64,000 nt of DNA. It comes from Lachnospiraceae bacterium. GTDB lineage: Bacteria; Bacillota; Clostridia; Lachnospirales; Lachnospiraceae. The notes under the pieces were generated by a model. It ran no database searches. It was not told the DNA's origin and saw only the letters and a program-made list of their open reading frames with translations. The stretch is taken from NCBI GenBank assembly GCA_017619615.1, contig JAFZRY010000023.1, positions 17,111 through 81,110 of the forward strand, read 5' to 3'. A program made the translations under genes and the position numbers. Position 1 is the first letter of the stretch. Every line of letters starts with the position of its first letter. Of the stretch, positions 1 to 64,000 are shown one piece after another.

Positions 1-297
1 ATTCGCGTAAGAGGAAGACATTTTCTGCGACATGTCGAGGAAGATCACGTTTTTCCCGCCGGACAGCAGGCTGCGGAAAAACTCTTCATATTCAAAACGG
101 TTGATCATGGACGTCTGCAGCAGGTCACCGTTCCGCATGCCGGCGTAGACCGCGGCGCGGCTCTCTTCGCGGCAGTCGTCCTGGAACGGCGTATCATTGA
201 CGGTGTAACCGTAGGAAATAAATGGAATGCGGTGCGCGTCCAGCCAGGTCCGCGGCAGATCTGCGGTAGAGGACGTTGCGATCTGATAGGGGCGCAT
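1..297 (-). CDS. DegV family fatty-acid-binding protein (partial, C-terminus outside window)
   Basis: The 99 residues present are the N-terminal part of a DegV/FakB-type protein, a family that binds a single fatty acid and in Firmicutes presents it to the kinase FakA for incorporation into phospholipid. The sequence shows the family opening (a short strand followed by STADLP), then the segment D-D-C-R-E-E-S-R, then Y-A-G-M-R-N-G and a TSM motif, all placed as in DegV proteins, followed by a conserved strand ending in S-Q-K-M-S-S-S-Y. The start ATG lies at 297 behind an AGGAGG ribosome binding site. A well-formed promoter lies 38-66 bases upstream. The rest of the gene runs off the left edge. 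The family assignment is firm; the lipid ligand is unknown. Confidence 0.85.
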   Translation of the reverse strand, partial: MRPYQIATSSTADLPRTWLDAHRIPFISYGYTVNDTPFQDDCREESRAAVYAGMRNGDLLQTSMINRFEYEEFFRSLLSGGKNVIFLDMSQKMSSSYAN

Positions 298-334
298 ATC
301 GGATCCTCCTGTTGTTTTTTGACTGCTGTTATTT

Positions 335-363
335 ATTATAGCAGGAAATGACCGGACTTGCAA
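335..363 (-). promoter_or_regulatory. Sigma-A promoter of the DegV-like gene
   Basis: Read on the minus strand, TTGCAA (358-363) is followed after 17 bases by TATAAT (335-340). The start codon of the DegV-like gene is 38 bases further on. Confidence 0.7.
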
Positions 364-406
364 TTGCTCAATCAAGGAGATCCGCACGCGGTTATCTCTC
401 CGGGGA

Positions 407-435
407 TTGATTATTGTAAGGGTTCGGAATATAAT
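407..435 (+). promoter_or_regulatory. Sigma-A promoter of the linker lipoprotein gene
   Basis: TTGATT (407-412), a 17-base spacer and a perfect TATAAT (430-435) lie about 65 bases upstream of the lipoprotein start. With the promoter at 335-363 it forms a divergent pair. Confidence 0.75.
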
Positions 436-501
436 AGCGGAAAACCGCGGGGCGCATCAGACCGGCAGACCGTCCTGCAGGCGATATGATCAAGGAGAAG
501 G

Positions 502-1278
502 ATGAAGATGATGAAGAAACTGGCAAAAATCGCGGCGATGATCCTGACGGCAGCCCTGCTGGCCGGCATATTATCCGGCTGCTCCGGGGCCGGCAAGACC
601 ACGGAAGCCCCGACGACGCAGGCTCCCGCTACGGAAGCCCCGACCACGGCCGCCCCTACCACGGCCGCTCCGGCCGCGGAAGTCCCGACCACGGCCGCTC
701 CGACCACAGCCGCTCCGACCACGGCCGCCCCTACCACTGCCGCCCCTACTACAGAAGCCCCCGCCACGGAAGCCCCTGCTACAGAAGCTCCCGCCACGGA
801 GCCCTCCTCTGCCGAGGGAAAGCATTTTGACGAAGTGCCGGAAGGATTTAAGGAGTTCTCTTATGAAGGCGTGACCTTCCTGATCCCCGAAGACTTTACC
901 GCACAGGAAAACGGCGGCATGATGCTCCTGATGAACGAGAAGCAGCCCACGGGTGACAACATCAACATGGCCCCTTCCCAGGATAAACTGGAAAACTACA
1001 CGGAAGAAAACCTCAAAAAAACCATGGAGTCGGTTTATCAGGGGACTTTCAATACGGAAGTAAAAGACTTCGCCTACAGCCGCGAACAGATCGAAGGCGG
1101 AGAGATGGTAACGGTGACGTTCTCGGCGGAACTGTACGGGATAAAAATGTACATAACCTCTTGCAACCTGTTTTACGGCGGGAAAGCCATGAACATCACC
1201 TTTACGCAGGTCACGGATGAGGCCGCGGACGTTTTCAAGACCTGCATCGGCAGCATCTGCATCACGGATCTGCAGTAA
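502..1278 (+). CDS. Lipoprotein with Thr/Ala/Pro-rich linker and small C-terminal domain
   Basis: This is a 258-residue exported lipoprotein of unknown function. Residues 1-27 form a lysine-rich start, a hydrophobic helix and a lipobox L-S-G-C, so the mature protein is expected to be anchored by a lipid at Cys27. Residues about 32-105 are a low-complexity linker made of repeated TTAAP, TTEAP and ATEAP units. The C-terminal 150 residues are a folded domain with alternating strands (for example the F-S-Y-E-G-V-T-F-L-I-P segment) that recalls small DcrB/PsbP-like domains, but I do not assign it. The start could be ATG 502, 508 or 511; AAGGAG at 492-497 fits 508 by spacing and 502 equally by convention. 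It has its own promoter and no obvious partner. Confidence 0.8.
   Translation: MKMMKKLAKIAAMILTAALLAGILSGCSGAGKTTEAPTTQAPATEAPTTAAPTTAAPAAEVPTTAAPTTAAPTTAAPTTAAPTTEAPATEAPATEAPATEPSSAEGKHFDEVPEGFKEFSYEGVTFLIPEDFTAQENGGMMLLMNEKQPTGDNINMAPSQDKLENYTEENLKKTMESVYQGTFNTEVKDFAYSREQIEGGEMVTVTFSAELYGIKMYITSCNLFYGGKAMNITFTQVTDEAADVFKTCIGSICITDLQ
615..805 (+). repeat. In-frame 15-bp minisatellite encoding the lipoprotein linker
   Basis: The unit is close to ACCACGGCCGCTCCG, reading T-T-A-A-P, and is repeated with variations (GCC/GCT, ACC/ACT, and versions with GAA giving TTEAP or ATEAP). Unit lengths are multiples of three, so gain or loss of a unit would change linker length without a frameshift. Confidence 0.75.
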
Positions 1279-1354
1279 GGCGGTCCCCGTTATGCGGGAA
1301 AATAATGAGATTAATTAAACAAATATAAAAAAAGCTTTTTTTTTCGTAAAAAAA

Positions 1355-1363
1355 TGGTATGAT
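1355..1363 (+). promoter_or_regulatory. Probable extended -10 promoter
   Basis: TG-G-TATGAT is an extended -10 element 31 bases upstream of the next start codon. There is no good -35, only a T-rich stretch. The preceding A7-GC-T9 palindrome at 1327-1344 may act as a weak terminator for the lipoprotein gene. Confidence 0.45.
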
Positions 1364-1393
1364 AAGGTCAGGATTCATTGCATTCGGAGAATA

Positions 1394-1909
1394 ATGATGG
1401 AAAACACCCTGGACCGGATCCTTTCGGATCAGAAAAGCAAAGGGCGTCTCAGCCTTCTGATAGGCGTATCGCTTTTCGCCGCCGCAGCAGTTTTGCTGGC
1501 GGTGGGACAGGTTATGGGCTGGGTATTCCTGGGCATGTCGGCCGTTCTCGGCGCAGCTCTGTGGCAGCGCGTGAAACGGAACAGACAGGAACTGGCCAAA
1601 CTGGGTGATCCGGAAACGGCGAAAAAAGAATTGCGTGCTGACGGGACGGCATACTATCAGTCTTTCGGACTGACGGTATGCCGTCGTTTTTGCATATCGG
1701 AACGCCCGTCCCTGCAGGTCCTCCCGTTTGAAGAGATGGAAAAATTCGAGGTGGGCCTGGCCGGCGATGCGCGGAAAGTCCTGTTCCTGACGGATAAGAA
1801 AGGCGTCCGGCATCCGGTCGCGGAGACCGTAAAGGATGACGGAAACCAGGAGGAGTTCGACCGGGCGTATCAGCAGATCAGGACTGCTTTTGCGGAACGG
1901 AAACAGTAA
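1394..1909 (+). CDS. Small membrane protein, function unknown
   Basis: The product has 171 residues. After a charged N-terminus it has two adjacent hydrophobic helices (residues about 22-60) separated by a short glycine turn, then a basic segment and a soluble C-terminal domain of about 100 residues with alternating strands (around Y-Q-S-F-G-L-T-V-C and V-L-F-L-T-D). This layout resembles many small YcxB-like or PH-like membrane proteins, but no family is certain. GGAG at 1385-1388 supports the first of two adjacent ATG codons. The gene ends only 37 bases before the dehydrogenase gene, so it may be the first gene of that operon, though its function need not be related. Confidence 0.7.
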   Translation: MMENTLDRILSDQKSKGRLSLLIGVSLFAAAAVLLAVGQVMGWVFLGMSAVLGAALWQRVKRNRQELAKLGDPETAKKELRADGTAYYQSFGLTVCRRFCISERPSLQVLPFEEMEKFEVGLAGDARKVLFLTDKKGVRHPVAETVKDDGNQEEFDRAYQQIRTAFAERKQ

Positions 1910-1946
1910 ATGGGATCATAAAGCCAAGACTGAAAGGAGAGAAGAC

Positions 1947-2837
1947 ATGAAAGTAGGATTTATCGGACTAGGAATTATGGGGCGGCCGCTGGCCAAGCAT
2001 CTGCTGAACGCGGGTGTCGATCTGATGGTATCGGACGTGAACCCGGTACCCGTGCAGGAACTGGTGTCGATGGGCGCCGGGACGGGATCCTACGCCGAGA
2101 TCGGCGAGCAGTGCGACGTCGTGATCACGATCCTGCCCACGGGCGGCATCGTGCAGTCGGTGCTGTTCGGCGAGGGCGGCATCGCTTCCACCTTGAAGCC
2201 CGGCAGCCTGGTGATCGACCACAGCTCCGTCACGCCGGTGGAATCCCGGGAATGCTATGCGAAACTGAAAGAAAAAGGCGTTGATTTCGTGGACGCGCCG
2301 GTATCCGGCGGCGAACCCGGCGCCATCGCGGGCACGCTGGCCATCATGGCGGGCGGCGATGAAGAGGCCTTCAAGCGGGCCGAAGAAGTCATCAAGCCGT
2401 ATTCCTCCTCCATTCTCCGGATCGGCCCGGTGGGCAGCGGCAGCGTAGCCAAGCTGGCCAACCAGATCATCGTGAACAACAACATCGCCATCGTTTCCGA
2501 AGCCCTGACCTTCGCCGTGAAGGCCGGTGCGGATCCGGAGAAGGTCTATCTGGCCATCCGCGGCGGCCTGGCCGGCTCCGCGGTGCTGGACGCCAAGGCA
2601 CCCATGATGTACAACCGCAACTTCGTGCCCGGCGGCCCCATCCGCATCAACCACAAGGACATCACCAACGTAGTGAAGACCGCGCACGCGATCGACGCGC
2701 CGATCCCCTACACCGCCCAGCTGTACGAGATCATGCAGTCCCTCAAGATCCACGGCCTGATGGGCGAGGACCATTCCGCCATCGTGAAGTACTTTGAGGC
2801 CATGGGCGACGTCAAAGTTGAGAAGAAGGGAGAATGA
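1947..2837 (+). CDS. garR: GarR-type 2-hydroxy-3-oxopropionate reductase / beta-hydroxyacid dehydrogenase
   Basis: This NAD(P)-dependent enzyme of 296 residues oxidises or reduces a beta-hydroxyacid. The Rossmann motif G-L-G-I-M-G is at residues 7-12, the substrate-binding A-P-V-S-G-G motif is present, and the catalytic lysine lies in G-S-V-A-K-L-A-N-Q. The C-terminal half is the all-helical dimerisation domain. Length and motifs match GarR/GlxR (tartronate semialdehyde reductase) and the related LtnD, L-threonate dehydrogenase. The start chosen is ATG 1947 behind AAAGGAGAGAAG; upstream in-frame sequence belongs to the previous gene. The next gene, a DUF1537 kinase, begins one base after the stop. 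LtnD-type enzymes work beside such kinases, so the natural substrate may be a four-carbon sugar acid rather than tartronate semialdehyde. Confidence 0.88.
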   Translation: MKVGFIGLGIMGRPLAKHLLNAGVDLMVSDVNPVPVQELVSMGAGTGSYAEIGEQCDVVITILPTGGIVQSVLFGEGGIASTLKPGSLVIDHSSVTPVESRECYAKLKEKGVDFVDAPVSGGEPGAIAGTLAIMAGGDEEAFKRAEEVIKPYSSSILRIGPVGSGSVAKLANQIIVNNNIAIVSEALTFAVKAGADPEKVYLAIRGGLAGSAVLDAKAPMMYNRNFVPGGPIRINHKDITNVVKTAHAIDAPIPYTAQLYEIMQSLKIHGLMGEDHSAIVKYFEAMGDVKVEKKGE

Positions 2838-2838
2838 G

Positions 2839-4263
2839 ATGGCGATCGGAACCGAGATCCTGACCAGCTTCAAACCCATCGACGTGCCGGCGGTCGACGC
2901 CCTGCTGAACGCGGAGATCGCGGCGAACAACAAGAAGATCGTAGTCCTGGACGACGACCCCACCGGCGTGCAGACCGTGCATGACATCACCGTCTACACC
3001 AACTGGGACAGGGACAGCATCCGCCAGGGCTTTGAAGAAGAAAACAACCTGTTCTACATCATGACCAACTCCCGCGGCTTCACGGCGGAGCAGACCACGA
3101 AGGCGCATCATGAGATCGCCGCCGTGGTGGACGAAGTCGCGCGCGAAACGGGCCGCGAATACATCTTCATCAGCCGCAGCGACTCGACGCTGCGCGGCCA
3201 TTATCCGCTGGAGACCAAGCTGCTGCGGGACGACTATGAAAAGTACACCGGCAAGAAGATCGACGGCGAGATCCTGTGCCCCTTCTTCAAGGAAGGCGGC
3301 CGCTTCACCATCGGCAATGTCCACTATGTGAAATACGGCAATGAACTCGTCCCGGCCAATGAGACCGAATTCGCGAAGGACAAGACCTTCGGCTACACCG
3401 CCGCCACCATGCCCGGCTACGTGGAAGAGAAGACCGGCGGCGAATTCAAGGCGGAAGACGTCACCTGCATCACGCTGGAAGAGATCCACGACATGGATAT
3501 CGACGGGATCCAGGCCAAGCTGATGGCCGTGAAGGACTTCAACAAGATCGTCGTCAACGCCGTGGATTACGTCGATGTCAAAGTCTTCTGCGTGGCCCTG
3601 TACCGCGCGATGGCCGCCGGCAAGGTCTTCATGTTCCGCACCGCGGCCGCCATCGTCAAAGTCCTGGGCGGCGTCACGGACCAGCCCCTGCTGACCCGCG
3701 AAAAGATGGTGCAGACCGAAACGGACAACGGCGGCGTCATCGTGGTCGGCTCCCACACGGACAAGACCACCCGTCAGTTGAACTGCTTAAAGACCCTGGA
3801 GGGCATCGAATTCATCGAACTGGATGCCACGCTCGTGCGCGACGAAGCCGCGTTCGAAGCCGAGGTGCAGCGCTGCCTGGATCTGGAAAACAAGTGCATC
3901 GCGGCGGGCAAGACCGTCTGCTGCTACACCACGCGCGCGCTGATCACGGCGGACACCGGCGATAAGGAAGACGAGCTCCGCCTGTCCGTCCGCATCTCCG
4001 ACGCGGTGCAGTCCCTGGTGGGACGCCTGTCCGTGACGCCCAGCTTCGTGATCGCGAAGGGCGGCATCACCTCCAGCGACGTGGGCACCAAGGCCCTGGC
4101 CGTGAAGAAGGCGAACGTCCTGGGACAGATCCGGCCCGGCATCCCGGTCTGGCAGACCGGCGACGACAGCCGCTTCCCGCGCATCCCTTACGTGATCTTC
4201 CCCGGCAACGTGGGCGAAGACGAGACCTTAAAAGAAGCGGCCGAGATCCTGCTGGCCAAATAA
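2839..4263 (+). CDS. DUF1537 four-carbon acid sugar kinase, first copy
   Basis: This 474-residue protein belongs to the DUF1537 kinase family, which phosphorylates four-carbon sugar acids such as D-threonate, D-erythronate or 3-oxo-tetronate. The N-terminal substrate domain starts with a short strand and D-D-D-P-T-G (about residue 38), followed by the conserved T-N-S-R-G and S-R-S-D-S-T-L-R-G-H-Y motifs. The C-terminal nucleotide domain contains V-V-G-S-H and, near the end, A-K-G-G-I-T-S-S-D. An F-F-K-E-G-G-R-F segment and the following 60 residues are longer than in the second copy, so the two are different clades rather than a recent duplication. ATG 2839 is preceded by GAAGGGAGAA and almost touches the dehydrogenase stop, implying translational coupling. 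The substrate cannot be read from the sequence. Confidence 0.88.
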   Translation: MAIGTEILTSFKPIDVPAVDALLNAEIAANNKKIVVLDDDPTGVQTVHDITVYTNWDRDSIRQGFEEENNLFYIMTNSRGFTAEQTTKAHHEIAAVVDEVARETGREYIFISRSDSTLRGHYPLETKLLRDDYEKYTGKKIDGEILCPFFKEGGRFTIGNVHYVKYGNELVPANETEFAKDKTFGYTAATMPGYVEEKTGGEFKAEDVTCITLEEIHDMDIDGIQAKLMAVKDFNKIVVNAVDYVDVKVFCVALYRAMAAGKVFMFRTAAAIVKVLGGVTDQPLLTREKMVQTETDNGGVIVVGSHTDKTTRQLNCLKTLEGIEFIELDATLVRDEAAFEAEVQRCLDLENKCIAAGKTVCCYTTRALITADTGDKEDELRLSVRISDAVQSLVGRLSVTPSFVIAKGGITSSDVGTKALAVKKANVLGQIRPGIPVWQTGDDSRFPRIPYVIFPGNVGEDETLKEAAEILLAK

Positions 4264-4287
4264 GGAAGCTCCAGAGAGGAGAGGCTC

Positions 4288-5592
4288 ATGGCCCAATGCG
4301 TCGTCATCGCGGATGACCTGACCGGCGGCAACGCCACCGGCGTGCTTCTCCGCAAAATGAACTATCAGGCGGACACCGTGCTGAACCTCGGCGCGGTGGA
4401 TCCCGCCCTGATCAAATACAGCGACTGCGTCGTCTACCCCACGGACTCCCGCGGCGTCAGCCCGGAAGAAGCGTACCGGCGGGTCTACAAAGCCTGCGAA
4501 GTGCTGGCCGGTCCGGACGTGAAGATCTACACGCACCGCATCGACAGCACGCTGCGCGGCAACCTGGGCAGCGAAACGGACGCGATGCTGGACTACCTGG
4601 GCGAAGATTACGTCGCCGTCGCGGCGCCCTGCTTCCCGGCCACCGCGCGCATCGTCTGCGGCGGCTACATGCTGGTCGAAGGGATCCCCCTGCACCAGAC
4701 CAACATCGCCATCGACCCCAAAACGCCCGTCCTGACCTCGGACGTGGCCGCGCTGTTCCGCGGACAGAGCAAATATCCCGTCGCCGCCCTCATGATGGAC
4801 GAGCTGATGAAGGGAGCGGACCACCTGGCCGCGCGTCTGAAAGAACTGGCGGCGGAAGGCGTCCGCACGATCACGCTGGACTGCATCACGCAGGAGGACC
4901 TGGACCTGATCGCGGACGCGGTCATCGCGAGCGGCCTGAAATTCATCGCCGTGGACCCCGGCGTCTTCACGGCTACGCTGGTCGGCCGGCTGATCGCGCA
5001 GGAGGCCTCCCTCGGGAAGTACCGCATCCTGTCCGTCGTCGGCAGCGTCAACTCCCGCACGCTGGACCAGATGCGCTACGTGTGGAAAAACCTGGACACC
5101 GGCCGCGTCATGGTGGAAACGAAAAAACTGCTGGAAAGCGATGAGGCGTGCGAAGAGGAGATCGCCCGCGTGGTGAACACCGTCCTCTACGCCAGCGCCG
5201 GCAACCAGGTGCTCACCGTGACCGGCGACGGCATCTATCCCGAAAACCGCATCGATTTCGCCCCGTACATGGAGAAGTTCCATTGCTCCATGGACGACGT
5301 CACCGCCCTGATCAACCGCTCCTTCGCTGAGATCGCGTACCGTATCTTCCGCGCCGAGCCGTCGTTCCGGGGCTTGTACACCAGCGGCGGCGACGTGACC
5401 GTGGCCGTCTGCGAACGTTTCGAGACCGCCGGCCTGCGCCTTAAAGACGAGGTGCTGCCGCTCGCGGCTTACGGAGAATTCCTGGGCGGGGAGTTCCAGG
5501 GCGTGCACATCGTCACCAAGGGCGGCAGCCAGGGCGACGAGACCGCGATCGCCCGCTGCCTCTCGTTCCTGAAAGAAAAAATAGCCAAATAA
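4288..5592 (+). CDS. dtnK: DUF1537 four-carbon acid sugar kinase, second copy (DtnK-like)
   Basis: The product has 434 residues and the DUF1537 layout: V-I-A-D-D-L-T-G-G at residues 6-14, T-D-S-R-G, and the R-I-D-S-T-L-R-G-N substrate motif, then a C-terminal nucleotide domain with S-V-N-S-R-T and, near residue 360, Y-T-S-G-G-D-V. Copies of this length sitting directly before pdxA2 are typically D-threonate or D-erythronate kinases: the kinase makes the 4-phosphate and PdxA2 oxidises it to dihydroxyacetone phosphate and CO2. AGAGGAGAGG supplies the ribosome binding site. It follows the first kinase by 24 bases and precedes pdxA2 by 12, so all are co-transcribed. The gene symbol rests on this pairing, not on a measured activity. 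Confidence 0.85.
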   Translation: MAQCVVIADDLTGGNATGVLLRKMNYQADTVLNLGAVDPALIKYSDCVVYPTDSRGVSPEEAYRRVYKACEVLAGPDVKIYTHRIDSTLRGNLGSETDAMLDYLGEDYVAVAAPCFPATARIVCGGYMLVEGIPLHQTNIAIDPKTPVLTSDVAALFRGQSKYPVAALMMDELMKGADHLAARLKELAAEGVRTITLDCITQEDLDLIADAVIASGLKFIAVDPGVFTATLVGRLIAQEASLGKYRILSVVGSVNSRTLDQMRYVWKNLDTGRVMVETKKLLESDEACEEEIARVVNTVLYASAGNQVLTVTGDGIYPENRIDFAPYMEKFHCSMDDVTALINRSFAEIAYRIFRAEPSFRGLYTSGGDVTVAVCERFETAGLRLKDEVLPLAAYGEFLGGEFQGVHIVTKGGSQGDETAIARCLSFLKEKIAK

Positions 5593-5604
5593 GAGGAGGG
5601 GAAC

Positions 5605-6603
5605 ATGAAGAAACCTTTGATCGCGGTCACCCTCGGGGATCCGGCCGGCATCGGCCCGGAGATCGTGGTGCGGTCCATCGCAGATAAAGACCTGTTTCAG
5701 ATCACGGACTGCATCGTCGTGGGCGACCGGAAAGTCGTGGCGAACGCCATCAGGATCACCGGCGAGGACGTGACGCTGAACGTGGTGACGGACCCGGCGG
5801 AAGGAGATTACCGCGAAGGCGTGCTGAACCTGATCGATCTGGACAACATCGACATGGACCGCTTCGAGTTCGGCAAGATCAGCGCCATGTGCGGCAAGGC
5901 GGCGTTCGAGTACATCAAAAAGAGTATTGAACTGACGCTGGACGGCAAGGCGGACGCCGTCGCCACCACGCCCATCAACAAGGAATCCCTGCACGCCGCG
6001 GAGATCCACTACATCGGCCACACCGAGATCTTCGGCGCCCTGACCGGCACGGAAGACCCGCTGACGATGTTCGAAACGAACGGCATGCGCGTGTTCTTCC
6101 TGACCCGCCACCTGTCGCTCCGCGCGATGCTGGACCAGATCAAGAAGGACCGGATCATCGACTACGTGGTGCGCTGCACGGAGGCCCTGCGCCGCCTGGG
6201 CGTCACCGAAGGCACGATGGCCGTCGCGGGCCTGAACCCGCACTCCGGCGAACACGGCCTGTTCGGCTGGGAGGAAGTCAACGAAATCGCGCCTGCCGTC
6301 GAAGAGCTCAAAAAGATGGGCTACGACGTGGCCGGCCCGGTCCCCGCGGACTCCGTCTTCCATCAGACCGCGCTGGGCAAGTACAATTCGGTCCTGTCCC
6401 TGTATCACGACCAGGGGCACATCGCCACCAAGACGCTGGACTTCGACCGGACCATCTCCATCACCAACGGGATGCCGATCCTGCGGACCTCCGTGGACCA
6501 CGGGACCGCGTTCGACATCGCGGGCAAGGGCATCGCAGGCGCCGTCAGCATGAAGGAAGCGATCCGGCTGGCCGCGAAATACGCGCCGTATTTTGTACGG
6601 TAA
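5605..6603 (+). CDS. pdxA2: PdxA2-type 4-phospho-sugar-acid dehydrogenase
   Basis: This 332-residue enzyme belongs to the PdxA family of metal-dependent, NAD-linked oxidative decarboxylases. Visible hallmarks are G-D-P-A-G-I-G-P-E at residues 11-19, the metal-binding [13 protein letters not shown] and the C-terminal [13 protein letters not shown] motif. PdxA itself makes pyridoxal precursor, but copies in DUF1537 operons act on D-threonate 4-phosphate or D-erythronate 4-phosphate, giving dihydroxyacetone phosphate. The surrounding kinase and permease genes favour that catabolic role, and no other vitamin B6 gene is near. AGAGGAGGGGAAC is a strong ribosome binding site. A biosynthetic PdxA role is the less likely alternative. 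Confidence 0.88.
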
Positions 6604-6649
6604 ACTGATTCACGATCCATAATAAAAACATAATATAAGGAGGCACATT

Positions 6650-8065
6650 ATGGAAATCAATGGCACAAGAATGTTGATCGCTCTGTTGATCGGCATCGCC
6701 GTGCTGATCGTGCTCGTGCTCAAGACCAAGATCCAGGCATTCCTGGCTCTGATCCTTTGTACGATCCTGGTCGGCGTCATCGGCGGCATGCCCCTGGCTG
6801 CGGCAGACATCGTTGATGCATCAGGCGCGTCCAAATCCGGCGTTAGCATCATCAACTCCGTCACGGGCGGCTTCGGCGGCACCCTCGGAAGCATCGGCAT
6901 CATCATCGGCTTCGGCGTGATGATGGGCCAGATCTTCGAAGTATCCGGCGCGGCAAAGCGCATGGCCTACACCTTCCTGAAGCTGTTCGGCAAAGGCAAA
7001 GAGGAAGAAGCGCTGGCCATCACCGGTTTCCTGGTATCCATCCCGATCTTCTGCGACTCCGGTTTCGTGGTGCTGTCCCCCATCGCGAAGGCGCTGTCCC
7101 GCACCACCAAAAAGTCCGTGATCAGCCTCGGCGTGGCTCTGGCCGCCGGTCTGGTCATCACCCACTCCCTGGTGCCTCCGACCCCCGGCCCTCTGGGCGT
7201 CTGCGGCATTTTCGGCATTGACGTAGGTCTGTTCCTGCTGCTGACCATCGTCCTGGCTATCCCCATGGCCATCGCCTGCATCATCTATGCGAGAAAGGTC
7301 CTGGCCAAGAAGTTCTACCGCATTCCCGATGAGGAAGGCAATATCGTGGAAGTGCCTTATCAGGCTCCCGATTACGAGGCTGCTTTCAACATGGATATGA
7401 AGGGCGTCCCCGGTGCGCTGATCTCCTTCCTGCCTCTGCTGCTCCCCATCGTGCTGATCCTGATCAACACGGTCGCTTCCGCTCTGAAGCTTGGCGGCGG
7501 CTTCTGGAAGGTCCTGATCTTCCTCGGCCAGCCGATCGTGGCCGTGGGCATCGGTCTGTTAGTCGCCATCTTCACGCTGGGCAAGCCGTTCAGCCGTGAG
7601 ACCATCCTTCGCGAGATGGAAAAAGGCATGGCTTCTGCCGGTATCATCATGCTGGTGACCGGCGGCGGCGGTGCTCTGGGCCGCATCATCACCGATTCCG
7701 GTCTGGGCGCCTACATGGCCAACGGCCTGGCCAAGACGACCATCCCGCTGATCCTGCTGCCTCTGCTGATCTCCACGCTGATGCGTTTCGTGCAGGGCTC
7801 CGGCACGGTCGCCATGACCACCGCGGCCAGCATTACCGCTCCCATCCTGGCGGCTGCCAACAGCAACCTGATCCTCGGCGCCATCGCCTGCTGCGTGGGC
7901 TCCCTGTTCTTCGGCTACTTCAACGATTCCTATTTCTGGGTCGTGAACCGTACGCTGGGCGTCTCCGAAGCGAAAGAACAGCTGCGTGTCTGGTCCGTCA
8001 CCTCCACCATCGCCTGGGGCGTCGGTGTCGTGGAAGTGCTGATCTTAAGCATCTTCATGCACTAA
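6650..8065 (+). CDS. GntP family sugar-acid:H+ symporter
   Basis: The 471-residue protein is highly hydrophobic with about twelve predicted helices. The pattern is that of the GntP family, which imports gluconate and related sugar acids with protons: F-C-D-S-G-F near residue 136, T-H-S-L-V-P-P-T-P-G-P near 178, a long central loop with Y-Q-A-P-D-Y, and Q-G-S-G-T-V-A-M-T-T near 384. Its position inside an operon for four-carbon sugar-acid breakdown makes threonate, erythronate or glycerate more likely substrates than gluconate. ATAAGGAGG lies just ahead of the ATG. Confidence 0.9.
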   Translation: MEINGTRMLIALLIGIAVLIVLVLKTKIQAFLALILCTILVGVIGGMPLAAADIVDASGASKSGVSIINSVTGGFGGTLGSIGIIIGFGVMMGQIFEVSGAAKRMAYTFLKLFGKGKEEEALAITGFLVSIPIFCDSGFVVLSPIAKALSRTTKKSVISLGVALAAGLVITHSLVPPTPGPLGVCGIFGIDVGLFLLLTIVLAIPMAIACIIYARKVLAKKFYRIPDEEGNIVEVPYQAPDYEAAFNMDMKGVPGALISFLPLLLPIVLILINTVASALKLGGGFWKVLIFLGQPIVAVGIGLLVAIFTLGKPFSRETILREMEKGMASAGIIMLVTGGGGALGRIITDSGLGAYMANGLAKTTIPLILLPLLISTLMRFVQGSGTVAMTTAASITAPILAAANSNLILGAIACCVGSLFFGYFNDSYFWVVNRTLGVSEAKEQLRVWSVTSTIAWGVGVVEVLILSIFMH

Positions 8066-8070
8066 GTCCC

Positions 8071-8131
8071 GTCAACTGACAAGGGGACGGTCCTTCTGTC
8101 ACATTTCCGGCAGGGGACCGTCCCTTCCCTT
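8071..8131. repeat. GGGACGGTTC-family palindromic repeat, copy 1
   Basis: AAGGGGACGGTCC (8081-8093) and GGACCGTCCCTT (8115-8126) form an inverted repeat with one skipped base, enclosing TTCTGTCACATTTCCGGCAG. The same core recurs near 22.2, 24.75 and 28.6 kb, always between genes. Confidence 0.75.
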
Positions 8132-8166
8132 ATCCGTACGGCAGAAAAACAAAGGAGAGCGATGAT

Positions 8167-9006
8167 ATGTCACTCGTAACCATGAAACAACTGGTCGATG
8201 AGGCCTGGCAGCAGAAGAACTGCATCCCCGCCTTCAACGTCGGCTCCCTGGAAATGGTGCGCGGCGCCCTGCAGGCGGCCGAAGAACTGAACACCCCGGT
8301 GATCATCCAGATCGCCGAGCGCCTGCTCAAATATTCCCCGCTGGAGCTGATCGGCCCCGGCATGGTGCAGGCGGCGCGCGAGGCGGCTGTCCCCGTGGCG
8401 GTGAATTTCGACCACAGCCGCACCCGTGAGACCATCGAACGCGCGCTGGACTACGGCTTCACCGGCGTGATGTACGACGGCTCCACGGACCCGTTTGAGG
8501 AAAATATCGCCGGCACCGCGGCCATCGTGGAACTGGCGAAGAAATACGGCGCCTCGGTGGAAGGCGAACTGGGCCTGGTGGGCGGCAGTGAAGACGGCCT
8601 CTCGGACCATGGCATCCTCTGCACCAACCCTGACAAGGCGCGCGAATTCTGCGAGCGCACCGGCATCGCCTGCCTGGCCGTCGCCATCGGCAACGCGCAC
8701 GGCGATTACCCCACCGCGCCTGTCCTGGCCTTCGACATCCTGGAGCAGATCAACGCGAAGGCCGGCGTCCCCCTGGTCCTGCATGGCGGCAGCGGCATTT
8801 CGGACGAGGACTTCCGCAAAGCCATCTCGCTGGGCATCGCGAAGATCAACATCGGCACCGCCAGCTTCAACAACGTGACCCGCTTCGCGGAAAAATATCT
8901 GGCTACCGAAGGCAAGCACAGTTACTTCGAACTGAATACCGCCATGACGAAAGGCATGGTCGAAAATGCCCGGAAGCACATTCGCGTGTTCCGCGGGATC
9001 GATTGA
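8167..9006 (+). CDS. Class II fructose-bisphosphate aldolase family protein
   Basis: This 279-residue zinc aldolase follows the Fba/KbaY/GatY pattern: P-A-F-N-V at residues 19-23, V-N-F-D-H near 80 with the catalytic Asp and a zinc His, an E-G-E-L-G motif, a zinc His in G-N-A-H-G, and the phosphate-binding V-L-H-G-G-S-G and K-I-N-I-G-T motifs. Such enzymes join or split ketose phosphates using dihydroxyacetone phosphate, which is exactly what the PdxA2 route would produce. It is the last gene of the operon, 101 bases after the permease, separated by a palindromic repeat, with AAAGGAG as ribosome binding site. True substrate (fructose-, tagatose- or another ketose bisphosphate) is not decidable here. 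Confidence 0.88.
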   Translation: MSLVTMKQLVDEAWQQKNCIPAFNVGSLEMVRGALQAAEELNTPVIIQIAERLLKYSPLELIGPGMVQAAREAAVPVAVNFDHSRTRETIERALDYGFTGVMYDGSTDPFEENIAGTAAIVELAKKYGASVEGELGLVGGSEDGLSDHGILCTNPDKAREFCERTGIACLAVAIGNAHGDYPTAPVLAFDILEQINAKAGVPLVLHGGSGISDEDFRKAISLGIAKINIGTASFNNVTRFAEKYLATEGKHSYFELNTAMTKGMVENARKHIRVFRGID

Positions 9007-9049
9007 ACCGGGCTGGCAATACTTTCTGCATCAATTAGTTGATTTCGTA

Positions 9050-9083
9050 CAGGGCTGTGAGTAATCGCGGCCCTGTTGTTTTT
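9050..9083 (+). terminator. Rho-independent terminator of the sugar-acid operon
   Basis: CAGGGC (9050-9055) pairs with GCCCTG (9070-9075) and is followed by TTGTTTTT. Confidence 0.7.
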
Positions 9084-9116
9084 CAAATTGACATATAATA
9101 TTTAATTTTAAAGTAA

Positions 9117-9145
9117 TTGCTTTTTCTCTATCTGTCGCTTATAAT
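9117..9145 (+). promoter_or_regulatory. Sigma-A promoter of the PadR gene
   Basis: TTGCTT (9117-9122), 17 bases, TATAAT (9140-9145), 29 bases ahead of the PadR start. The surrounding AT-rich sequence is where an autoregulatory PadR operator would be expected, but I see no clear inverted repeat. Confidence 0.65.
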
Positions 9146-9174
9146 AATCATAACTTAAACGAAAGAGGTTCAAT

Positions 9175-9534
9175 ATGGCTGCCTACACTTCCAGTAATGT
9201 CAAAAAAGGTCTGCTCCCCATGCTGGTGCTTCATCTGCTGAATGAGAAGGACATGTACGGCTATGAGATCATCAAGGCGATAGAAGAACGGTCCGGCGGT
9301 ATTCTTTCCTTCAAGGTGGGCGCCCTTTACCCGGTCCTCTATCACCTGGAAGAAACCGGTCACGTCACGGAAACGCGAGTCCCTCACAAAATGCGTATGA
9401 CCCACGTTATCTATCATCTGGAACCCATAGGAAAGACTCTTCTTCGGGAAATAGAGGAAGAGTATTATTCGGTTTCGGATGCCGTGGCATCTATTTTGGA
9501 AGGGAGGAATCATGAACGGGCTGAAACAGTATGA
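9175..9534 (+). CDS. PadR family transcriptional regulator
   Basis: This 119-residue protein is a compact PadR-type winged-helix repressor. The family core is visible: L-L-P-M-L-V-L-H-L-L, then the recognition region Y-G-Y-E-I-I-K-A-I-E and G-A-L-Y-P-V-L-Y-H-L-E-E, and the wing Y-H-L-E-P-I-G-K. The C-terminal dimerisation helix is short. It overlaps the next gene by 23 bases, so the two are translationally coupled. In Firmicutes, PadR genes followed by a small membrane protein of this kind are common and usually control envelope or transport functions; here no further gene of such a unit is present. Confidence 0.9.
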   Translation: MAAYTSSNVKKGLLPMLVLHLLNEKDMYGYEIIKAIEERSGGILSFKVGALYPVLYHLEETGHVTETRVPHKMRMTHVIYHLEPIGKTLLREIEEEYYSVSDAVASILEGRNHERAETV

Positions 9535-9898
9535 GAATGAGGTTTCCGGGCTGCTGGATTGTCCACAGGAGGAAAAAGAGTACTATCTGAAGGGTATTCG
9601 GGAGAGTTTTGCGCCGTTTACGGACCAGATGACTTATGAGCAACTTGTAAAGAAACTGGGAACGCCGGAGGAATGGGTCAATTCCCTGCTGAATATTACG
9701 GATGGGCAGCTGTATGTGGAGGAAATAAGAAAAAAGACGAAGAGGAAGAGAATACTGAGACTCTTTGCTGCACTTGCAATAGTATTGGTTATCGGAACTA
9801 TTGCATATTTCATTTGGTGGAATGAACGAACACGGAGTTTCGAAGGAGCATACGGAGAAATTGTGATCGATTCATTGGAAACAGATGAAAGGAATTAG
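9512..9898 (+). CDS. PadR-associated single-pass membrane protein
   Basis: The 128-residue product has a soluble helical N-terminal domain (about residues 1-75) rich in Glu, Tyr and Leu, resembling the HAAS/DUF1700-like domains that accompany PadR regulators. It contains E-E-K-E-Y-Y-L-K and L-V-K-K-L-G-T-P-E-E-W. A basic stretch then leads into one transmembrane helix (about 88-106) and a short outside tail. ATG 9512 lies behind AGGGAGG inside the end of padR. By analogy it may hold or sense PadR at the membrane; that is inference. Confidence 0.75.
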   Translation: MNGLKQYENEVSGLLDCPQEEKEYYLKGIRESFAPFTDQMTYEQLVKKLGTPEEWVNSLLNITDGQLYVEEIRKKTKRKRILRLFAALAIVLVIGTIAYFIWWNERTRSFEGAYGEIVIDSLETDERN

Positions 9899-10085
9899 GA
9901 GATGAAACGCATGTCTGATGAATCTTCAAACGTCCTTTTTGTATGAAAGTAGAAGAATTATTCTTTTGATATATTAAAAATAAAATATATATTGACAAAT
10001 CAAACTCAAAATGATAATAAATAATTAAATACATTGGAATTAAAGCGTAATCAAATTACGCAAGTAAAAAAAGGAGGCGATCAAT

Positions 10086-10634
10086 ATGAAGAAACTTATC
10101 ATTGCGATGCTGGCGCTGTTCTTTATTGTGCCGGCTGGGATCCATGTGATGGCGGAACGGGAATACCTTCCTCCGTATCCTCCTGCAGATGAATGTGATG
10201 AACAAACCTGGAATGATTTGTATGCCCAACCGGACATACCTCCACACGGAACGCTTCAGCAAGGATGTGTTCTCTATAAGGGAACGATTTTCTGGGAGTC
10301 TGGCCACACTATCAGCGCTGAAATGCTCCCTTCCCGCTATGTTGAGGTTGGGAAGATCGGAAAAATCAATAACCTTGATTTGCCCACGGAAGAGTTATGC
10401 GGGGCAAGATGGCCGAGCGGTCTGCGTGTGTATGCAGATCCTGCGGAAGAGCAGATCGAAGGCGAAACAGTTATCTACGTGGAATCACTTGGCGGTGTAG
10501 GTAAAGGAGATGAGCCGGTCAAGGATTTTGTAATATGCTATATTAGCGAATACCTTGAATCGTGCTATAAGAACGAACCATTTCTGACGTGGCATAAAGA
10601 ATACCTGGCTGCCCATCCGGATGAAAATCAGTAA
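10086..10634 (+). CDS. Exported protein of unknown function
   Basis: The product has 182 residues and starts with a clean signal peptide (two lysines, a hydrophobic helix, cleavage likely near V-M-A at residues 21-23). The mature part is acidic, contains four cysteines that could form disulfides, and many Tyr and Trp residues. I recognise no domain. A strong AAGGAGG precedes the ATG. The upstream 180 bases are much richer in A and T than the rest of the window and contain a TTGACA (9992-9997), though the matching -10 is poor. Its codon use is more relaxed than in core genes, hinting at recent acquisition. Confidence 0.65.
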   Translation: MKKLIIAMLALFFIVPAGIHVMAEREYLPPYPPADECDEQTWNDLYAQPDIPPHGTLQQGCVLYKGTIFWESGHTISAEMLPSRYVEVGKIGKINNLDLPTEELCGARWPSGLRVYADPAEEQIEGETVIYVESLGGVGKGDEPVKDFVICYISEYLESCYKNEPFLTWHKEYLAAHPDENQ

Positions 10635-10705
10635 ATTCAGGAATATAAGCCGAAATGATGACAAGGGACGCACCTCTTCCGTCCGAAATCAAATCGTTTT
10701 CATCC

Positions 10706-10743
10706 ATCCGGCCTTGCTAACAGGCCGGATCTTTTGTTATAAT
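10706..10743 (+). promoter_or_regulatory. Interlocked terminator and promoter
   Basis: ATCCGGCC (10706-10713) pairs with GGCCGGAT (10723-10730) and is followed by CTTTTGTT, a terminator for the gene before. The loop holds TTGCTA (10714-10719), and 18 bases later TATAAT (10738-10743) abuts the T-tract, giving a promoter for the gene after. Confidence 0.7.
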
Positions 10744-10801
10744 ATCTAGTAACATCCGGCGGTATTTTACGAGAAGAAGGATACGAAAGGAAAGAAAGCA
10801 G

Positions 10802-11401
10802 ATGAAGCAAAGATTTTTGTTCGCATTGATGATCCTTGCGGTCCTCTGCCTGTCCGCCTGCAGCAAGACGCCCGCGGAACCCGACATAAGCGGGATCGTC
10901 CCGCTGCCGCCTGTCACGACATATTATTCGCTGGAGGAATTTGAGAACAGCGAAAAGCAGAATGCGGCCGGCAGAGTCGAAGCCTATTATGTCCCGATCC
11001 TTCCGGAAGATCAGTATACCCTCTCGTCTGTCACGAAGCGGGAAGGCGTCTACGTATCCGTGACGTACCGCACCGAACTGCCGGAGGATCTGGCTAAACA
11101 GCTCCGGACCGAATATGACCGGGAACGCTGTCAGCAGCTGATCTGTGAGACCAGTCTGCTTGAGGACAGCAGCGCCGGCCTGCAGCAGTATATCAGCAAT
11201 GGGTATCAGGAGACCGTGGTGAACGGCCGCACGGTTTACCGCTGGGACGAGTATGCGGAAAACAGCCCGGCGCAGCCCGTGATCGGGTATGAGATCGTTT
11301 TTCTGGCGGAGGGAAAACGGATCTTCATGCATCTGCCCGGGGTAGGTTCTTTTGAAGAAATGATACAGTACGCCGATCCGGTGAAAAGAGTGATCGAGTG
11401 A
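10802..11401 (+). CDS. Lipoprotein of unknown function
   Basis: This 199-residue protein has a lipobox L-S-A-C (Cys at about residue 20) after a short hydrophobic helix, so it is predicted to be a membrane-anchored lipoprotein. The mature domain alternates strands and charged loops; near the C-terminus are G-R-T-V-Y-R-W and E-G-K-R-I-F-M-H-L-P, a pattern seen in small DUF4367-like or LolA-like surface domains, without a secure match. It is transcribed alone, between two interlocked terminator-promoter elements. GAAAGGAAAGAAAG provides the ribosome binding site. Confidence 0.7.
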   Translation: MKQRFLFALMILAVLCLSACSKTPAEPDISGIVPLPPVTTYYSLEEFENSEKQNAAGRVEAYYVPILPEDQYTLSSVTKREGVYVSVTYRTELPEDLAKQLRTEYDRERCQQLICETSLLEDSSAGLQQYISNGYQETVVNGRTVYRWDEYAENSPAQPVIGYEIVFLAEGKRIFMHLPGVGSFEEMIQYADPVKRVIE

Positions 11402-11448
11402 GAAAGATGAAAGAGGTATGTCCCCTGCCATCCGCATTTATCGGCAAT

Positions 11449-11483
11449 CCGGTCTTGTAAACGGGCCGGTTTTTTGTTATGAT
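11449..11483 (+). promoter_or_regulatory. Interlocked terminator and promoter
   Basis: CCGGTC (11449-11454) pairs with GGCCGG (11464-11469), followed by six T. The nine-base loop contains TTGTAA (11455-11460), and TATGAT (11478-11483) stands 17 bases further on. The layout repeats that at 10706-10743. Confidence 0.65.
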
Positions 11484-11499
11484 GGCAGTTGCGAAAATC

Positions 11500-11572
11500 G
11501 TCCGGGGAGAACCGTCCCCGCGGGCGAAAAAACCGCCCGTGAGAGTTGTCCCCGGGGGCGGGGGGAGAAAGG
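11500..11572 (+). promoter_or_regulatory. GC-rich structured leader of the acetoacetyl-CoA synthetase gene
   Basis: The roughly 90-base 5' leader holds two small hairpins: GGGGA...TCCCC near 11505-11520 and GCGGGC...GCCCGT near 11520-11540, followed by a very G-rich stretch that also carries the ribosome binding site. The first hairpin resembles the GGGACGGTTC repeat family. It may be only a decayed repeat or may affect expression. Confidence 0.35.
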
Positions 11573-11580
11573 CAGAATAT

Positions 11581-13533
11581 ATGCAGAAATTGTTGTGGAA
11601 GCCGTCGGAAGAGGTGAAGAATTCCTGCCGGATGGCGGATTTCATGCGGTATGTGAATGCGCGCTGCGGGAAGGAGTTCAGGGAATATAAGGAGCTGTAC
11701 GACTGGTCCATTACGGACATCCCGGCGTTCTGGGACGCGCTGTGGCACTATTTTGACGTGATCTGCTCGCGGCCGTACGAGGCGGTGGTGGACGACGTGA
11801 AGAAGTTCCCGGGCGCCCGCTGGTTCGTCGGGGCGCGGATGAATTACGCGGAAAACATGCTGCGGTTCTGCGATGAGGACGGCACGGCCATTACGTTCCG
11901 GGGCGAGGGCTTTGAACGGCGCGTCATCAGCCGCCGGGAACTGAAGGAAACGGTGTGGCGGCTGGCGGAAGCGTTCCGGAAGGAAGGCATCCGGCCGGGC
12001 GATACCATTGCGGGCTATCTGCCGAACCTGCCGGAGACCATCATCGCGATGCTGGCTGCCGCGGCGGTCGGCGCGGTCTGGTGCTCCTGCGCGACGGATA
12101 TCGGCGCCGGCGCGGCCGCGGACCGCGTGGGCCAGATCGAACCGAAGATCCTGGTGACCACGGACGGCTACGTCTATAAAGGAAAATCCTTCTCCTCGCT
12201 CGAAAACGCGAAGGAGATCGCGGCCCGCATCCCGTCCTTAAAGCGGGTGGTCGTGGTCCATTACGCCGGCGACGGCACCACCGGGGAGATCCCGGCCGCC
12301 GTGCGCTGGGAAGACTATCTGGAACCGCTGCCGGAGCATTTTGAATACGAGCAGGTCGAGGCCTCGCACCCGCTGTTCGTCATGTTTTCCTCCGGCACCA
12401 CCGGCAAGCCCAAATGCATGGTCCAGTCGCACGCGGGCATCCTGGCGAACCAGCTGAAGGAGCTGACGCTGCACTGCAACATCCAGAAAGGCAGCAAGCT
12501 CTGCTACATCACCACCTGCAGCTGGATGATGTGGAACTGGCAGGCGGCGGCGCTGGGCACCGGCGCGGAACTGGTGCTGTATGAAGGAAACCCGTCCTAC
12601 CCGGACAACGCGGCCATCTGGAAAGTGCTGGAAGAAGAGGAAGTCACGGACTTCGGCCTGTCTGCCAGCTACATCCATATGCTGATCGCGCAGGGCTTCA
12701 GCCCGAAGGAGCATGCGGACCTGTCCAAGCTGCGCGCCATCTCGCAGACCGGCTCCGCCCTGTCCGACGCGGGCTGGGAGTTCGTGTACCGCGAGATCAA
12801 GGAAGACTACCACTTCAACTCCATCGCCGGCGGCACGGACATCAACGGCTGCTTCGGCATCGGCAATATGATGATCCCGGTCTATTCCGGCGAACTGGCC
12901 GCCATCGGCCTGGGCGAGAAGGTGGAGTGCTATGACGACAACGGCAAGCCCCTCCGTGACAAAGAGGGCGAGCTGGTCTGCGAAGCGCCGATCCCCTCCA
13001 TGCCGCTCTATTTCTGGAACGACCCGGACGGCGAGCGGTATTACAACGCGTATTTCGGCGTATACCCGGGCATCTGGCGCCACGGCGACTACGTGATCCT
13101 GCACGGCAATACGGGCGGCCTGACGTTCTGCGGCCGCAGCGACTCCATCCTGAAGCCGTCGGGCGTGCGCATCGGCACCGCGGAGATCTACAACATTGTC
13201 AACGTGATCCCGCAGGTGGAGGATTCCCTGGCGGTGGGCCAGAATTACCACGGCGACCAGCGGATCGTCCTGTTCGTCAAATGCCGCCCCGGCTGCACGC
13301 TGGACGACGCCCTGGTGAAGGCCATCAGGACAGCCCTGCGCACCAAAGGCTCGCCGCGCCACGTCCCGGCGGTGATCCTGGAAACGCCGGAGATCCCGAC
13401 CACCTTAAACGGCAAGAAGGTCGAAGGCGCCGTCACGAACATCCTGAACGGCCGGCCCGTGGGCAACCGCGACGCGCTGTCCAATCCGGAAAGCCTGACG
13501 TACTACGAAGAGCAGGCGGCGAAGCTTCAGTAA
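11581..13533 (+). CDS. aacS: Acetoacetyl-CoA synthetase
   Basis: This 650-residue enzyme activates acetoacetate with ATP and CoA. It has the N-terminal domain of the acetyl-CoA synthetase group (W-x-P-S-E-E near residue 6), an R-W-F-V-G-A-R-M-N-Y-A-E motif, the P-loop S-S-G-T-T-G-K-P-K near 272, and AacS-specific features such as the G-G-T-D-I-N-G-C-F motif where acyl-CoA synthetases bind the acyl chain. The C-terminal lid includes G-R-S-D-S-I-L-K-P-S-G-V-R-I and the acetylatable lysine in L-N-G-K-K-V-E. ATG 11581 is chosen because a GGGGGGAGAAAGG site precedes it; the longer in-frame extension has none. It is monocistronic between an interlocked promoter and a strong terminator, and no ketone-body transferase or thiolase is nearby. 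Confidence 0.92.
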   Translation: MQKLLWKPSEEVKNSCRMADFMRYVNARCGKEFREYKELYDWSITDIPAFWDALWHYFDVICSRPYEAVVDDVKKFPGARWFVGARMNYAENMLRFCDEDGTAITFRGEGFERRVISRRELKETVWRLAEAFRKEGIRPGDTIAGYLPNLPETIIAMLAAAAVGAVWCSCATDIGAGAAADRVGQIEPKILVTTDGYVYKGKSFSSLENAKEIAARIPSLKRVVVVHYAGDGTTGEIPAAVRWEDYLEPLPEHFEYEQVEASHPLFVMFSSGTTGKPKCMVQSHAGILANQLKELTLHCNIQKGSKLCYITTCSWMMWNWQAAALGTGAELVLYEGNPSYPDNAAIWKVLEEEEVTDFGLSASYIHMLIAQGFSPKEHADLSKLRAISQTGSALSDAGWEFVYREIKEDYHFNSIAGGTDINGCFGIGNMMIPVYSGELAAIGLGEKVECYDDNGKPLRDKEGELVCEAPIPSMPLYFWNDPDGERYYNAYFGVYPGIWRHGDYVILHGNTGGLTFCGRSDSILKPSGVRIGTAEIYNIVNVIPQVEDSLAVGQNYHGDQRIVLFVKCRPGCTLDDALVKAIRTALRTKGSPRHVPAVILETPEIPTTLNGKKVEGAVTNILNGRPVGNRDALSNPESLTYYEEQAAKLQ

Positions 13534-13553
13534 CGCAATATTCATCAAAACTT

Positions 13554-13597
13554 AAACGGCTCTCCCGCAGAATAACGGGAGGGCCGTTTGACTTTTT
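13554..13597 (+). terminator. Strong rho-independent terminator after aacS
   Basis: A 14-base stem (13554-13567 with 13576-13589, one G-T pair) encloses an eight-base loop and is followed by GACTTTTT. Confidence 0.85.
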
Positions 13598-13616
13598 CCG
13601 GCAAATGGGGTATAAT
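13588..13616 (+). promoter_or_regulatory. Sigma-A promoter overlapping the preceding terminator
   Basis: TTGACT (13588-13593) starts in the last two bases of the terminator stem; TATAAT (13611-13616) follows after 17 bases. Confidence 0.75.
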
Positions 13617-13688
13617 TACGGCAGCCGTCTGAAAAACGGTTTGTTTTGCTACGTTTACCCTTTACTATCCAAAGGAGAGTATTTGCCG

Positions 13689-16199
13689 ATGAGCCGATAT
13701 CAATGCCCGATCTGCGGAAACCAGCAGGAATTCGGTCCGGAAAAAGCTTTCGGGTTCTGCTCGCGCTGCGGGACTAAACTGATGCTGCGCAAACCTGCGG
13801 CGCCGGAAGAACTGCCGGAGGAAAAAGCTCCGGAAATGCCTGCGGGACCCGCTCCGGAAGAACGTGAAAATACCGTCCCGGAAACGCCCGCCGTTCCGGA
13901 GACGCCGGAGGTTCCCGTGACCTCGCCGGCCCCGGAAGGCCCTGCCGCGCCGGAACCTGCCGCGCCGGAATCCCCCGCCCCGGAAGAACCCGCGGAGGAA
14001 GACTTCGTCCTCCCGAAGATCGCCATGACGGAGACCGGGAAGCTGGAGCACCTGGGCCACCTGGAAGAGGAGGCCCCGGAACCGGAACTCCCCCGGATCC
14101 CGCTGACGGAGACCGAGGAGATCGTGACCGAGGAAGAAGAGGAAGAAGAACGCGAAGAGGAGAACCGCGCCGGCCGCCGGAGAGGCGTGATCACTGTCCT
14201 GTCGGTGCTGGCTGCCCTGGGCCTGCTCGCCGCAGCTTATTTCCTGTGGATCCGCCCCGCCGCGGATTACCGCATGTGTGAAACGCGCCGCCAGAACGGC
14301 CAGTACCAGGAGGCCATCGACGGCTTCCGGAAACTGGGAACCTACCGCGACAGCGCGCTCCAGGCCGAGCTCTGCTGGCTGGACAAGGCCGTGGCGGAGC
14401 TGCAGGCCGGCAAACTGGCGGATTCTGCCGCCTCCCTGGCGGAGGTGAGGAATTCCGCCATCGACACGTCCCTGTACGATGCCGTGGCCGGCTCGCACCT
14501 GCAGAAACTGCTGATTCAGGACCACGATTACGAAAAGGCGCTGGACGCCCTCGCGCAGCTGCCCGAAGGCCGCGTCAAGAGCCTGGACGCTTCCTTTGAA
14601 GCGGCTTTCCGCCGTTCCCTGGACCGCCGCGAATATGAAGAAGCGGCGGACGCGCTCGCCGGCTTTGAACCTTACCTGGTCGATCCGGACCGCATCCTGG
14701 CCATGCTCGGCGACGAAGAGAAAACGCTCATGGACGCCGGCGACTACGCCCACGCCCTGGAACTTTCCCAGCAGTTCGCCGCCCTCCTGACCGACCCGAA
14801 GGAGGACGTGACTGCCCGTTTCGACAGCTTCATGGAAGAGAGCGAATATTTCCGCGCGGCTGCCATGCTGGAAGTCTTCGAGCCGCAGATCGGGAACCGG
14901 ACCTATTACGAAAAAGCGATCGAGACCAAACTGCTCGAGATGATGGAAGCGCAGGAGGACGACGCCGTCATCGAAATGGCCTACGCCTTCCACGATTTCC
15001 GCAACCTGGACGTGACGGTCGCCGTCAAGTCGCTGGAATACCTGACCGAAAGCGGGAAAGCCAAAGACTGGCGCCGCGTGACGCAGATCCTGAGCCATTA
15101 CACCGCCTACAACGACCGCCTGATCCCGGAGGTCGAAAGCATTTTCACCGACCTGCTGGATCAGGAAGCCTACGACGACGCGGAAGCTCTGATCGCGCAG
15201 CTGGACGACGACATGATCAACAAGAAAGACTGGCAGTACACGATGACCGAGCGCTGCCTTGAATCCCAAGACTGGGAACGCGCCAAGCGCCTGCTGGCGG
15301 AACTGGACGGCTACCGGGACAGCGATCAGATGGCCCGCGAAGTGATTTACCGGCAGATCCTGCAGCTCTGGGATGAAGGCCGCAACGAAGAAGCGGACCG
15401 CCTGATCGAGGAACTGGGCGACTCCGAGGAGAGCCGCGCGATCGTGCAGGAGGCCCGGCTGCGGGCCGCCCGCGCGCTGATCGACAAGGAACTGCCCACG
15501 CCGGAGGAATTCCGGGAAGCCTACAGCACGCTGTACAGCATCCGCAGCCATGAAGGCGCGCCGGAGGAACTGACGCGCACGCTGGAGCGCTGGGCGGACG
15601 TCGTCCTGGTCAACGCAGACCGCCGCCCGTATCTGGAGGCCATGTCCGGCATGGGCTTCGTGTCCTCCGCCAACCGCATCCACATCTGCGAATACGTGGT
15701 CGCTAATACGCCGGCGCTGGCAGGCTGCCGCGACAACGGCGTCACCTGGATGATGACCGACGAATGGCTCCCCTACAACGTGTACCGCTTCCTGGAACTG
15801 GTGAGCGACGGTGCGGGCGTGACCCGCAGCTTCACGCAGTATGCGATGTCCATGGCCAAGGCCAACATCTCGTTCTCCCTCACCGACCTGTGGAACCTGT
15901 GGGATCTGCGGGCCGACATCCGGGATCTGAGCCGCAGCAACGATTACCTGATCTTCTTCCTGGCGGGCGCGTGGACGTCGGCGGACGGTTCCGCGACGCT
16001 GACCGTCAACCGGAACAACAAGGTGTTCGTGGTGGATTACCGCATTCCGCCGACCGTGGCGGGCGACGGCATCCGCGCGGAGAACTTCGGTCTGGCGTCC
16101 TACGCCGGCCGCCTCTGCAACATCACGATCGCGGGATTCAACACGATCCAACTGACCAACCTGGCCGACGGACGGACCTGGACCCTGACCCGTCCGTAA
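13689..16199 (+). CDS. Zinc-ribbon, transmembrane, helical-repeat protein
   Basis: This 836-residue protein has three parts. Residues 1-35 form a zinc ribbon with two C-x-x-C pairs (C-P-I-C-G and C-S-R-C-G). Residues 36-155 are a Pro/Glu/Ala-rich linker ending in an acidic run. A single transmembrane helix follows at about 162-182. The remaining 650 residues are almost entirely helical, with recurring 35-residue blocks containing Y-x-x-A patterns such as Y-Q-E-A-I-D-G-F and Y-E-K-A-L-D-A-L, like TPR or similar solenoids, ending in a small strand-rich domain near 770-836. With a cytoplasmic zinc ribbon the helical part would be outside. ATG 13689 is chosen for the conserved zinc-ribbon start and AAAGGAG upstream. 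It lies 27 bases before the Na/Pi symporter gene. The role is unknown. Confidence 0.8.
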   Translation: MSRYQCPICGNQQEFGPEKAFGFCSRCGTKLMLRKPAAPEELPEEKAPEMPAGPAPEERENTVPETPAVPETPEVPVTSPAPEGPAAPEPAAPESPAPEEPAEEDFVLPKIAMTETGKLEHLGHLEEEAPEPELPRIPLTETEEIVTEEEEEEEREEENRAGRRRGVITVLSVLAALGLLAAAYFLWIRPAADYRMCETRRQNGQYQEAIDGFRKLGTYRDSALQAELCWLDKAVAELQAGKLADSAASLAEVRNSAIDTSLYDAVAGSHLQKLLIQDHDYEKALDALAQLPEGRVKSLDASFEAAFRRSLDRREYEEAADALAGFEPYLVDPDRILAMLGDEEKTLMDAGDYAHALELSQQFAALLTDPKEDVTARFDSFMEESEYFRAAAMLEVFEPQIGNRTYYEKAIETKLLEMMEAQEDDAVIEMAYAFHDFRNLDVTVAVKSLEYLTESGKAKDWRRVTQILSHYTAYNDRLIPEVESIFTDLLDQEAYDDAEALIAQLDDDMINKKDWQYTMTERCLESQDWERAKRLLAELDGYRDSDQMAREVIYRQILQLWDEGRNEEADRLIEELGDSEESRAIVQEARLRAARALIDKELPTPEEFREAYSTLYSIRSHEGAPEELTRTLERWADVVLVNADRRPYLEAMSGMGFVSSANRIHICEYVVANTPALAGCRDNGVTWMMTDEWLPYNVYRFLELVSDGAGVTRSFTQYAMSMAKANISFSLTDLWNLWDLRADIRDLSRSNDYLIFFLAGAWTSADGSATLTVNRNNKVFVVDYRIPPTVAGDGIRAENFGLASYAGRLCNITIAGFNTIQLTNLADGRTWTLTRP

Positions 16200-16226
16200 A
16201 CCAATCAACCCCGGTGAGGCGCTGAG

Positions 16227-17861
16227 ATGACCATTTTCAATGTAATGTCCTTCCTGGGCGGCGTGGGGCTTTTCCTGTACGGGATGACCATCATGTCCTC
16301 GGGCCTCCGCAACGCGGCGGGCGACAAACTGCGCACCATTCTCGAAAAAGTGGCGGGCAACCGCGTGCTGGCCATCGTGATCGGCATCGTGGTGACCGTG
16401 CTGATCCAGAGTTCCTCGGCCACGGACATGATGGTGATCGGCTTCGTGGATTCGGGCCTGATGAACCTGCTTCAGGCCGTCGGCGTGATCATGGGCGCCA
16501 ATATCGGTACCACGGTGACCGCGCAGATCACGGCGTTCGACCTTGTGTCGTTCGCGCCGTTCATCCTGTTCCTGGGATGCATCCTGGCAGTGTTCGTGAA
16601 GAAGAACCTGGTGCAGAATGTCGGCCGCATCATCCTGGGCTTCGGCATGCTGTTCGTGGGCATCGGGATCTTAAAGGCGGCCATCGCGCCGCTGTCCCAG
16701 AGCCGGGAATTCGTGGACGCGCTGAGCCTGCTGTCCAATCCGGCGGCCGGCATCGTGTTCGGTTTCCTGTTCACGTCGCTGCTGCAGAGCTCGTCCTCGT
16801 CCATCGTCATTTTCCAGGCGTTCGCGTTCGAGGGGCTGCTGACGTACGAGCAGTGCGTGTTCCTGATCATCGGCGCCGCCGTCGGCTCGGTCACGCCGAA
16901 CCTGCTGGCGTCCCTGACCACGGGCCGCAACGGGAAGCGCACCGCGCTGCTGAACCTGTATTTCAACCTGCTGCGGGCGATCCTGCTGACGGTCATCGTG
17001 CTGGCGTGCCCGGTGGTGCTGGAATGGATCAAGGGCCTGTCGCCGAACGATATCGCGCGCCAGGTCGCGAATACGCATACGATCTTCGCGATCTTCGCGG
17101 TGCTGGTCATCGCGCCGGTCTCCTCGCTGCTGGTAAAACTCGCGCAGAAAACGCTGCCGATGCTGCCCGCGGAGATGCAGGCGCTGGAAGACCGGCGGCT
17201 CAAATATCTGGCGCACGTCGGGCCGCGCAGCATCCCGGCTGTCGCGATGCGCCAGGCCTCGCTGGAAGTCACCCGCATGGGCCGCTTTGCCCGGGAGAAC
17301 CTGGACACGGCGCTGACCTATTTCTTCGACACGTCGCAGCAGACGCTGTTTGACAAGGTGGAGGAACGGGAAGAGACCATCGACTACCTGAACAAGGTGA
17401 TAGAAGACAAACTGGTGGAACTGCGCGCACTGCCGCTTTCGGACCGCGACGTGTTCCGGCTTTCGCGCATGGTGCTGGTGGTCGCCAATATTGAGCGTAT
17501 CGGCGACTATGCGGAGAACATCATTGAATTCGGGGAGCGGATGAAAAACGCCAAAGTCTCTTTGTCGGAAGAGGCGGGAAAGGAACTGCACCGCATGAAG
17601 GACGCGGTGCTCCTTACGATCGACATGGCGCTGGATATTTTCGAGGGGGAACGCTTCGACCGGCTGCCTGAGATCGAGGCGGTGGAGGACCAGGTGGACG
17701 ACATGGCGGAACGCTACGTCCAGAATCACGTGGAGCGCCTGATGCAGGGCATCTGCGACCCGCTCAGCGGCGTGATCTTCGCGGACATGTGCACGAACCT
17801 GGAACGCTGCAGCGACCAGGCCATCAACATCGCGACGTCGCTGCTGCACAAGGAAGAGTAA
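16227..17861 (+). CDS. Na+/phosphate symporter with C-terminal PhoU-like domain
   Basis: The 544-residue protein combines a membrane domain (about residues 1-320) with two copies of the Na/Pi signature, one at L-I-Q-S-S-S-A-T and one at L-L-Q-S-S-S-S-S, and a soluble helical C-terminal part (about 345-540) like PhoU, with the E-x-x-x-D metal-binding spacing typical of that fold. Such proteins take up phosphate with sodium and the PhoU-like tail is thought to sense or regulate it. The gene follows the zinc-ribbon protein closely and is probably in the same transcript. The start has GGTGAGG as a modest ribosome binding site. Confidence 0.92.
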   Translation: MTIFNVMSFLGGVGLFLYGMTIMSSGLRNAAGDKLRTILEKVAGNRVLAIVIGIVVTVLIQSSSATDMMVIGFVDSGLMNLLQAVGVIMGANIGTTVTAQITAFDLVSFAPFILFLGCILAVFVKKNLVQNVGRIILGFGMLFVGIGILKAAIAPLSQSREFVDALSLLSNPAAGIVFGFLFTSLLQSSSSSIVIFQAFAFEGLLTYEQCVFLIIGAAVGSVTPNLLASLTTGRNGKRTALLNLYFNLLRAILLTVIVLACPVVLEWIKGLSPNDIARQVANTHTIFAIFAVLVIAPVSSLLVKLAQKTLPMLPAEMQALEDRRLKYLAHVGPRSIPAVAMRQASLEVTRMGRFARENLDTALTYFFDTSQQTLFDKVEEREETIDYLNKVIEDKLVELRALPLSDRDVFRLSRMVLVVANIERIGDYAENIIEFGERMKNAKVSLSEEAGKELHRMKDAVLLTIDMALDIFEGERFDRLPEIEAVEDQVDDMAERYVQNHVERLMQGICDPLSGVIFADMCTNLERCSDQAINIATSLLHKEE

Positions 17862-17872
17862 AGAAAAGGGTC

Positions 17873-17914
17873 AAAAAAAAAAGAATGCGGGATCCGCCTT
17901 ACGGCAGGATCCCG
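17873..17914 (-). terminator. Rho-independent terminator of the GH3 gene
   Basis: On the minus strand CGGGATCC and GGATCCCGC form a hairpin whose loop contains the stop codon of the GH3 gene, followed by a run of ten T. Confidence 0.8.
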
Positions 17915-19341
17915 TATTTGATTTTCAGCATCAGGATGCGGAGCAGGCTTTCGTCCACGCGGGCGGCGGAGAGGCGGCCGGCCTGCAGGGCTTCGGCCAG
18001 GTAGTCCGCGCAGGCGCCGAGCGTTTCCGGATCGCCGGCCGGGCAGAAGAGGAGGTCGCAGCCCGCGTTCAGGGCTTTCAGGCAGGCCTCGCCGGCGGAC
18101 AGGGAGGAAGCCGCCGCGGCGTCTGCCAGGTTGTCCGTGATGATGACGCCGTCAAAGGCCAGCCCGTTCCGCAGCAGGTCGGTCACGATGCGGCGGGAGA
18201 AGACGGCCGGTTCCAGCGGATCCGCCTCCGGGACCGACAGATAAGCGGTCATGACGAGGTCCGCGCCGGCTTCGATGCCGGCCAGGAACGGCAGGAATTC
18301 TTCTTCCCGGAGTTGGTCTGGCGTTTTGTTGACGGCGGGGATGCCCCCTTCCGTCTCCGGCGCGGCGGCCCCGTATCCCGGGAAATGCTTCAGCGTGCAG
18401 ATGACGCCGCCTTCGTGAAAGCCTTTGACGGCGGCGGCGATCAGGGCGGCGGTCTTGGCGAAATCGTCGCCGTAGGCGCGCTCGCCGATCACTTTGTTCT
18501 CGGGTTCGGTCCAGACGTCCGCGACCGGCGCGAGATCCAGATTGAAGCCGTACTGACGGATGTCCGTTGCCAGCGTCAGCGCGTTGGTGCGGGCTTTTTC
18601 AATACCGTCGCCGCGGTAGGTGAACATGTTTTTAACGGGCGTCGTCCCGATGGTCCGGATCAGGCAGCTGGCCCGGCCGCCTTCCTCCTCCACGCAGATG
18701 AACAGCGGGAGAACGGAGGCCTTCTGATGGCCTTCCACCAGCGCGGTCAGCTGCTCGGCGTTCTCCATGTTCTGCGCCTGATACACGAGGCCGGACACCG
18801 GATAGGCCGAGAGCTTCAGGCCGTCCGGCGTGGTGGCCGGATTCTCCAGGCAGATGGCTTCCGGCGCCACGATCATGAGCTGGAAGAGGCGGGTGCGGGT
18901 GTCCATCTGCGCCAGATAGGCGGCGGCGCGCTCGCGGAGGGAGAGGAGCGAGGGGTCTTCCGTGGAGGCCGGTTCAGTGGGCTGCGCCGTGACGTCCGGG
19001 TCGGAGGCGGAGGGGTCTCCCGAGGTGGGGTAGTCGGTGACGATGTAGCGGGTCGTTGTCGTAGGCGCGGTCTCCGAAGTCGGGGCCGCGGTGGACGGGA
19101 CGGAGGCGGTGGCGGGGACGGAGTCCGTCGGCGAGGAGGCTGTTGTCGTGACAGGGACGGCGGTCGTCGGCGCGTCCGGGGAGATCGTCGGCGCCGCGGT
19201 GGTCTGACCGGCGGCGGTGCTTGCCTCCGGGAGGCCTCCGGGCACGGTGGGCAGCGTGGGGTCCTGCTTTTTCCCGCAGCCTGCGAGCAGCAGGAGCGCG
19301 GCGAGCAGGAGCGTCAGGACTGTATGGGGAATGCGGCGCAT
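17899..19341 (-). CDS. GH3 family lipoprotein (NagZ-like, catalytic dyad altered)
   Basis: This 480-residue lipoprotein has a signal helix with lipobox L-A-G-C (Cys22), a Thr/Pro/Ser-rich linker to about residue 135, and a single glycoside hydrolase family 3 barrel. The family motifs are K-H-F-P-G-Y-G at residues 318-324 and I-T-D-N-L at about 401-405, where Asp403 occupies the nucleophile position. In NagZ enzymes an Asp-x-His pair on the loop after K-H-F-P-G-H-G acts as acid/base; aligned here is Glu329-Thr-Glu331, so the usual His is missing. The later M-T-A-H is M-T-A-Y. It may act on a different substrate, use a glutamate, or be a non-catalytic binder. It faces the prfC gene divergently. 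Confidence 0.85.
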   Translation of the reverse strand: MRRIPHTVLTLLLAALLLLAGCGKKQDPTLPTVPGGLPEASTAAGQTTAAPTISPDAPTTAVPVTTTASSPTDSVPATASVPSTAAPTSETAPTTTTRYIVTDYPTSGDPSASDPDVTAQPTEPASTEDPSLLSLRERAAAYLAQMDTRTRLFQLMIVAPEAICLENPATTPDGLKLSAYPVSGLVYQAQNMENAEQLTALVEGHQKASVLPLFICVEEEGGRASCLIRTIGTTPVKNMFTYRGDGIEKARTNALTLATDIRQYGFNLDLAPVADVWTEPENKVIGERAYGDDFAKTAALIAAAVKGFHEGGVICTLKHFPGYGAAAPETEGGIPAVNKTPDQLREEEFLPFLAGIEAGADLVMTAYLSVPEADPLEPAVFSRRIVTDLLRNGLAFDGVIITDNLADAAAASSLSAGEACLKALNAGCDLLFCPAGDPETLGACADYLAEALQAGRLSAARVDESLLRILMLKIKYGILP

Positions 19342-19388
19342 GGGGTTCTCCTTATTGATGATCGCGAAAAGAGGCTTACTTTGCGTTC

Positions 19389-19417
19389 ATTATAAAAAAA
19401 CAATGCATAAAAAGCAA
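19389..19417 (-). promoter_or_regulatory. Probable promoter of the GH3 lipoprotein gene
   Basis: On the minus strand TTGCTT (19412-19417), 17 bases, TATAAT (19389-19394), 48 bases ahead of the start codon. Confidence 0.6.
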
Positions 19418-19434
19418 GGACCGCCGCGAAAAAC

Positions 19435-19463
19435 TTGACGGCGGATGATCCATCGGCTATACT
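19435..19463 (+). promoter_or_regulatory. Sigma-A promoter of prfC
   Basis: TTGACG (19435-19440), 17 bases, TATACT (19458-19463). The first transcribed bases lie about 60 bases before the prfC start. Confidence 0.75.
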
Positions 19464-19529
19464 CTATCTGGTAGTTGCGGTATAACTGCCTGCCATATAT
19501 TGCCCTTACGGGCTATCAGGAGAGTCAAA

Positions 19530-21113
19530 ATGCCTCTGGCTGACGAAATCAGAAGAAGACGGACCTTTGCCATCATTTCCCACCCGGATGCGGGCAAGAC
19601 CACGCTCACGGAGAAGTTCCTGCTGTACGGCGGCGCCATCAACCTGGCCGGCTCCGTGAAGGGCCGCAAGACCGCGCGTCACGCCGTGTCGGACTGGATG
19701 GAGATCGAAAAGGAGAGAGGAATCTCCGTGACCAGCTCCGTCCTGCAGTTCCAGTATGGCGGCCTCTGCGTCAACATCCTGGACACGCCCGGCCACCAGG
19801 ACTTTTCGGAGGACACCTACCGCACGCTGATGGCGGCGGACTCCGCGGTCATGGTGATCGACGCGTCCAAGGGCGTGGAAGCCCAGACCATCAAACTGTT
19901 CAAAGTCTGCGTGATGCGGCACATCCCGATCTTCACGTTCATCAATAAACTGGACCGCGAGGCGAAGGACCCCTTCGAACTCCTGGACGACATCGAGCGC
20001 GTCCTGGGCATCGCCACCTGCCCCGTGAACTGGCCGATGGGCTCCGGCAAATCCTTCAAGGGCATCTACGAGCGCGACAAAAAGCAGATCACCACGTTCA
20101 AGGCGGAAGGCTCCGGCCAGCGCGAGATCGCGACGGAGATCCTGGATCCCGCCTCGCCCGAAGCCCGCGAAAAACTGGGCAACCCGGCCATGGACCAGCT
20201 GGAGGAAGACCTCGAAATGCTGGACGCGGTCGCGGAAATGGATGAGGAAGCCGTGGCGGCGGGCCTGCTGAGCCCGGTGTTCTTCGGCTCCGCGCTGACT
20301 AACTTCGGCGTGCAGATCTTCCTGGAGCATTTCCTGGAAATGTCGCCGGCGCCGGGGCTGCGCGAATCCTCCAAGGGGATCATCGACCCGGCCGAAGAGC
20401 CGTTTTCGGCCTTCGTGTTCAAGATCCAGGCCAACATGAACAAGGCGCACCGCGACCGCATCGCGTTCATGCGCATCGCGTCCGGCCGCTACGAGGCGGG
20501 CATGGAAGTGAACCACGTGCAGGGCGGGCGGAAGATCCGCCTGTCGCAGTCCACGCAGATGATGGCGCAGGAGCGGACGCTGGTGGAGGAGGCCTACGCG
20601 GGCGATATCATCGGCGTGTTCGACCCGGGCGTCTTCTCCATCGGCGACACGCTGTGCCTGTCGGAGGAGAAGTTCACGTATGAAGGGATCCCGACGTTCG
20701 CGCCGGAGCATTTCGCGCGCCTGCGGCAGATCGACACGATGAAGCGCAAGCAGTTCATCAAGGGCGTGGAGCAGATCGCGCAGGAAGGCGCCATCCAGAT
20801 CTTCCAGGAGATGCGCGGCGGCATGGAGGAGATCATCGTCGGCGTCGTCGGCGTCCTGCAGTTCGACGTCCTGATGTTCCGCCTGAAGAACGAATACAAC
20901 GTGGAGGCGGGCCTCGACGTCCTGCCTTACGAATACATCCGCTGGATCGAAAGCGACACCGACCCCGAGACCATCCAGGGCACCTCGGACATGAAGCGCG
21001 TCTGCGACCTCAAGGGCCGCCCGCTGCTGCTCTTCATCAACAGCTGGAGCCCTAAAATGGTCCTGGACCGCAACCCGGGGCTGGTGCTGTCGGAATTCGG
21101 AAACAATACGTAA
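19530..21113 (+). CDS. prfC: Peptide chain release factor 3
   Basis: RF3 is a GTPase that releases RF1 or RF2 from the ribosome after termination. The 527-residue protein shows the G1 motif S-H-P-D-A-G-K-T-T at about residues 17-25, G2 at R-G-I-S-V-T-S, G3 D-T-P-G-H and G4 N-K-L-D, followed by the EF-Tu-like domain II and the RF3-specific domain III. The R-R-R-T-F-A-I-I-S-H-P-D start distinguishes RF3 from EF-G. ATG 19530 is used because an A-G-G-A-G-A-G site precedes it and the family normally begins just before the first Arg cluster. It is transcribed from its own promoter and followed by nrdR after a repeat. Confidence 0.95.
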   Translation: MPLADEIRRRRTFAIISHPDAGKTTLTEKFLLYGGAINLAGSVKGRKTARHAVSDWMEIEKERGISVTSSVLQFQYGGLCVNILDTPGHQDFSEDTYRTLMAADSAVMVIDASKGVEAQTIKLFKVCVMRHIPIFTFINKLDREAKDPFELLDDIERVLGIATCPVNWPMGSGKSFKGIYERDKKQITTFKAEGSGQREIATEILDPASPEAREKLGNPAMDQLEEDLEMLDAVAEMDEEAVAAGLLSPVFFGSALTNFGVQIFLEHFLEMSPAPGLRESSKGIIDPAEEPFSAFVFKIQANMNKAHRDRIAFMRIASGRYEAGMEVNHVQGGRKIRLSQSTQMMAQERTLVEEAYAGDIIGVFDPGVFSIGDTLCLSEEKFTYEGIPTFAPEHFARLRQIDTMKRKQFIKGVEQIAQEGAIQIFQEMRGGMEEIIVGVVGVLQFDVLMFRLKNEYNVEAGLDVLPYEYIRWIESDTDPETIQGTSDMKRVCDLKGRPLLLFINSWSPKMVLDRNPGLVLSEFGNNT

Positions 21114-21160
21114 CAGGGCGTTTGCCCGGAATAAACGGGGCCGCTGCCCCCTCAAAAACG

Positions 21161-21186
21161 TAGGGGCCGTTGTTTGGGCGGCCCGG
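21161..21186. repeat. GGGGCCGTTG-family repeat, copy 1
   Basis: TAGGGGCCGTTG followed by TTTGGGCGGCCC forms an imperfect hairpin in the prfC-nrdR gap. Copies of the same head occur at 24.7, 29.85 and 31.6 kb. Confidence 0.65.
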
Positions 21187-21202
21187 AAAAAGGAGAAAAC
21201 CC

Positions 21203-21652
21203 ATGAAATGTCCTTACTGCGGCGCGGAAGACACCAAGGTGACGGATTCCCGTCCCTCCGATAAAAGCATCCGCCGGCGGCGCGTCTGCACCGTCTGCGA
21301 CATGCGCTTCACCACCTACGAACGCGTGGAGGAAGTCCCGCTGATGGTGGTCAAAAAAGACGGCGTCCGCGAGGAATTCGACCGTGCCAAGATCGAGCGC
21401 GGCATCATGCGCGCCTGCCACAAGCGCCCGGTCTCCGCGGACCAGATCTCCCGAATCGTGGACGAGATCGAAAACGAGCTGACCTCCCGCGCGGAACGCG
21501 AAGTCCCCAGCAACGTGATCGGCGAGATGGTCATGAATAAACTGGCCGTCACGGACGATGTCGCCTACGTGCGCTTCGCCTCCGTCTACCGCGAATTCAA
21601 GGACGTCAAGACCTTCGTGCAGGAGATCGCCAAACTGGACAGCTTAAAATGA
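21203..21652 (+). CDS. nrdR: Transcriptional repressor NrdR
   Basis: NrdR represses ribonucleotide reductase genes when dATP is high. The 149-residue protein has the N-terminal zinc ribbon (C-P-Y-C at residues 3-6 and C-T-V-C near 31-34), the conserved R-R-R-R-V-C segment, and an ATP-cone domain starting at V-V-K-K-D-G-V-R-E-E-F. ATG 21203 behind AAAGGAG gives exactly the family length. The stop overlaps the next start by four bases (ATGA), so nrdR and yqeG are coupled. No NrdR box or nrd gene is visible in the window. Confidence 0.95.
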   Translation: MKCPYCGAEDTKVTDSRPSDKSIRRRRVCTVCDMRFTTYERVEEVPLMVVKKDGVREEFDRAKIERGIMRACHKRPVSADQISRIVDEIENELTSRAEREVPSNVIGEMVMNKLAVTDDVAYVRFASVYREFKDVKTFVQEIAKLDSLK

Positions 21653-22164
21653 GCCTGCTGCAGCGCTTTTTCCCGGACTACCATCTGTCGTCCGTCTATG
21701 ACCTGACGCCGGAGTGGGTGGCGGATCACGGCTTCCGCGCCCTGATCCTGGACATCGACAACACGCTGGTGTCCCCGAACGCCCCCGCGGACGCCGCCGC
21801 GCGCGCTTTTGCCGCGCGCATGCGGGCCGCCGGCATCGCCTGCCTGGTCCTCTCCAACAACGGCGAGGAACGCGCCCGCAGTTTTGCCGCCGACCTGGAC
21901 TGGCTCTACCTGGCGAAGGCGAAAAAGCCCCGCCCGGAAGGCTTCCGCAAGGCAATGGAACTGCTGCGCGCAGACCCTTCCTCGACTCTCGTCGTCGGCG
22001 ACCAGTTCTTCACCGACATTTACGGCGCCCACCGCGCCTCCCTCCCCGCCCTCCTCGTCGACGCCCTTGACCCCGCTCACGAACAGCCCTTCGTCCGCGT
22101 TAAGCGCGTCCTCGAACGCCCCCTCCGCTGCGCCTGGCGCCGCACCCTGAAACCGGGCCGCTGA
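21649..22164 (+). CDS. yqeG: YqeG family HAD-type phosphatase
   Basis: The 171-residue protein is a HAD superfamily IIIA phosphatase. The nucleophile motif L-D-I-D-N-T-L-V lies at about residues 33-40, the Ser/Asn motif is L-S-N-N-G, the lysine is in K-A-K-K-P, and the last motif is V-V-G-D-Q-F-F-T-D-I-Y-G. In many Firmicutes yqeG sits with genes for ribosome assembly and shikimate synthesis; homologues include a phosphatidylglycerophosphatase in other lineages, so the substrate is open. It is coupled to nrdR and ends in a repeat that serves as terminator. Confidence 0.9.
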   Translation: MSLLQRFFPDYHLSSVYDLTPEWVADHGFRALILDIDNTLVSPNAPADAAARAFAARMRAAGIACLVLSNNGEERARSFAADLDWLYLAKAKKPRPEGFRKAMELLRADPSSTLVVGDQFFTDIYGAHRASLPALLVDALDPAHEQPFVRVKRVLERPLRCAWRRTLKPGR

Positions 22165-22170
22165 GAAACC

Positions 22171-22268
22171 GGGCCACTGAGGGACGGTTCTTTCCGGCAG
22201 TGCCATTTGGGGACGGTTCCTTCCGGCAGTGCCACCTGGAACCGTCCCTCAGTGGCCCTGTTTTTTTT
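22171..22268 (+). terminator. Long repeat-derived terminator (GGGACGGTTC family, copy 2)
   Basis: A perfect 20-base inverted repeat (22171-22190 with 22239-22258) encloses a second partial copy of the same repeat core (GGGGACGGTTCC) and a direct repeat TTCCGGCAGTGCCA, and is followed by a run of eight T. It closes the prfC-nrdR-yqeG unit. Confidence 0.85.
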
Positions 22269-22343
22269 CTGTCTGATGTCCCATTTTGCCGTTTTTCCGT
22301 GTTATATAGATAGAGGCACAAAAAACTACCTGCGAGGCAAAAG

Positions 22344-22853
22344 ATGCTTTTCGTACCGACGGATCTGAATGACGACGATATCCCGCTGTTCACGGACATC
22401 TACCGGCTGAACGTCAGCTGGATGCTCCGGCATGCGGATGCGATCCTGAAGAACCGGCAGGATGCGGAGGATGCGGTGCAGGAGTGCTTTCTGTATCTGG
22501 CGAACCATTTCCACTATGTGCGGGGGAAGGACGAAAAGTCCGTGCGGAGCGCGCTGACGGTGCTGGTCAAAAGCCGGAGCCTGAATCTGATCCGCAGCCG
22601 GAAGGACACGGTGGATCTGGAGGAGGCGGAGATCAGCTGTCCGGGCGACGAGGTGCGGATCCTGCAGGGGATGGCACTGGAAGAGGCGGTCGCGGCGCTG
22701 CCGCCGGCGCAGCGGGAGGTGTTCGTCCTGCATGCGGCGGACGGGTACAGCCTGTGGGAGATCGCAGGGCTGCAGCAGGTGAAATACGACGCGGTGCGCA
22801 AGAACTGGCAGCGGGCCAGACAGGCCCTGAAGCAATATCTGGACGGGGTGTGA
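22344..22853 (+). CDS. ECF-type RNA polymerase sigma factor
   Basis: The 169-residue protein has the two sigma domains of an extracytoplasmic-function sigma factor. Region 2 contains D-A-E-D-A-V-Q-E-C-F near residue 42, and region 4 has the P-P-A-Q-R-E-V-F-V-L-H helix and a final recognition helix ending in R-A-R-Q-A-L-K. It is followed after two bases by a gene for a membrane protein with a large outside domain, the classic sigma/anti-sigma layout. The upstream -10 region is not clear, so I cannot say whether it regulates itself. Confidence 0.88.
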   Translation: MLFVPTDLNDDDIPLFTDIYRLNVSWMLRHADAILKNRQDAEDAVQECFLYLANHFHYVRGKDEKSVRSALTVLVKSRSLNLIRSRKDTVDLEEAEISCPGDEVRILQGMALEEAVAALPPAQREVFVLHAADGYSLWEIAGLQQVKYDAVRKNWQRARQALKQYLDGV

Positions 22854-22855
22854 AC

Positions 22856-23560
22856 ATGAACAGGCGCTGGAAAACAAAAGAAGTACGGCAAGCCGCCGAA
22901 ACGGTCCGGGACGCCTGGCTGGAGCAGGCGCAGGCAGACGGCGGGGAAGAACCGATGATCCCTTCCGCCGCCCTGGACAGCAGCATCCGGACTATGAAGA
23001 GCCGCGTCCGGAAAAGCCGCACCCGCCGGGGATTCCGCCGCGCGGCTACGGCCGCTCTGGCCGTCCTGGTGATTTTCGTCGGCTGGCTGAGCGTGGACGT
23101 CAAAGCCCGTGCCGCGGTCCTGAACTGGTTCCGCGAGATCACCGGGAACAAGGTCGTCTACTACTCCAACATCGAGACCCGCGACGGCATGCAGGTCTAC
23201 AAGATCTGCCCCGAATGGATGCCGGACGGGATCGTGCTGCAGAAGGAATACTGGTTCCCGCACTCGTACACCGCGGTGTTCAGCGACCCGTCGGACCGCA
23301 GCCGCTACTGCATCCTGGGCGTGGATATCATGCAGGAGGGCATTTCCTTCGAACTGACGGCCGGCGACGAGAGGACGCATCAGGAGGCGGAGGTCCGGGG
23401 CTACCGCATCGACTGCTTCCTGAACGAGGCGAAGGCGGACCACGATTACGTGTGGGTGGACGAGGCGCGGCAGTGCTTCGTCGTGATGAATTCGTCGCTG
23501 CCGCACGAACTGAACATGCAGATATGGGAAAGCATTTTTGTCCCTGACGAGAAGGATTGA
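22856..23560 (+). CDS. Probable anti-sigma factor with DUF4367 domain
   Basis: This 234-residue protein has a cytoplasmic helical N-terminus (about 1-60, likely sigma-binding), one transmembrane helix at about 63-82 and an extracellular C-terminal domain of the DUF4367 type, with P-E-W-M-P-D-G near residue 120 and several strands. Genes like this directly after an ECF sigma factor usually encode the membrane-bound inhibitor that senses envelope state. The start ATG overlaps the sensible ribosome binding region in the end of the sigma gene. No zinc-finger H-x-x-x-C-x-x-C motif is visible, so it is not a ZAS-type anti-sigma. Confidence 0.8.
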   Translation: MNRRWKTKEVRQAAETVRDAWLEQAQADGGEEPMIPSAALDSSIRTMKSRVRKSRTRRGFRRAATAALAVLVIFVGWLSVDVKARAAVLNWFREITGNKVVYYSNIETRDGMQVYKICPEWMPDGIVLQKEYWFPHSYTAVFSDPSDRSRYCILGVDIMQEGISFELTAGDERTHQEAEVRGYRIDCFLNEAKADHDYVWVDEARQCFVVMNSSLPHELNMQIWESIFVPDEKD

Positions 23561-23582
23561 ATCCGGGAAGGGAGGTCTTGTG

Positions 23583-24674
23583 ATGAAGAGTATTCGGATA
23601 CGATCGATCGCTGCGGCGGTACTGATATGCCTGCTTCTGGGGGCCTGCGGGACGTCAGGGAATGTGACGACTTCCGCTGCGCCGGAGCCGGAGACGACGC
23701 AGGCAGCGGAAACGACACCGGCCCCGGAGACGACCCGGGCCCCGGAAACTACCCCTGCCCCGGAAACCACCCCGGTCCCGGAAACGACTCAGACGCCGGA
23801 AACCACGCAGGCGCCGGAAACGACTCAGGCGCCGGGAACCGCAGCGGTCCCGACGACGGCCGCCCCCGCCGGCGAGGGCAACCACATCTTTGACGACGTG
23901 AGCATCTGGGGCGGCTTCGGTCTTTATGTGTGCGACGGCAAAACCTGTGTGTACTGCAGTTCTTACCCGGATTACCGCAAAGCGATCTACGCTCTGCAGG
24001 AAGTGACTGCGGTCCCGGCCCCGGATTTCACGGCGGAGGAGATGACTTTCCCGGTTTATGAGATCGGATATTCCCTAAAGGACGGAAAGAGCACCTATAT
24101 GCTGTGGACCAACGGATATCTGATCGACAGCGACGGTAATGCCTGGCGGTTTGATTACGATTTCGACGCGCTGGCCCGGCAGAACTGGGAATTCAAAACG
24201 GAAAGACCCGGCGGCTTTGCCGCCCTGCTCGGCGCCCGCTTTCTGACGGTAATGAACGGCGAATGGCTGTTTGACCGCCTTCCGGAGGCGGACACGCCTG
24301 AGATCTCCTCCGCCGAGGTAATGGAGATCCTGGAGATCACGAACGAAAAGATCGTCGCAAATCTGCGCAATCTGACCGACGAAGAGATGTTGTACGGTGA
24401 GGAATACCATCTGGACGTGTTTGACGGGGAAAAATGGCGTTCCGTCCCTTGTTCCCGCTATGGGATGTCTTTTGACTACGCAGCATACTCTATTCCCGCT
24501 TCTGCGGATGCAGCGCATACGTATCCCCTGTTTAATTACGTCGGTTTTGGCGAGGATCCTCTCCCCGCCGGCCATTACCGCATCGTGATCTGGGAAGGCC
24601 AGCCGCAGTCGCAAAACTATTCTGACTGGCAGGCGACCCGGAAATCCGTCGTCGCGGAATTCGACATCCCGTGA
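23583..24674 (+). CDS. Lipoprotein with PETT repeats and Ig-like C-terminal domain
   Basis: This 363-residue lipoprotein carries lipobox L-G-A-C (Cys at about 22), then a linker (about 30-95) of repeated P-E-T-T-x-A units encoded by 18-base in-frame repeats. The middle part has two short Cys and Tyr-rich strands (Y-V-C-D-G-K-T-C-V-Y-C), and the last 100 residues fit a bacterial Ig-like fold with Y-G-E-E-Y-H-L and L-P-A-G-H-Y-R-I-V, as in the Big_14 type. It lies 23 bases after the anti-sigma gene and is probably part of the regulated unit. The start at 23583 has GGGAGG upstream. Confidence 0.78.
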   Translation: MKSIRIRSIAAAVLICLLLGACGTSGNVTTSAAPEPETTQAAETTPAPETTRAPETTPAPETTPVPETTQTPETTQAPETTQAPGTAAVPTTAAPAGEGNHIFDDVSIWGGFGLYVCDGKTCVYCSSYPDYRKAIYALQEVTAVPAPDFTAEEMTFPVYEIGYSLKDGKSTYMLWTNGYLIDSDGNAWRFDYDFDALARQNWEFKTERPGGFAALLGARFLTVMNGEWLFDRLPEADTPEISSAEVMEILEITNEKIVANLRNLTDEEMLYGEEYHLDVFDGEKWRSVPCSRYGMSFDYAAYSIPASADAAHTYPLFNYVGFGEDPLPAGHYRIVIWEGQPQSQNYSDWQATRKSVVAEFDIP

Positions 24675-24800
24675 CAGTGTCACAGAGGATCAGCCGGTGG
24701 GGACCGGGCCGTTGAAACAACGGCCCCTACACGGCGGCCGGGAGGGCCACCGGGGACGGTTCTTCCCGGCAGTGCCACTTGGAACCGTCCCCAAATGGCC
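24672..24800. repeat. Composite repeat block (both palindromic families)
   Basis: It holds a short palindrome GTGACAGTGTCAC (24672-24684), a perfect GGGCCGTTG/CAACGGCCC hairpin (24706-24714 with 24718-24726), and a GGGACGGTTC-family copy with GGGGACGGTTC (24752-24762) opposite GAACCGTCCCC (24782-24792). The two repeat families thus sit side by side, between a lipoprotein gene and the ABC exporter. Confidence 0.8.
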
Positions 24801-24888
24801 TCATTTTTCCCCGGAGGGCTTGCCGCCCTCCTTTTTTTGTGGTATTATTTCTTGTTGTTTTGAGTTTGTTTTCGCGAGGGTTTTGCGG

Positions 24889-26664
24889 ATGAAAAGATGG
24901 TTCAAATATGTGAAGCCGTACTGGCCGTGGTTCGTGCTGGGGCCGGTGTGCATGATCATCGAGGTGATCGGGGAGGTGCGGATGCCGACCTTCCTGCAGG
25001 CGGTGATCAATGCGGCGAATGACGGGACGCTGACGGCGGCGATGGGCTGGCGCGCGATGGGCGGGATGGTCCTGAACGCGCTGATCATGATGGCCGGCGG
25101 CGTAGGCGGCGCGTATTTCGGCGCGAAGGCGCAGGTGAATTTCGCGGCTGACCTGCGCGCGGACATTTACGCGCGCATCCAGACGTTCTCGTTCAGCAAT
25201 ATCGATAAATTCTCCACGGGCTCGCTGGTCACGCGCATGACCAACGACGTGACGCAGGTCACCAACTTCGTCGGCATGATGCTGCGGATGATGCTGCGTG
25301 CGCCGGGCATGATGATCGCGGCCCTGATCATGGCCATCAGTATCCGGCCGAAGCTGTCGCTGGTGTTCGCCGTGAGCATCCCGCTGCTGCTGATCGGCGT
25401 GGCCATCGTGCTGAGCATCGGCTTCCCGCGCTTCAAGCGCATGCAGGAGAAGATCGACGGCATCAACGCCGCCGTGCGGGAAAACGTCACCAACGTGCGC
25501 GTGGTGAAGAGCTTCGTGCGCGAAGATTTTGAAGAAGAGAAGTTCGGCAAGGCGAACCGCGAGCTGCGCGACGCGAACATCAGTGCCGTGAAAGTCATGA
25601 TCACGACCCAGCCGCTCATGACCCTGCTGATGCAGGGCACAATCCTGGCCCTGGTTCTGATCGGCGGCCCGATCATCCTGCGCGGCGAGATGCCGGTGGG
25701 CGACCTGTCCGCCTTCATCACCTACGCGATGCAGATTCTGACCTCGCTGCTGATGATGAGCTTCATGCTGATGTTCTCCTCCCGCGCCATGGCTTCCGGC
25801 AAGCGTATCCTGGAAGTGCTGGAGGAGGAGAGCGACATCACGGACGGCACGGCCGCGGCCGGGGAACCCGCTGACGGGCTCACGGACGGCGCTCCCGCCT
25901 CCGCCCCCCGCGTCACCCGCGGCGCCATCGAATTCCGCGGCGTGACTTTCCGCTACTATAAGACCAGCGAAGACGCGGTCCTGAACCATATCGACCTGAC
26001 CATCCCGGCCGGCGCCACCGTCGGCATCACCGGCGCCACCGGCTGCGGCAAATCCACGCTGGTCTCGCTGATCCCGCGCCTGTACGACCCGGACGAGGGC
26101 TGCGTGCTGGTGGACGGCGTGGACGTGAAGGACTACCACCTGCACGATTTGCGCGACGACGTGAGCATGGTCCTGCAGAACAACACCCTGTTTTCCGGCA
26201 CCATTGCGGACAACCTGCGCTGGGGCGACCAGAACGCCACGGATGAGGACATCCGCCGCGCCGCCGCTTTCGCGCAGGCCGACAAATTCATCGACAGCTT
26301 TCCGGACGGCTACGACACCATCATTGAGCAGGGCGGCACCAACGTCTCCGGCGGCCAGAAGCAGCGCCTCTGCATCGCCCGCGCCCTGCTGAAAAAGCCG
26401 AAGATCCTGATCCTGGACGACTCCACCAGCGCGGTGGACACCGCCACCGAGGCGATGATCCGCAAGGCGTTCCGCGAGGAACTGCAGGATTCCACCAAAC
26501 TGATCATTTCCCAGCGCATCACCTCCGTGATGGACGCGGACCTGATCCTGGTCATGGAAGAAGGCCGCATCACGGCCAGCGGCACGCATGCGGAACTGCT
26601 GCGCACGAGCCAGACCTACCGCGAGATCTGCGAATCCCAGCTGGAAGGAAAGGAGGTGTCGTGA
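24889..26664 (+). CDS. ABC exporter half-transporter, subunit with degenerate ATP site
   Basis: This 591-residue type IV ABC exporter subunit has six predicted transmembrane helices (residues about 15-320) and an ATPase domain. Walker A is G-A-T-G-C-G-K-S-T, the signature V-S-G-G-Q-K-Q-R is intact, but Walker B ends L-D-D (Asp511 where the catalytic Glu is expected) and the H-loop reads S-Q-R rather than A-H-R. These two substitutions are those of TM287/BmrC-type partners in heterodimeric exporters. It overlaps the next gene by one base (TGATG). ATG 24889 is chosen since the upstream extension lies in the repeat. Drug or lipid export is the likely role; the substrate is unknown. Confidence 0.92.
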   Translation: MKRWFKYVKPYWPWFVLGPVCMIIEVIGEVRMPTFLQAVINAANDGTLTAAMGWRAMGGMVLNALIMMAGGVGGAYFGAKAQVNFAADLRADIYARIQTFSFSNIDKFSTGSLVTRMTNDVTQVTNFVGMMLRMMLRAPGMMIAALIMAISIRPKLSLVFAVSIPLLLIGVAIVLSIGFPRFKRMQEKIDGINAAVRENVTNVRVVKSFVREDFEEEKFGKANRELRDANISAVKVMITTQPLMTLLMQGTILALVLIGGPIILRGEMPVGDLSAFITYAMQILTSLLMMSFMLMFSSRAMASGKRILEVLEEESDITDGTAAAGEPADGLTDGAPASAPRVTRGAIEFRGVTFRYYKTSEDAVLNHIDLTIPAGATVGITGATGCGKSTLVSLIPRLYDPDEGCVLVDGVDVKDYHLHDLRDDVSMVLQNNTLFSGTIADNLRWGDQNATDEDIRRAAAFAQADKFIDSFPDGYDTIIEQGGTNVSGGQKQRLCIARALLKKPKILILDDSTSAVDTATEAMIRKAFREELQDSTKLIISQRITSVMDADLILVMEEGRITASGTHAELLRTSQTYREICESQLEGKEVS

Positions 26665-28598
26665 TGGCCAGAAGTCTGAAAGAACTTCAGGAACGCTATA
26701 ACAGCGCCGCCAAGAAGCAGCTGCTCGAAACCTCCTCCAACCGCCAGGCCCGCGGCGGCAAGGGCACCGGCCCGAAGAACGCCGGCGTTGCCGTCCGCCG
26801 CCTGATGGGGTACGTGAAGGGCTACCGCCTGCACCTCGTCGCCGTGCTGCTCTGCATGCTGGTCAGCGCCGTCACGTCGCTGTTCGGTTCCTACCTGATG
26901 GCGCCGATCATCGACAAACTCTCCGCGGCCGTGGCGCCGGATTTCACGCCGCAGGTCTCCCCGGTCGGTCAGTTCATGGACCGCATCATCAGCGGCCTGG
27001 CCGCGGCCTGGAACCGCACGGGCGTGATGGGGTACATCCTCACCGCGCTGCTGATCCTGGCCTTCGTGTACGGGATCGGGATCATCACCACGTACCTGCA
27101 GGGCCGCATCATGGTGCACGTCGCGGAGCATGTGATGGAGCGCATCCGCAACGACCTGTTCACCAAACTGCAGCGTCTGCCGCTCAAATACTTCGACGGC
27201 CACCCGACCGGCGAAGTGATGTCGCGCTTCACCAACGACATCGACAATATCGACGCGATGTTCAGCAACTCGCTGACCTCGATCGTGTCCGGTGTGGTCA
27301 CCCTGATCGGCACGCTGGTCTTCATGCTGACCACGAACTGGCTGCTGACCCTGATCGTCGTCGTGTTCATCCCGCTGTTCCTGATGGGCGGCCTGGCCAT
27401 CGCCAACCTGTCGCGGAAGTATTACCGCAGCCAGCAGGCGGCGCTCGGCGCGGTCAACGGGTATATCGAAGAAAACGTCAGCGGGCAGAAGGTCGTCAAG
27501 GTCTTCAACCACGAAGCGGACTGCCTGGAGGAATTCTGCAGCCTGAACGACGACATGCGCGACAAGCAGTTCCGCGCCCAGTTCTGGGGCGGCATCATGG
27601 GCCCGGTCATGGGCAACACGTCGCAGATCTCCTACGGCGTGACCGTGGGCGTTGGCGCGCTGCTGATGTTCGCCGGCCGGCTCTCGCCCGGCGGCCTGAC
27701 CGTATTCGCGCAGTACTCCCGCCAGTTCTCCATGCCCATCAACAACCTGTCGCAGCAGATGACCACCATCTTCGCGGCCCTGGCCGGCGCGGAACGCGTC
27801 TTTGAAGTCATGGACACCGACCCCGAAGCGCCGGACAAGCCCGACGCTTCGGACATGAGCGCCATGAAGGGCTACGTCGTCATGACGGACGTCTCCTTCG
27901 GCTATGTGCCCGAAAAGACGGTCCTGAAGCACATCAACGTGTACGCGAAACCGGGGCAGAAGATCGCCTTCGTCGGTTCCACCGGCGCCGGCAAGACCAC
28001 CATGACGAACCTGCTGAACCGGTTCTATGACATCGAAGAGGGCACGATCACGATCGACGGCGTCAACGTCAAGGACATGAAGCGCGATGAGCTCCGCAGC
28101 AAGATCGCCATGGTCCTGCAGGATACGCATCTGTTCACCGGCACCGTGCGCGAAAACATCCGCTACGGCCGCCTGGACGCCACGGACGAGGAAGTGGAGC
28201 GCGCCGCGAAGACCGCCTCCGCCCACGGCTTCATCATGCGCCTCTCCGACGGCTACGACACGAAGCTGGAAGGCGACGGCACCAACCTCTCCCAGGGCCA
28301 GCGCCAGCTCCTGAACATCGCGCGCGCCGCCCTCTCCAAGGCGCCCATCCTGGTCCTCGACGAAGCCACCTCCTCCGTCGACACCCGCACCGAGCGCCAG
28401 ATCCAGCGCGGCATGGACCGCCTTATGGAAGACCGCACCACCTTCGTCATCGCCCACCGCCTCTCCACCGTCCGCGACGCCAACGCCATCATGGTCCTCG
28501 AACACGGCGAGATCATCGAGCGCGGCACGCACGAAGAACTCCTGGCCATGAAAGGGCGGTACTACGAACTGTACACCGGGAAACGCGAGCTGGATTGA
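26664..28598 (+). CDS. ABC exporter half-transporter, catalytically complete subunit
   Basis: The 644-residue partner has a 40-residue charged N-terminal extension, six transmembrane helices and an ATPase domain with Walker A G-S-T-G-A-G-K-T-T, signature L-S-Q-G-Q-R-Q, Walker B L-D-E with the catalytic Glu567, and a normal H-loop A-H-R-L. The L-S-Q-G-Q signature is typical of the TM288/BmrD partner. In the heterodimer the complete site would be formed by this subunit's Walker motifs and the first subunit's signature. A long insertion in the first outside loop (about residues 85-115) is visible. AAGGAGG overlaps the end of the first gene. Confidence 0.92.
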   Translation: MARSLKELQERYNSAAKKQLLETSSNRQARGGKGTGPKNAGVAVRRLMGYVKGYRLHLVAVLLCMLVSAVTSLFGSYLMAPIIDKLSAAVAPDFTPQVSPVGQFMDRIISGLAAAWNRTGVMGYILTALLILAFVYGIGIITTYLQGRIMVHVAEHVMERIRNDLFTKLQRLPLKYFDGHPTGEVMSRFTNDIDNIDAMFSNSLTSIVSGVVTLIGTLVFMLTTNWLLTLIVVVFIPLFLMGGLAIANLSRKYYRSQQAALGAVNGYIEENVSGQKVVKVFNHEADCLEEFCSLNDDMRDKQFRAQFWGGIMGPVMGNTSQISYGVTVGVGALLMFAGRLSPGGLTVFAQYSRQFSMPINNLSQQMTTIFAALAGAERVFEVMDTDPEAPDKPDASDMSAMKGYVVMTDVSFGYVPEKTVLKHINVYAKPGQKIAFVGSTGAGKTTMTNLLNRFYDIEEGTITIDGVNVKDMKRDELRSKIAMVLQDTHLFTGTVRENIRYGRLDATDEEVERAAKTASAHGFIMRLSDGYDTKLEGDGTNLSQGQRQLLNIARAALSKAPILVLDEATSSVDTRTERQIQRGMDRLMEDRTTFVIAHRLSTVRDANAIMVLEHGEIIERGTHEELLAMKGRYYELYTGKRELD

Positions 28599-28628
28599 CC
28601 TGACAGGGGGACGGTTCCTTTGTCAGGT
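28599..28628. repeat. GGGACGGTTC-family repeat, copy 4
   Basis: TGACAGGGGGACGGTTCC is followed by TTTGTCA, giving TGACA/TGTCA ends around the shared core just after the ABC genes. Confidence 0.65.
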
Positions 28629-28647
28629 TTTGGCGGCTTGCCCGCAT

Positions 28648-28689
28648 AAAAAAGGACCACTTGGGGATTGTCCCCAAATGGTCCTTTTT
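28648..28689. terminator. Bidirectional terminator between converging genes
   Basis: A 17-base stem (28651-28667 with 28671-28687, one mismatch) with a three-base loop has A-rich and T-rich flanks on both sides. It serves the ABC operon on the plus strand and the XRE regulator gene on the minus strand. Confidence 0.85.
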
Positions 28690-28711
28690 GGATAAAGATT
28701 ACATTCCTCTG

Positions 28712-29743
28712 TCAGTTTTTCTTCTTCCGACCGCTTACAACATCGCTCAGGAAATACCTTGTCATCATGACCCCCAGCAGGATCACGATTCCTTCCCAGA
28801 CGTAAAGCAGCCATAATTCGGCCGTGAAGGCGCTGCGATTTGACGCTCCTTTGACCTGGCGTTCGCCCAGAATTGCCGGAAGGGCATCGCGATCTATTTC
28901 CGTATCGTTCCGGTAATACCTGACGACAGGGGACAGAACGGCATCATCAGGGATCTCCGTAAAGGTCAGGAAAGGCGCACCGTCATAAGCAGCCCGGAAA
29001 AGCAGCATTGTGTTCTCCTCGGTAAAATCAGTGGCGCCGTCCTTTACCCGGCAGATCCCGTAGGAATCCAGTTCCGGAAAATCATTGACGCAGAACGTAA
29101 TGCAGTACCTTTTCTTCCCCTCGGTCACGATATACCGGTTGATCCACCGGTCATCCGACTCCGTATACCAGAGAAACCGATAGGTTCCGAACAGTCCTTT
29201 TTCCAGGCAGGCCAGGCCGCTTGAGCCCGGAAAGTCCCTGTCCGTGTAAAGAACATATAAATGACGGCCCACAGCGCGCCGTTCAAGCTCATCAGCAGAA
29301 ACGGTCCCATACAGACGGTCGGTATGATAATCCTCGATCGCCCGCTCCAGGTCGGCCGTAGAATCCACACGGATATGGAATTCATGGCAATACAAGGCGG
29401 CTGCGCACGCGATCGTTACGATCACGGACACGACGGCGCCGATCAGTTTCCGGCGTCTTTTCCTGTCATTCACCAGTGCGAGCAGACTCCGCGCCGCATC
29501 GTTCACCCGGCTTTTCGGAACACTGTCCCCTTCGATCCGCTCCGCCCCAAGCAGTTCTGCCACATTGATCTCCAGCGCCTCGCAGATCCCCGGCAGCAGC
29601 GAATAATCCGGCATCGTCTTTCCCGTTTCCCACCGGGACACCGACCGCTGGCTGACCCCGAGCTTCTCGGCAAACTGCTCTTGCGTCAACCCCTTTTCTT
29701 TCCGGATCTCCCTGATAAAAGCACCGATCTTTTCCTGATCCAT
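28712..29743 (-). CDS. Membrane-anchored XRE-type regulator
   Basis: This 343-residue protein starts with a helix-turn-helix of the XRE/Cro type (residues 7-60: L-T-Q-E-Q-F-A-E-K-L-G-V-S-Q-R-S-V-S-R-W-E). A basic stretch (R-K-R-R-R-K) leads into a transmembrane helix at about 98-118, followed by an outside domain of about 190 residues with two possible disulfides and a second hydrophobic helix near 313-333. The combination suggests a one-protein receptor-regulator at the membrane. A GAAAGGAGGCGG ribosome binding site precedes ATG 29743. It converges on the ABC exporter genes, a possible target. Function inferred from layout only. Confidence 0.85.
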   Translation of the reverse strand: MDQEKIGAFIREIRKEKGLTQEQFAEKLGVSQRSVSRWETGKTMPDYSLLPGICEALEINVAELLGAERIEGDSVPKSRVNDAARSLLALVNDRKRRRKLIGAVVSVIVTIACAAALYCHEFHIRVDSTADLERAIEDYHTDRLYGTVSADELERRAVGRHLYVLYTDRDFPGSSGLACLEKGLFGTYRFLWYTESDDRWINRYIVTEGKKRYCITFCVNDFPELDSYGICRVKDGATDFTEENTMLLFRAAYDGAPFLTFTEIPDDAVLSPVVRYYRNDTEIDRDALPAILGERQVKGASNRSAFTAELWLLYVWEGIVILLGVMMTRYFLSDVVSGRKKKN

Positions 29744-29851
29744 GGCTTCCGCCTCCTTTCCTGTCTGCCTGTATTATTTCCTGTAAAGTCGGAAATGTAC
29801 AGGACATAGGATGAGTATTGCACGTACAATTCATGATTCAGCGGATCAAAA

Positions 29852-29872
29852 GGGCCGATGAAACATCGGCCC
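29852..29872. repeat. GGGGCCGTTG-family repeat, variant GGGCCGATG
   Basis: GGGCCGATG (29852-29860), AAA, CATCGGCCC (29864-29872): a perfect hairpin with the same three-base loop as copy 24706-24726 but with a compensating T/A to A/T change in the stem. Confidence 0.75.
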
Positions 29873-29898
29873 CTGCGAAACCATCCTCTGTGTGCCGC

Positions 29899-30750
29899 TT
29901 ACAGTTCCGGATCCGGGATCGGCGCCGGCAGTCCGACTTCCATCAAACTCGGGTCGGCGTAGAGCTGTTTCAGGCGGTGGAAGGCGGTGGCGAAGTAGTG
30001 GCCGGAGACGGTGCGGTCGTCCATGACCATGCCGAGCGGGATGCAGTGCTCGAAGACGATCTCGCCGTTTTTCTGCTTCGGGACCTGGCGGGGGTTGCCC
30101 ATCGCGAAGGACATGCTGGTGGTGCCGAAGTCATAAATGTGGTGGTAGATGTGGTTCGTGCGGATGCTGGCCAGGTTGGTGAACAGCATGGAGCAGTGGA
30201 ACGGGCTGGCGTCGATGATCGCCTTGGGCAGGAGGTTGTGCTTGTCCGTCCAGCGGATCAGGTTGGCCGCGCCGCGCAGCACGCCGGGGATCGAGGTGAT
30301 GGTGTGGATGATCTTCTCCGCGGAATTGTCGCCCACGCGGTTCTCCGCAATGTACTTTTCGATCTTTTCGTTGATCTGGAAGATGTTGTCCGTCGGTTCG
30401 AAGACGATCTTGGACATGGTCCCTTCGTTGGCGGTGCCTTCCCCCTTCTTGGAACCCATCACCACCATGCCGACGGTGATCTGCTCGCGGGTGTAGACCC
30501 GCTTGTTCATGACGAAGCGGTTGATGGGCGGGTATTCGGCCGTGAGCCGGACCAGGCCGGCCAGGATCACGGTCATGTTGCTCATCGGGATGCCCTGTTT
30601 CTTCTTTTCGCGCACGTACTGGCGGATGGGCTCGTACGGGATGTCCAGCGTGATTGCGTTCATCGCGTCGCTGCGCTTGGGCATCAGATGGACCCCCACG
30701 CGGTACATGGGGTCGGTGTGTCTCAGCAGTTTGCCGTCGGGACGCTTCAT
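29899..30750 (-). CDS. 2-oxoacid dehydrogenase E2-like acyltransferase-fold protein, lacks lipoyl domain
   Basis: The 283-residue protein corresponds to the catalytic domain of dihydrolipoyl acyltransferases, which is the chloramphenicol acetyltransferase fold, without lipoyl or E1/E3-binding domains. Recognisable parts are N-R-F-V near residue 82, the S-P-F-H-C-S-M-L-F-T-N-L-A-S-I block and Y-H-H-I-Y-D-F-G-T. In true E2 enzymes the motif D-H-R-x-x-D-G supplies the catalytic His; here residues 244-250 read D-D-R-T-V-S-G, so both the His and the second Asp are gone. Clostridial relatives of this stand-alone type also lack the His, which argues for a distinct function. No E1 or E3 gene is near. 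ATG 30750 follows GGAAGGTAAG. Confidence 0.8.
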   Translation of the reverse strand: MKRPDGKLLRHTDPMYRVGVHLMPKRSDAMNAITLDIPYEPIRQYVREKKKQGIPMSNMTVILAGLVRLTAEYPPINRFVMNKRVYTREQITVGMVVMGSKKGEGTANEGTMSKIVFEPTDNIFQINEKIEKYIAENRVGDNSAEKIIHTITSIPGVLRGAANLIRWTDKHNLLPKAIIDASPFHCSMLFTNLASIRTNHIYHHIYDFGTTSMSFAMGNPRQVPKQKNGEIVFEHCIPLGMVMDDRTVSGHYFATAFHRLKQLYADPSLMEVGLPAPIPDPEL

Positions 30751-30784
30751 GGTTCTTACCTTCCGGACGTTAATATAATAAAAA

Positions 30785-30813
30785 AATATAGCACAGCGGC
30801 GGGGCGTTGTAAA
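30785..30813 (-). promoter_or_regulatory. Promoter of the E2-like gene
   Basis: On the minus strand TTTACA (30808-30813), 17 bases, TATATT (30785-30790). Confidence 0.65.
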
Positions 30814-30848
30814 CAAAATAGCGCTTGTTATTTTTCTGACAGCGAAGG

Positions 30849-30877
30849 TTTACAAACCCGGATTTGTATGATAAAAT
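30849..30877 (+). promoter_or_regulatory. Sigma-A promoter of the pyrH-polC operon
   Basis: TTTACA (30849-30854), 17 bases, TAAAAT (30872-30877), 38 bases ahead of pyrH. It is divergent from the E2-like promoter. Confidence 0.75.
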
Positions 30878-30915
30878 CATCGCTGGAATTGGAACTTCCG
30901 GAAGGGAGGAACAGG

Positions 30916-31620
30916 ATGGGAGAGCATCGGAGAGTGATTTTGAAGCTGAGCGGCGAGGCCCTGGCGGGCGAAACGCGCTTCGGTTTTGATGAGGAACAGG
31001 TCCGGAAGGTGGCGATGGAAGTGCTGCCCGCAGTAAGCGAAGGCGTGGAACTGGCCGTCGTGATTGGCGGCGGGAACTTCTGGCGCGGCCGCAGCAGCAA
31101 GAACATCGACCGCAGCAAGGCGGACCAGATCGGCATGCTGGCCACGGTGATGAACGCCCTGTACGTTTCGGAGATCTTCCGCTCCTGCGGCATGCAGACC
31201 GAGATCTTCACCCCCTTTGCCTGCGGCGGCATGACCCGCCTCTTCTCAGAGGACGCGGCGAAGGAAGCCCTCTCTTCGGGCAAAGTCGTCTTTTTTGCGG
31301 GCGGCACCGGCCACCCCTACTTCTCCACGGACACCGGCATCGTGCTGCGCGCCCTGGAGCTCGAAATGGATGAGATCCTGCTCGCCAAGGCCGTCGACGG
31401 CGTCTACGACAGCGACCCGGCTAAGAATCCCAACGCGAAGAAGTACGACACCATCCCCATCGACGAAGTCGTCGAAAAGAAACTGGGGGTCATCGACCTG
31501 ACGGCCTCCGCCCTCTGCCTGGACAACCGCATGCCCCTCGCCATCTTCGCTCTGGACGGCAAAGGCAGCATCACCCGCGCCCTGAAAGGCGACATCAGCG
31601 GGACAAGAATTACCGTGTAA
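30916..31620 (+). CDS. pyrH: UMP kinase
   Basis: PyrH phosphorylates UMP to UDP with ATP. The 234-residue protein has the amino-acid-kinase fold with K-L-S-G-E-A near residue 10, G-G-G-N-F-W-R-G at 50-57, the D-Q-I-G-M-L-A-T region, T-G-H-P-Y-F-S-T-D-T and K-A-V-D-G-V-Y-D-S-D-P. Length and motifs match bacterial UMP kinases. ATG 30916 follows GAAGGGAGG. It starts the conserved pyrH-frr-uppS-cdsA cluster, in which translation, cell-wall carrier lipid and phospholipid genes are co-transcribed. Confidence 0.96.
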   Translation: MGEHRRVILKLSGEALAGETRFGFDEEQVRKVAMEVLPAVSEGVELAVVIGGGNFWRGRSSKNIDRSKADQIGMLATVMNALYVSEIFRSCGMQTEIFTPFACGGMTRLFSEDAAKEALSSGKVVFFAGGTGHPYFSTDTGIVLRALELEMDEILLAKAVDGVYDSDPAKNPNAKKYDTIPIDEVVEKKLGVIDLTASALCLDNRMPLAIFALDGKGSITRALKGDISGTRITV

Positions 31621-31680
31621 ATGCAGGGGCCGTTGTCCCATAACCAAAAAACTGTAGGGGCCGTTGTGCCAACGGCCCGT
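31621..31680. repeat. GGGGCCGTTG-family repeat, double copy
   Basis: GCAGGGGCCGTTG at 31623 is followed by GTAGGGGCCGTTG, and the second one forms a perfect hairpin (31658-31666 with 31670-31678). The element begins right at the pyrH stop codon and lies inside the operon, so it must be transcribed through. Confidence 0.75.
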
Positions 31681-31703
31681 GAATATAACGAAGGAGGTAA
31701 CCA

Positions 31704-32255
31704 ATGGACTATCTGGAATCCGCAGAAGAAAGAATGCAGAAAACTTTAGATAACCTGAACGACGAATTCGTCACCATCCGCGCCGGCCGCGCCAATCCCG
31801 GCGTCCTGAACCGGGTGACCGTGGACTATTACGGCGTCCCGACCCCGATCCAGCAGATGGCGAACGTCTCCGTCCCGGAAGCCCGGATCCTGCTGATCCA
31901 GCCCTGGGACCGCAGCACCATCAAGAACATCGAGCGCGCCATCCAGGCCTCCGATATCGGCATCAACCCGAATAACGACGGTTCCGTGATCCGCCTGGTC
32001 TTCCCGGAACTGACCGAGGAGCGCCGCCGCGACCTGACCAAGGACGTAAAGAAGAAAGGCGAAGCCGCCAAAGTCGCCATCCGCAACATCCGCCGCGACA
32101 CCGTGGACAGCATCAAGAAGGCCCAGAAGGCCGGCGAGATCACCGAAGACGACCAGAAGGCCGACGAGGAGCAGATCCAGAAGCTGACGGACAAGTTCGT
32201 GGAAAAGGTCGACAAGACCGTGGAAGCGAAGACCAAGGAGATCATGACGGTATAA
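31704..32255 (+). CDS. frr: Ribosome recycling factor
   Basis: RRF splits the post-termination ribosome together with EF-G. The 183-residue protein has the conserved R-A-G-R-A-N-P near residue 27, V-D-Y-Y-G-V-P-T-P, the L-I-Q-P-W-D and I-x-x-I-E-R-A-I-Q-A-S-D-I-G-I-N-P segments, and the charged C-terminal helix with R-R-D-L. AAGGAGGTAACC is a near-perfect ribosome binding site. Order and distance to pyrH are as usual in Firmicutes, apart from the repeat between them. Confidence 0.96.
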   Translation: MDYLESAEERMQKTLDNLNDEFVTIRAGRANPGVLNRVTVDYYGVPTPIQQMANVSVPEARILLIQPWDRSTIKNIERAIQASDIGINPNNDGSVIRLVFPELTEERRRDLTKDVKKKGEAAKVAIRNIRRDTVDSIKKAQKAGEITEDDQKADEEQIQKLTDKFVEKVDKTVEAKTKEIMTV

Positions 32256-32358
32256 AACCAGACCGGACGGCCGGGCGTGCCGCAGCCGGAAACAATGTGT
32301 CGTGGGGGCGGCCGGAGGTCGCCCCCTGTTTATCCGCCCCCGCAGAACAGGAGAGCAC

Positions 32359-33084
32359 ATGACGACAGAACAGAAAGTCCCCAACCACATCGCCGTCATT
32401 CTGGACGGCAACGGCCGCTGGGCGAAAAAGCGGCGCCTGCCCCGGGCCCTGGGCCACAAGCAGGGCTGCGAGACCCTGAAAAGCATCCTGGACAGCTGCA
32501 ATGACATCGGCCTCAAATACCTCACCGTTTACGCGTTTTCCACCGAAAACTGGAAGCGCAGCGACGACGAGGTGGCGGCCCTGATGCAGCTGATCCGTTA
32601 CTATATCCCGCGCCTTGAAAAGAAGGCCATGAAGAAGAACACGCGCGTCCTCATCATGGGCGACCGCGCGCGCTTTGCCCCGGACGTGATCGGGATCCTC
32701 AATTCCGTGGAGGAGACCACGAAAAACAACACCGGCCTGACCTTCATCCTGGGCCTCAACTACGGCGGCCGCGACGAGATCCGCCGCGCGATGGTCAAAC
32801 TGGGACAGGAGATCGCTGCCGGCACCCTGAAGCCGGAAGACATCACCGAGGACATGATCAGCGCGCGCCTGGACAACCCGGACGTCCCGGACCCTGACCT
32901 GATCATCCGCACCAGCGGCGAAATGCGCCTGTCCAACTTCCTGACCTGGCAGAGCGCCTACTCGGAGTTCGAATTCCCCGCGGTCCTCTGGCCGGATTTC
33001 AGCGACGACGACCTGGAGGCCGCAATCGCCGAATACAACGGCCGCGACCGCCGCTTCGGAGGGAGGAAGAGCGATGGATCGTAA
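32359..33084 (+). CDS. uppS: Isoprenyl transferase (undecaprenyl diphosphate synthase)
   Basis: This 241-residue enzyme makes the C55 lipid carrier for cell-wall synthesis by cis-condensation of isopentenyl diphosphate. The catalytic Asp lies in I-L-D-G-N-G-R-W-A, followed by G-H-K-Q-G, the hydrophobic cleft region A-F-S-T-E-N-W-K-R, and the substrate motif D-L-I-I-R-T-S-G-E-M-R-L-S-N-F-L. The family usually has Met before D-G-N-G; here it is Leu, a mild change. ATG 32359 behind ACAGGAGAG is used. The stop overlaps cdsA by 11 bases. Confidence 0.95.
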   Translation: MTTEQKVPNHIAVILDGNGRWAKKRRLPRALGHKQGCETLKSILDSCNDIGLKYLTVYAFSTENWKRSDDEVAALMQLIRYYIPRLEKKAMKKNTRVLIMGDRARFAPDVIGILNSVEETTKNNTGLTFILGLNYGGRDEIRRAMVKLGQEIAAGTLKPEDITEDMISARLDNPDVPDPDLIIRTSGEMRLSNFLTWQSAYSEFEFPAVLWPDFSDDDLEAAIAEYNGRDRRFGGRKSDGS

Positions 33085-33883
33085 CTTCTGGATCCGCCTG
33101 CGCAGCGGCATTATCGTGCTGGGCTCCGCTATCCTGTTTTTCTGGTTCGGCGGCATCCCGCTGTTTGCCCTGCTGGCGGTCGTCAGCCTGATCGGGATGT
33201 TTGAACTGTACCAGGCGGTGTCCGTCTGGAAAACGCCCCTGGCCGCGGCCGGGATGATGGCCGGCGCCCTGTTCCTGGAGGCCGTGTACCTGCAGTGGGA
33301 CAGCTGGCTGCTGTTCGTCCTGTTCCTGGGCTTCATCCTGATCCTGGGGACCTACGTGTTCACGTTCCCGCGGTATCAGTTCAGCCAGACCGCGGCCACT
33401 GTTTTCGGGGTTCTGTACGTGCCGGTGATGCTGTCCTACCTCTACCGCATCCGCCGCATGCCGGACGGCTTCGCGCTGATCTGGCTCGTTTTCATCGCCT
33501 CCTGGGGCTGCGACACGCTCGCCTACTGTGCGGGACGCCTGTTCGGACGCCACAAAATGACGCCGGAACTGTCGCCCAAGAAGACCTGGGAAGGCGCGGT
33601 GGGCGGTGTCCTGGGGGCTGCGCTGCTGGGCTTCCTGTACGCGCTGGCGTTCGGCTCGCACCTGCAGTTCCTGGGCAGCCCGCTGCTGGCGACCCCGCTG
33701 CTCTGCGCGGCGGGCAGTATCGTGTCCCAGATCGGCGACCTGGCGGCGTCCGCAGTCAAGCGCAGCGTCGGCGTCAAGGATTACGGCAACCTGATCCCCG
33801 GCCACGGCGGCATCCTGGACCGTTTTGATTCGGTCATCGTCACCGCCCCGCTGGTCTACTATCTGCTGTTATTGGTGAAATAA
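33074..33883 (+). CDS. cdsA: Phosphatidate cytidylyltransferase
   Basis: CdsA makes CDP-diacylglycerol, the precursor of membrane phospholipids. The 269-residue protein has about eight transmembrane helices and the family signature S-P-K-K-T-W-E-G followed by an R-S-V-G-V-K-D-Y-G-N-L-I-P-G-H-G-G-I-L-D-R-F-D-S block with its metal-binding aspartates. It overlaps uppS and its stop is only two bases before the rseP start. In most Firmicutes dxr sits in that place; there is no room for it here. Confidence 0.95.
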   Translation: MDRNFWIRLRSGIIVLGSAILFFWFGGIPLFALLAVVSLIGMFELYQAVSVWKTPLAAAGMMAGALFLEAVYLQWDSWLLFVLFLGFILILGTYVFTFPRYQFSQTAATVFGVLYVPVMLSYLYRIRRMPDGFALIWLVFIASWGCDTLAYCAGRLFGRHKMTPELSPKKTWEGAVGGVLGAALLGFLYALAFGSHLQFLGSPLLATPLLCAAGSIVSQIGDLAASAVKRSVGVKDYGNLIPGHGGILDRFDSVIVTAPLVYYLLLLVK

Positions 33884-33885
33884 TC

Positions 33886-35196
33886 ATGATTCCCGGTATT
33901 ATCGTAGCGATCATCGTTTTCAGTATCCTGGTCCTGTTCCACGAATTCGGCCACTTTATCATGGCAAAGGCCGTGGGCATCGGTGTGACCGAATTCTCGC
34001 TGGGCATGGGCCCGCGCATCTTTTCGTTCGGCAAAGGCGAGACGAAATACTCGCTGAAAGCCCTCCCCTTCGGCGGTTCCTGCGCGATGGTGGGAGAGGA
34101 CGACCCGGATGAGGAGGCGCCGAATTCGTTCGGCGCGAAGCCCGCGTGGGCGCGCTTCCTGGTGGTGTTCGCCGGCCCGGCGTTCAACATCATCCTGGCG
34201 TTCATCGCGTCCCTGTTCCTGCTCGGTTTCGGCGGCGTGAATACGAATGACGTCCATTCCGTGACGGCGGGCAGCTCGGCGCAGAAGGCCGGCATCGAGG
34301 CCTGGAAGGACAAGGTGACGGCCATCGACGGCCATAAGATCACGATGGGCCGCGAACTGATGCTGTACCTGCTGGCGAACCCGCTCGACGGCTCGCCGGT
34401 CACCGTGACCCTGGAACGGGACGGCGTGACCCGCGACGTCACGGTCGACACCCGGATGAGCGGCTACCGCGTGGGCATCAGCTACATGGCCGGCGAAGAG
34501 GCCGCCAAACTCTCGGAAGTGAGCGCGGACAGTCCCGCGGAACAGGCGGGGCTCAAGGCCGGCGACACAGTGACTTCGCTGAACGGCACGCCTATCGCCA
34601 CCGGCACGGCGATGCAGCAGTTCTTCGCGGAGCACCCGCTGGACGGCACGCCGATCGTATTCACCGTTCTCCGGGACGGACAGGAGCTGACGTTCACCAT
34701 GACGCCGGCGCATTACGAGACCTACGACCTGGGCTTTTCGGCCTACTACGTCTATGACAAGTGGGACGGCAACATTTTCCACCTGTTCCGGGAAGGCTTC
34801 CGGGAAGTCCGCTACTGGCTGTCCTACACCTTCTTCTCGCTGAAGATGCTGATAACCGGCAAGGTCGGCGTACGCGACCTGTCCGGCCCCGTGGGCATCG
34901 TCAGCACGATGGGCCAGGCCGTGGAGGCCGGCGTGGAGAGCGGCGGCGTGGGCGACGCGGCCCTGAACGTCCTGACCATGATGGTCCTGCTCAGCGTGAA
35001 CCTGGGCATCATGAACCTGCTGCCCATCCCCGCGCTGGACGGCGGCCGCATCCTGTTCATCCTGTTCGAACTGATCTTCCGCAAGCCGGTGCCCCGCAAG
35101 GCGGAGTCCATCGTGCATTTCATCGGCTTCATCCTGCTGATGGCGCTGATGGCGGTGATCTTGTTCAGCGACGTATTGAAATTCTTCGGAAAATAA
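33886..35196 (+). CDS. rseP: Site-2 membrane protease RseP
   Basis: RseP cuts transmembrane segments, for example of anti-sigma factors and signal peptides. The 436-residue protein has the zinc motif H-E-F-G-H at residues 19-23 in the first helix, two PDZ domains (about 120-190 and 195-280, each with an A-x-x-A-G-I/L core) and the second metal motif N-L-L-P-I-P-A-L-D-G-G near the C-terminal helices. Two PDZ domains are as in the E. coli enzyme, whereas B. subtilis RasP has one. The DUF4367 anti-sigma at 22.9 kb is a conceivable client. The gene is tightly coupled to cdsA. Confidence 0.93.
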   Translation: MIPGIIVAIIVFSILVLFHEFGHFIMAKAVGIGVTEFSLGMGPRIFSFGKGETKYSLKALPFGGSCAMVGEDDPDEEAPNSFGAKPAWARFLVVFAGPAFNIILAFIASLFLLGFGGVNTNDVHSVTAGSSAQKAGIEAWKDKVTAIDGHKITMGRELMLYLLANPLDGSPVTVTLERDGVTRDVTVDTRMSGYRVGISYMAGEEAAKLSEVSADSPAEQAGLKAGDTVTSLNGTPIATGTAMQQFFAEHPLDGTPIVFTVLRDGQELTFTMTPAHYETYDLGFSAYYVYDKWDGNIFHLFREGFREVRYWLSYTFFSLKMLITGKVGVRDLSGPVGIVSTMGQAVEAGVESGGVGDAALNVLTMMVLLSVNLGIMNLLPIPALDGGRILFILFELIFRKPVPRKAESIVHFIGFILLMALMAVILFSDVLKFFGK

Positions 35197-35249
35197 CTGA
35201 GTTTTAAGTAAGCAAGAGAACGTTTTTCAGAAAGCAAAACCGGCATTTT

Positions 35250-36317
35250 ATGGAACGTAAACATACCAGAATCATCCGGATAGGGAGCCGCTGCATCGGC
35301 GGTCCTTATCCCGTTGCCATCCAGTCGATGTGCAATACGAAAACAGAAAACGTCGAAGCCACCGTCGCCCAGATCCTCGCGCTGGAAAAAGCCGGCTGCG
35401 AGATCATCCGGGTCACCGTGCCGACCGCGGAAGCCGCGCGGGCGCTGCCCGCCATCAAAGAGCGGATCCATATTCCGCTGGTGGCGGACATCCATTTTGA
35501 TTATAAACTGGCCATCGCGGCGATGGACGCCGGCGTGGACAAAGTCCGCATCAACCCGGGCAACATCGGCTCAGCCGGGGGCGTGAAGGCCCTGGTGGAG
35601 CGCGCAGCCCGCGATGACATCCCGCTGCGCGTGGGCGTCAACAGCGGTTCGCTGGAGAAGAAATATATCGAAAAGTACGGCGGCGTCACCGCGGAAGGGC
35701 TGGCGGAAAGCGCGCTGGGCCAGGCCGCGATGATCGAAGCCTTCGGGTACGACAAACTGGTCATCAGCATCAAATCCAGCCGCGTGCCGGCGAGCATCCG
35801 GGCGCACGAGATCATCGCGGAGCGCTGCGATTACCCGCTGCACGTGGGCATCACGGAAGCGGGGACCGTGTACAACGGCACCGTCAAATCCGCCGTGGGG
35901 ATCGGCGCCATTTTGTCCCGCGGCATCGGCGACACCATCCGCGTGTCCCTGACCGGCGACCCGGTCGAGGAAGTGCGGGCGGCGAAGCAGATCTTAACGA
36001 GCCTGGGCCTGCGGAAAGAGGGCATTGAAGTCATTTCCTGCCCGACCTGCGGCCGCACGCAGATCGACCTGATCGCGCTGGCGGAGGCCGTAGAGGTCAT
36101 GGCGGCCCGCTACCCGGACAAAAACCTGACCGTCGCGGTGATGGGCTGCGCGGTGAACGGCCCCGGGGAAGCCCGGGAAGCCGACCTGGGCATCGCCGGC
36201 GGCCGCGGCGAAGGACTGTTATTCAGGAAAGGTGAAATACTCCGGAAACTGCCGGAGAACGAGCTTCTGGGGGGGTTGGAAGCGGAAATACAGAATTGGG
36301 AGGATCCGCATGTTTGA
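35250..36317 (+). CDS. ispG: 4-hydroxy-3-methylbut-2-enyl diphosphate synthase
   Basis: IspG (GcpE) is the iron-sulfur enzyme of the sixth step of the MEP isoprenoid pathway. The 355-residue protein shows the family TIM barrel start with P-Y-P-V-A-I-Q-S-M-C-N-T, H-F-D-Y-K-L-A, R-I-N-P-G-N-I-G, S-V-K-type active loop (here I-S-I-K-S-S) and, in the C-terminal ferredoxin-like part, the cluster cysteines in S-C-P-T-C-G-R and G-C-A-V-N-G-P-G-E-A. Its presence implies a complete MEP pathway, yet dxr is missing from this cluster. It overlaps polC by eight bases. Confidence 0.95.
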   Translation: MERKHTRIIRIGSRCIGGPYPVAIQSMCNTKTENVEATVAQILALEKAGCEIIRVTVPTAEAARALPAIKERIHIPLVADIHFDYKLAIAAMDAGVDKVRINPGNIGSAGGVKALVERAARDDIPLRVGVNSGSLEKKYIEKYGGVTAEGLAESALGQAAMIEAFGYDKLVISIKSSRVPASIRAHEIIAERCDYPLHVGITEAGTVYNGTVKSAVGIGAILSRGIGDTIRVSLTGDPVEEVRAAKQILTSLGLRKEGIEVISCPTCGRTQIDLIALAEAVEVMAARYPDKNLTVAVMGCAVNGPGEAREADLGIAGGRGEGLLFRKGEILRKLPENELLGGLEAEIQNWEDPHV

Positions 36318-39300
36318 CACGTCACAAATGAAACCCCTCTTGGAAGCGATCCCGGACCTCATGACGACGGAAGCCGTCCTGGACCGCGCGGATCAGATCT
36401 ACATTGAAAAAATGCTGATGCCCCGCACGCGGGACCGGCTGAAGATCTATCTGCACGCGCCGTTCATCATTCCCAAGCGGGACATCCTGGCGCTGGAAGC
36501 CGCCATCAAAAAGCAGTACTTCAAAAACAAAAACGTCCGCGTCCAGATCATCGAGCGCTTCCACCTGGAAGGCATGACCGTGCAGGAAGCGTACGAAGCC
36601 TACAAAGACAGTATCCTGCTGGAACTCAAATCCGTCCAGCTGTACGAATACAACCTGCTCCGCCGCGCCTCGCTGGACTTTTCCAGTGAGGACCTTATCA
36701 TGCTCGAAGTGCCGGATCTGTCCGTGCTGGCCGCCCGCAGCGGCGACCTGTCGGACTACCTGAAGCGGATCTTCCGCGACCGTCTGGGCTTCCCCGTGAA
36801 CGTGCGCATGAAATTCAGCGGCGCGCGCGGAAAGAAGACCGCGGCGGACAGCCCGGACGATTCCCTGGTCCTCTCGATCCTGGACCAGGCCATCCGCGCG
36901 GAACAGAGCGCCGAGCCGCAGCCCGAAAAGAAGGCGCCGGCCCGCCCTTACACGCCCAAGCGCGCCCTGCTCTCGCAGGAAGGCAGCTGGGGCCGCGACT
37001 TTGACGGCGACCCGATCCCCCTCTCCGAGATCCAAAGCGAGATGGGCGAAGTCACCGTTCGCGGCGAAGTCCTCTCCGTGGAAAAGCGGCCGCTGCGTAA
37101 CGGCAACACGCTGTTTTCCTTTGTGGTCACCGACTTTACGGACTCCATCCGCGCCAAAGTCTTCGGGAAACCGCACGAAGAAGGACAGCTGGACAGTATC
37201 CTGAAGGAAGGCAACTTCCTGCGCCTGCGCGCGGTCGCCCTGTTCGACCAGTACGACGGCGAAGTGGTCCTGTCCTCCGTCAGCGGCATCAAGCCGGACC
37301 AGAACATGAAAATGACCCGGACCGACAAAGCCCCGGTCAAGCGCGTGGAGCTCCACGCCCACACGCAGATGAGCGAGATGGACGGCCTGACCCACACGGA
37401 CGAGTTCGTCAAGCGCGCCGCCGCCTGGGGCCACAAGGCCGTCGCCATCACGGACCACGGCGTCGTGCAGTCCTTCCCGGACGCCATGCACGCCGCGCAG
37501 GACCTGAAGAAAAAGGGCAAGGATATCAAGATCATCTACGGCTGCGAAGGCTACCTGGTGGACGATACGCCGGGCATGACGGCGGAGGAGATCAAGAAAG
37601 CGCCGTCGTACCACATCATCATTCTGGCGAAGAACGACGTGGGCCGCGTCAACCTGTACCGCCTGGTCTCCGAATCGCACCTGCACTATTTCCAGCGGCG
37701 CCCGCGCATCCCGCGCAGCCTGCTGACCGAATGCCGCGAAGGCCTTATCCTGGGCTCCGCCTGCGAAGCGGGCGAACTGTACCGCGCCCTGCTCCGGGAC
37801 GCGCCGGAGGAGGAACTGCAGCGCATCGTCAATTTTTACGACTACCTGGAAGTCCAGCCGCTGGGCAACAACGCCTACCTGACCCGCACGGGCCGGGACG
37901 GAAAAATCTACACGCAGGAGGACCTGCAGAACTTCGTGCGCCGCATCCTTGAACTCGGCGAACAATACGCGAAGCCAGTCGTCGCCACCTGCGACGTCCA
38001 CTTCCTGGACCCGGAGGACGAGATCTACCGCCGCATCCTGCAGGCGGGCCAGGATTACGCGGACGCGGACTTCCAGCCGCCGCTGTACTTCCGCACCACG
38101 GAGGAGATGTTGGCGGAATTCGATTTCCTGGACTACAACACCGCGAAGCAGATCGTCATCGACAATCCCAACATGATCGCGGACCTGTGCGAAGCCATCT
38201 CCCCGGTGCGGCCGGACAAGTGCCCGCCGCAGATCCCCGGCTCCGAGGAGGAACTGGAGAAGATGTGCTACGATCGCGCGCACGAAATGTACGGCGACCG
38301 CCTGCCCGTCATCGTGGAGGAACGGCTCTCCAAAGAACTGACATCCATCATCGGCAACGGCTACGCGGTCATGTACATCATCGCGCAGCGGCTCGTGAAA
38401 AAGTCGAACGACGAAGGCTACCTGGTGGGGTCCCGGGGCTCCGTGGGCTCCTCGCTGGTCGCCACGTTCAGCGGCATTTCCGAAGTGAACCCGCTGCCGC
38501 CGCACTACCGCTGCCCGCAGTGCCGCCACAGCATTTTCGATAACGAAGAGACCCGCAGAAACGCGGGCGGCGCCGGCGTGGACATGGCGCCGATGAACTG
38601 CCCGGTCTGCGGCGCGCCGATGATCCGCGACGGCTACGATATCCCGTTCGAGACTTTCCTGGGCTTCAAGGGCGACAAGGAGCCGGACATCGACCTGAAC
38701 TTCTCCGGCGAATACCAGGCCAAGGCCCACGAATACACGGAAGTGCTGTTCGGCAAGGGCTGCACGTTCAAGGCGGGCACCATCACGGGCCTGGCGGAGA
38801 AGACCGCGTTCGGCTTCGTGAAGCATTATTTCGAAGATAAAGGCGACCACAAGCGCCGCTGCGAGATCGAGCGCATCGCGAAGGGCCTGGAGGGCACGCG
38901 CCGCTCCACGGGCCAGCATCCCGGCGGGATCGTCGTGATGCCGCGCGGGGAGAACATCTACTCCTTCACGCCGATCCAGTACCCGGCCAACAAGGAGAAG
39001 AGCGGCATCATCACCACCCACTTCGACTACCACTCGATCGACCACAACCTGCTCAAACTCGACATCCTGGGCCACGACGACCCGACCATGATCCGCCGTC
39101 TGGGCGACCTGACCGGCCTGACCATGACGGAGATTCCGATCAACGACGCGCAGGTCCTGGCCCTGTTCAACAGCTGCGACCCGCTGGGCGTGACGCCCGA
39201 GGACCTGGGCGGCTGCGCGTTCGGCACGCTGGGCGTCCCGGAATTCGGCACGGACTTCGCCATGGGTATCCTGAAGGACGCGAAGCCGCAGTCGGTGGCC

Positions 39301-40140
39301 GACCTGGTACGCATCGCCGGCATCGCGCACGGCACGGACGTCTGGAAAGGCAACGTGCAGGACCTGATCGTGAACCAAACGGCCACGCTGAAGGAATCCA
39401 TCTGCACCCGCGACGACATTATGCTCTACCTGATCGGCCAGGGCATGGACCCCGCGCAGTCCTTCAAGATCATGGAAAGCGTCCGCAAAGGCAAAGTCGC
39501 CAAAGGCGCGGAAAGCAACTGGCCTCAGTGGCGCAAAGACATGGAAGAGCACGGCGTGCCGGACTGGTACCTCGGCTCCGCGGAGAAGATCCAGTACATG
39601 TTCCCGAAGGCGCACGCGGCCGCGTACGTGATGATGGCGCTGCGCGTGGCGTACTGCAAGCTGTACTATCCGCTTGAGTATTACACCGCGTATTTCAGTA
39701 TCCGCGCGGACGGCTTCGATTACGAGATGATGGCCCGCGGCCGCGATATCATGGCCCGCAACCTCGCCATGCTCCGCAAGAACCGCGACCGCCTGTCCGA
39801 CACCGAACTGCGCACGCTGCGCGACATGCGGCTGGTGGAAGAGATGTACGCGCGCGGCATAGAATTCATGCCCATCGACGTGTACAAAGCCAAGGCGGAC
39901 CGCTTCCAGATCATCGACGGGAAGATCATGCCGTCCTTCAACAGCATCGCCGGCCTGGGTCTGTCCGCCGCGCAGAGCCTCGAAGAGGCCGCCGCGCAGG
40001 GCCGCTTCCTGTCCCGCGAAGACCTGATCCAGCGCTCGAAGATCAACTCCACGCTGGCGGAAAACATGGCGCGCATGGGCATCCTGGGCGACATGGCCGA
40101 GAGCAACCAGCTGTCCCTGACGGACATCGTGTTAGAGTAA
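36310..40140 (+). CDS. polC: DNA polymerase III PolC, exonuclease domain missing
   Basis: PolC is the replicative polymerase of low-GC Gram-positives. This one has 1276 residues, about 160 fewer than usual. In order I see an N-terminal helical domain (1-200), an OB fold (about 245-330), the PHP domain (about 345-600), a four-cysteine zinc module in the Y-R-C-P-Q-C region, the palm with D793-I-D795 in P-D-I-D-L-N-F-S-G-E-Y, fingers and the C-terminal helix-hairpin domain. In other PolC proteins a DnaQ-like 3'-5' exonuclease sits inside the PHP domain after a V-D-D motif; here V-D-D (417-419) is followed after 14 residues by Y-H (434-435), resuming the PHP. All PHP metal ligands remain: H349, H351, D382, H383, E413, H435, C485, D562, H564. 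ATG 36310 follows GGGAGGATCC. The frame is open throughout. Confidence 0.95.
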   Translation: MFDTSQMKPLLEAIPDLMTTEAVLDRADQIYIEKMLMPRTRDRLKIYLHAPFIIPKRDILALEAAIKKQYFKNKNVRVQIIERFHLEGMTVQEAYEAYKDSILLELKSVQLYEYNLLRRASLDFSSEDLIMLEVPDLSVLAARSGDLSDYLKRIFRDRLGFPVNVRMKFSGARGKKTAADSPDDSLVLSILDQAIRAEQSAEPQPEKKAPARPYTPKRALLSQEGSWGRDFDGDPIPLSEIQSEMGEVTVRGEVLSVEKRPLRNGNTLFSFVVTDFTDSIRAKVFGKPHEEGQLDSILKEGNFLRLRAVALFDQYDGEVVLSSVSGIKPDQNMKMTRTDKAPVKRVELHAHTQMSEMDGLTHTDEFVKRAAAWGHKAVAITDHGVVQSFPDAMHAAQDLKKKGKDIKIIYGCEGYLVDDTPGMTAEEIKKAPSYHIIILAKNDVGRVNLYRLVSESHLHYFQRRPRIPRSLLTECREGLILGSACEAGELYRALLRDAPEEELQRIVNFYDYLEVQPLGNNAYLTRTGRDGKIYTQEDLQNFVRRILELGEQYAKPVVATCDVHFLDPEDEIYRRILQAGQDYADADFQPPLYFRTTEEMLAEFDFLDYNTAKQIVIDNPNMIADLCEAISPVRPDKCPPQIPGSEEELEKMCYDRAHEMYGDRLPVIVEERLSKELTSIIGNGYAVMYIIAQRLVKKSNDEGYLVGSRGSVGSSLVATFSGISEVNPLPPHYRCPQCRHSIFDNEETRRNAGGAGVDMAPMNCPVCGAPMIRDGYDIPFETFLGFKGDKEPDIDLNFSGEYQAKAHEYTEVLFGKGCTFKAGTITGLAEKTAFGFVKHYFEDKGDHKRRCEIERIAKGLEGTRRSTGQHPGGIVVMPRGENIYSFTPIQYPANKEKSGIITTHFDYHSIDHNLLKLDILGHDDPTMIRRLGDLTGLTMTEIPINDAQVLALFNSCDPLGVTPEDLGGCAFGTLGVPEFGTDFAMGILKDAKPQSVADLVRIAGIAHGTDVWKGNVQDLIVNQTATLKESICTRDDIMLYLIGQGMDPAQSFKIMESVRKGKVAKGAESNWPQWRKDMEEHGVPDWYLGSAEKIQYMFPKAHAAAYVMMALRVAYCKLYYPLEYYTAYFSIRADGFDYEMMARGRDIMARNLAMLRKNRDRLSDTELRTLRDMRLVEEMYARGIEFMPIDVYKAKADRFQIIDGKIMPSFNSIAGLGLSAAQSLEEAAAQGRFLSREDLIQRSKINSTLAENMARMGILGDMAESNQLSLTDIVLE

Positions 40141-40167
40141 TCCAGTAAAGAAAAAGGAGGCATAACC

Positions 40168-40515
40168 ATGATCAGAAAACGGATCGGACGAATTATCGGA
40201 ATCGTATTGGGCCTTTTGATCCTGTACCTTGTGCTGTGCACGTTCAACGTTTTCCCGATCACGCGGGCCCAGGTGCAGCCGTTCGTCGTGACGCCTTCCG
40301 GCCGGACTTATCTGGTCGTGAACGACGCGCAGCCGGTGGAGGACGTCCTGATCCGGACCCTCCTGATGACGGAGGAGATCGATGCCGGACAGCAGGAGAG
40401 CATGGACGCTTTCCGGGGATACCGCTTCTACCGCGCCCGCTTCACGTCGGACGACCGGTTCATTTACGCGGTGACGCCGGAAGGAAAGATCAGAAAATGC
40501 GAGGCCCGCGATTAG
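40168..40515 (+). CDS. Small membrane protein after polC
   Basis: The 115-residue product has an arginine-rich start, one transmembrane helix (about 9-27) and a mostly stranded outside domain of about 85 residues including F-V-V-T-P-S-G-R-T-Y-L-V-V and F-I-Y-A-V-T-P-E-G-K. No family is recognised. A strong AAAAAGGAGG lies ahead. It is placed 27 bases after polC and 27 before the GH13 gene, so it may be read through from the operon. Confidence 0.65.
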   Translation: MIRKRIGRIIGIVLGLLILYLVLCTFNVFPITRAQVQPFVVTPSGRTYLVVNDAQPVEDVLIRTLLMTEEIDAGQQESMDAFRGYRFYRARFTSDDRFIYAVTPEGKIRKCEARD

Positions 40516-40542
40516 CGCGGCCGCGGGATGACAGGAGGACAC

Positions 40543-42375
40543 ATGCTGACCCTTGACAGTACGATAGGCGAATTATACCGCAGCCCCATCGGGCACGACC
40601 TGGCGGACCGGATCCTGCTGCAGCTCGGCCTGCCGCAGAGCACGCTGACCAACCCGCTGGTCTCGCACATGAAGATCCGTTCCGCGTCCAAACTGGTGCC
40701 CGGAAAGCTCGACCCCGCGCTGTTCGACGCGATCCTGAACCTGGTGAACCGCGAGCCGGAGAACGTGCCCGCGTCCGCCGCGCCGGTCAAGCCCGCGTGG
40801 TGGAAGGAAGCGGTGTTTTACCAGATCTACCCGCGCAGTTTCTGCGATTCCAACGGCGACGGGATCGGGGACATCCCCGGCATCCTTTCGCGCCTGGATT
40901 ATCTGAAGGACCTCGGCGTCGACGCGCTGTGGCTCTCTCCGGTCTACGATTCACCGAACGACGACAACGGCTACGACATCCGCGATTACCGGGCGATCAT
41001 GAAGGAATTCGGCACCATGGAGGACTTCGACCGCCTGCTCGCCGAAGTGCACGCCCGCGGCATGCGCCTGATCATGGACCTCGTTATCAACCACACCTCG
41101 GACGAGCACCCCTGGTTTCAGGAAGCGCTCGCGGACCCGGCCTCGCCCCGCCGCGGCTATTATTTCCTGCGGCCCGGCACGCCGGATGCCTTGCCCAACA
41201 ACTGGGGCAGCTTTTTCTCCGGCCCCGCCTGGCGCTATTTCCCGGAGCAGCAGCTCTGGGGCCTGCACCTGTTCTCGAAGAAGCAGATGGACCTGAACTG
41301 GGAGAACGATGCGCTGCGGCAGGAAGTGCTGGAGATGATCCGCTGGTGGCTGGAAAAAGGCGTCGACGGTTTCCGCATGGACGTCATCAACTACATCTCC
41401 AAGGATCCGGGCCTGCCGGACGGCGATCCCACCGTCACGGAGCTGATCGGCATCAGCGGGATGGAGCACTATGTCTACGGCCCGCGCCTGCACGAGTTCC
41501 TGCAGCAGATCCGCCGCGAGGCGTTCGAGCCGTACGGGGCTTTCTCCGTGGGCGAGGGCCCCGGCCTGGGCATGAACATGAGCCGCATGGTCACGGCGGA
41601 AGAGCGCCGCGAACTGGACATGGTCTTTTCCTTCGATCATCTGGAAACGCCCGGACACGGCCGCCTGGAAGATTATGAATACGACCTGAACTATTACCGC
41701 GACCACATCCTGCAATGGATCCGCGGCTACGGCAATAACTGCCGCATCGCGCTGTTCTTCAACAACCACGACAATCCGCGCATGGTCAGCAAAGTCAGCC
41801 GCGACAGGTCGCTGCACCCGCACATCGCCAAACTCCTGGCCGTCCTGCAGCTCACGCTGCCGGGCACGCCGTTTATTTACCAGGGCGATGAAATGGGCCT
41901 CTCCAACTATCATTTCACGAACCTGGACCAAATCACGGATGTGGAGGCGAAAGGCTTCGTCGCCGAAAACCGCGGCAAACGCAGCGACGCCGACCTCCTG
42001 CACGTCCTCAACGCCGGCAGCCGCGAACACGCCCGCATCCTCCTCCCCGGCGGCGGGCAGCTCCCGCCCTGGCACGCCGGCGTGACCCAGCAGACCCCGG
42101 ACAAAGACGTGGAAGAGTCTTACCGCTTCCTCCTGAAGCTCCGCCGCGAAAGCAAAGTCTTCCCCTACGGGACGTTTGAGCTGATCAGCGACAAAAAGAA
42201 CGCCTTCGTCTACCGCCGCACACTGAATGGCAAGAGCTATGTCATCGAATGCAACCTCGCCGCCGAGCCGCGCAAACCTCTGTACAAGTCGAAAAAGGCT
42301 CGCCTGATCTTCGACTCCCAGCCTCTCCACACCGGAGAACTCGGGCCGTACCACGCGCAGATCTGGGAAGAATAG
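40543..42375 (+). CDS. GH13 alpha-glucosidase with N-terminal helical domain
   Basis: This 610-residue cytoplasmic enzyme hydrolyses alpha-glucosidic bonds in oligosaccharides. The barrel starts near residue 85 with V-F-Y-Q-I-Y-P-R-S-F, a D-S-N-G-D-G-I-G-D calcium loop, D-L-V-I-N-H-T-S-D-E-H, G-F-R-M-D-V-I-N with the nucleophile Asp, V-G-E-G-P-G with the acid/base Glu and N-N-H-D-N-P with the third carboxylate, as in oligo-1,6-glucosidase and trehalose-6-phosphate hydrolase. Ahead of it about 70 residues form a helical domain (T-I-G-E-L-Y-R-S-P-I-G) of the kind found on several clostridial glycosidases. ATG 40543 is chosen because AGGAGG lies between it and the earlier ATG. Confidence 0.9.
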   Translation: MLTLDSTIGELYRSPIGHDLADRILLQLGLPQSTLTNPLVSHMKIRSASKLVPGKLDPALFDAILNLVNREPENVPASAAPVKPAWWKEAVFYQIYPRSFCDSNGDGIGDIPGILSRLDYLKDLGVDALWLSPVYDSPNDDNGYDIRDYRAIMKEFGTMEDFDRLLAEVHARGMRLIMDLVINHTSDEHPWFQEALADPASPRRGYYFLRPGTPDALPNNWGSFFSGPAWRYFPEQQLWGLHLFSKKQMDLNWENDALRQEVLEMIRWWLEKGVDGFRMDVINYISKDPGLPDGDPTVTELIGISGMEHYVYGPRLHEFLQQIRREAFEPYGAFSVGEGPGLGMNMSRMVTAEERRELDMVFSFDHLETPGHGRLEDYEYDLNYYRDHILQWIRGYGNNCRIALFFNNHDNPRMVSKVSRDRSLHPHIAKLLAVLQLTLPGTPFIYQGDEMGLSNYHFTNLDQITDVEAKGFVAENRGKRSDADLLHVLNAGSREHARILLPGGGQLPPWHAGVTQQTPDKDVEESYRFLLKLRRESKVFPYGTFELISDKKNAFVYRRTLNGKSYVIECNLAAEPRKPLYKSKKARLIFDSQPLHTGELGPYHAQIWEE

Positions 42376-42390
42376 AGCGAAAAAACCACC

Positions 42391-42420
42391 AAAAAACCGC
42401 CGGTCACCCGGCGGTTTTTT
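42391..42420. terminator. Bidirectional terminator between GH13 and HU genes
   Basis: CCGCCGG (42397-42403) and CCGGCGG (42408-42414) with A6 and T6 flanks form a symmetric hairpin usable in both directions. Confidence 0.85.
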
Positions 42421-42443
42421 GTACAGCATTGTATGGGCAGCGA

Positions 42444-42719
42444 TTATTTGTTCACCGCTTCCTTCAGGACGTGGCTGGGCTTGAAGGCGGGGGCCTTGCA
42501 GGCTTCGATCTTCACGGTCTCGTTGGTGCGGGGGTTCTTGCCGGTGCGGGCCTTGCGCTCGCGGACTTCGAACGTACCGAAACCGGTGATGCTGACCTTG
42601 TCGCCATTGACCAGGACTTTTTCCAGTTCTTCAAAAGCGGCCTTGACGACCAGTTCGGCTTCCTTCTTGGAAACGCCCGCGTTTTCGGCTACTGCTGCGA
42701 TAAAATCTTTCTTATTCAT
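42444..42719 (-). CDS. hup: HU family DNA-binding protein
   Basis: HU is the small dimeric protein that bends and compacts DNA. The 91-residue protein has the classic start M-N-K-K-D-F-I-A-A-V-A, the G-F-G-T-F-E-V-R motif leading into the DNA-binding arm with R-T-G-K-N-P-R-T, and the P-A-F-K-P end. A G-G-A-G-A-A site precedes the ATG, with a promoter 37 bases further up. It is monocistronic, with a shared terminator. Confidence 0.96.
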   Translation of the reverse strand: MNKKDFIAAVAENAGVSKKEAELVVKAAFEELEKVLVNGDKVSITGFGTFEVRERKARTGKNPRTNETVKIEACKAPAFKPSHVLKEAVNK

Positions 42720-42756
42720 GCTGATAGTTCTCCTTTTTTTGCAGAATTACTTGACC

Positions 42757-42784
42757 ATAATAGCACAAACTTCCGGAATTGCAA
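42757..42784 (-). promoter_or_regulatory. Promoter of hup
   Basis: On the minus strand TTGCAA (42779-42784), 16 bases, TATTAT (42757-42762). Confidence 0.65.
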
Positions 42785-42825
42785 GCGTTTTATGGGATTA
42801 TTTCAAGGAAAAATGAATATTCTCA

Positions 42826-43812
42826 TTATTCGCGGGCAGGGCCGTTTTTAACCGTCACACCGGTCCCGTCAAAGGCCGGAATCATCTCTTCCGTGGCGCT
42901 GGAGAGGTCCTGGACGTAGCCGTCCTCCCAGTCCGAATAGCGCAGGTAATCCCAGACCCGCTGCCATTCCTCCGGCGTCAGGCGGCGCTTGAGCGACGGG
43001 TATTCGTCCAACTGCCCGCTGTCCGCAAGCACGGCGATGGGCGTGTACTGGCTCAGGAGGCTGAGCAGGAGAGTGCCCGGGGCGAAATGCTCCAGCAGGA
43101 GGTCCAGCACGTCCAGCGTGTTGTCGATAAAGCCGGGCAGGACGAGGTGGCGGACCATGACGCCGCTCTGCAGCAGACCGTCCGCATCCATCTGATACGG
43201 CCCGCGCTGCCGCAGCATTTCCTGCAGCGCCGCCAGCGCGACGGCCGGATAATCAGCCACACCGGACAGCCGCCGGCCAAGCGCTTCATCGCCGTACTTG
43301 AAGTCCGGCAGGTACACCTGCACGAGACCTTCCAATTGCCGCAGCTGGCCTACCGTTTCATACCCCGAACTGTTCCAGACCACCGGGACGAGCGGCCGGA
43401 CCGCCTTCAGCACGCGGGCGACCGCGGGGATGAAATGGGAGGCGGATACGAAATTCAGATTGTGGACACCCTGTTCCAGCAGGCGGTCGATGATGCGCCG
43501 CAGTTCGTCATCGCTCACTGCCTGCCCCGGGACTTCGCACCGCGAGATTTCATGGTTCTGGCAGAAGACGCAGGCCAGATGGCAGCCCGTGAAGAAGAGC
43601 GTGCCGCTGCCGCGCGTCCCGCTGATGCAGGGCTCCTCGCCGAAGTGCGCCGCGGCGCGGGCCAGGCGGGGCTTTAGGGGCGAACGGCAAAAGCCCGCCG
43701 CTTTCTCCTCCGTGCGCGTGGCGCCGCAGGCACGGGGGCAAAGCCGGCAGGCTTCGGGGACCGCCTCCCGGACGGAAGACGGAGAGTTTATTTCCGGGGC
43801 GTCAGCCCACAT
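42826..43812 (-). CDS. Radical SAM protein, PflA-like (COG1313 type)
   Basis: The 328-residue protein is a radical SAM enzyme with C-H-L-A-C-V-F-C near residue 77, which binds the 4Fe-4S cluster. An N-terminal C-R-L-C-P-R-A-C motif (about 22-29) with a further F-C-R at 41-43 could hold another metal or cluster. It belongs to the stand-alone group annotated as putative pyruvate formate-lyase activating enzymes, but no glycyl radical enzyme gene is nearby, so the target is unknown. No SPASM extension of the peptide-modifying kind is visible. Its start lies 11 bases inside the regulator gene upstream, so the two are translationally coupled. Confidence 0.85.
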   Translation of the reverse strand: MWADAPEINSPSSVREAVPEACRLCPRACGATRTEEKAAGFCRSPLKPRLARAAAHFGEEPCISGTRGSGTLFFTGCHLACVFCQNHEISRCEVPGQAVSDDELRRIIDRLLEQGVHNLNFVSASHFIPAVARVLKAVRPLVPVVWNSSGYETVGQLRQLEGLVQVYLPDFKYGDEALGRRLSGVADYPAVALAALQEMLRQRGPYQMDADGLLQSGVMVRHLVLPGFIDNTLDVLDLLLEHFAPGTLLLSLLSQYTPIAVLADSGQLDEYPSLKRRLTPEEWQRVWDYLRYSDWEDGYVQDLSSATEEMIPAFDGTGVTVKNGPARE

Positions 43813-45013
43813 AACCGTGTTCCGCGCCCAGGGCGAGCGCGTCTTTGTATTTGCGCTGCGAGACGTACAGGCGGATCAGGTTTTCCGCGAACAGGCGCTT
43901 GCAGCCCGTGCCCAGCGTGGCCTCGCCGCTTTCATACAGCTCCCGCAGGATCTCTTCATATTCGTCTGAGCCGCGGTCGCCCTGAATGTAGCGCAGGTCG
44001 GTCAGGCGGAGCAGCTGGTCGTAGATCGCGGGCATGCGGGCGGTCTTGAGCTGGGCCGCGTTCCGCAGATATTCCATGCCCAACTGTTCATAGCCCGCTT
44101 CAAAATAGCAGACGGACAGTTTCAGCGCGGTGAGGAAGCGCTGGTCCGGGCCGGCTTTCTGCGGGGAATAGGCGTCGACCAGGTAGGGGATCGCGTCCGT
44201 AAAGCGAAGGTGCTCCAGGAATGCGGAGCCGATCTGGTAGTCGATCAGGGTCGTGACAGCCGCGTCGTAGCTGCGGGAAAGTTCCCGCGCGCGCTTGTAG
44301 TAGCGCAGCATGAAGCCCAGGTCGTTGTAATTGGAATAGCAGGCGCCCAGCAGGTAGCTGCTCCAGAGCAGGATGGGGAGGGATCCTTCCTCCGCGGCGG
44401 CCGAAAAGGCGCGTTCCGCGCAGGCGATGGCGTTCATGTAGTCTTTGCGGACGTAATACGTTTCCGCCATGCTCTGCTTGACGAAGCTGGTGGGGTTCAG
44501 GTTTTCCGCCATGCGCAGCAGGTCCAGCTGGTCCTCGGCTTCGACCTGGCCGGCGCCGGCGTAGTAGAGGAAGAGCTGGTCGTCCTCCATGTAGTCCAGG
44601 AAGCGGGCCAGGTAGGCGGCTTCCTGATGGCAGACGGGAGCGGATTTGCCGTGCTTCTGCAGCAGGGCGTACAGGTTGAACAGGTGCCAGCTGAGGTGCA
44701 GCTCGCTGTTCTCCATTTCCTGCTGGTGCAGCTTGAGCCAGGCCGCTTCGCGGTCCGCGGTCTCCGAGTGGAAGTATTTGTCAAAATAGGCGTCCAGCGT
44801 GGCCTGCGCCTGGCCGAGCAGTTCCGCGTCCTGGTTGTAGGAGATGCCCAGCGCCATCATGAGCTGCTGCAGGATCGCGGGGCTCGGGTGGCCCAGGCCC
44901 TGCTCGATCTTGCTTAAGTATGAAACGGCGCAGATCCCCCGGCAGAGGGCCTCCTGGCTCAGGCCCTGGTGCAGGCGCTGCTGTTTAATTAAAAATCCTG
45001 TAAAATTTTTCAT
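43802..45013 (-). CDS. HTH-TPR transcriptional regulator (RRNPP-like)
   Basis: This 403-residue protein has an XRE helix-turn-helix at residues 6-60 (Q-G-L-S-Q-E-A-L-C, then S-Y-L-S-K-I-E-Q-G) followed by about 330 residues of helical repeats with TPR-like signatures such as Y-V-R-K-D-Y-M-N-A-I-A-C-A-E-R-A-F. That is the architecture of Rgg, PlcR and PrgX type regulators, many of which bind short secreted peptides. I find no convincing peptide gene beside it; the coupled gene is the radical SAM enzyme. Whether it is peptide-responsive is inference. Confidence 0.85.
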   Translation of the reverse strand: MKNFTGFLIKQQRLHQGLSQEALCRGICAVSYLSKIEQGLGHPSPAILQQLMMALGISYNQDAELLGQAQATLDAYFDKYFHSETADREAAWLKLHQQEMENSELHLSWHLFNLYALLQKHGKSAPVCHQEAAYLARFLDYMEDDQLFLYYAGAGQVEAEDQLDLLRMAENLNPTSFVKQSMAETYYVRKDYMNAIACAERAFSAAAEEGSLPILLWSSYLLGACYSNYNDLGFMLRYYKRARELSRSYDAAVTTLIDYQIGSAFLEHLRFTDAIPYLVDAYSPQKAGPDQRFLTALKLSVCYFEAGYEQLGMEYLRNAAQLKTARMPAIYDQLLRLTDLRYIQGDRGSDEYEEILRELYESGEATLGTGCKRLFAENLIRLYVSQRKYKDALALGAEHGYVG

Positions 45014-45053
45014 GATACTGCCTTCTTTACGGGACTGAAAAAGGGTATTTTTA

Positions 45054-45081
45054 ACTATACAAGGAAAATCAAAAAAGGCAA
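45054..45081 (-). promoter_or_regulatory. Probable promoter of the HTH-TPR regulator
   Basis: On the minus strand TTGCCT (45076-45081), 16 bases, TATAGT (45054-45059). Confidence 0.5.
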
Positions 45082-45089
45082 GCGGTTTT

Positions 45090-45118
45090 TTGAAGTTTTT
45101 TGAAATCTGTGCTATAAT
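45090..45118 (+). promoter_or_regulatory. Extended -10 sigma-A promoter
   Basis: TTGAAG (45090-45095), 17 bases, TATAAT (45113-45118) with a TG one base ahead of the -10. It drives the PLP-lyase gene and is divergent from the regulator promoter. Confidence 0.75.
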
Positions 45119-45147
45119 TCCTCCAAATAACTCTCGGGAGGGACCCT

Positions 45148-46419
45148 ATGCGCGAAGAATACCGGACGCTCGGCGTTTCGGAAGCCGTATATGAACGAGG
45201 GGAGGCCGTGCTGCAGACGGTAGCCGAACCGTTCCGCCGCATTGATGAAACCGCGGAGATCAACCAGCTGAAAGTACTGAATGCCATGATCCGGAACGGC
45301 GTGGCCGACTATCACATGCACGGCTCCACCGGCTACGGCCACGACGACCAGGGCCGCGACACGCTGGAGCGCGTCTACGCGGACGTTTTCCATACGGAGG
45401 ACGCCCTGGTGCGCCCGCAGATCACCTGCGGCACGCACGCCCTGTATCTGGCGATGGCCGCCAACCTGAAGGCCGGCGACGAGCTCCTGTCCCCGGTCGG
45501 CGCACCTTACGACACGCTGGAGGAAGTCATCGGCATCCGCCCGTCCGTCGGCTCGCTGGCGGAAAACGGGATCACGTACCGCCAGGTGGACCTGCTCCCC
45601 GGCGACCGCTTCGACTGGGACGGCATCCGCGCAGCAATCACGGAGAAAACGAAGCTGGCCACGATCCAGCGCTCCCGCGGTTACAGCGCGCGGAAGACGT
45701 TCTCCCCGGCGGAGATCGGGGAACTGATCGCCTTCCTCAAGGCGTGCAGGCCGGACCTGACCGTGATGGTGGACAACTGCTACGGGGAGTTCACGGACGT
45801 CCTGGAGCCGTCGGATTACGGCGCGGACATGGTCGTGGGTTCGCTGATCAAGAACCCGGGCGGCGGGCTCGCCCCGAGCGGCGGGTATATCGCAGGCCGG
45901 AAGGACCTGATCGAGCGATGCGCGAAGCGCCTGACCGCGCCCGGCCTGGGCAAGGACATGGGCGCCAGCCTGGGCGTCAATCCCGCGTTCTACCAGGGCT
46001 TTTTCCTCGCGCCGACCGTGGTGGCCGGGGCGAAGAAGAGCGCGGTGTTCGCGGCGGCGCTGTATGAGAGCCTGGGCTTCCACGTGAGCCCGGGGCCGCT
46101 GGAGCCGCGCTATGACATCATCCAGGCCATCGACCTGCTGTCGCCGGAGCGGCTGGCCGCGTTCTGCGCGGGCATCCAGGCGGCGGCGCCGGTGGATTCG
46201 TTCGTGAAGCCGGTGGCCTCCGACATGGACGGCTACGCGGACAAGGTCATCATGGCGGCGGGGACGTTCGTGCAGGGCTCCTCCATCGAACTGTCCGCCG
46301 ACGGCCCGCTGCGCGAGCCCTACCGCGTCTTCTTTCAGGGGGGCCTGAGCTGGTTCCACGGCAAGGCCGGCATCCTGCTCTCACTCCAAAAACTGGTGGA
46401 CGCAGGCTTCACCCTGTGA
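45148..46419 (+). CDS. PLP-dependent lyase, methionine gamma-lyase / aluminium-resistance family
   Basis: The 423-residue protein belongs to the Cys/Met metabolism fold, in the branch called aluminium resistance protein or YnbB (COG4100). Motifs include Y-G-H-D-D-Q-G-R-D near the start, the cofactor-contacting V-D-N-C-Y-G-E-F, and the PLP lysine in S-L-I-K-N-P-G-G-G. The reaction is probably a C-S bond cleavage, but members are poorly characterised. A G-G-G-A-G-G-G ribosome binding site and a strong promoter precede it. radC follows in the same direction; transcript continuity is uncertain. Confidence 0.88.
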   Translation: MREEYRTLGVSEAVYERGEAVLQTVAEPFRRIDETAEINQLKVLNAMIRNGVADYHMHGSTGYGHDDQGRDTLERVYADVFHTEDALVRPQITCGTHALYLAMAANLKAGDELLSPVGAPYDTLEEVIGIRPSVGSLAENGITYRQVDLLPGDRFDWDGIRAAITEKTKLATIQRSRGYSARKTFSPAEIGELIAFLKACRPDLTVMVDNCYGEFTDVLEPSDYGADMVVGSLIKNPGGGLAPSGGYIAGRKDLIERCAKRLTAPGLGKDMGASLGVNPAFYQGFFLAPTVVAGAKKSAVFAAALYESLGFHVSPGPLEPRYDIIQAIDLLSPERLAAFCAGIQAAAPVDSFVKPVASDMDGYADKVIMAAGTFVQGSSIELSADGPLREPYRVFFQGGLSWFHGKAGILLSLQKLVDAGFTL

Positions 46420-46469
46420 TATAATATTAATTCCTCTTGGGGCTCTTTGGGGAGACTTGGGAGGGAGAA

Positions 46470-47192
46470 TTGAAAGAAAAAACCAACAAACAGACGATGA
46501 GATCGCTCCCGCTCTCCGAGCGGCCCTATGAGCGATGCTTAAAGCACGGCCCCGGCGCCTTATCGGACGCGGAACTGCTCGCGACGCTGATCCGCACCGG
46601 GACCCGAAGCCTTTCCGCCGTGGAAGTCGCCCGCACCCTGCTCGCGACGTACGGCGAACGGGACGGCCTGGCCTGCCTGATGCGCCTGTCCTGCACGGAA
46701 CTGATGGCGCTGCCGGGCTTCGGCCCCGTCAAGACCGTGGAAGTCCTGGCCGCCGCGGAGCTCTGCCGCCGCATGGCGAAGACCATGCGCCGCCCGGAGC
46801 TGTCCCTGAAGGACCCGTCCTCCATCGCGGCCTATTTCATGGAAGACCTGTGCTACCTCCCGCGGGAGGAGATGCGGGCCGCCATGTTCGACACCAGGAA
46901 CCGCCTGCTCCACGAGGAGACGCTGTCCCGCGGGACCGTGAACGCCTCGCTGGTCTCGCCCCGGGAAGTGTTCCTGGAGGCGCTGCGCTGCGGCGCGGTC
47001 TACCTGGTGCTGCTGCACAACCATCCCAGCGGCGACCCGACGCCCTCGGAGGCGGATCTGACCCTGACCCGCCGCCTGTCCGAGGCCGGCGACCTGCTGC
47101 ACATCCCGGTGATGGACCACATCATCATCGGGGATCACCGATATGTAAGTTTCCGGGAGGAGGGCCTGCTGCGCCCGCCTGCCGGACCGTAG
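46470..47192 (+). CDS. radC: RadC family JAB-domain protein
   Basis: This 240-residue protein has the RadC layout: an N-terminal helix-hairpin-helix region (L-P-G-F-G-P-V-K-T near residue 79) and a C-terminal JAMM metalloprotease-like domain with H-N-H-P-S-G-D-P-T-P-S-E-A-D, which holds the two His and Asp zinc ligands. The molecular function is unsettled; the old link with DNA repair is not well supported. I chose TTG 46470 because GGAGG lies five bases ahead; ATG 46497 has no ribosome binding site. In Firmicutes radC regularly precedes mreBCD; here mreC follows directly. Confidence 0.88.
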   Translation: MKEKTNKQTMRSLPLSERPYERCLKHGPGALSDAELLATLIRTGTRSLSAVEVARTLLATYGERDGLACLMRLSCTELMALPGFGPVKTVEVLAAAELCRRMAKTMRRPELSLKDPSSIAAYFMEDLCYLPREEMRAAMFDTRNRLLHEETLSRGTVNASLVSPREVFLEALRCGAVYLVLLHNHPSGDPTPSEADLTLTRRLSEAGDLLHIPVMDHIIIGDHRYVSFREEGLLRPPAGP

Positions 47193-47216
47193 AACAAAGG
47201 ATCCGAAGGAATCGCC

Positions 47217-48068
47217 ATGAGTGAACCCCGCAGAAACAGAGGCCCCCGGGGGGGACTGCTGATCGTGATCGGTATCTGTCTATTCCTCATGCTGGTCAGC
47301 TCTCTGAGCCCCGGCTTTTCCCGCGTGCTCCGGGACGGCATCGGCACGATCCTGATGCCCATGCAGAAGGGCATGAACCGCGCCGGCAGCTACCTGTCCG
47401 GCCGCCTGGAGGCCCTGCAGGAGCTCCGCCAGGTCCGCGTGGACAACGAGCGCCTGGAAGAGGAACTGGGCCAGCTGCGCGAAGAAAACGCGAAGCTGAA
47501 ACTGAACGAGCAGGAACTGGCGGCCATGCGGGAACTCCTGCACCTGCAGGAGCAGTATCAGGAATATGAATCGCTGGGCGCGCACGTGATCGGGCGCAGT
47601 TCCGGCAACTGGTACCAGTCCTTCCTGATCGACAAGGGAAGTAAGGACGGCCTCGAAGTGGGCATGAATGTGATGGCGGGCGGCGGCCTGGTGGGCCTGA
47701 TCACGGCCGTGGGCAACAACCACGCGACGGTCAGCACCATCATCAACACCGGCCGCTACGTCAGCGCCATGACCACGCGCAGCGGGCATTCCTTCATCGT
47801 GGCGGGCAGTCTGGAACTGTACGCGGACGGCATGCTGGCGCTGGAAAGCATCCCGCTGAACGCGGATGTGGAACCCGGCGACATGGTCGTCACCTCGAAT
47901 ATCAGCGATGTCTATCTGCCCGGGCTGCTGATCGGCTACGTGGAGGAGACCACCGCCGACGCGAACCGCCTGCAGCGCTCCGGCTCCCTGCGCCCGGTGG
48001 CGGATTTTGACAACCTGGACATGGTCCTGGTCATCACCACCCTGAAAGGGACGGAGGACACTCCATGA
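47217..48068 (+). CDS. mreC: Rod shape-determining protein MreC
   Basis: MreC links the cytoskeleton with the wall synthases of the elongation complex. The 283-residue protein has a short cytoplasmic start, a transmembrane helix (about 15-33), a coiled coil (about 63-110, with L-E-E-E-L-G-Q-L-R-E-E) and the double beta-barrel domain with V-I-G-R-S-S-G-N-W and G-L-V-G-L-I. The stop overlaps mreD by four bases. mreB is not beside it. Confidence 0.93.
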   Translation: MSEPRRNRGPRGGLLIVIGICLFLMLVSSLSPGFSRVLRDGIGTILMPMQKGMNRAGSYLSGRLEALQELRQVRVDNERLEEELGQLREENAKLKLNEQELAAMRELLHLQEQYQEYESLGAHVIGRSSGNWYQSFLIDKGSKDGLEVGMNVMAGGGLVGLITAVGNNHATVSTIINTGRYVSAMTTRSGHSFIVAGSLELYADGMLALESIPLNADVEPGDMVVTSNISDVYLPGLLIGYVEETTADANRLQRSGSLRPVADFDNLDMVLVITTLKGTEDTP

Positions 48069-48583
48069 AGCGGGGGCTGGTCTACGCGCTGCTGATCCTG
48101 GCGGTCTTCCTGGTGCAGAACAACATCTTCGCCGCCTCCTCGCTGGTGATCACGGTCCCGAACCTGCTGCTGATCCTGGTGTTTTCCTTCGGGTTCATGC
48201 GCGGCAGTTTTGAAGGCATGCTGATCGGCTTTGCCTGCGGGCTGCTGACGGACCTGTTCTTCGGAAGCACCATCGGCCTGTCCGCGCTGATCTTTTCCGT
48301 GCTCGGGTACGGGATCGGCGTGCTGGGCCGCATTTACTATACCGAATACGTCAGCCTGCCGCTGGCGCTCTGCCTGCTCAGCGACCTGTTTTACCTGCTG
48401 GGCATTTACGTGTTCGCCATCCTGCTGGGCGGCGGGCACGGCTTCCTTCCCTATTTGACGAAAATCGTACTGCCGGAAATGCTCTACACCGGCGTGATGG
48501 CCATCGTCCTGTACCCGCTGTTCCGGCAGACGGAAAAACTTATGCGGCGCTGGGAGGAAAAGAACACGCGGAAGTATGTTTAG
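48065..48583 (+). CDS. mreD: Rod shape-determining protein MreD
   Basis: This 172-residue integral membrane protein has five or six hydrophobic helices and the family spacing P-N-L-L-L-I-L-V and G-L-L-T-D-L-F-F-G. MreD is a partner of MreC in the elongasome with no known catalytic activity. It overlaps mreC at its start and the PBP2 gene by eight bases at its end, so the three are co-translated. Confidence 0.9.
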   Translation: MKRGLVYALLILAVFLVQNNIFAASSLVITVPNLLLILVFSFGFMRGSFEGMLIGFACGLLTDLFFGSTIGLSALIFSVLGYGIGVLGRIYYTEYVSLPLALCLLSDLFYLLGIYVFAILLGGGHGFLPYLTKIVLPEMLYTGVMAIVLYPLFRQTEKLMRRWEEKNTRKYV

Positions 48584-51407
48584 AGAGATTCTGGATTACA
48601 TCGTATTCAAACTCAAGCACGTGGTCACCTCGCGTCTGTTCCCGGTGACCCTTGTTTTCCTTGCGCTGTTTTCCGTGCTGTTCCTGCGCATGTTCCACCT
48701 GCAGGTGGTGGCCGGCGCCGACGCCCAGGAGGAGGTGCAGAACATCATCTCCCGCACGGTCACCCTGTCCCCCACCCGCGGGAACATCTATGACCGGAAC
48801 GGCAACCTGCTGGCGTATAATGAACTGATCCAGAGCGTCACCGTGACGGACGACGGCAGTTACGCCAATGGCTATGAACGCAATGCGATGCTGCTGCGCC
48901 TGATCGCGCTGCTGGACCGCTTCGGCGAGGAAGTCGTCCCCAGCATCGATATCTATTTTGACAATGACGGCGTGCTCCGCGAGCGCTTCTCCTCCGAAAA
49001 CGCCCGCCTCCGCTTCCTGCGCGACATGTACGGGCACGAAAACACCGCCCAGCTGACGGACGAGGAGAAGGAGACCACGCCGCAGGATATCCTGGACCAC
49101 TACTGCGACTTCTTCGGCGTGGGCAAAAACGCGGACGACAGCGAATATTCCGTCGATCCGCAGACCGCGCTGAAACTGGTCTGGATCCGCTACAGCATGT
49201 ACATCAACTACTACGTGCGCTACAATCCGAGCACCGTGGCCGCCGGCGTGAAGGAGGAGACCGTCGCCGCGATCCGCGAGCACCAGCAGGAACTGCTGGG
49301 CGTGGACATCGCGCAGAGTTCGCGCCGCGTGTACAACGACGCCATCTACCTCTGCCACATCCTGGGTTACACCGGCTACGCGAGCGAGGAGGAGATCGAG
49401 GAACTGAACGCACAGGGCGGCAATTACGCGGCCGGCGACGTGATCGGCAAGGCCGGCATCGAAGCCAGCATGGAACTGGAACTGCGCGGCGAGAACGGCT
49501 CCCGCTCCCTTTACGTCAACAACCTGGGCCAGGTCAAAAAGGTCGTCCAGGAGACCCCGCCCGTGGCCGGCAACGACATCTATCTCTCCATCGACCTGGA
49601 GATGCAGAAGGGCATCTACCACCTGCTGGAACAGAAACTGGCCGGCATCCTGATCAACCACCTGAAGGATGAGGACGTGGACCCGGGCGAGGAAGAGCAT
49701 TATATCCCCATCAAAAAGGCTTATTTCCAGCTGATCAACAACAACGTGCTGGATTACCGCCACTTCAGCGCCCCGGATGCCGGCGCCGCGGAAAAGCGCG
49801 TGTTCTATCATTTCACCGCCAAGCAGACGGAAATGCTGGACAAGATCCGGGCGGAACTGACCGGCGCCGGCGCGCGTCGCTATGCGGCGCTGGACGAGGA
49901 GATGCAGACGTTCTTCACCGAAATGTACGACGTTCTGCTGAGTGAAAAACTGCTTCTGCGCGACCGCGTCGACACGGACAGCGACCTGTATAAGGCCTAC
50001 CGTGTAGACGGCAGCATCAGCCTGCAGGCTTACCTGCGCGGCGCGCTGGAAGCCGAATGGATCGACGTATCCCTGCTGGGCCTGAACGGGACCTACACGA
50101 GCGTGGAGAAAGCGTATCAGGCGCTGGTGGAGTTCGTCCTGGACAAACTGCAGCAGTCGCAGGCTTTCTCCAAGGCGCTGTACCAGATGCTGATCGACGA
50201 CGACCTGATCAACCGCTGCGACCTGGCGCTCGCGATGTACGAGCAGGGCGTCCTGGAGCCGGATCCGGAATATCAGTCCAACCTGAACCAGCGCACCCCG
50301 GCCCTCGCCTTCCAGTTCATGATCGACAAACTGACCAGCATCGAGATCTCGCCGGCGCAGCTGGCGCTGGACCCGTTCTCCGCCTCGGCCACCATGGTGG
50401 ACGTGAACACCGGGAAAGTGCTGGCCATGGTCTCGTATCCGGGCTATGACAACAACCGGATCTCTGAAAGCGGCTATTACGCCTCCCTGCTGGAGGACCA
50501 GTCCACGCCGCTGTTCAACGTGGCCACGCAGGCCCGCACGGCGCCCGGCTCCAGCTTCAAGATGGTCACTTCCGCGACGGCCCTGGAACTGGACGTGATC
50601 GGGCCCGGCACCTACCTGACCACCCACGGCTCCTTCTCCGCGGCCGGCATGACGGTCAACTGCTGGTATTACCCGAACGCGCACGGCGACATCAACGTCA
50701 GCGACGCGCTGATGGTGTCCTGCAACGACTTTTTCGCGCAGGTGGGCTACAAGCTGTCCCTGGCGGACGGCGCCTACAACGACGCGGCCGGCATGGAGAA
50801 ACTGTCCCGCTACGCGCGGCTGCTGGGGCTGGGCGAAAAATCCGGCGTGGAGATCCCGGAATCCAATCCGGTCATTTCCGACATCTCCGTCCTGACCAGT
50901 GCCATCGGACAGGGCACGAACCTGTATTCCTGCAGCCATCTGGCGCGCTACGCGACGGCCATCGCCACGCGCGGCAGCATTTATGACCTGACGCTGCTGG
51001 ATCATGAAACGTCCTCCTCGGGCGGCCTGATCCAGAGCTACCGCGGCGAGCTGGTCTCGCGGACGGAACTGCGCGAATCCACCTGGAACAGCATCTGGGA
51101 CGGCATGCGGCGCTCCGTGACGAGCGGCAACCACGCGCACGTCTACAGCCAGAAGGTGACCATCGCCGCGAAGACCGGCACCGCCGAAGAAAACGAGCTG
51201 CGTCCGGACCACGTCACCTACGTCAGCTTCGCGCCGTACGAAAAGCCGGAGATCAGCGTCGCGCTGACCATCCCCAACGGGTACACCTCCGGCAACACGT
51301 CCGAACTGGCGGGCTATATTTACGATTATTACTACGGGTACATTACCTATCAGGATATTCTGGAAGGGCACGCGAGAGACGCGGGCGGCAACGATATCAA
51401 CGAATAA
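48576..51407 (+). CDS. mrdA: Penicillin-binding protein 2 (elongation transpeptidase), enlarged
   Basis: This monofunctional transpeptidase cross-links peptidoglycan during side-wall growth, paired with RodA. It has 943 residues, where PBP2 proteins usually have 600-720. After one transmembrane helix (about 20-42) comes the dimerisation domain, then the transpeptidase with S659-S-F-K662, S715-C-N717 and K866-T-G868, the three catalytic motifs in the right order. The extra length is mainly a block of about 240 residues (roughly 355-600), helical and acidic, inserted between the L-E-M-Q segment and the V-N-T-G-K-V-L-A-M-V strand of the catalytic domain. Large PBP2 variants are known in clostridia; the role of the insert is unknown. 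Confidence 0.92.
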   Translation: MFREILDYIVFKLKHVVTSRLFPVTLVFLALFSVLFLRMFHLQVVAGADAQEEVQNIISRTVTLSPTRGNIYDRNGNLLAYNELIQSVTVTDDGSYANGYERNAMLLRLIALLDRFGEEVVPSIDIYFDNDGVLRERFSSENARLRFLRDMYGHENTAQLTDEEKETTPQDILDHYCDFFGVGKNADDSEYSVDPQTALKLVWIRYSMYINYYVRYNPSTVAAGVKEETVAAIREHQQELLGVDIAQSSRRVYNDAIYLCHILGYTGYASEEEIEELNAQGGNYAAGDVIGKAGIEASMELELRGENGSRSLYVNNLGQVKKVVQETPPVAGNDIYLSIDLEMQKGIYHLLEQKLAGILINHLKDEDVDPGEEEHYIPIKKAYFQLINNNVLDYRHFSAPDAGAAEKRVFYHFTAKQTEMLDKIRAELTGAGARRYAALDEEMQTFFTEMYDVLLSEKLLLRDRVDTDSDLYKAYRVDGSISLQAYLRGALEAEWIDVSLLGLNGTYTSVEKAYQALVEFVLDKLQQSQAFSKALYQMLIDDDLINRCDLALAMYEQGVLEPDPEYQSNLNQRTPALAFQFMIDKLTSIEISPAQLALDPFSASATMVDVNTGKVLAMVSYPGYDNNRISESGYYASLLEDQSTPLFNVATQARTAPGSSFKMVTSATALELDVIGPGTYLTTHGSFSAAGMTVNCWYYPNAHGDINVSDALMVSCNDFFAQVGYKLSLADGAYNDAAGMEKLSRYARLLGLGEKSGVEIPESNPVISDISVLTSAIGQGTNLYSCSHLARYATAIATRGSIYDLTLLDHETSSSGGLIQSYRGELVSRTELRESTWNSIWDGMRRSVTSGNHAHVYSQKVTIAAKTGTAEENELRPDHVTYVSFAPYEKPEISVALTIPNGYTSGNTSELAGYIYDYYYGYITYQDILEGHARDAGGNDINE

Positions 51408-51419
51408 ACAGGGGAAGCG

Positions 51420-52190
51420 ATGTCGAGAGTAATTGTGATCGCCTCGGGAAAAGGAGGCGTGGGAAAGACCACGATCGCAGCCAATCTGGGGATCTGTCTG
51501 GGACAGGCGGAGCGGAAGACCGCCCTGGTCGACCTGGACCTGGGGCTGCGGAACATTGACGTGACACTGGGCCTGGAGACCGTGGTGCTGAACCATCTGG
51601 GGGATTATTTCGAGGAACGGATGCCCCTGGAGGAGGTCGTGACCACGGACGAGCGCTATCCGGGCCTCGCGCTGCTGGCCGCGCCGCAGAATATGGATCC
51701 GGCCGATCTGAAGGAAGAGCAGCTGGAGAAGCTCGTGCAGGAACTGCGTGCGTCCTATGACGTGATCCTGATCGATGCCCCGGCCGGCGTGGGTCCCGTT
51801 TTCACGGCGGCCATCAAACTGGCGGACGAGGGCGTCGTCGTGACCACGCCGACGGTCTCCGCCGTGCGGGACGCGGACAAGGTGCTGCACCTGATGGAGG
51901 CGGCCGGCGTTCAGTACCGCTATGTGATCGTCAACATGCTGCGGCAGAAGCTGATGAAAAACGGGATCATGATGTCGCCGGAGGACATCCGCGAAGTCCT
52001 GGGGACGCCGCTGCTGGGCGTCATCCCGGAGGACGAGACGGCCGTCGTCTGCTGCAATACGGGAAAACCGCTGGTCACGGCCCGGTGCATGGCCGGGAGC
52101 GCCTTGAGGCGCATTTCGCAGCGGGTGCGGGGCACGGCCCTCTCCCTCCCGCCGCTCACGAGCCGCCGCCGCGGCCTGTTCCACGCGTAA
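51420..52190 (+). CDS. minD: Septum site-determining ATPase MinD
   Basis: MinD is the membrane-binding ATPase that places the division inhibitor. The 256-residue protein has the deviant Walker A G-K-G-G-V-G-K-T-T (residues 10-18), switch I D-L-D-L-G-L-R-N-I-D, and switch II I-D-A-P-A-G. The C-terminus, which should form an amphipathic membrane-targeting helix, ends in R-R-R-G-L-F-H-A and looks short. Neither minC nor minE is adjacent, and in the usual Firmicute order minC precedes minD at this place. ATG 51420 follows GGGGAAGCG. Confidence 0.92.
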   Translation: MSRVIVIASGKGGVGKTTIAANLGICLGQAERKTALVDLDLGLRNIDVTLGLETVVLNHLGDYFEERMPLEEVVTTDERYPGLALLAAPQNMDPADLKEEQLEKLVQELRASYDVILIDAPAGVGPVFTAAIKLADEGVVVTTPTVSAVRDADKVLHLMEAAGVQYRYVIVNMLRQKLMKNGIMMSPEDIREVLGTPLLGVIPEDETAVVCCNTGKPLVTARCMAGSALRRISQRVRGTALSLPPLTSRRRGLFHA

Positions 52191-52217
52191 AACACTGTCA
52201 TCCAAAGGAAACTTTGC

Positions 52218-53372
52218 ATGTTTGCCTTCAACCGCTACAAACTGAAAAACTTCAACCTGGCGCTGCTGCTCTGCGTCACAGCCCTCTGCATCCTGGGCTA
52301 CATGGTGCTGGGCAGCGCCGTGATCAATGACGCGGACGGGACAGAGACCATGCGCAAGCAGCTGATCGGCATGATCGGCGGCGGCATCCTGATGGCGTTC
52401 CTGACCCTGACGGATTATCACTTCTGGCTGAAACTCCACTGGGTCCTGTACGGCGGCTCGCTGCTGATCCTGGGCCTGCTTTTCACGCCGCTGGGCTATA
52501 CCACGAAAGGCGCCACGCGCTGGCTGAACCTGCCGGCCCTGGGCCGCCTGCAGCCCTCCGAATTCGTGAAAGCGGCTGTGATCGTGTTCTTTGCCTGGTT
52601 TTTCCAGAAATACCGCGACCGCATCAACAAACCGGCCGTCGTCTTTTCCGCATTCGGCCTGTTCCTGGTCCCCGCGGTCATGATCTTCCTGGAGCCGGAC
52701 CTGTCCACCACCCTGACCTTCGTCCTGCTGTTCCTGGTCCTCCTGTACATGAGCCAGATCAGCTATAAATGGCTGGGCGGGATGGCGGCCTGCACGATTC
52801 CCGTGGCCGGCTTCCTGGTCTGGGACTCCATGCAGGAGAACCCGCTGATCCTGAAACGCTATATGCTGAACCGCCTGTTCAGCTTCCTGAATCCCGACGA
52901 ATTCTCCGGCTCCGGGCTCACCGCCCAGCAGGACCGCGCCATCATGGCGATCTCGTCCGGGCGCCTGAGCGGCAAGGGCCTGTTCAACGCGAGCTTCGAC
53001 TCGGTCAAGGCCGGCAATTTCCTCTCGGAGGAAAACTGTGACTTCGTCTTCGCCGTGGTGGGAGAGGAACTGGGCTTCTGGGGCAGCGCCGCGATCCTGG
53101 CGCTGTTCGCGCTGACGGTGTTCCTGTGCTTCCGGACCGCCTCCAAGGCGCCGGATCTGGCCGGCCGCCTCATCTGCGCGGGCTCCGGCGCATTCCTGGG
53201 CCTGCAGGTGTTCTTCAACATCGGCGTTACCAGCGGCGTCCTGCCCAACACCGGCGTCGTGCTGCCGTTCTTCAGCCACGGCATCAGCTCGCTGCTGAGC
53301 GCCTTCATCTGCCTGGGTCTGGTGATGAACGTGGCGCTGCAGCGCCGCGATACGGAGAATCCGGAGTGGTAA
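52218..53372 (+). CDS. rodA: SEDS glycosyltransferase RodA
   Basis: RodA polymerises lipid II into glycan strands and works with PBP2. The 384-residue protein has about ten transmembrane helices and SEDS motifs such as G-A-T-R-W-L-N-L, L-Q-P-S-E-F-V-K, the catalytic-Asp region L-E-P-D-L-S-T-T, and near the end G-V-L-P-N-T-G-V-V-L-P-F-F-S-H-G. It is the last gene of the radC-mreCD-mrdA-minD-rodA unit. FtsW or SpoVE are alternatives, but the pairing with PBP2 favours RodA. Confidence 0.9.
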   Translation: MFAFNRYKLKNFNLALLLCVTALCILGYMVLGSAVINDADGTETMRKQLIGMIGGGILMAFLTLTDYHFWLKLHWVLYGGSLLILGLLFTPLGYTTKGATRWLNLPALGRLQPSEFVKAAVIVFFAWFFQKYRDRINKPAVVFSAFGLFLVPAVMIFLEPDLSTTLTFVLLFLVLLYMSQISYKWLGGMAACTIPVAGFLVWDSMQENPLILKRYMLNRLFSFLNPDEFSGSGLTAQQDRAIMAISSGRLSGKGLFNASFDSVKAGNFLSEENCDFVFAVVGEELGFWGSAAILALFALTVFLCFRTASKAPDLAGRLICAGSGAFLGLQVFFNIGVTSGVLPNTGVVLPFFSHGISSLLSAFICLGLVMNVALQRRDTENPEW

Positions 53373-53398
53373 GATCCGGACAGCGGGCATTTTTCTCC

Positions 53399-53427
53399 TT
53401 GTGTTTTCCGCTGCCGTTGATTATAAT
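53399..53427 (+). promoter_or_regulatory. Sigma-A promoter before the P-loop gene
   Basis: TTGTGT (53399-53404), 17 bases, TATAAT (53422-53427). It separates the elongasome genes from the next cluster. Confidence 0.6.
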
Positions 53428-53502
53428 ACAAGAGGAGTATCCTGAAATCTGCTGCGGAAACGCGTTATACGGTATCATCAATCAATACAGGAGGACACGG
53501 AC

Positions 53503-53925
53503 ATGATTCAGATCATTGCCGGAAACAAAGGCAAAGGAAAAACGAAGCATTTACTGGCCATGGCGAACGACGCCATGAACGCCGCCCACGGAACGGTGGT
53601 CTACCTGGATAAAAACAGCAAGCACATGTTTGAACTCAATCGGAACATCCGCCTGATCAACGTCTCGGAGTACCCGGTGAATTCCACCGAGGCGTTCCTG
53701 GGCTTCCTCTGCGGCGTCATCTCGCAGGACCACGACCTGGAAGTCATGTTCCTGGACAGCTTCCTGACGCTGAACGAGGTACAGAGCCAGGAAGAACTGG
53801 CGGAGCTCATTAAAGATATCGACATCATCAGTGAAAAATTCGGCGTCCGCATGGTGCTGAGCGTCTCCATGGACAGCGAGGCCCTGCCGGAATCTGTCAG
53901 ACCCATGGTGAGTCTGGCCCTGTAA
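53503..53925 (+). CDS. Small P-loop protein of unknown function
   Basis: The 140-residue protein has a Walker A motif G-N-K-G-K-G-K-T at residues 7-14 and a Walker B-like strand V-M-F-L-D-S near 85-90, in a minimal Rossmann-like P-loop fold resembling thymidine-kinase-like or Zot-like ATPases. It is far too short for a PilT motor, a name sometimes given to such genes. It sits directly ahead of the HlyD-like and sepF genes, an arrangement I recall from clostridia, which hints at a role in envelope or division. Activity and partners are unknown. Ribosome binding site ACAGGAGGACACGG. Confidence 0.75.
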   Translation: MIQIIAGNKGKGKTKHLLAMANDAMNAAHGTVVYLDKNSKHMFELNRNIRLINVSEYPVNSTEAFLGFLCGVISQDHDLEVMFLDSFLTLNEVQSQEELAELIKDIDIISEKFGVRMVLSVSMDSEALPESVRPMVSLAL

Positions 53926-53940
53926 AAATAGGGAGCAGCT

Positions 53941-55359
53941 TTGGCGCAAACGGGAAGAAACACGCGGAACAGGAGAAGCAGCAAAGGAAGGGAAGGAGCC
54001 AAGATCCTTCCTTTTCGGCGTGAACTGACTATCAACCTGGGCGTCATCATCTTCCTGTTCATCCTGCTCTACCTGGCCGTCTCGGTGATCCGTTCGGCCA
54101 CCCGGCAATCGTATTCCACCTTCACGGTGGGGCGCGAGGAGAGCCTGAACGGCAATCAGACCTACCGCGCGCTGATCCTGCGCGACGAGCAGATCGTCAG
54201 TTCCCGCTGGGCCGGCTACGTGGACATGTTCGCGCCGGAATGCGGCCACGTCAGCATCGGCAGCGTGGTCACCTCGGTGGACGAGATCGGCACGTACAGT
54301 GAAAAGATCAAGGAAGTCGCCGAACTGCAGAGCCTGAGCAAGGACGAACTGCGGAATTTCAAGACCCGCCTGCAGAAACTGTCGCTGAACTATGACAGCA
54401 GTTCCTTCTCCTCGGTCTACGAATCCCGCAGCGCCATCAGCGCGTTTTTCTCCACCCACGTCGGCAAGGCGTCGCTGGACGTGCTGGAGGGGAACGCGGC
54501 CTTAAACGAATTCTTCCACCTGTACAAATCGGACACGCCCGGCATGATCCTGTATTATAAGGACGGGTTCGAGGGCAAAAAGCCCGAGTCCGTCACCGCG
54601 CTGAATTTTGAGAACCGCGACTACCAGCGGGAGAGCACCGCGCGCCTGGTGACGCTGAATGATTTCCTGTACAAACTGGTGGATTCCGAGACCTGGACGC
54701 TTGTGATCCCGCTGACCACGGAAGAAGCGGCGAAATACGGCTCCCTGTCCCGCATCGAACTGACCTTCCTGAAGAACGGCCTGAAGACCACGGCCGCCGC
54801 CAAAGTCTACAACGGCCCGGACGGCAGCCTGCTGCTGCGCCTGGACCTCACCCGCTACCTGGTGCAGTTCGCCACGGACCGCTTCACGGAGATCCGCCTG
54901 GAGGGATTCGGCGCCGAGGGGTATAAGATCCCGGTCAGCTGCCGCGTAGAGGAGAACGTCTACCTGATCCCGCGGGAATTCGAGGCTCATCTCGAAAACG
55001 GCGAGCCGGACGGTTTCTATCAGGAGACCGTGAACGGATCGGAGCAGACGATCCGGCACATCACGCCCACGGTGTTCAAACGGGACGACCGCTACTGCTA
55101 TGTGAGCCGTCAGGACCTCCCGGCGGAATCCGTCCTGCTGAAGCAGAACTCCCAGGAGCGCTGCACGGTCCGCCTGACTTCCACCATGACGGGGGTCTAC
55201 CAGGTCAATGCGGGCTACACGGTGTTCCGCCCCGTGGAAGTCCTGGAGGAAAGCGGGGAGTACCTGCTGGTGAAGCGCGGCACGGAGCAGGGAATCGCCA
55301 CTTTTGACAAGATCCTCCTGAACGGGACACGTTATACGGACGGCCAGATCCTGCGCTAA
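53941..55359 (+). CDS. HlyD-like membrane-anchored protein, no transporter partner
   Basis: This 472-residue protein has a basic cytoplasmic start, one transmembrane helix (about 30-50), then an outside part with a lipoyl/barrel-sandwich half-motif (A-L-I-L-R-D-E, then G-Y-V-D-M-F-A-P-E) and a coiled segment in the middle (about 118-150), like periplasmic adaptors of the HlyD family. Near the C-terminus comes the matching barrel region with V-N-A-G-Y-T-V-F-R-P. The start is TTG 53941 with GGGAG five bases before. No ABC transporter or secretin is near, so in this Gram-positive it is probably an envelope structural protein rather than an export adaptor. Confidence 0.75.
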   Translation: MAQTGRNTRNRRSSKGREGAKILPFRRELTINLGVIIFLFILLYLAVSVIRSATRQSYSTFTVGREESLNGNQTYRALILRDEQIVSSRWAGYVDMFAPECGHVSIGSVVTSVDEIGTYSEKIKEVAELQSLSKDELRNFKTRLQKLSLNYDSSSFSSVYESRSAISAFFSTHVGKASLDVLEGNAALNEFFHLYKSDTPGMILYYKDGFEGKKPESVTALNFENRDYQRESTARLVTLNDFLYKLVDSETWTLVIPLTTEEAAKYGSLSRIELTFLKNGLKTTAAAKVYNGPDGSLLLRLDLTRYLVQFATDRFTEIRLEGFGAEGYKIPVSCRVEENVYLIPREFEAHLENGEPDGFYQETVNGSEQTIRHITPTVFKRDDRYCYVSRQDLPAESVLLKQNSQERCTVRLTSTMTGVYQVNAGYTVFRPVEVLEESGEYLLVKRGTEQGIATFDKILLNGTRYTDGQILR

Positions 55360-55388
55360 ATTATTTTGGAAAGCGGCCTGCTTCCGCC

Positions 55389-55416
55389 TTGACATACGCG
55401 GCGCAGGCAATATAAT
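55389..55416 (+). promoter_or_regulatory. Consensus sigma-A promoter of the sepF operon
   Basis: Perfect TTGACA (55389-55394) and TATAAT (55411-55416) with a 16-base spacer, 31 bases before sepF. It is the best promoter match in the window. Confidence 0.85.
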
Positions 55417-55446
55417 GAAGATAGAAAATAAGAAGGGGAGAAACTC

Positions 55447-56046
55447 ATGGCCAATATCTTTGATAAATTCTTAAATTCCATGCGTCTGTACGATGACGAA
55501 GATCTCGAAGAAGACGCGGAATACCTGGACGACGAACCCGAGGAAGAAGAGGAACAGCCTCCGGCCCGCCCGGAACGCCCGGAAAGACCGGCGAAGGCGG
55601 AGCGTCCGGAACGTCCGGAAAAGCAGGAACGCGCCCCTAAAAAGACCCGCCAGCCCGCTCCGGAAGAGGAAGAAGAACCGCCCCGCGCCGCCCGGGCTCC
55701 CCGCCGCAGCAACGTGACCTCCATGCGTCCGTCGGCCTCCCGTGTGAGCACGGTCATGGAAGTCAGCATGGTCAAGCCGACCTCCATGGAAGACGCCCGC
55801 GACATCTGCGACATGCTGCTGTCCGGCCGCGCCGTGGTCATCAACATGGAAGGAGTCCAGGTGGACCTGGCCCAGCGGATCATCGATTTCGCCTCCGGTG
55901 CCTGCTATTCCATCGAAGGCAACATCCAGAAGATCTCCAGCTACATCTTTATCGTTTCTCCCAGCAGTATAGAGTTGTCCGGTGATTTTCAGAACGTGCT
56001 GAGCTCCGTCGGCGGCAGCGGCCTGCGTCTGGATGACAGAAACTAA
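55447..56046 (+). CDS. sepF: Cell division protein SepF
   Basis: SepF anchors FtsZ to the membrane and shapes the septum. The 199-residue protein starts with a short amphipathic membrane-binding helix (M-A-N-I-F-D-K-F-L-N-S-M), followed by a long linker rich in Glu, Pro and Arg (about 17-95), and the conserved C-terminal domain with R-A-V-V-I-N-M-E-G, A-Q-R-I-I-D-F-A-S-G and G-N-I-Q-K-I-S. SepF proteins are usually near 150 residues; the extra length is the linker. The stop overlaps lspA by 14 bases. Confidence 0.94.
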   Translation: MANIFDKFLNSMRLYDDEDLEEDAEYLDDEPEEEEEQPPARPERPERPAKAERPERPEKQERAPKKTRQPAPEEEEEPPRAARAPRRSNVTSMRPSASRVSTVMEVSMVKPTSMEDARDICDMLLSGRAVVINMEGVQVDLAQRIIDFASGACYSIEGNIQKISSYIFIVSPSSIELSGDFQNVLSSVGGSGLRLDDRN

Positions 56047-56545
56047 GCAAAAACACGCCTGGCTTTACTATGTGGCAGGACTCGTATGGGTCCTGCTTTT
56101 GGTGCTGCTGGACCAGCGCATGAAAGCGCTGGCGGAGACGGAACTGAAGGACGGCCCGGTCCGCACCCTGATCCCCGGCGTGCTGAGCCTGGGCTACGTG
56201 GAGAACCGCGGCATGGCCTTCGGCATGCTGCAGGGCGGCCGCGTGGTCTTCGTGATTCTGACGGTCATCATCCTGGTGGTGCTGGCGCTCGCGTATCACG
56301 CGATCCCGGAGAAACGGCGCTTCTGGCCGCTGTCCCTGGGCGTGCTGTTCATCATCGCCGGCGCGATCGGCAATTTCATCGACCGCCTGCGGATGGGCTA
56401 CGTGGTCGACTATTTCCGCCTGGATTTCATGGATTTCCCCCTGTTCAACCTGGCGGACTGTTTCCTGACCTGGACCGCGGTGGTCCTGGCCCTGCTGCTG
56501 GTCTTTTTCTACAAGAACGAGGATTTCAAACAGATACATTTATGA
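56033..56545 (+). CDS. lspA: Lipoprotein signal peptidase
   Basis: LspA removes the signal peptide of prolipoproteins, of which this window alone has at least five. The 170-residue membrane protein has four helices and the two catalytic aspartates in G-N-F-I-D-R-L and F-N-L-A-D-C, plus N-R-G-M-A-F-G. It overlaps sepF at the start and rluD by four bases (ATGA) at the end. Confidence 0.95.
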   Translation: MTETKQKHAWLYYVAGLVWVLLLVLLDQRMKALAETELKDGPVRTLIPGVLSLGYVENRGMAFGMLQGGRVVFVILTVIILVVLALAYHAIPEKRRFWPLSLGVLFIIAGAIGNFIDRLRMGYVVDYFRLDFMDFPLFNLADCFLTWTAVVLALLLVFFYKNEDFKQIHL

Positions 56546-57453
56546 GTGAGCTGCAGCTGATCAGTGAATGGGAAGACGGCGGCAAACGCCTGGACGCATA
56601 CCTCTCCGGGGTCCTGGAGGGGTATTCCCGTACTTATGTCCAGAAACTGATCGATCAGGGGACCGTACTGGTGGACGGCCGGGCAAGGAAAGCGAGCTTC
56701 CGCCTGGAAGGCGAAGAAGAGATCACGGTCGATCTGCCGGAGAAGGAAACCCTGGCGGTGGAGGCGGAGGACATCCCGCTGGACATCGTCTTTGAAGACG
56801 AATACCTGATGGTGGTCAACAAGCCCAAGGGCATGGTCGTCCACCCGGCCCCGGGCCATCTGACCGGTACGCTGGTGAATGCGGTGCTGTATCACGCGGC
56901 CGGGAGTCTGTCCGGGATCAACGGCGTGCTGCGGCCGGGCATCGTGCACCGCATCGATAAGGACACGACTGGGCTGCTGATCGTCTGCAAGAACGATACA
57001 GCGCATGAGAGCATCGCCGCACAGCTGCGGGACCACACCATCACCCGGCGGTATACGGCGCTCGCGGAAGGGCGGTTCAAAGAGCCGGAGGGCGAAGTGG
57101 ACGCACCGATCGGCCGCGACAGCAAAAACCGCCTGCGGATGGGGATCGACCCGAAGAACGGCCGGGAAGCGGTCACGCGCTGGAAGGTCGTGGACGAGTT
57201 CAGGAATTACACCCTGCTGCACTGCCGTCTTCTGACCGGGCGCACGCACCAGATCCGCGTGCACATGGCCTCGATCGGCCACCCCCTGGCCGGCGACGTA
57301 CTGTACGGCGGGAAGAGCCTGGGCAAAGAACCGGGCCAGTACCTTCACGCGGGGCTGATCGGGTTCACGCATCCGGCCACCGGGGAATACCTGGAGTTCG
57401 AGGCGCCGCTGCCGGAGTATTTTGCGGAAAGATTAAGGAAACTGGAACGCTGA
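56542..57453 (+). CDS. rluD: Pseudouridine synthase RluD family
   Basis: This 303-residue enzyme converts specific uridines of large-subunit rRNA to pseudouridine. It has an N-terminal S4 RNA-binding domain (R-L-D-A-Y-L-S and L-I-D-Q-G-T-V-L-V-D-G) and the catalytic domain with V-H-R-I-D-K-D-T-T-G, where the Asp is the nucleophile, followed by the R-Y-T-A-L and G-R-T-H-Q-I-R-V-H motifs. The lspA-rluD pair is common in bacteria. Exact target uridines cannot be told from sequence. Confidence 0.94.
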   Translation: MSELQLISEWEDGGKRLDAYLSGVLEGYSRTYVQKLIDQGTVLVDGRARKASFRLEGEEEITVDLPEKETLAVEAEDIPLDIVFEDEYLMVVNKPKGMVVHPAPGHLTGTLVNAVLYHAAGSLSGINGVLRPGIVHRIDKDTTGLLIVCKNDTAHESIAAQLRDHTITRRYTALAEGRFKEPEGEVDAPIGRDSKNRLRMGIDPKNGREAVTRWKVVDEFRNYTLLHCRLLTGRTHQIRVHMASIGHPLAGDVLYGGKSLGKEPGQYLHAGLIGFTHPATGEYLEFEAPLPEYFAERLRKLER

Positions 57454-57454
57454 A

Positions 57455-58525
57455 ATGAAGAAAGTATTGGTTTGGATATTATTGCTGGGGCTGCTGATGA
57501 CGGCCCTCTCCGGCTGCGGCGGCAGTGCGGATACCCCCGCAACGTTGCCGGTCATCACCCCGGACCAGCCCGGGACGGAGACGGCTCCGGCGACGGAACC
57601 CGCCGGCACGGACGGAACGACGCAGCCGTACACGAATCCGCCGACGCGCACGCACGCAAGCATCACGTCGCCGGGAACGACGGCGCAGGAGCCGGTGAGC
57701 AGTTCCGCGGACATCACAACGGCGCCGGAACCTCCGACCGAGGCCCCGACCACACCCACGCCCGAAACTCCTGCCACGGATGCGCCGACCACGCCGGAAC
57801 CGGAGACCACCACGGCCTACGTCCCGCCTGAAACGGAGCCGGACACCTCCGCCCCGACCGAAGCGCCTACCACGCCCCCTTCCGGCAAAAACGGCTATCT
57901 GGTCTGCCTGGACGCCGGCCATCAGACCCACGCCAACACGGACCAGGAACCGCTGGGCCCCGGCTCCTCCGAGATGAAGACAAAAGTCTCCTCCGGCACG
58001 CAGGGCCGCACCACCGGCGTCCCCGAATACGTGGTGAACCTGCAGGTGGCGCTGAAGCTGCAGCAGATCCTGGAGGCCCGCGGCTATGAAGTCCTGATGA
58101 TCCGCACCGCCCACGACGTGAACATCAGCAACGCGGAGCGCGCGCAGATCGCCAACAACGCGCAGGTCGACGCCTTCGTCCGCATCCACTGCAACGGCGT
58201 GGACGACACCTCCGTGAACGGCCTGCTGGCCATGATCCAGACGCCGGACAACCCTTGGAACGGCGCGCAGTACGCCGAATTCAAGCGCCTGGCGCAGTGC
58301 ATCGTGGACGAAGCGTGCGCGGTGACTGGCGCGAAGAACATGGGCCTGCTGGAGACGGACGGGATGACCGGGATCAACTGGTGCGAGCGGCCGACGGCGC
58401 TGGTGGAGATGGGGTTCATGACGAATCCGGAGGAGGATGCGAAGCTGGTCGATGATCATTATCAGGATCTGCTGGCCGAAGGCATCGCGAACGGGTTGGA
58501 TAAGTATTTCGGGATAGAACGGTAA
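57455..58525 (+). CDS. Lipoprotein N-acetylmuramoyl-L-alanine amidase
   Basis: The 356-residue protein has a lipobox L-S-G-C (Cys21), a Thr/Pro/Ala/Glu-rich linker (about 25-145) and a zinc amidase_3 domain with all ligands: His in L-D-A-G-H, Glu in P-E-Y-V-V-N-L, His in R-I-H-C-N-G and the catalytic Glu in V-E-M-G-F-M-T-N. It cleaves the bond between MurNAc and the stem peptide, probably at the outer face of the membrane in cell separation, which fits the neighbouring sepF. It starts one base after the rluD stop. Confidence 0.92.
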   Translation: MKKVLVWILLLGLLMTALSGCGGSADTPATLPVITPDQPGTETAPATEPAGTDGTTQPYTNPPTRTHASITSPGTTAQEPVSSSADITTAPEPPTEAPTTPTPETPATDAPTTPEPETTTAYVPPETEPDTSAPTEAPTTPPSGKNGYLVCLDAGHQTHANTDQEPLGPGSSEMKTKVSSGTQGRTTGVPEYVVNLQVALKLQQILEARGYEVLMIRTAHDVNISNAERAQIANNAQVDAFVRIHCNGVDDTSVNGLLAMIQTPDNPWNGAQYAEFKRLAQCIVDEACAVTGAKNMGLLETDGMTGINWCERPTALVEMGFMTNPEEDAKLVDDHYQDLLAEGIANGLDKYFGIER

Positions 58526-58533
58526 GTTAAGTG

Positions 58534-58608
58534 TGAGCGGATCCGCAAAGCTTTTCTCAGCCCGCTGCCAATGCAAGGGGCATTCGAAAAGCTTTGGGGA
58601 TCCGCTCA
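58534..58608. repeat. Large imperfect palindrome after the amidase gene
   Basis: TGAGCGGATCC-GC-AAAGCTTTTC (from 58534) faces GAAAAGCTTT-GGG-GATCCGCTCA (to 58608) around a 30-base loop. It has no T-run, so is not a standard terminator, and matches neither of the two recurring repeat families. Confidence 0.75.
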
Positions 58609-58699
58609 GTTCTTACCGGGCCGAAATACTGATGGCCCGTTGCAGCCTTCCGGCCGCTTGATCCCCGGCGGGCGGTTGCCCGCACCGGCCGGCGCGGAG

Positions 58700-58762
58700 A
58701 AAAGTGTCATTCTGAGCGGAGTCTGCGGAGGCAGACGGAGCCGAAGGACCTTGTGAGGTGTT
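58700..58762. repeat. GTCATTCTGAGCG-type interspersed repeat
   Basis: TGTCATTCTGAGCGGAG, then a short inverted repeat GTCTGCGGAGGCAGAC, then CCGAAGGACCTTGTGAGG: a widely distributed intergenic repeat type in bacteria, recognised by its GTCATTCTGAGCG head and GAAGGACCTT tail. A degraded relative is at 63618. Confidence 0.6.
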
Positions 58763-58765
58763 GAA

Positions 58766-59248
58766 ATGCGTTTGTTTGTTGCTGTACAACTGTCTGACGA
58801 AATGAAAGCCGCCCTCCTGAGCACGATGCACGACCTGAAAAAAGCGGGCGTCAAAGGGAGTTACACGCCCGGCGCCAACCTGCACCTGACGATGGCGTTT
58901 ATCGGGGAGTTCAAGGATCCCGAGGCGGTGAAAAAGGCAATACAGAGCGTGCCGTTCAAGCCGTTTAAACTTTCCCTGGACGGTCTCGGCGCGTTCGACA
59001 ATACCCTCTGGGCGGGGATCAAAGGCAACCAGGGCCTCAAGACCCTCGCCAAGGACCTGCGCGCCGCCCTGACCGCCGCCGGCATCCCGTGCGACACCCA
59101 GGCCTTCGTCCCCCACGTCACCCTCATCCGCCGTGCCTCCGGCCGCTGGCAGTCCGTCCCCGCCCCCCGCGGAGATATGATGGTCAAAAAACTCTCCCTC
59201 ATGCGCTCCGACCTGAAAGATGGCAAGCGTATGTACAAGGAAATCTGA
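58766..59248 (+). CDS. thpR: RNA 2',3'-cyclic phosphodiesterase (2H family)
   Basis: This 160-residue protein has the two H-x-T motifs of 2H phosphoesterases, L-H-L-T-M-A-F near residue 36 and P-H-V-T-L-I-R near 114, in the ThpR/LigT arrangement. The family hydrolyses 2',3'-cyclic phosphate ends of RNA and can join some tRNA halves in vitro. It starts with R-L-F-V-A-V-Q-L as usual. It is close to an interspersed repeat; no RNA-repair partner is near. Confidence 0.92.
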   Translation: MRLFVAVQLSDEMKAALLSTMHDLKKAGVKGSYTPGANLHLTMAFIGEFKDPEAVKKAIQSVPFKPFKLSLDGLGAFDNTLWAGIKGNQGLKTLAKDLRAALTAAGIPCDTQAFVPHVTLIRRASGRWQSVPAPRGDMMVKKLSLMRSDLKDGKRMYKEI

Positions 59249-59335
59249 CAGTTGATACTATGATACCATCTGACAGCAGAAGACAAAATGAATACGGCTG
59301 TTCATGTATAGATGCTGTAGAGAGGAGGACTCATA

Positions 59336-59863
59336 ATGAAAGATATATTATTCTTTCTGCTTAAGGCCTTTCTGCTTATCGTTTTTCTATTGATTGTCGG
59401 CCATATTTCAATTTTTATTCATGAAATGGGACATGCCGCAGTATACATGATTGCGGCAAAAGATCGGAACTGGAGGATCATTGTCGGGTCCGGACAGACA
59501 CTTATCAGAACAAAACACTTTGTTTTCAACATTCGTCCATATGGCGGCCTCTTTTTGCCGGATGACCCGAATCGAATAGAAACGGACGGGAAAAAAGCAA
59601 TGGTACTGTTTGGAGGTATCCTTGCAACCTTCCTCCTGGCAATTCTTTTTATTCTTCCTTTGAAAGCAGCAGCTGTTTTACCCGGAGGAACTATTTTTCA
59701 AATCTGCCTCATTATCGGCTTCCTCTATAATTTTATTCTGTTTATTTTGGTGTTTATTTCCCACCGTCACCGGATCGGAGTTAATAAAGGCGCAGAGAGT
59801 GATGGGATGAAACTGAACCCGATTATGAAACGTTTGAGGGGATTTGCCCCTGAAAAGCAATAA
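59336..59863 (+). CDS. Tiny M50-like membrane metalloprotease
   Basis: The 175-residue protein is mainly membrane-embedded. The first helix runs straight into H29-E-M-G-H33, the zinc motif of site-2 proteases, and two further helices lie at about 87-107 and 120-142. A second metal ligand of the usual N-x-x-P-x-x-x-L-D-G type is not apparent, but N-P or D-P-N segments exist. Codon use and AT content are higher than in neighbours, suggesting transfer. AGAGAGGAGGACTC gives a strong ribosome binding site. A peptidase role is inferred; it could also be an inactive relative. Confidence 0.7.
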   Translation: MKDILFFLLKAFLLIVFLLIVGHISIFIHEMGHAAVYMIAAKDRNWRIIVGSGQTLIRTKHFVFNIRPYGGLFLPDDPNRIETDGKKAMVLFGGILATFLLAILFILPLKAAAVLPGGTIFQICLIIGFLYNFILFILVFISHRHRIGVNKGAESDGMKLNPIMKRLRGFAPEKQ

Positions 59864-59901
59864 CAAATATCAGTCTGCCGAAGGAAAACACGCAGATAAT
59901 C

Positions 59902-59928
59902 GAAAAGCCCCGTAAGGGGCTTTTCTCA
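59902..59928. terminator. Bidirectional terminator
   Basis: GAAAAGCCCC (59902-59911), GTAA, GGGGCTTTTC (59916-59925): a perfect ten-base stem with A/T flanks between the M50-like gene and the convergent lyase gene. Confidence 0.85.
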
Positions 59929-59956
59929 TGTGCCTGAATGGATTTCTCCCTCTGCC

Positions 59957-61615
59957 TTACCTGTCGCACAGTTCCTCCTCCGCGGGCTCATACGGCTCCA
60001 GCCACGCGTGGAAGTGGCGCATAGGCAGGTTGTGGCCGAAGGTGATGCGGAGGTTCGGGATCGTGTCGCGGTCGCGGTGGAGCTGGGCGGCGGCGGCGAT
60101 GATGTAGTCCATGTGCTGCTTGGAGTACTGGCTGCGGTTGACGGCGAGGCGGACGACGTTGCAGACTTCGGCCTGCTGTTCGGGCGTCTTGAGGTCGTAT
60201 TCCATGGAGAAATCGCCGAGTTCGGAGCAGCGGATGCCGTAGCGGTGGATCATTTCCAGGGAGAGCGCCTGGCCGGCGAAACTTTCGTGGCCGCGCTTGT
60301 AGTCGAAGAATTTGTCCACGTCGATATACACGCCGTGGCCGCCGGCGGGCAGCACCACGGGGACGCCCGCGTCGTGCAGGCCCTGAGCCAGGTATTCGCA
60401 CTGGCGCACGCGCTCGTCCTGATATTCGAAGCGCTGCTCCTCGTAGAGACCCTGCGCCAGCGCCATGATGTCGTGGCCGCTCATCGCGCCGTAGGAGTCG
60501 TTGCCGTAGGCGGAGATCTGGCGGACTTTCAGCAGGTGGCCGATATCGGTCTTCACAGTCCCGTCTTCGTTGAATTCCGAGAATTTCTTCCAGAAATACC
60601 CCTTGTCGCGGAAGGCGAGCAGGCCGCCCATGTTGGCGTGGCCGTTTTTCTTTAAGGAGGCGCAGACCGCGTCGAAGTAGGAGAACATTTCCTGCGCGAT
60701 CTCCGGGATGGTCTTGTCGCGGTAGCCGTCTTCGTTCATTTTGATGAAGTAGCAGTTTTCGGCCCAGCGGGCGCCGTCCATGATGTAGGGCAGGCCGTAG
60801 CTGTGCGCGATCTCCGCGACCGCGCGCATGTTCGCCATGGAGACCGGCTGGCCGCAGACGGAGTTGTTGGTCACGGTGGTGTAGATCATGGGGACGTTGT
60901 CCACGCCGACGGTGTCGATCAGCTGGCGGAGTTTGTCGATGTCCATGTCGCCCTTGAACGGGTTCTTCTCATAGCGGCCGCCTTCGGGGACCTGGAAAAG
61001 GAGCTCTTTGTGGAAGAGGTTGCGAGGCACGGAGCCCATCTGCTTGATGTTGCCCTCGGTGGTGTCGAAGTGCGCGTTGGACGGGATGGTGAAGACTTTG
61101 CCGGGGTACCGGCGGGCCAGCAGCGGCTTGATCACGTCGAAGAGCAGCGCTTCGGCGCAGCGGCCCTGCGGCAGGATGAAGGTGTTGGGGCGCTCCAGCT
61201 GGAAGGCGCCGCCGTTGAAGAAGCCGCCTTCGCAGTCCACGAGGTAGACTTCGTCCATCATTTTCTGGACGTCGTCGCGGTCCACGCCGTTGCGGAGGTA
61301 GTTGATGAGGCGCTTCTGGTGATTGCCGCGCTCGAACGCGTCGCGGAAGGCGTCCAGGAGGATGTAATAGCCCTTGTTGCGGCCGTAGGATTCGTCGCCC
61401 AGGAACATGGCCGCCCACTGGGTGTCGGTCATGGCCGTGGTGCCGGAATCCGACAGGCAGTCGATATAAAGCAGGCCCGCGGGGAAGGCGAATTCATTGA
61501 AATGGGTGGCTTCCAGCGCTTTCCAGCGCTGCTCGGCCGTCACGGTGGGGAGCTGCCGCGTCACGAACGTGCAGGATTTGGGCGCTTCCACAGCCAAAGG
61601 GAAATCATGCTGCAT
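59957..61615 (-). CDS. Tryptophanase / tyrosine phenol-lyase family enzyme, long form
   Basis: This PLP enzyme of the beta-eliminating lyase family cleaves an aromatic amino acid (tryptophan to indole, or tyrosine to phenol) to pyruvate and ammonia, or acts on a related substrate. It has 552 residues against about 460-475 for TnaA and TPL. Motifs are S-D-S-G-T-x-A-M near residue 55, I-P-S-N-A-H-F-D-T-T, N-N-S-V-C-G-Q-P-V, D-G-A-R-W-A-E-N and the lysine pair at 322-323 in S-L-K-K, of which one binds PLP. No tnaC-like leader or tryptophan permease is near, so the substrate remains open. GGAGG precedes ATG 61615. Confidence 0.87.
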   Translation of the reverse strand: MQHDFPLAVEAPKSCTFVTRQLPTVTAEQRWKALEATHFNEFAFPAGLLYIDCLSDSGTTAMTDTQWAAMFLGDESYGRNKGYYILLDAFRDAFERGNHQKRLINYLRNGVDRDDVQKMMDEVYLVDCEGGFFNGGAFQLERPNTFILPQGRCAEALLFDVIKPLLARRYPGKVFTIPSNAHFDTTEGNIKQMGSVPRNLFHKELLFQVPEGGRYEKNPFKGDMDIDKLRQLIDTVGVDNVPMIYTTVTNNSVCGQPVSMANMRAVAEIAHSYGLPYIMDGARWAENCYFIKMNEDGYRDKTIPEIAQEMFSYFDAVCASLKKNGHANMGGLLAFRDKGYFWKKFSEFNEDGTVKTDIGHLLKVRQISAYGNDSYGAMSGHDIMALAQGLYEEQRFEYQDERVRQCEYLAQGLHDAGVPVVLPAGGHGVYIDVDKFFDYKRGHESFAGQALSLEMIHRYGIRCSELGDFSMEYDLKTPEQQAEVCNVVRLAVNRSQYSKQHMDYIIAAAAQLHRDRDTIPNLRITFGHNLPMRHFHAWLEPYEPAEEELCDR

Positions 61616-61768
61616 GATGTCGTACCTCCGATATGGGATTGTCAGGAACTGTTACTGATAATATAGCACTTTTCCCGCGGAATGTCACCTGGAAAATGCG
61701 GCAGTTTATGATTCTGAGGACGGGCCGGCGCGGGGTGCGATTTTTTCCGAAAAACCTCGAAAAAAGCA

Positions 61769-61797
61769 TTGACAATCCCCCGCAGGGGTGTTATCTT
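61769..61797 (+). promoter_or_regulatory. Sigma-A promoter of the hrcA-grpE-dnaK operon
   Basis: TTGACA (61769-61774), 17 bases, TATCTT (61792-61797). The CIRCE operator begins 11 bases after the -10, so HrcA binding would cover the transcription start. Confidence 0.8.
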
Positions 61798-61808
61798 ATA
61801 GACAGATG

Positions 61809-61835
61809 TTAGCACTCTAACCCGTCGAGTGCTAA
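61809..61835 (+). promoter_or_regulatory. CIRCE operator
   Basis: TTAGCACTC, nine bases, GAGTGCTAA: a perfect match to the HrcA-binding consensus, placed between promoter and hrcA. It predicts heat-inducible autorepression of the chaperone operon. Confidence 0.97.
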
Positions 61836-61862
61836 CAATCCGGAGAGAGGAGGCCGGAGGGC

Positions 61863-62927
61863 ATGGAACTGGATGCCAGAAAACTTGAGATCCTGTACGC
61901 CATCATCGAGCAGTACCAGGAGACCGGCGAGCCGGTCGGTTCGCGTACGATCTCCAAACTGGAGCGGCTGAATTTCTCCCCGGCCACCATCCGCAACGAA
62001 ATGGCGGACCTGGAGGAAATGGGCCTGATCGTGCAGCCGCACACCTCCGCGGGCCGCATCCCGACGGATAAGGGCTACCGCCTGTACGTGGACAAAATGC
62101 TCGCAGAGCAGGCGCAGAAAACCGAAGAGCCGCGCGACCTGCCCGCCCTGCCCATGCAGGACCTCCTGTCCCGCCGCATCGACCGCGTGGAAGAAATGCT
62201 GCTGAAAATGGCGCAGATCCTCGCAGCCAACACGAACTACACGACCATGGTCACCGGCCCGCACAGCCGCAAGAGCAAACTCAAATTCCTGCAGCTGTCC
62301 CCCATGGACAAGGGCCGCATTCTGGCCGTCGTGGTCCTCTCCGGAGATATCGTAAAAAACAATATCCTGAGCCTGGACGAGGAAGTCGGCAATGACGAGC
62401 TCATGGAACTGAACTTCATCCTGAACAAGCGCCTGACCGGCCTGAGCCTGGAGGAGATCAACCTGAGCGTCATTTCGGAACTCAAAAACGAGGCCGGCGC
62501 CCACGTGGAAGTCGTCGCCAAAGTCCTGGACGCGGTGGCGGAGACCTTCGCCAAAGAGGATTCCTACCCCGTCTACACCAGCGGCGCCCCCAACATTTTC
62601 CGCTATCCGGAACTGACGGGCGGCGACCGGGCCAGCGAGCTGATCAGCACGCTGGAGGAGAAGAAGACGCTGGGCAGTGCGATCGGGAGCCTGCCTTCCG
62701 AAAGCGGCGGAAGCCGGCAGGACATCCAGGTCTACATCGGCGACGAAGTGCCCGTGGAATCCATGAAAGACTGCAGCGTGGTGACCGCGACCTACAGCCT
62801 GGGCGACGGCGTCCAGGGCAAGATCGGCATCATCGGTCCCAAGCGCATGAATTACCAGAAGGTGGTCGAAACGCTGAAGGAGACCATGAGTCATCTGGAC
62901 GGGATATTTTTGCAGACGGAGGAATAG
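61863..62927 (+). CDS. hrcA: Heat-inducible transcription repressor HrcA
   Basis: HrcA binds CIRCE and represses chaperone genes until heat or misfolding withdraws GroEL support. The 354-residue protein has the winged-helix N-terminus (I-E-Q-Y-Q-E-T-G-E-P-V-G-S-R-T-I and S-P-A-T-I-R-N-E-M-A-D-L-E-E), the H-T-S-A-G-R-I-P-T-D-K-G-Y-R motif and the GAF-like sensor domain ending in G-I-I-G-P-K-R-M-N-Y. It is preceded by a perfect CIRCE and followed by grpE after three bases. Confidence 0.96.
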   Translation: MELDARKLEILYAIIEQYQETGEPVGSRTISKLERLNFSPATIRNEMADLEEMGLIVQPHTSAGRIPTDKGYRLYVDKMLAEQAQKTEEPRDLPALPMQDLLSRRIDRVEEMLLKMAQILAANTNYTTMVTGPHSRKSKLKFLQLSPMDKGRILAVVVLSGDIVKNNILSLDEEVGNDELMELNFILNKRLTGLSLEEINLSVISELKNEAGAHVEVVAKVLDAVAETFAKEDSYPVYTSGAPNIFRYPELTGGDRASELISTLEEKKTLGSAIGSLPSESGGSRQDIQVYIGDEVPVESMKDCSVVTATYSLGDGVQGKIGIIGPKRMNYQKVVETLKETMSHLDGIFLQTEE

Positions 62928-62930
62928 TCC

Positions 62931-63602
62931 ATGATCGAGATAGAAGAAGTGAAAGCGCCGGAAGAAACGGAAGAAGTTCCGGAGGAAACAACGCCGGAAA
63001 CGGCGGAAACGCCCGAGGCCCCGGAAGAGCCCGCCGCCCCGGAACCGGAAGGCTCCGCGCCCGAAGAAGAGCCTGCCGCTCCCGCGAAGGAGAAAAAAGG
63101 CTTCTTCGGAAAAGGCAAGGCCGACAAGGCTGACAAAGCCCTGAAAGAAGCCGAGGCCAAACTGGACGAAGCCGAGGCCCGGCTCGACGAAGCGAAGGAC
63201 CGCATCCAGCGCCAGATGGCGGAGTTCGACAACTACCGCAAGCGCACGGAAAAAGAAAAGGCCGCCTCTTTTGACCTGGGCGCCCGCAGCGTGATCGAAA
63301 AACTGCTCCCCGTCGTGGACAGCTTCGAACGCGGCCTGGCCACCCTGGACGAAGCCCAGAAGGAAGAACCCTTTGAGACCGGCATGGTCCAGGTGTACAG
63401 GCAGCTGGGCAAGATCCTGGAAGACCTGGACGTCAAGCCCATCGAAGCCGTCGGCCAGCCGTTCAACGCGGACCTGCACAACGCGGTCATGCACGCGGAG
63501 GACGAGGACCAGCCCGAAAACACCGTGGTGCAGGAATTCCAGAAAGGATACACCTTCCGCGGAACGGTGATCCGCTACAGCATGGTGAAGGTGGTCAATT
63601 AA
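62931..63602 (+). CDS. grpE: Nucleotide exchange factor GrpE
   Basis: GrpE releases ADP from DnaK. The 223-residue protein begins with an acidic Pro/Glu-rich tail (about 1-60), a Lys-rich turn and the long dimeric coiled coil (about 65-105), then the conserved N-Y-R-K-R-T, F-E-R-G-L, and the beta-domain with F-N-A-D-L-H-N-A-V and G-Y-T-F-R. The acidic tail is longer than in most GrpE proteins, in keeping with the linker-rich proteome here. Confidence 0.94.
   Translation: MIEIEEVKAPEETEEVPEETTPETAETPEAPEEPAAPEPEGSAPEEEPAAPAKEKKGFFGKGKADKADKALKEAEAKLDEAEARLDEAKDRIQRQMAEFDNYRKRTEKEKAASFDLGARSVIEKLLPVVDSFERGLATLDEAQKEEPFETGMVQVYRQLGKILEDLDVKPIEAVGQPFNADLHNAVMHAEDEDQPENTVVQEFQKGYTFRGTVIRYSMVKVVN

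Positions 63603-64000
<398 letters not shown>

Follow-up and report, generated by a model that had tools for sequence, protein, structure and literature searches.

A PolC polymerase without its exonuclease domain

The window, a 64,000-nucleotide stretch of the draft genome of a gut Lachnospiraceae bacterium, encodes a PolC-type DNA polymerase III alpha subunit that lacks the DnaQ-type exonuclease inserted in the PHP domain, a hallmark of PolC though not a universal one. According to the best-supported reading of its sequence, it would be a working polymerase deprived of the DEDDh exonuclease, with a PHP loop back to DnaE length.

The gene is a single intact frame on the forward strand, open as predicted from the ATG at 36310 to a stop codon ending at 40140, and encodes 1276 residues. 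A gggagg sequence is located just 5′ of this ATG. A longer frame, starting at the GTG at 36232, would add 26 residues and is unnecessary. The 3′ end of ispG overlaps the polC start by 8 nt, and the gene order around polC is frr-uppS-cdsA-rseP-ispG. The features are as follows.

35250..36317, + strand: ispG (GcpE), the upstream neighbour (PF04551, 486.9 bits)
36310..40140, + strand: polC, PolC-type DNA polymerase III alpha without exonuclease, 1276 residues (open frame; NCBIfam PolC cut-offs passed)
36982..37314, + strand: OB-fold region, about residues 225–335 (PF01336 at residues 248–313; colinear with 3f2b from residue 238)
37348..38109, + strand: continuous PHP domain, about residues 347–600 (PF02811 at residues 347–510, 111.3 bits; ligands from the alignment)
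37549..37611, + strand: junction at the exonuclease site of other PolCs, residues 414–434 (alignment with exonuclease-containing PolCs)
38251..39555, + strand: palm and fingers, about residues 648–1082 (PF07733, PF17657)
40108..40122, + strand: C-terminal clamp-binding motif QLSLT, instead of QLSLF, residues 1267–1271 (position, comparison with relatives)

Directly 3′ of polC lies a 115-residue ORF (40168–40515, + strand) without Pfam match, which is followed by an alpha-amylase gene (40528–42375).

The assignment to the PolC type relies on the curated NCBIfam cut-offs, which the protein exceeds for both NF001688 (1390.8 bits as compared to 873) and TIGR01405 (1280.8 bits as compared to 1043.45). 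Pfam recognises the N-terminal domain I, OB, PHP, palm, fingers and HhH_6 domains, the OB match being 0.1 under the cut-off (26.9 bits for 27), and finds no RNase_T match in this protein. Pfam and colinearity with the 3f2b structure both show the domain order of a PolC, with OB before PHP followed by palm, fingers and HhH.

PolCs of relatives were then aligned. A contig scan of genomes gave 80 loci, the best 80 of 166 relatives. With 30 class-level loci added and fragments removed, the alignment contained 108 PolCs, 39 without the exonuclease (exo−, including that of the window) and 69 with it (exo+). Rows L003, L004 (the window itself), L044 (frame broken), L096 and L108 (fragments) and L002 (a DnaE1) were dropped before counting. 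Since L006 to L035 were the top matches to a profile containing the exonuclease, they are exo+ by selection and exo+/exo− proportions are meaningless there.

From residue 416 to residue 435, the window PolC has 20 residues as compared to 208–218 in the 69 exo+ PolCs. About 192 residues are therefore missing, between PHP ligands E413 and H435. The original prediction of an exonuclease cut out at the domain joints, leaving PHP continuous, is borne out, its estimate of 170–180 missing residues being slightly low. Over the 108 PolCs, the same segment measures 11–24 residues in exo− rows and 208–218 in exo+ rows, with no intermediates. The E413–H435 gap of the window PolC, 21 residues, equals that of DnaE1 from the same genome. 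Canonical exo+ Lachnospiraceae PolCs (L043, L045) are up to about 64% identical to the window protein after the junction and share its PHP ligands, but are longer by about 192 residues, which contain the DEDDh motifs. D793, D795 and D918, which we take to be the catalytic aspartates of PolC, are conserved in 39/39 exo− and 69/69 exo+ rows.

The best match among solved structures is Geobacillus kaustophilus PolC (3f2b, 1053 bits), colinear over residues 238–1270 and lacking the exonuclease at the same loop. The 3f2b construct was however engineered, its N-terminal and exonuclease domains having been removed by design (PMC3656037), whereas the N-terminal domain is present in the window PolC, which also differs by D562 at a position occupied by N in 3f2b. 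Because the equivalent Staphylococcus PolC construct is reported to polymerise fast, with a kpol of 330 per s (PMC3656037), loss of the exonuclease need not harm synthesis.

The PHP metal site and proofreading

The nine PHP ligands of the window PolC are exactly those originally listed, H349, H351, D382, H383, E413, H435, C485, D562 and H564, corresponding to the HHDHEHCDH set. They are intact in 43/43 exo− PolCs (39/39 in the alignment, plus later sequences) and were found invariant among 36 exo− PolCs. They are also intact in 68 of the 69 exo+ rows, the remaining row having two unread positions. Because an intact site is common to exo+ PolCs of the same class, it was not acquired with the loss, and the case for a special role of PHP is weakened.

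The PHP exonuclease of Mycobacterium tuberculosis DnaE1 is described as using nine such ligands (PMC5636811). The window PolC has nine ligands of the same kinds and, like that enzyme, no inserted DnaQ domain. The mycobacterial protein is however a DnaE1 and not a PolC, and its exonuclease activity was measured, whereas that of the window PolC is a prediction from the ligands. The same paper (PMC5636811) places the PolC exonuclease in a loop beside the PHP metal site. The solved Bacilli-type PolCs 3f2b and 9qpc both have N at the position of D562, and for one of these two the paper describes a mutated ligand and a lack of PHP exonuclease activity. Both structures are consistent with exonuclease loss being tolerated only in PolCs with a whole PHP site. 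The Clostridia set aligned here contains no broken PHP sites and therefore cannot bear on this idea.

PHP proofreading in the window cell is possible and, judging from the ligands, it would be performed by PolC, by DnaE1 or by both. The best explanation, to which we give a modest preference, is that of a natural delta-exo PolC whose errors are corrected by PHP sites. The DEDDh exonuclease, housed in the PHP loop in other PolCs, would have been lost in an ancestor of this Lachnospiraceae lineage, and the loop would then have closed to 21 residues, reverting to DnaE length. The polymerase would have stayed functional, single-copy and replicative. Trimming of mismatched primer strands would fall to the metal-dependent PHP site of PolC and/or DnaE1, with MutS acting behind it. 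A MutS is present in the window genome (1055.4 bits).

Change in PHP relative to palm-fingers, estimated from non-independent pairs, gave a mixed result. The ratio was 1.01 in the window clade as compared to 1.42 in exo+ Lachnospiraceae. Slower PHP change after exonuclease loss was not repeated in the other exo− groups compared, with ratios of 1.37 in the Selenomonad group as compared to 1.12 in mixed exo+ Clostridia, and of 1.16 as compared to 1.20 for the Oscillospiraceae group.

DnaE1 and the clamp-binding motif of PolC

The search for a stand-alone DnaE, suggested together with the original prediction, found a DnaE1 of 1170 residues in the window genome, with intact PHP ligands and the clamp motif QMSLF. 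A PolC without insertion in a genome that encodes DnaE1 corresponds to the exo-less PolC variant. The DnaE1 PHP residues are HHDHEHCDH in 26/26 genomes compared. In the window clade, a fully supported group of 10 rows in the tree described below, DnaE1 carries Q[ML]SLF in 9/10 genomes, the sequence of the tenth (G245) being cut before the motif.

The motif of PolC has changed. In the window, QLSLT keeps four of the five QLSLF positions and loses the aromatic residue. The PolCs of the clade have QLSLT, QLSLM, QLSLL, QMSLL, QLSLE or QLSFE, so that T, M, L or E takes the fifth position, which is aromatic in none of the ten. An aromatic fifth residue is found in 24/30 exo+ Lachnospiraceae, 28/33 other exo− and 40/41 other exo+ rows. 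Four of the five other exo− rows without it are cut or end differently.

Such a motif change fits a reduced role of PolC. The main replicase may be DnaE1, whose own PHP site is intact, an option that the original prediction did not consider. PolC would then have been demoted to short or special synthesis while DnaE1 does the bulk of replication, making the proofreading domain dispensable. The constancy of the DnaE1 PHP site and clamp motif, together with the altered PolC motif throughout the clade, argues for this explanation, and this had already been suggested by Timinskas et al. for systems combining PolC and DnaE1 (PMC3919608). Contact between PolC and the clamp is reported as essential in B. 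subtilis, yet an approximately 20-fold weakening is tolerated (PMC12309361). However, PolC keeps its catalytic residues, and its evolution, measured against that of DnaE1, is no quicker than in exo+ relatives: the median PolC/DnaE1 distance ratio was 0.718 in the window clade (24 pairs) as compared to 0.775 in exo+ Lachnospiraceae (77 pairs). These ratios show no relaxed selection on PolC in the clade. Most other exo− PolCs, 28/33 as given above, also keep the aromatic residue. Moreover, G366, which joins the window clade as sister (support 99), is exo− with QMSLF, showing that within this lineage the clamp-motif change came after the exonuclease loss. Over the tree, the two changes went the same way in 0/7 independent pairs, rows L061, L063, L073, L097 and L099 (cut or unclear) being left out. 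We consider demotion of PolC rather unlikely.

Separate exonucleases

The original prediction had also considered a separate exonuclease. Its structural reading stands, but this option finds no support in the window genome. The only PF00929 match there is a distant 365-residue protein, which we take to resemble KapD and which is about 25% identical to a PolC exonuclease. A PolC exonuclease domain query gave no match in the window genome nor in 6/9 relatives of the clade, whose PF00929 protein is likewise only about 25% identical. An escaped exonuclease gene was therefore not found in this 90.8% complete draft by either query.

A separate DnaQ-type exonuclease acting in trans as the proofreader has some support elsewhere. 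Three of the ten window-clade genomes (G247, G250 and G251) carry a separate DnaQ, in frames of 205–216 residues and 37–40% identical to a PolC exonuclease, exo− G445 has one too, and 31/39 exo− genomes have some PF00929 protein. Against it, 8/39 exo− genomes have no PF00929 match, and such proteins are also common in exo+ genomes, 24/39 of which have more than one match where PolC accounts for one; among all these genomes, completeness is known for that of the window alone. An additional short, weak and partial PF00929 match in G246 was not confirmed by the PolC exonuclease query. We consider replacement in trans improbable.

Distribution of exonuclease loss

Two surveys show how widely exo− PolCs occur; the loci examined individually from them, L208–L214 and L227, are a part of the whole. 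Among the matches listed for 150 genomes representing one Lachnospiraceae genus each, the TIGR01405 alignment leaves out the exonuclease part in four genomes with uncut frames (G000, G357, G445 and G366). The same holds for a second, shorter PolC in G392, a genome that also has an exo+ copy, and the domain is decayed in G352. For at least four genomes (G358, G401, G426 and G447), the rows gave no basis for a judgement. The second copy of G392 (L211) is a 1059-residue frame beside the full exo+ PolC L214 of the same genome.

From 54 sampled Clostridia genomes, 51 had a PolC over the cut-off, 43 being exo+, seven exo− (G000, G001, G005, G011, G035, G039 and G042) and one carrying another insert (G050). 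This exo− share is close to the 16% given by Timinskas et al. 2013 for PolC + DnaE1 systems (PMC3919608). The G050 protein (L227, minus strand) has a PolC frame of 1646 residues. In place of the exonuclease it carries an insert of 308 residues, in which neither Pfam nor profile comparison (probability 0.7%) recognised an exonuclease.

On a tree of the region after the junction (108 rows), presence or absence of the exonuclease requires seven changes, at least six being forced by branches with support of at least 95. With six more Lachnospiraceae (114 rows), nine changes are required, at least eight of them forced by supported branches. The trees were quick IQ-TREE runs with SH-aLRT support only, and such counts do not tell gain from loss.

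The pattern is best read as repeated losses, which would follow from the common position, single family and vertical pattern of the exonuclease, the rooting of the tree being assumed neither way. That exo− PolC was original and the exonuclease repeatedly gained is permitted by the change counts. It is however highly improbable: the exonuclease occupies the same place in the exo+ rows, belongs to one family with DEDDh present in 70/70 (the 69 rows plus L214), and its distances track those of the core (Spearman 0.51; 0/500 permutations as high). In addition, a relative with a decayed exonuclease exists. In L212, from G352 (estimated contamination 5%), a 181-residue stretch replaces the usual 212 at the exonuclease position. 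It is homologous to the PolC exonuclease (profile comparison, probability 98.4%, E 4.6e-15) and retains in the profile alignment one of the five DEDDh residues, the middle D, with PHP ligands intact. L212 groups with exo− G357 and G445 (support 97), and its shrunken exonuclease looks like decay before removal.

Locally, the loss is seen in nine other public assemblies (L036–L042, L052 and L084) that share the same 20-residue segment. The nearest relative, L037, a Lachnospiraceae from goat omasum, is 97% identical. The window genome is a 1.98 Mb draft in 34 contigs, 90.8% complete, in which searches found one PolC, one DnaE1, one weak PolC-palm-like protein and no second PolC; another may lie in the missing tenth. 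Although the draft state of the genome leaves some room for a domain missing by misassembly or for a dispensable second copy, the shared junction in nine assemblies, which makes misassembly very unlikely, the position of polC in the frr-uppS-cdsA-rseP-ispG order and the absence of any further PolC in the searches led us to set both aside as barely credible.

The PolC-palm-like protein (427 residues, L117:2302–3582, + strand, contig C29) is a distant relative of PolC palm-fingers (20% identity, E 3e-11), without PHP and with the PolC aspartates invisible in the alignment. Its matches outside PolC among 80 Lachnospiraceae genomes are limited to a handful of further short frames (289, 495 and 316 residues).

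Discussion

PolCs of this kind are already known. Timinskas et al. 2013 (PMC3919608) report the insertion to be absent from 6% of PolCs, which belong to Clostridia and Negativicutes apart from one extra Thermotogae copy. They note that the PHP sites are conserved and still class such proteins as PolC. The window protein resembles them in its NTD, OB, PHP, Pol3 and HhH domains without exonuclease, in its clostridial origin and in the presence of DnaE1 in the same genome. Because such proteins were described as early as 2013, a claim of novelty is weakened. That survey gives class-level counts, to which the present work adds this clade, its altered clamp motif, the recurrence of the loss and a decayed intermediate. 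A literature search, thin on subscription journals, found no papers on these four points, and nothing more on exo-less PolCs than the two surveys cited here.

A 2026 survey describes Clostridia as mostly having three active proofreaders and states that in Pol III alpha subunits it is PHP, not the DnaQ proofreader, that is inactivated (PMC12926913). To the rule that DnaQ is not inactivated, as worded there, L212 provides at least one exception.

Returning to the delta-exo PolC proofread by PHP sites, a wider proposal can be made tentatively. The whole lineage may lack a DEDDh proofreader at the fork, PolC and DnaE1 editing by PHP alone. Losses would have been possible in Clostridia since PHP was never inactivated there, unlike in Bacilli, and in the window clade the hold of PolC on the clamp would have loosened, changing the division of labour between replicases.

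In exo+ PolCs, the adjoining exonuclease masks any proofreading by an intact PHP site. Natural PolCs that have lost this exonuclease several times, together with their close exo+ relatives, offer paired tests of PHP proofreading, and the same pairs test the accuracy of replication without a DEDDh exonuclease.
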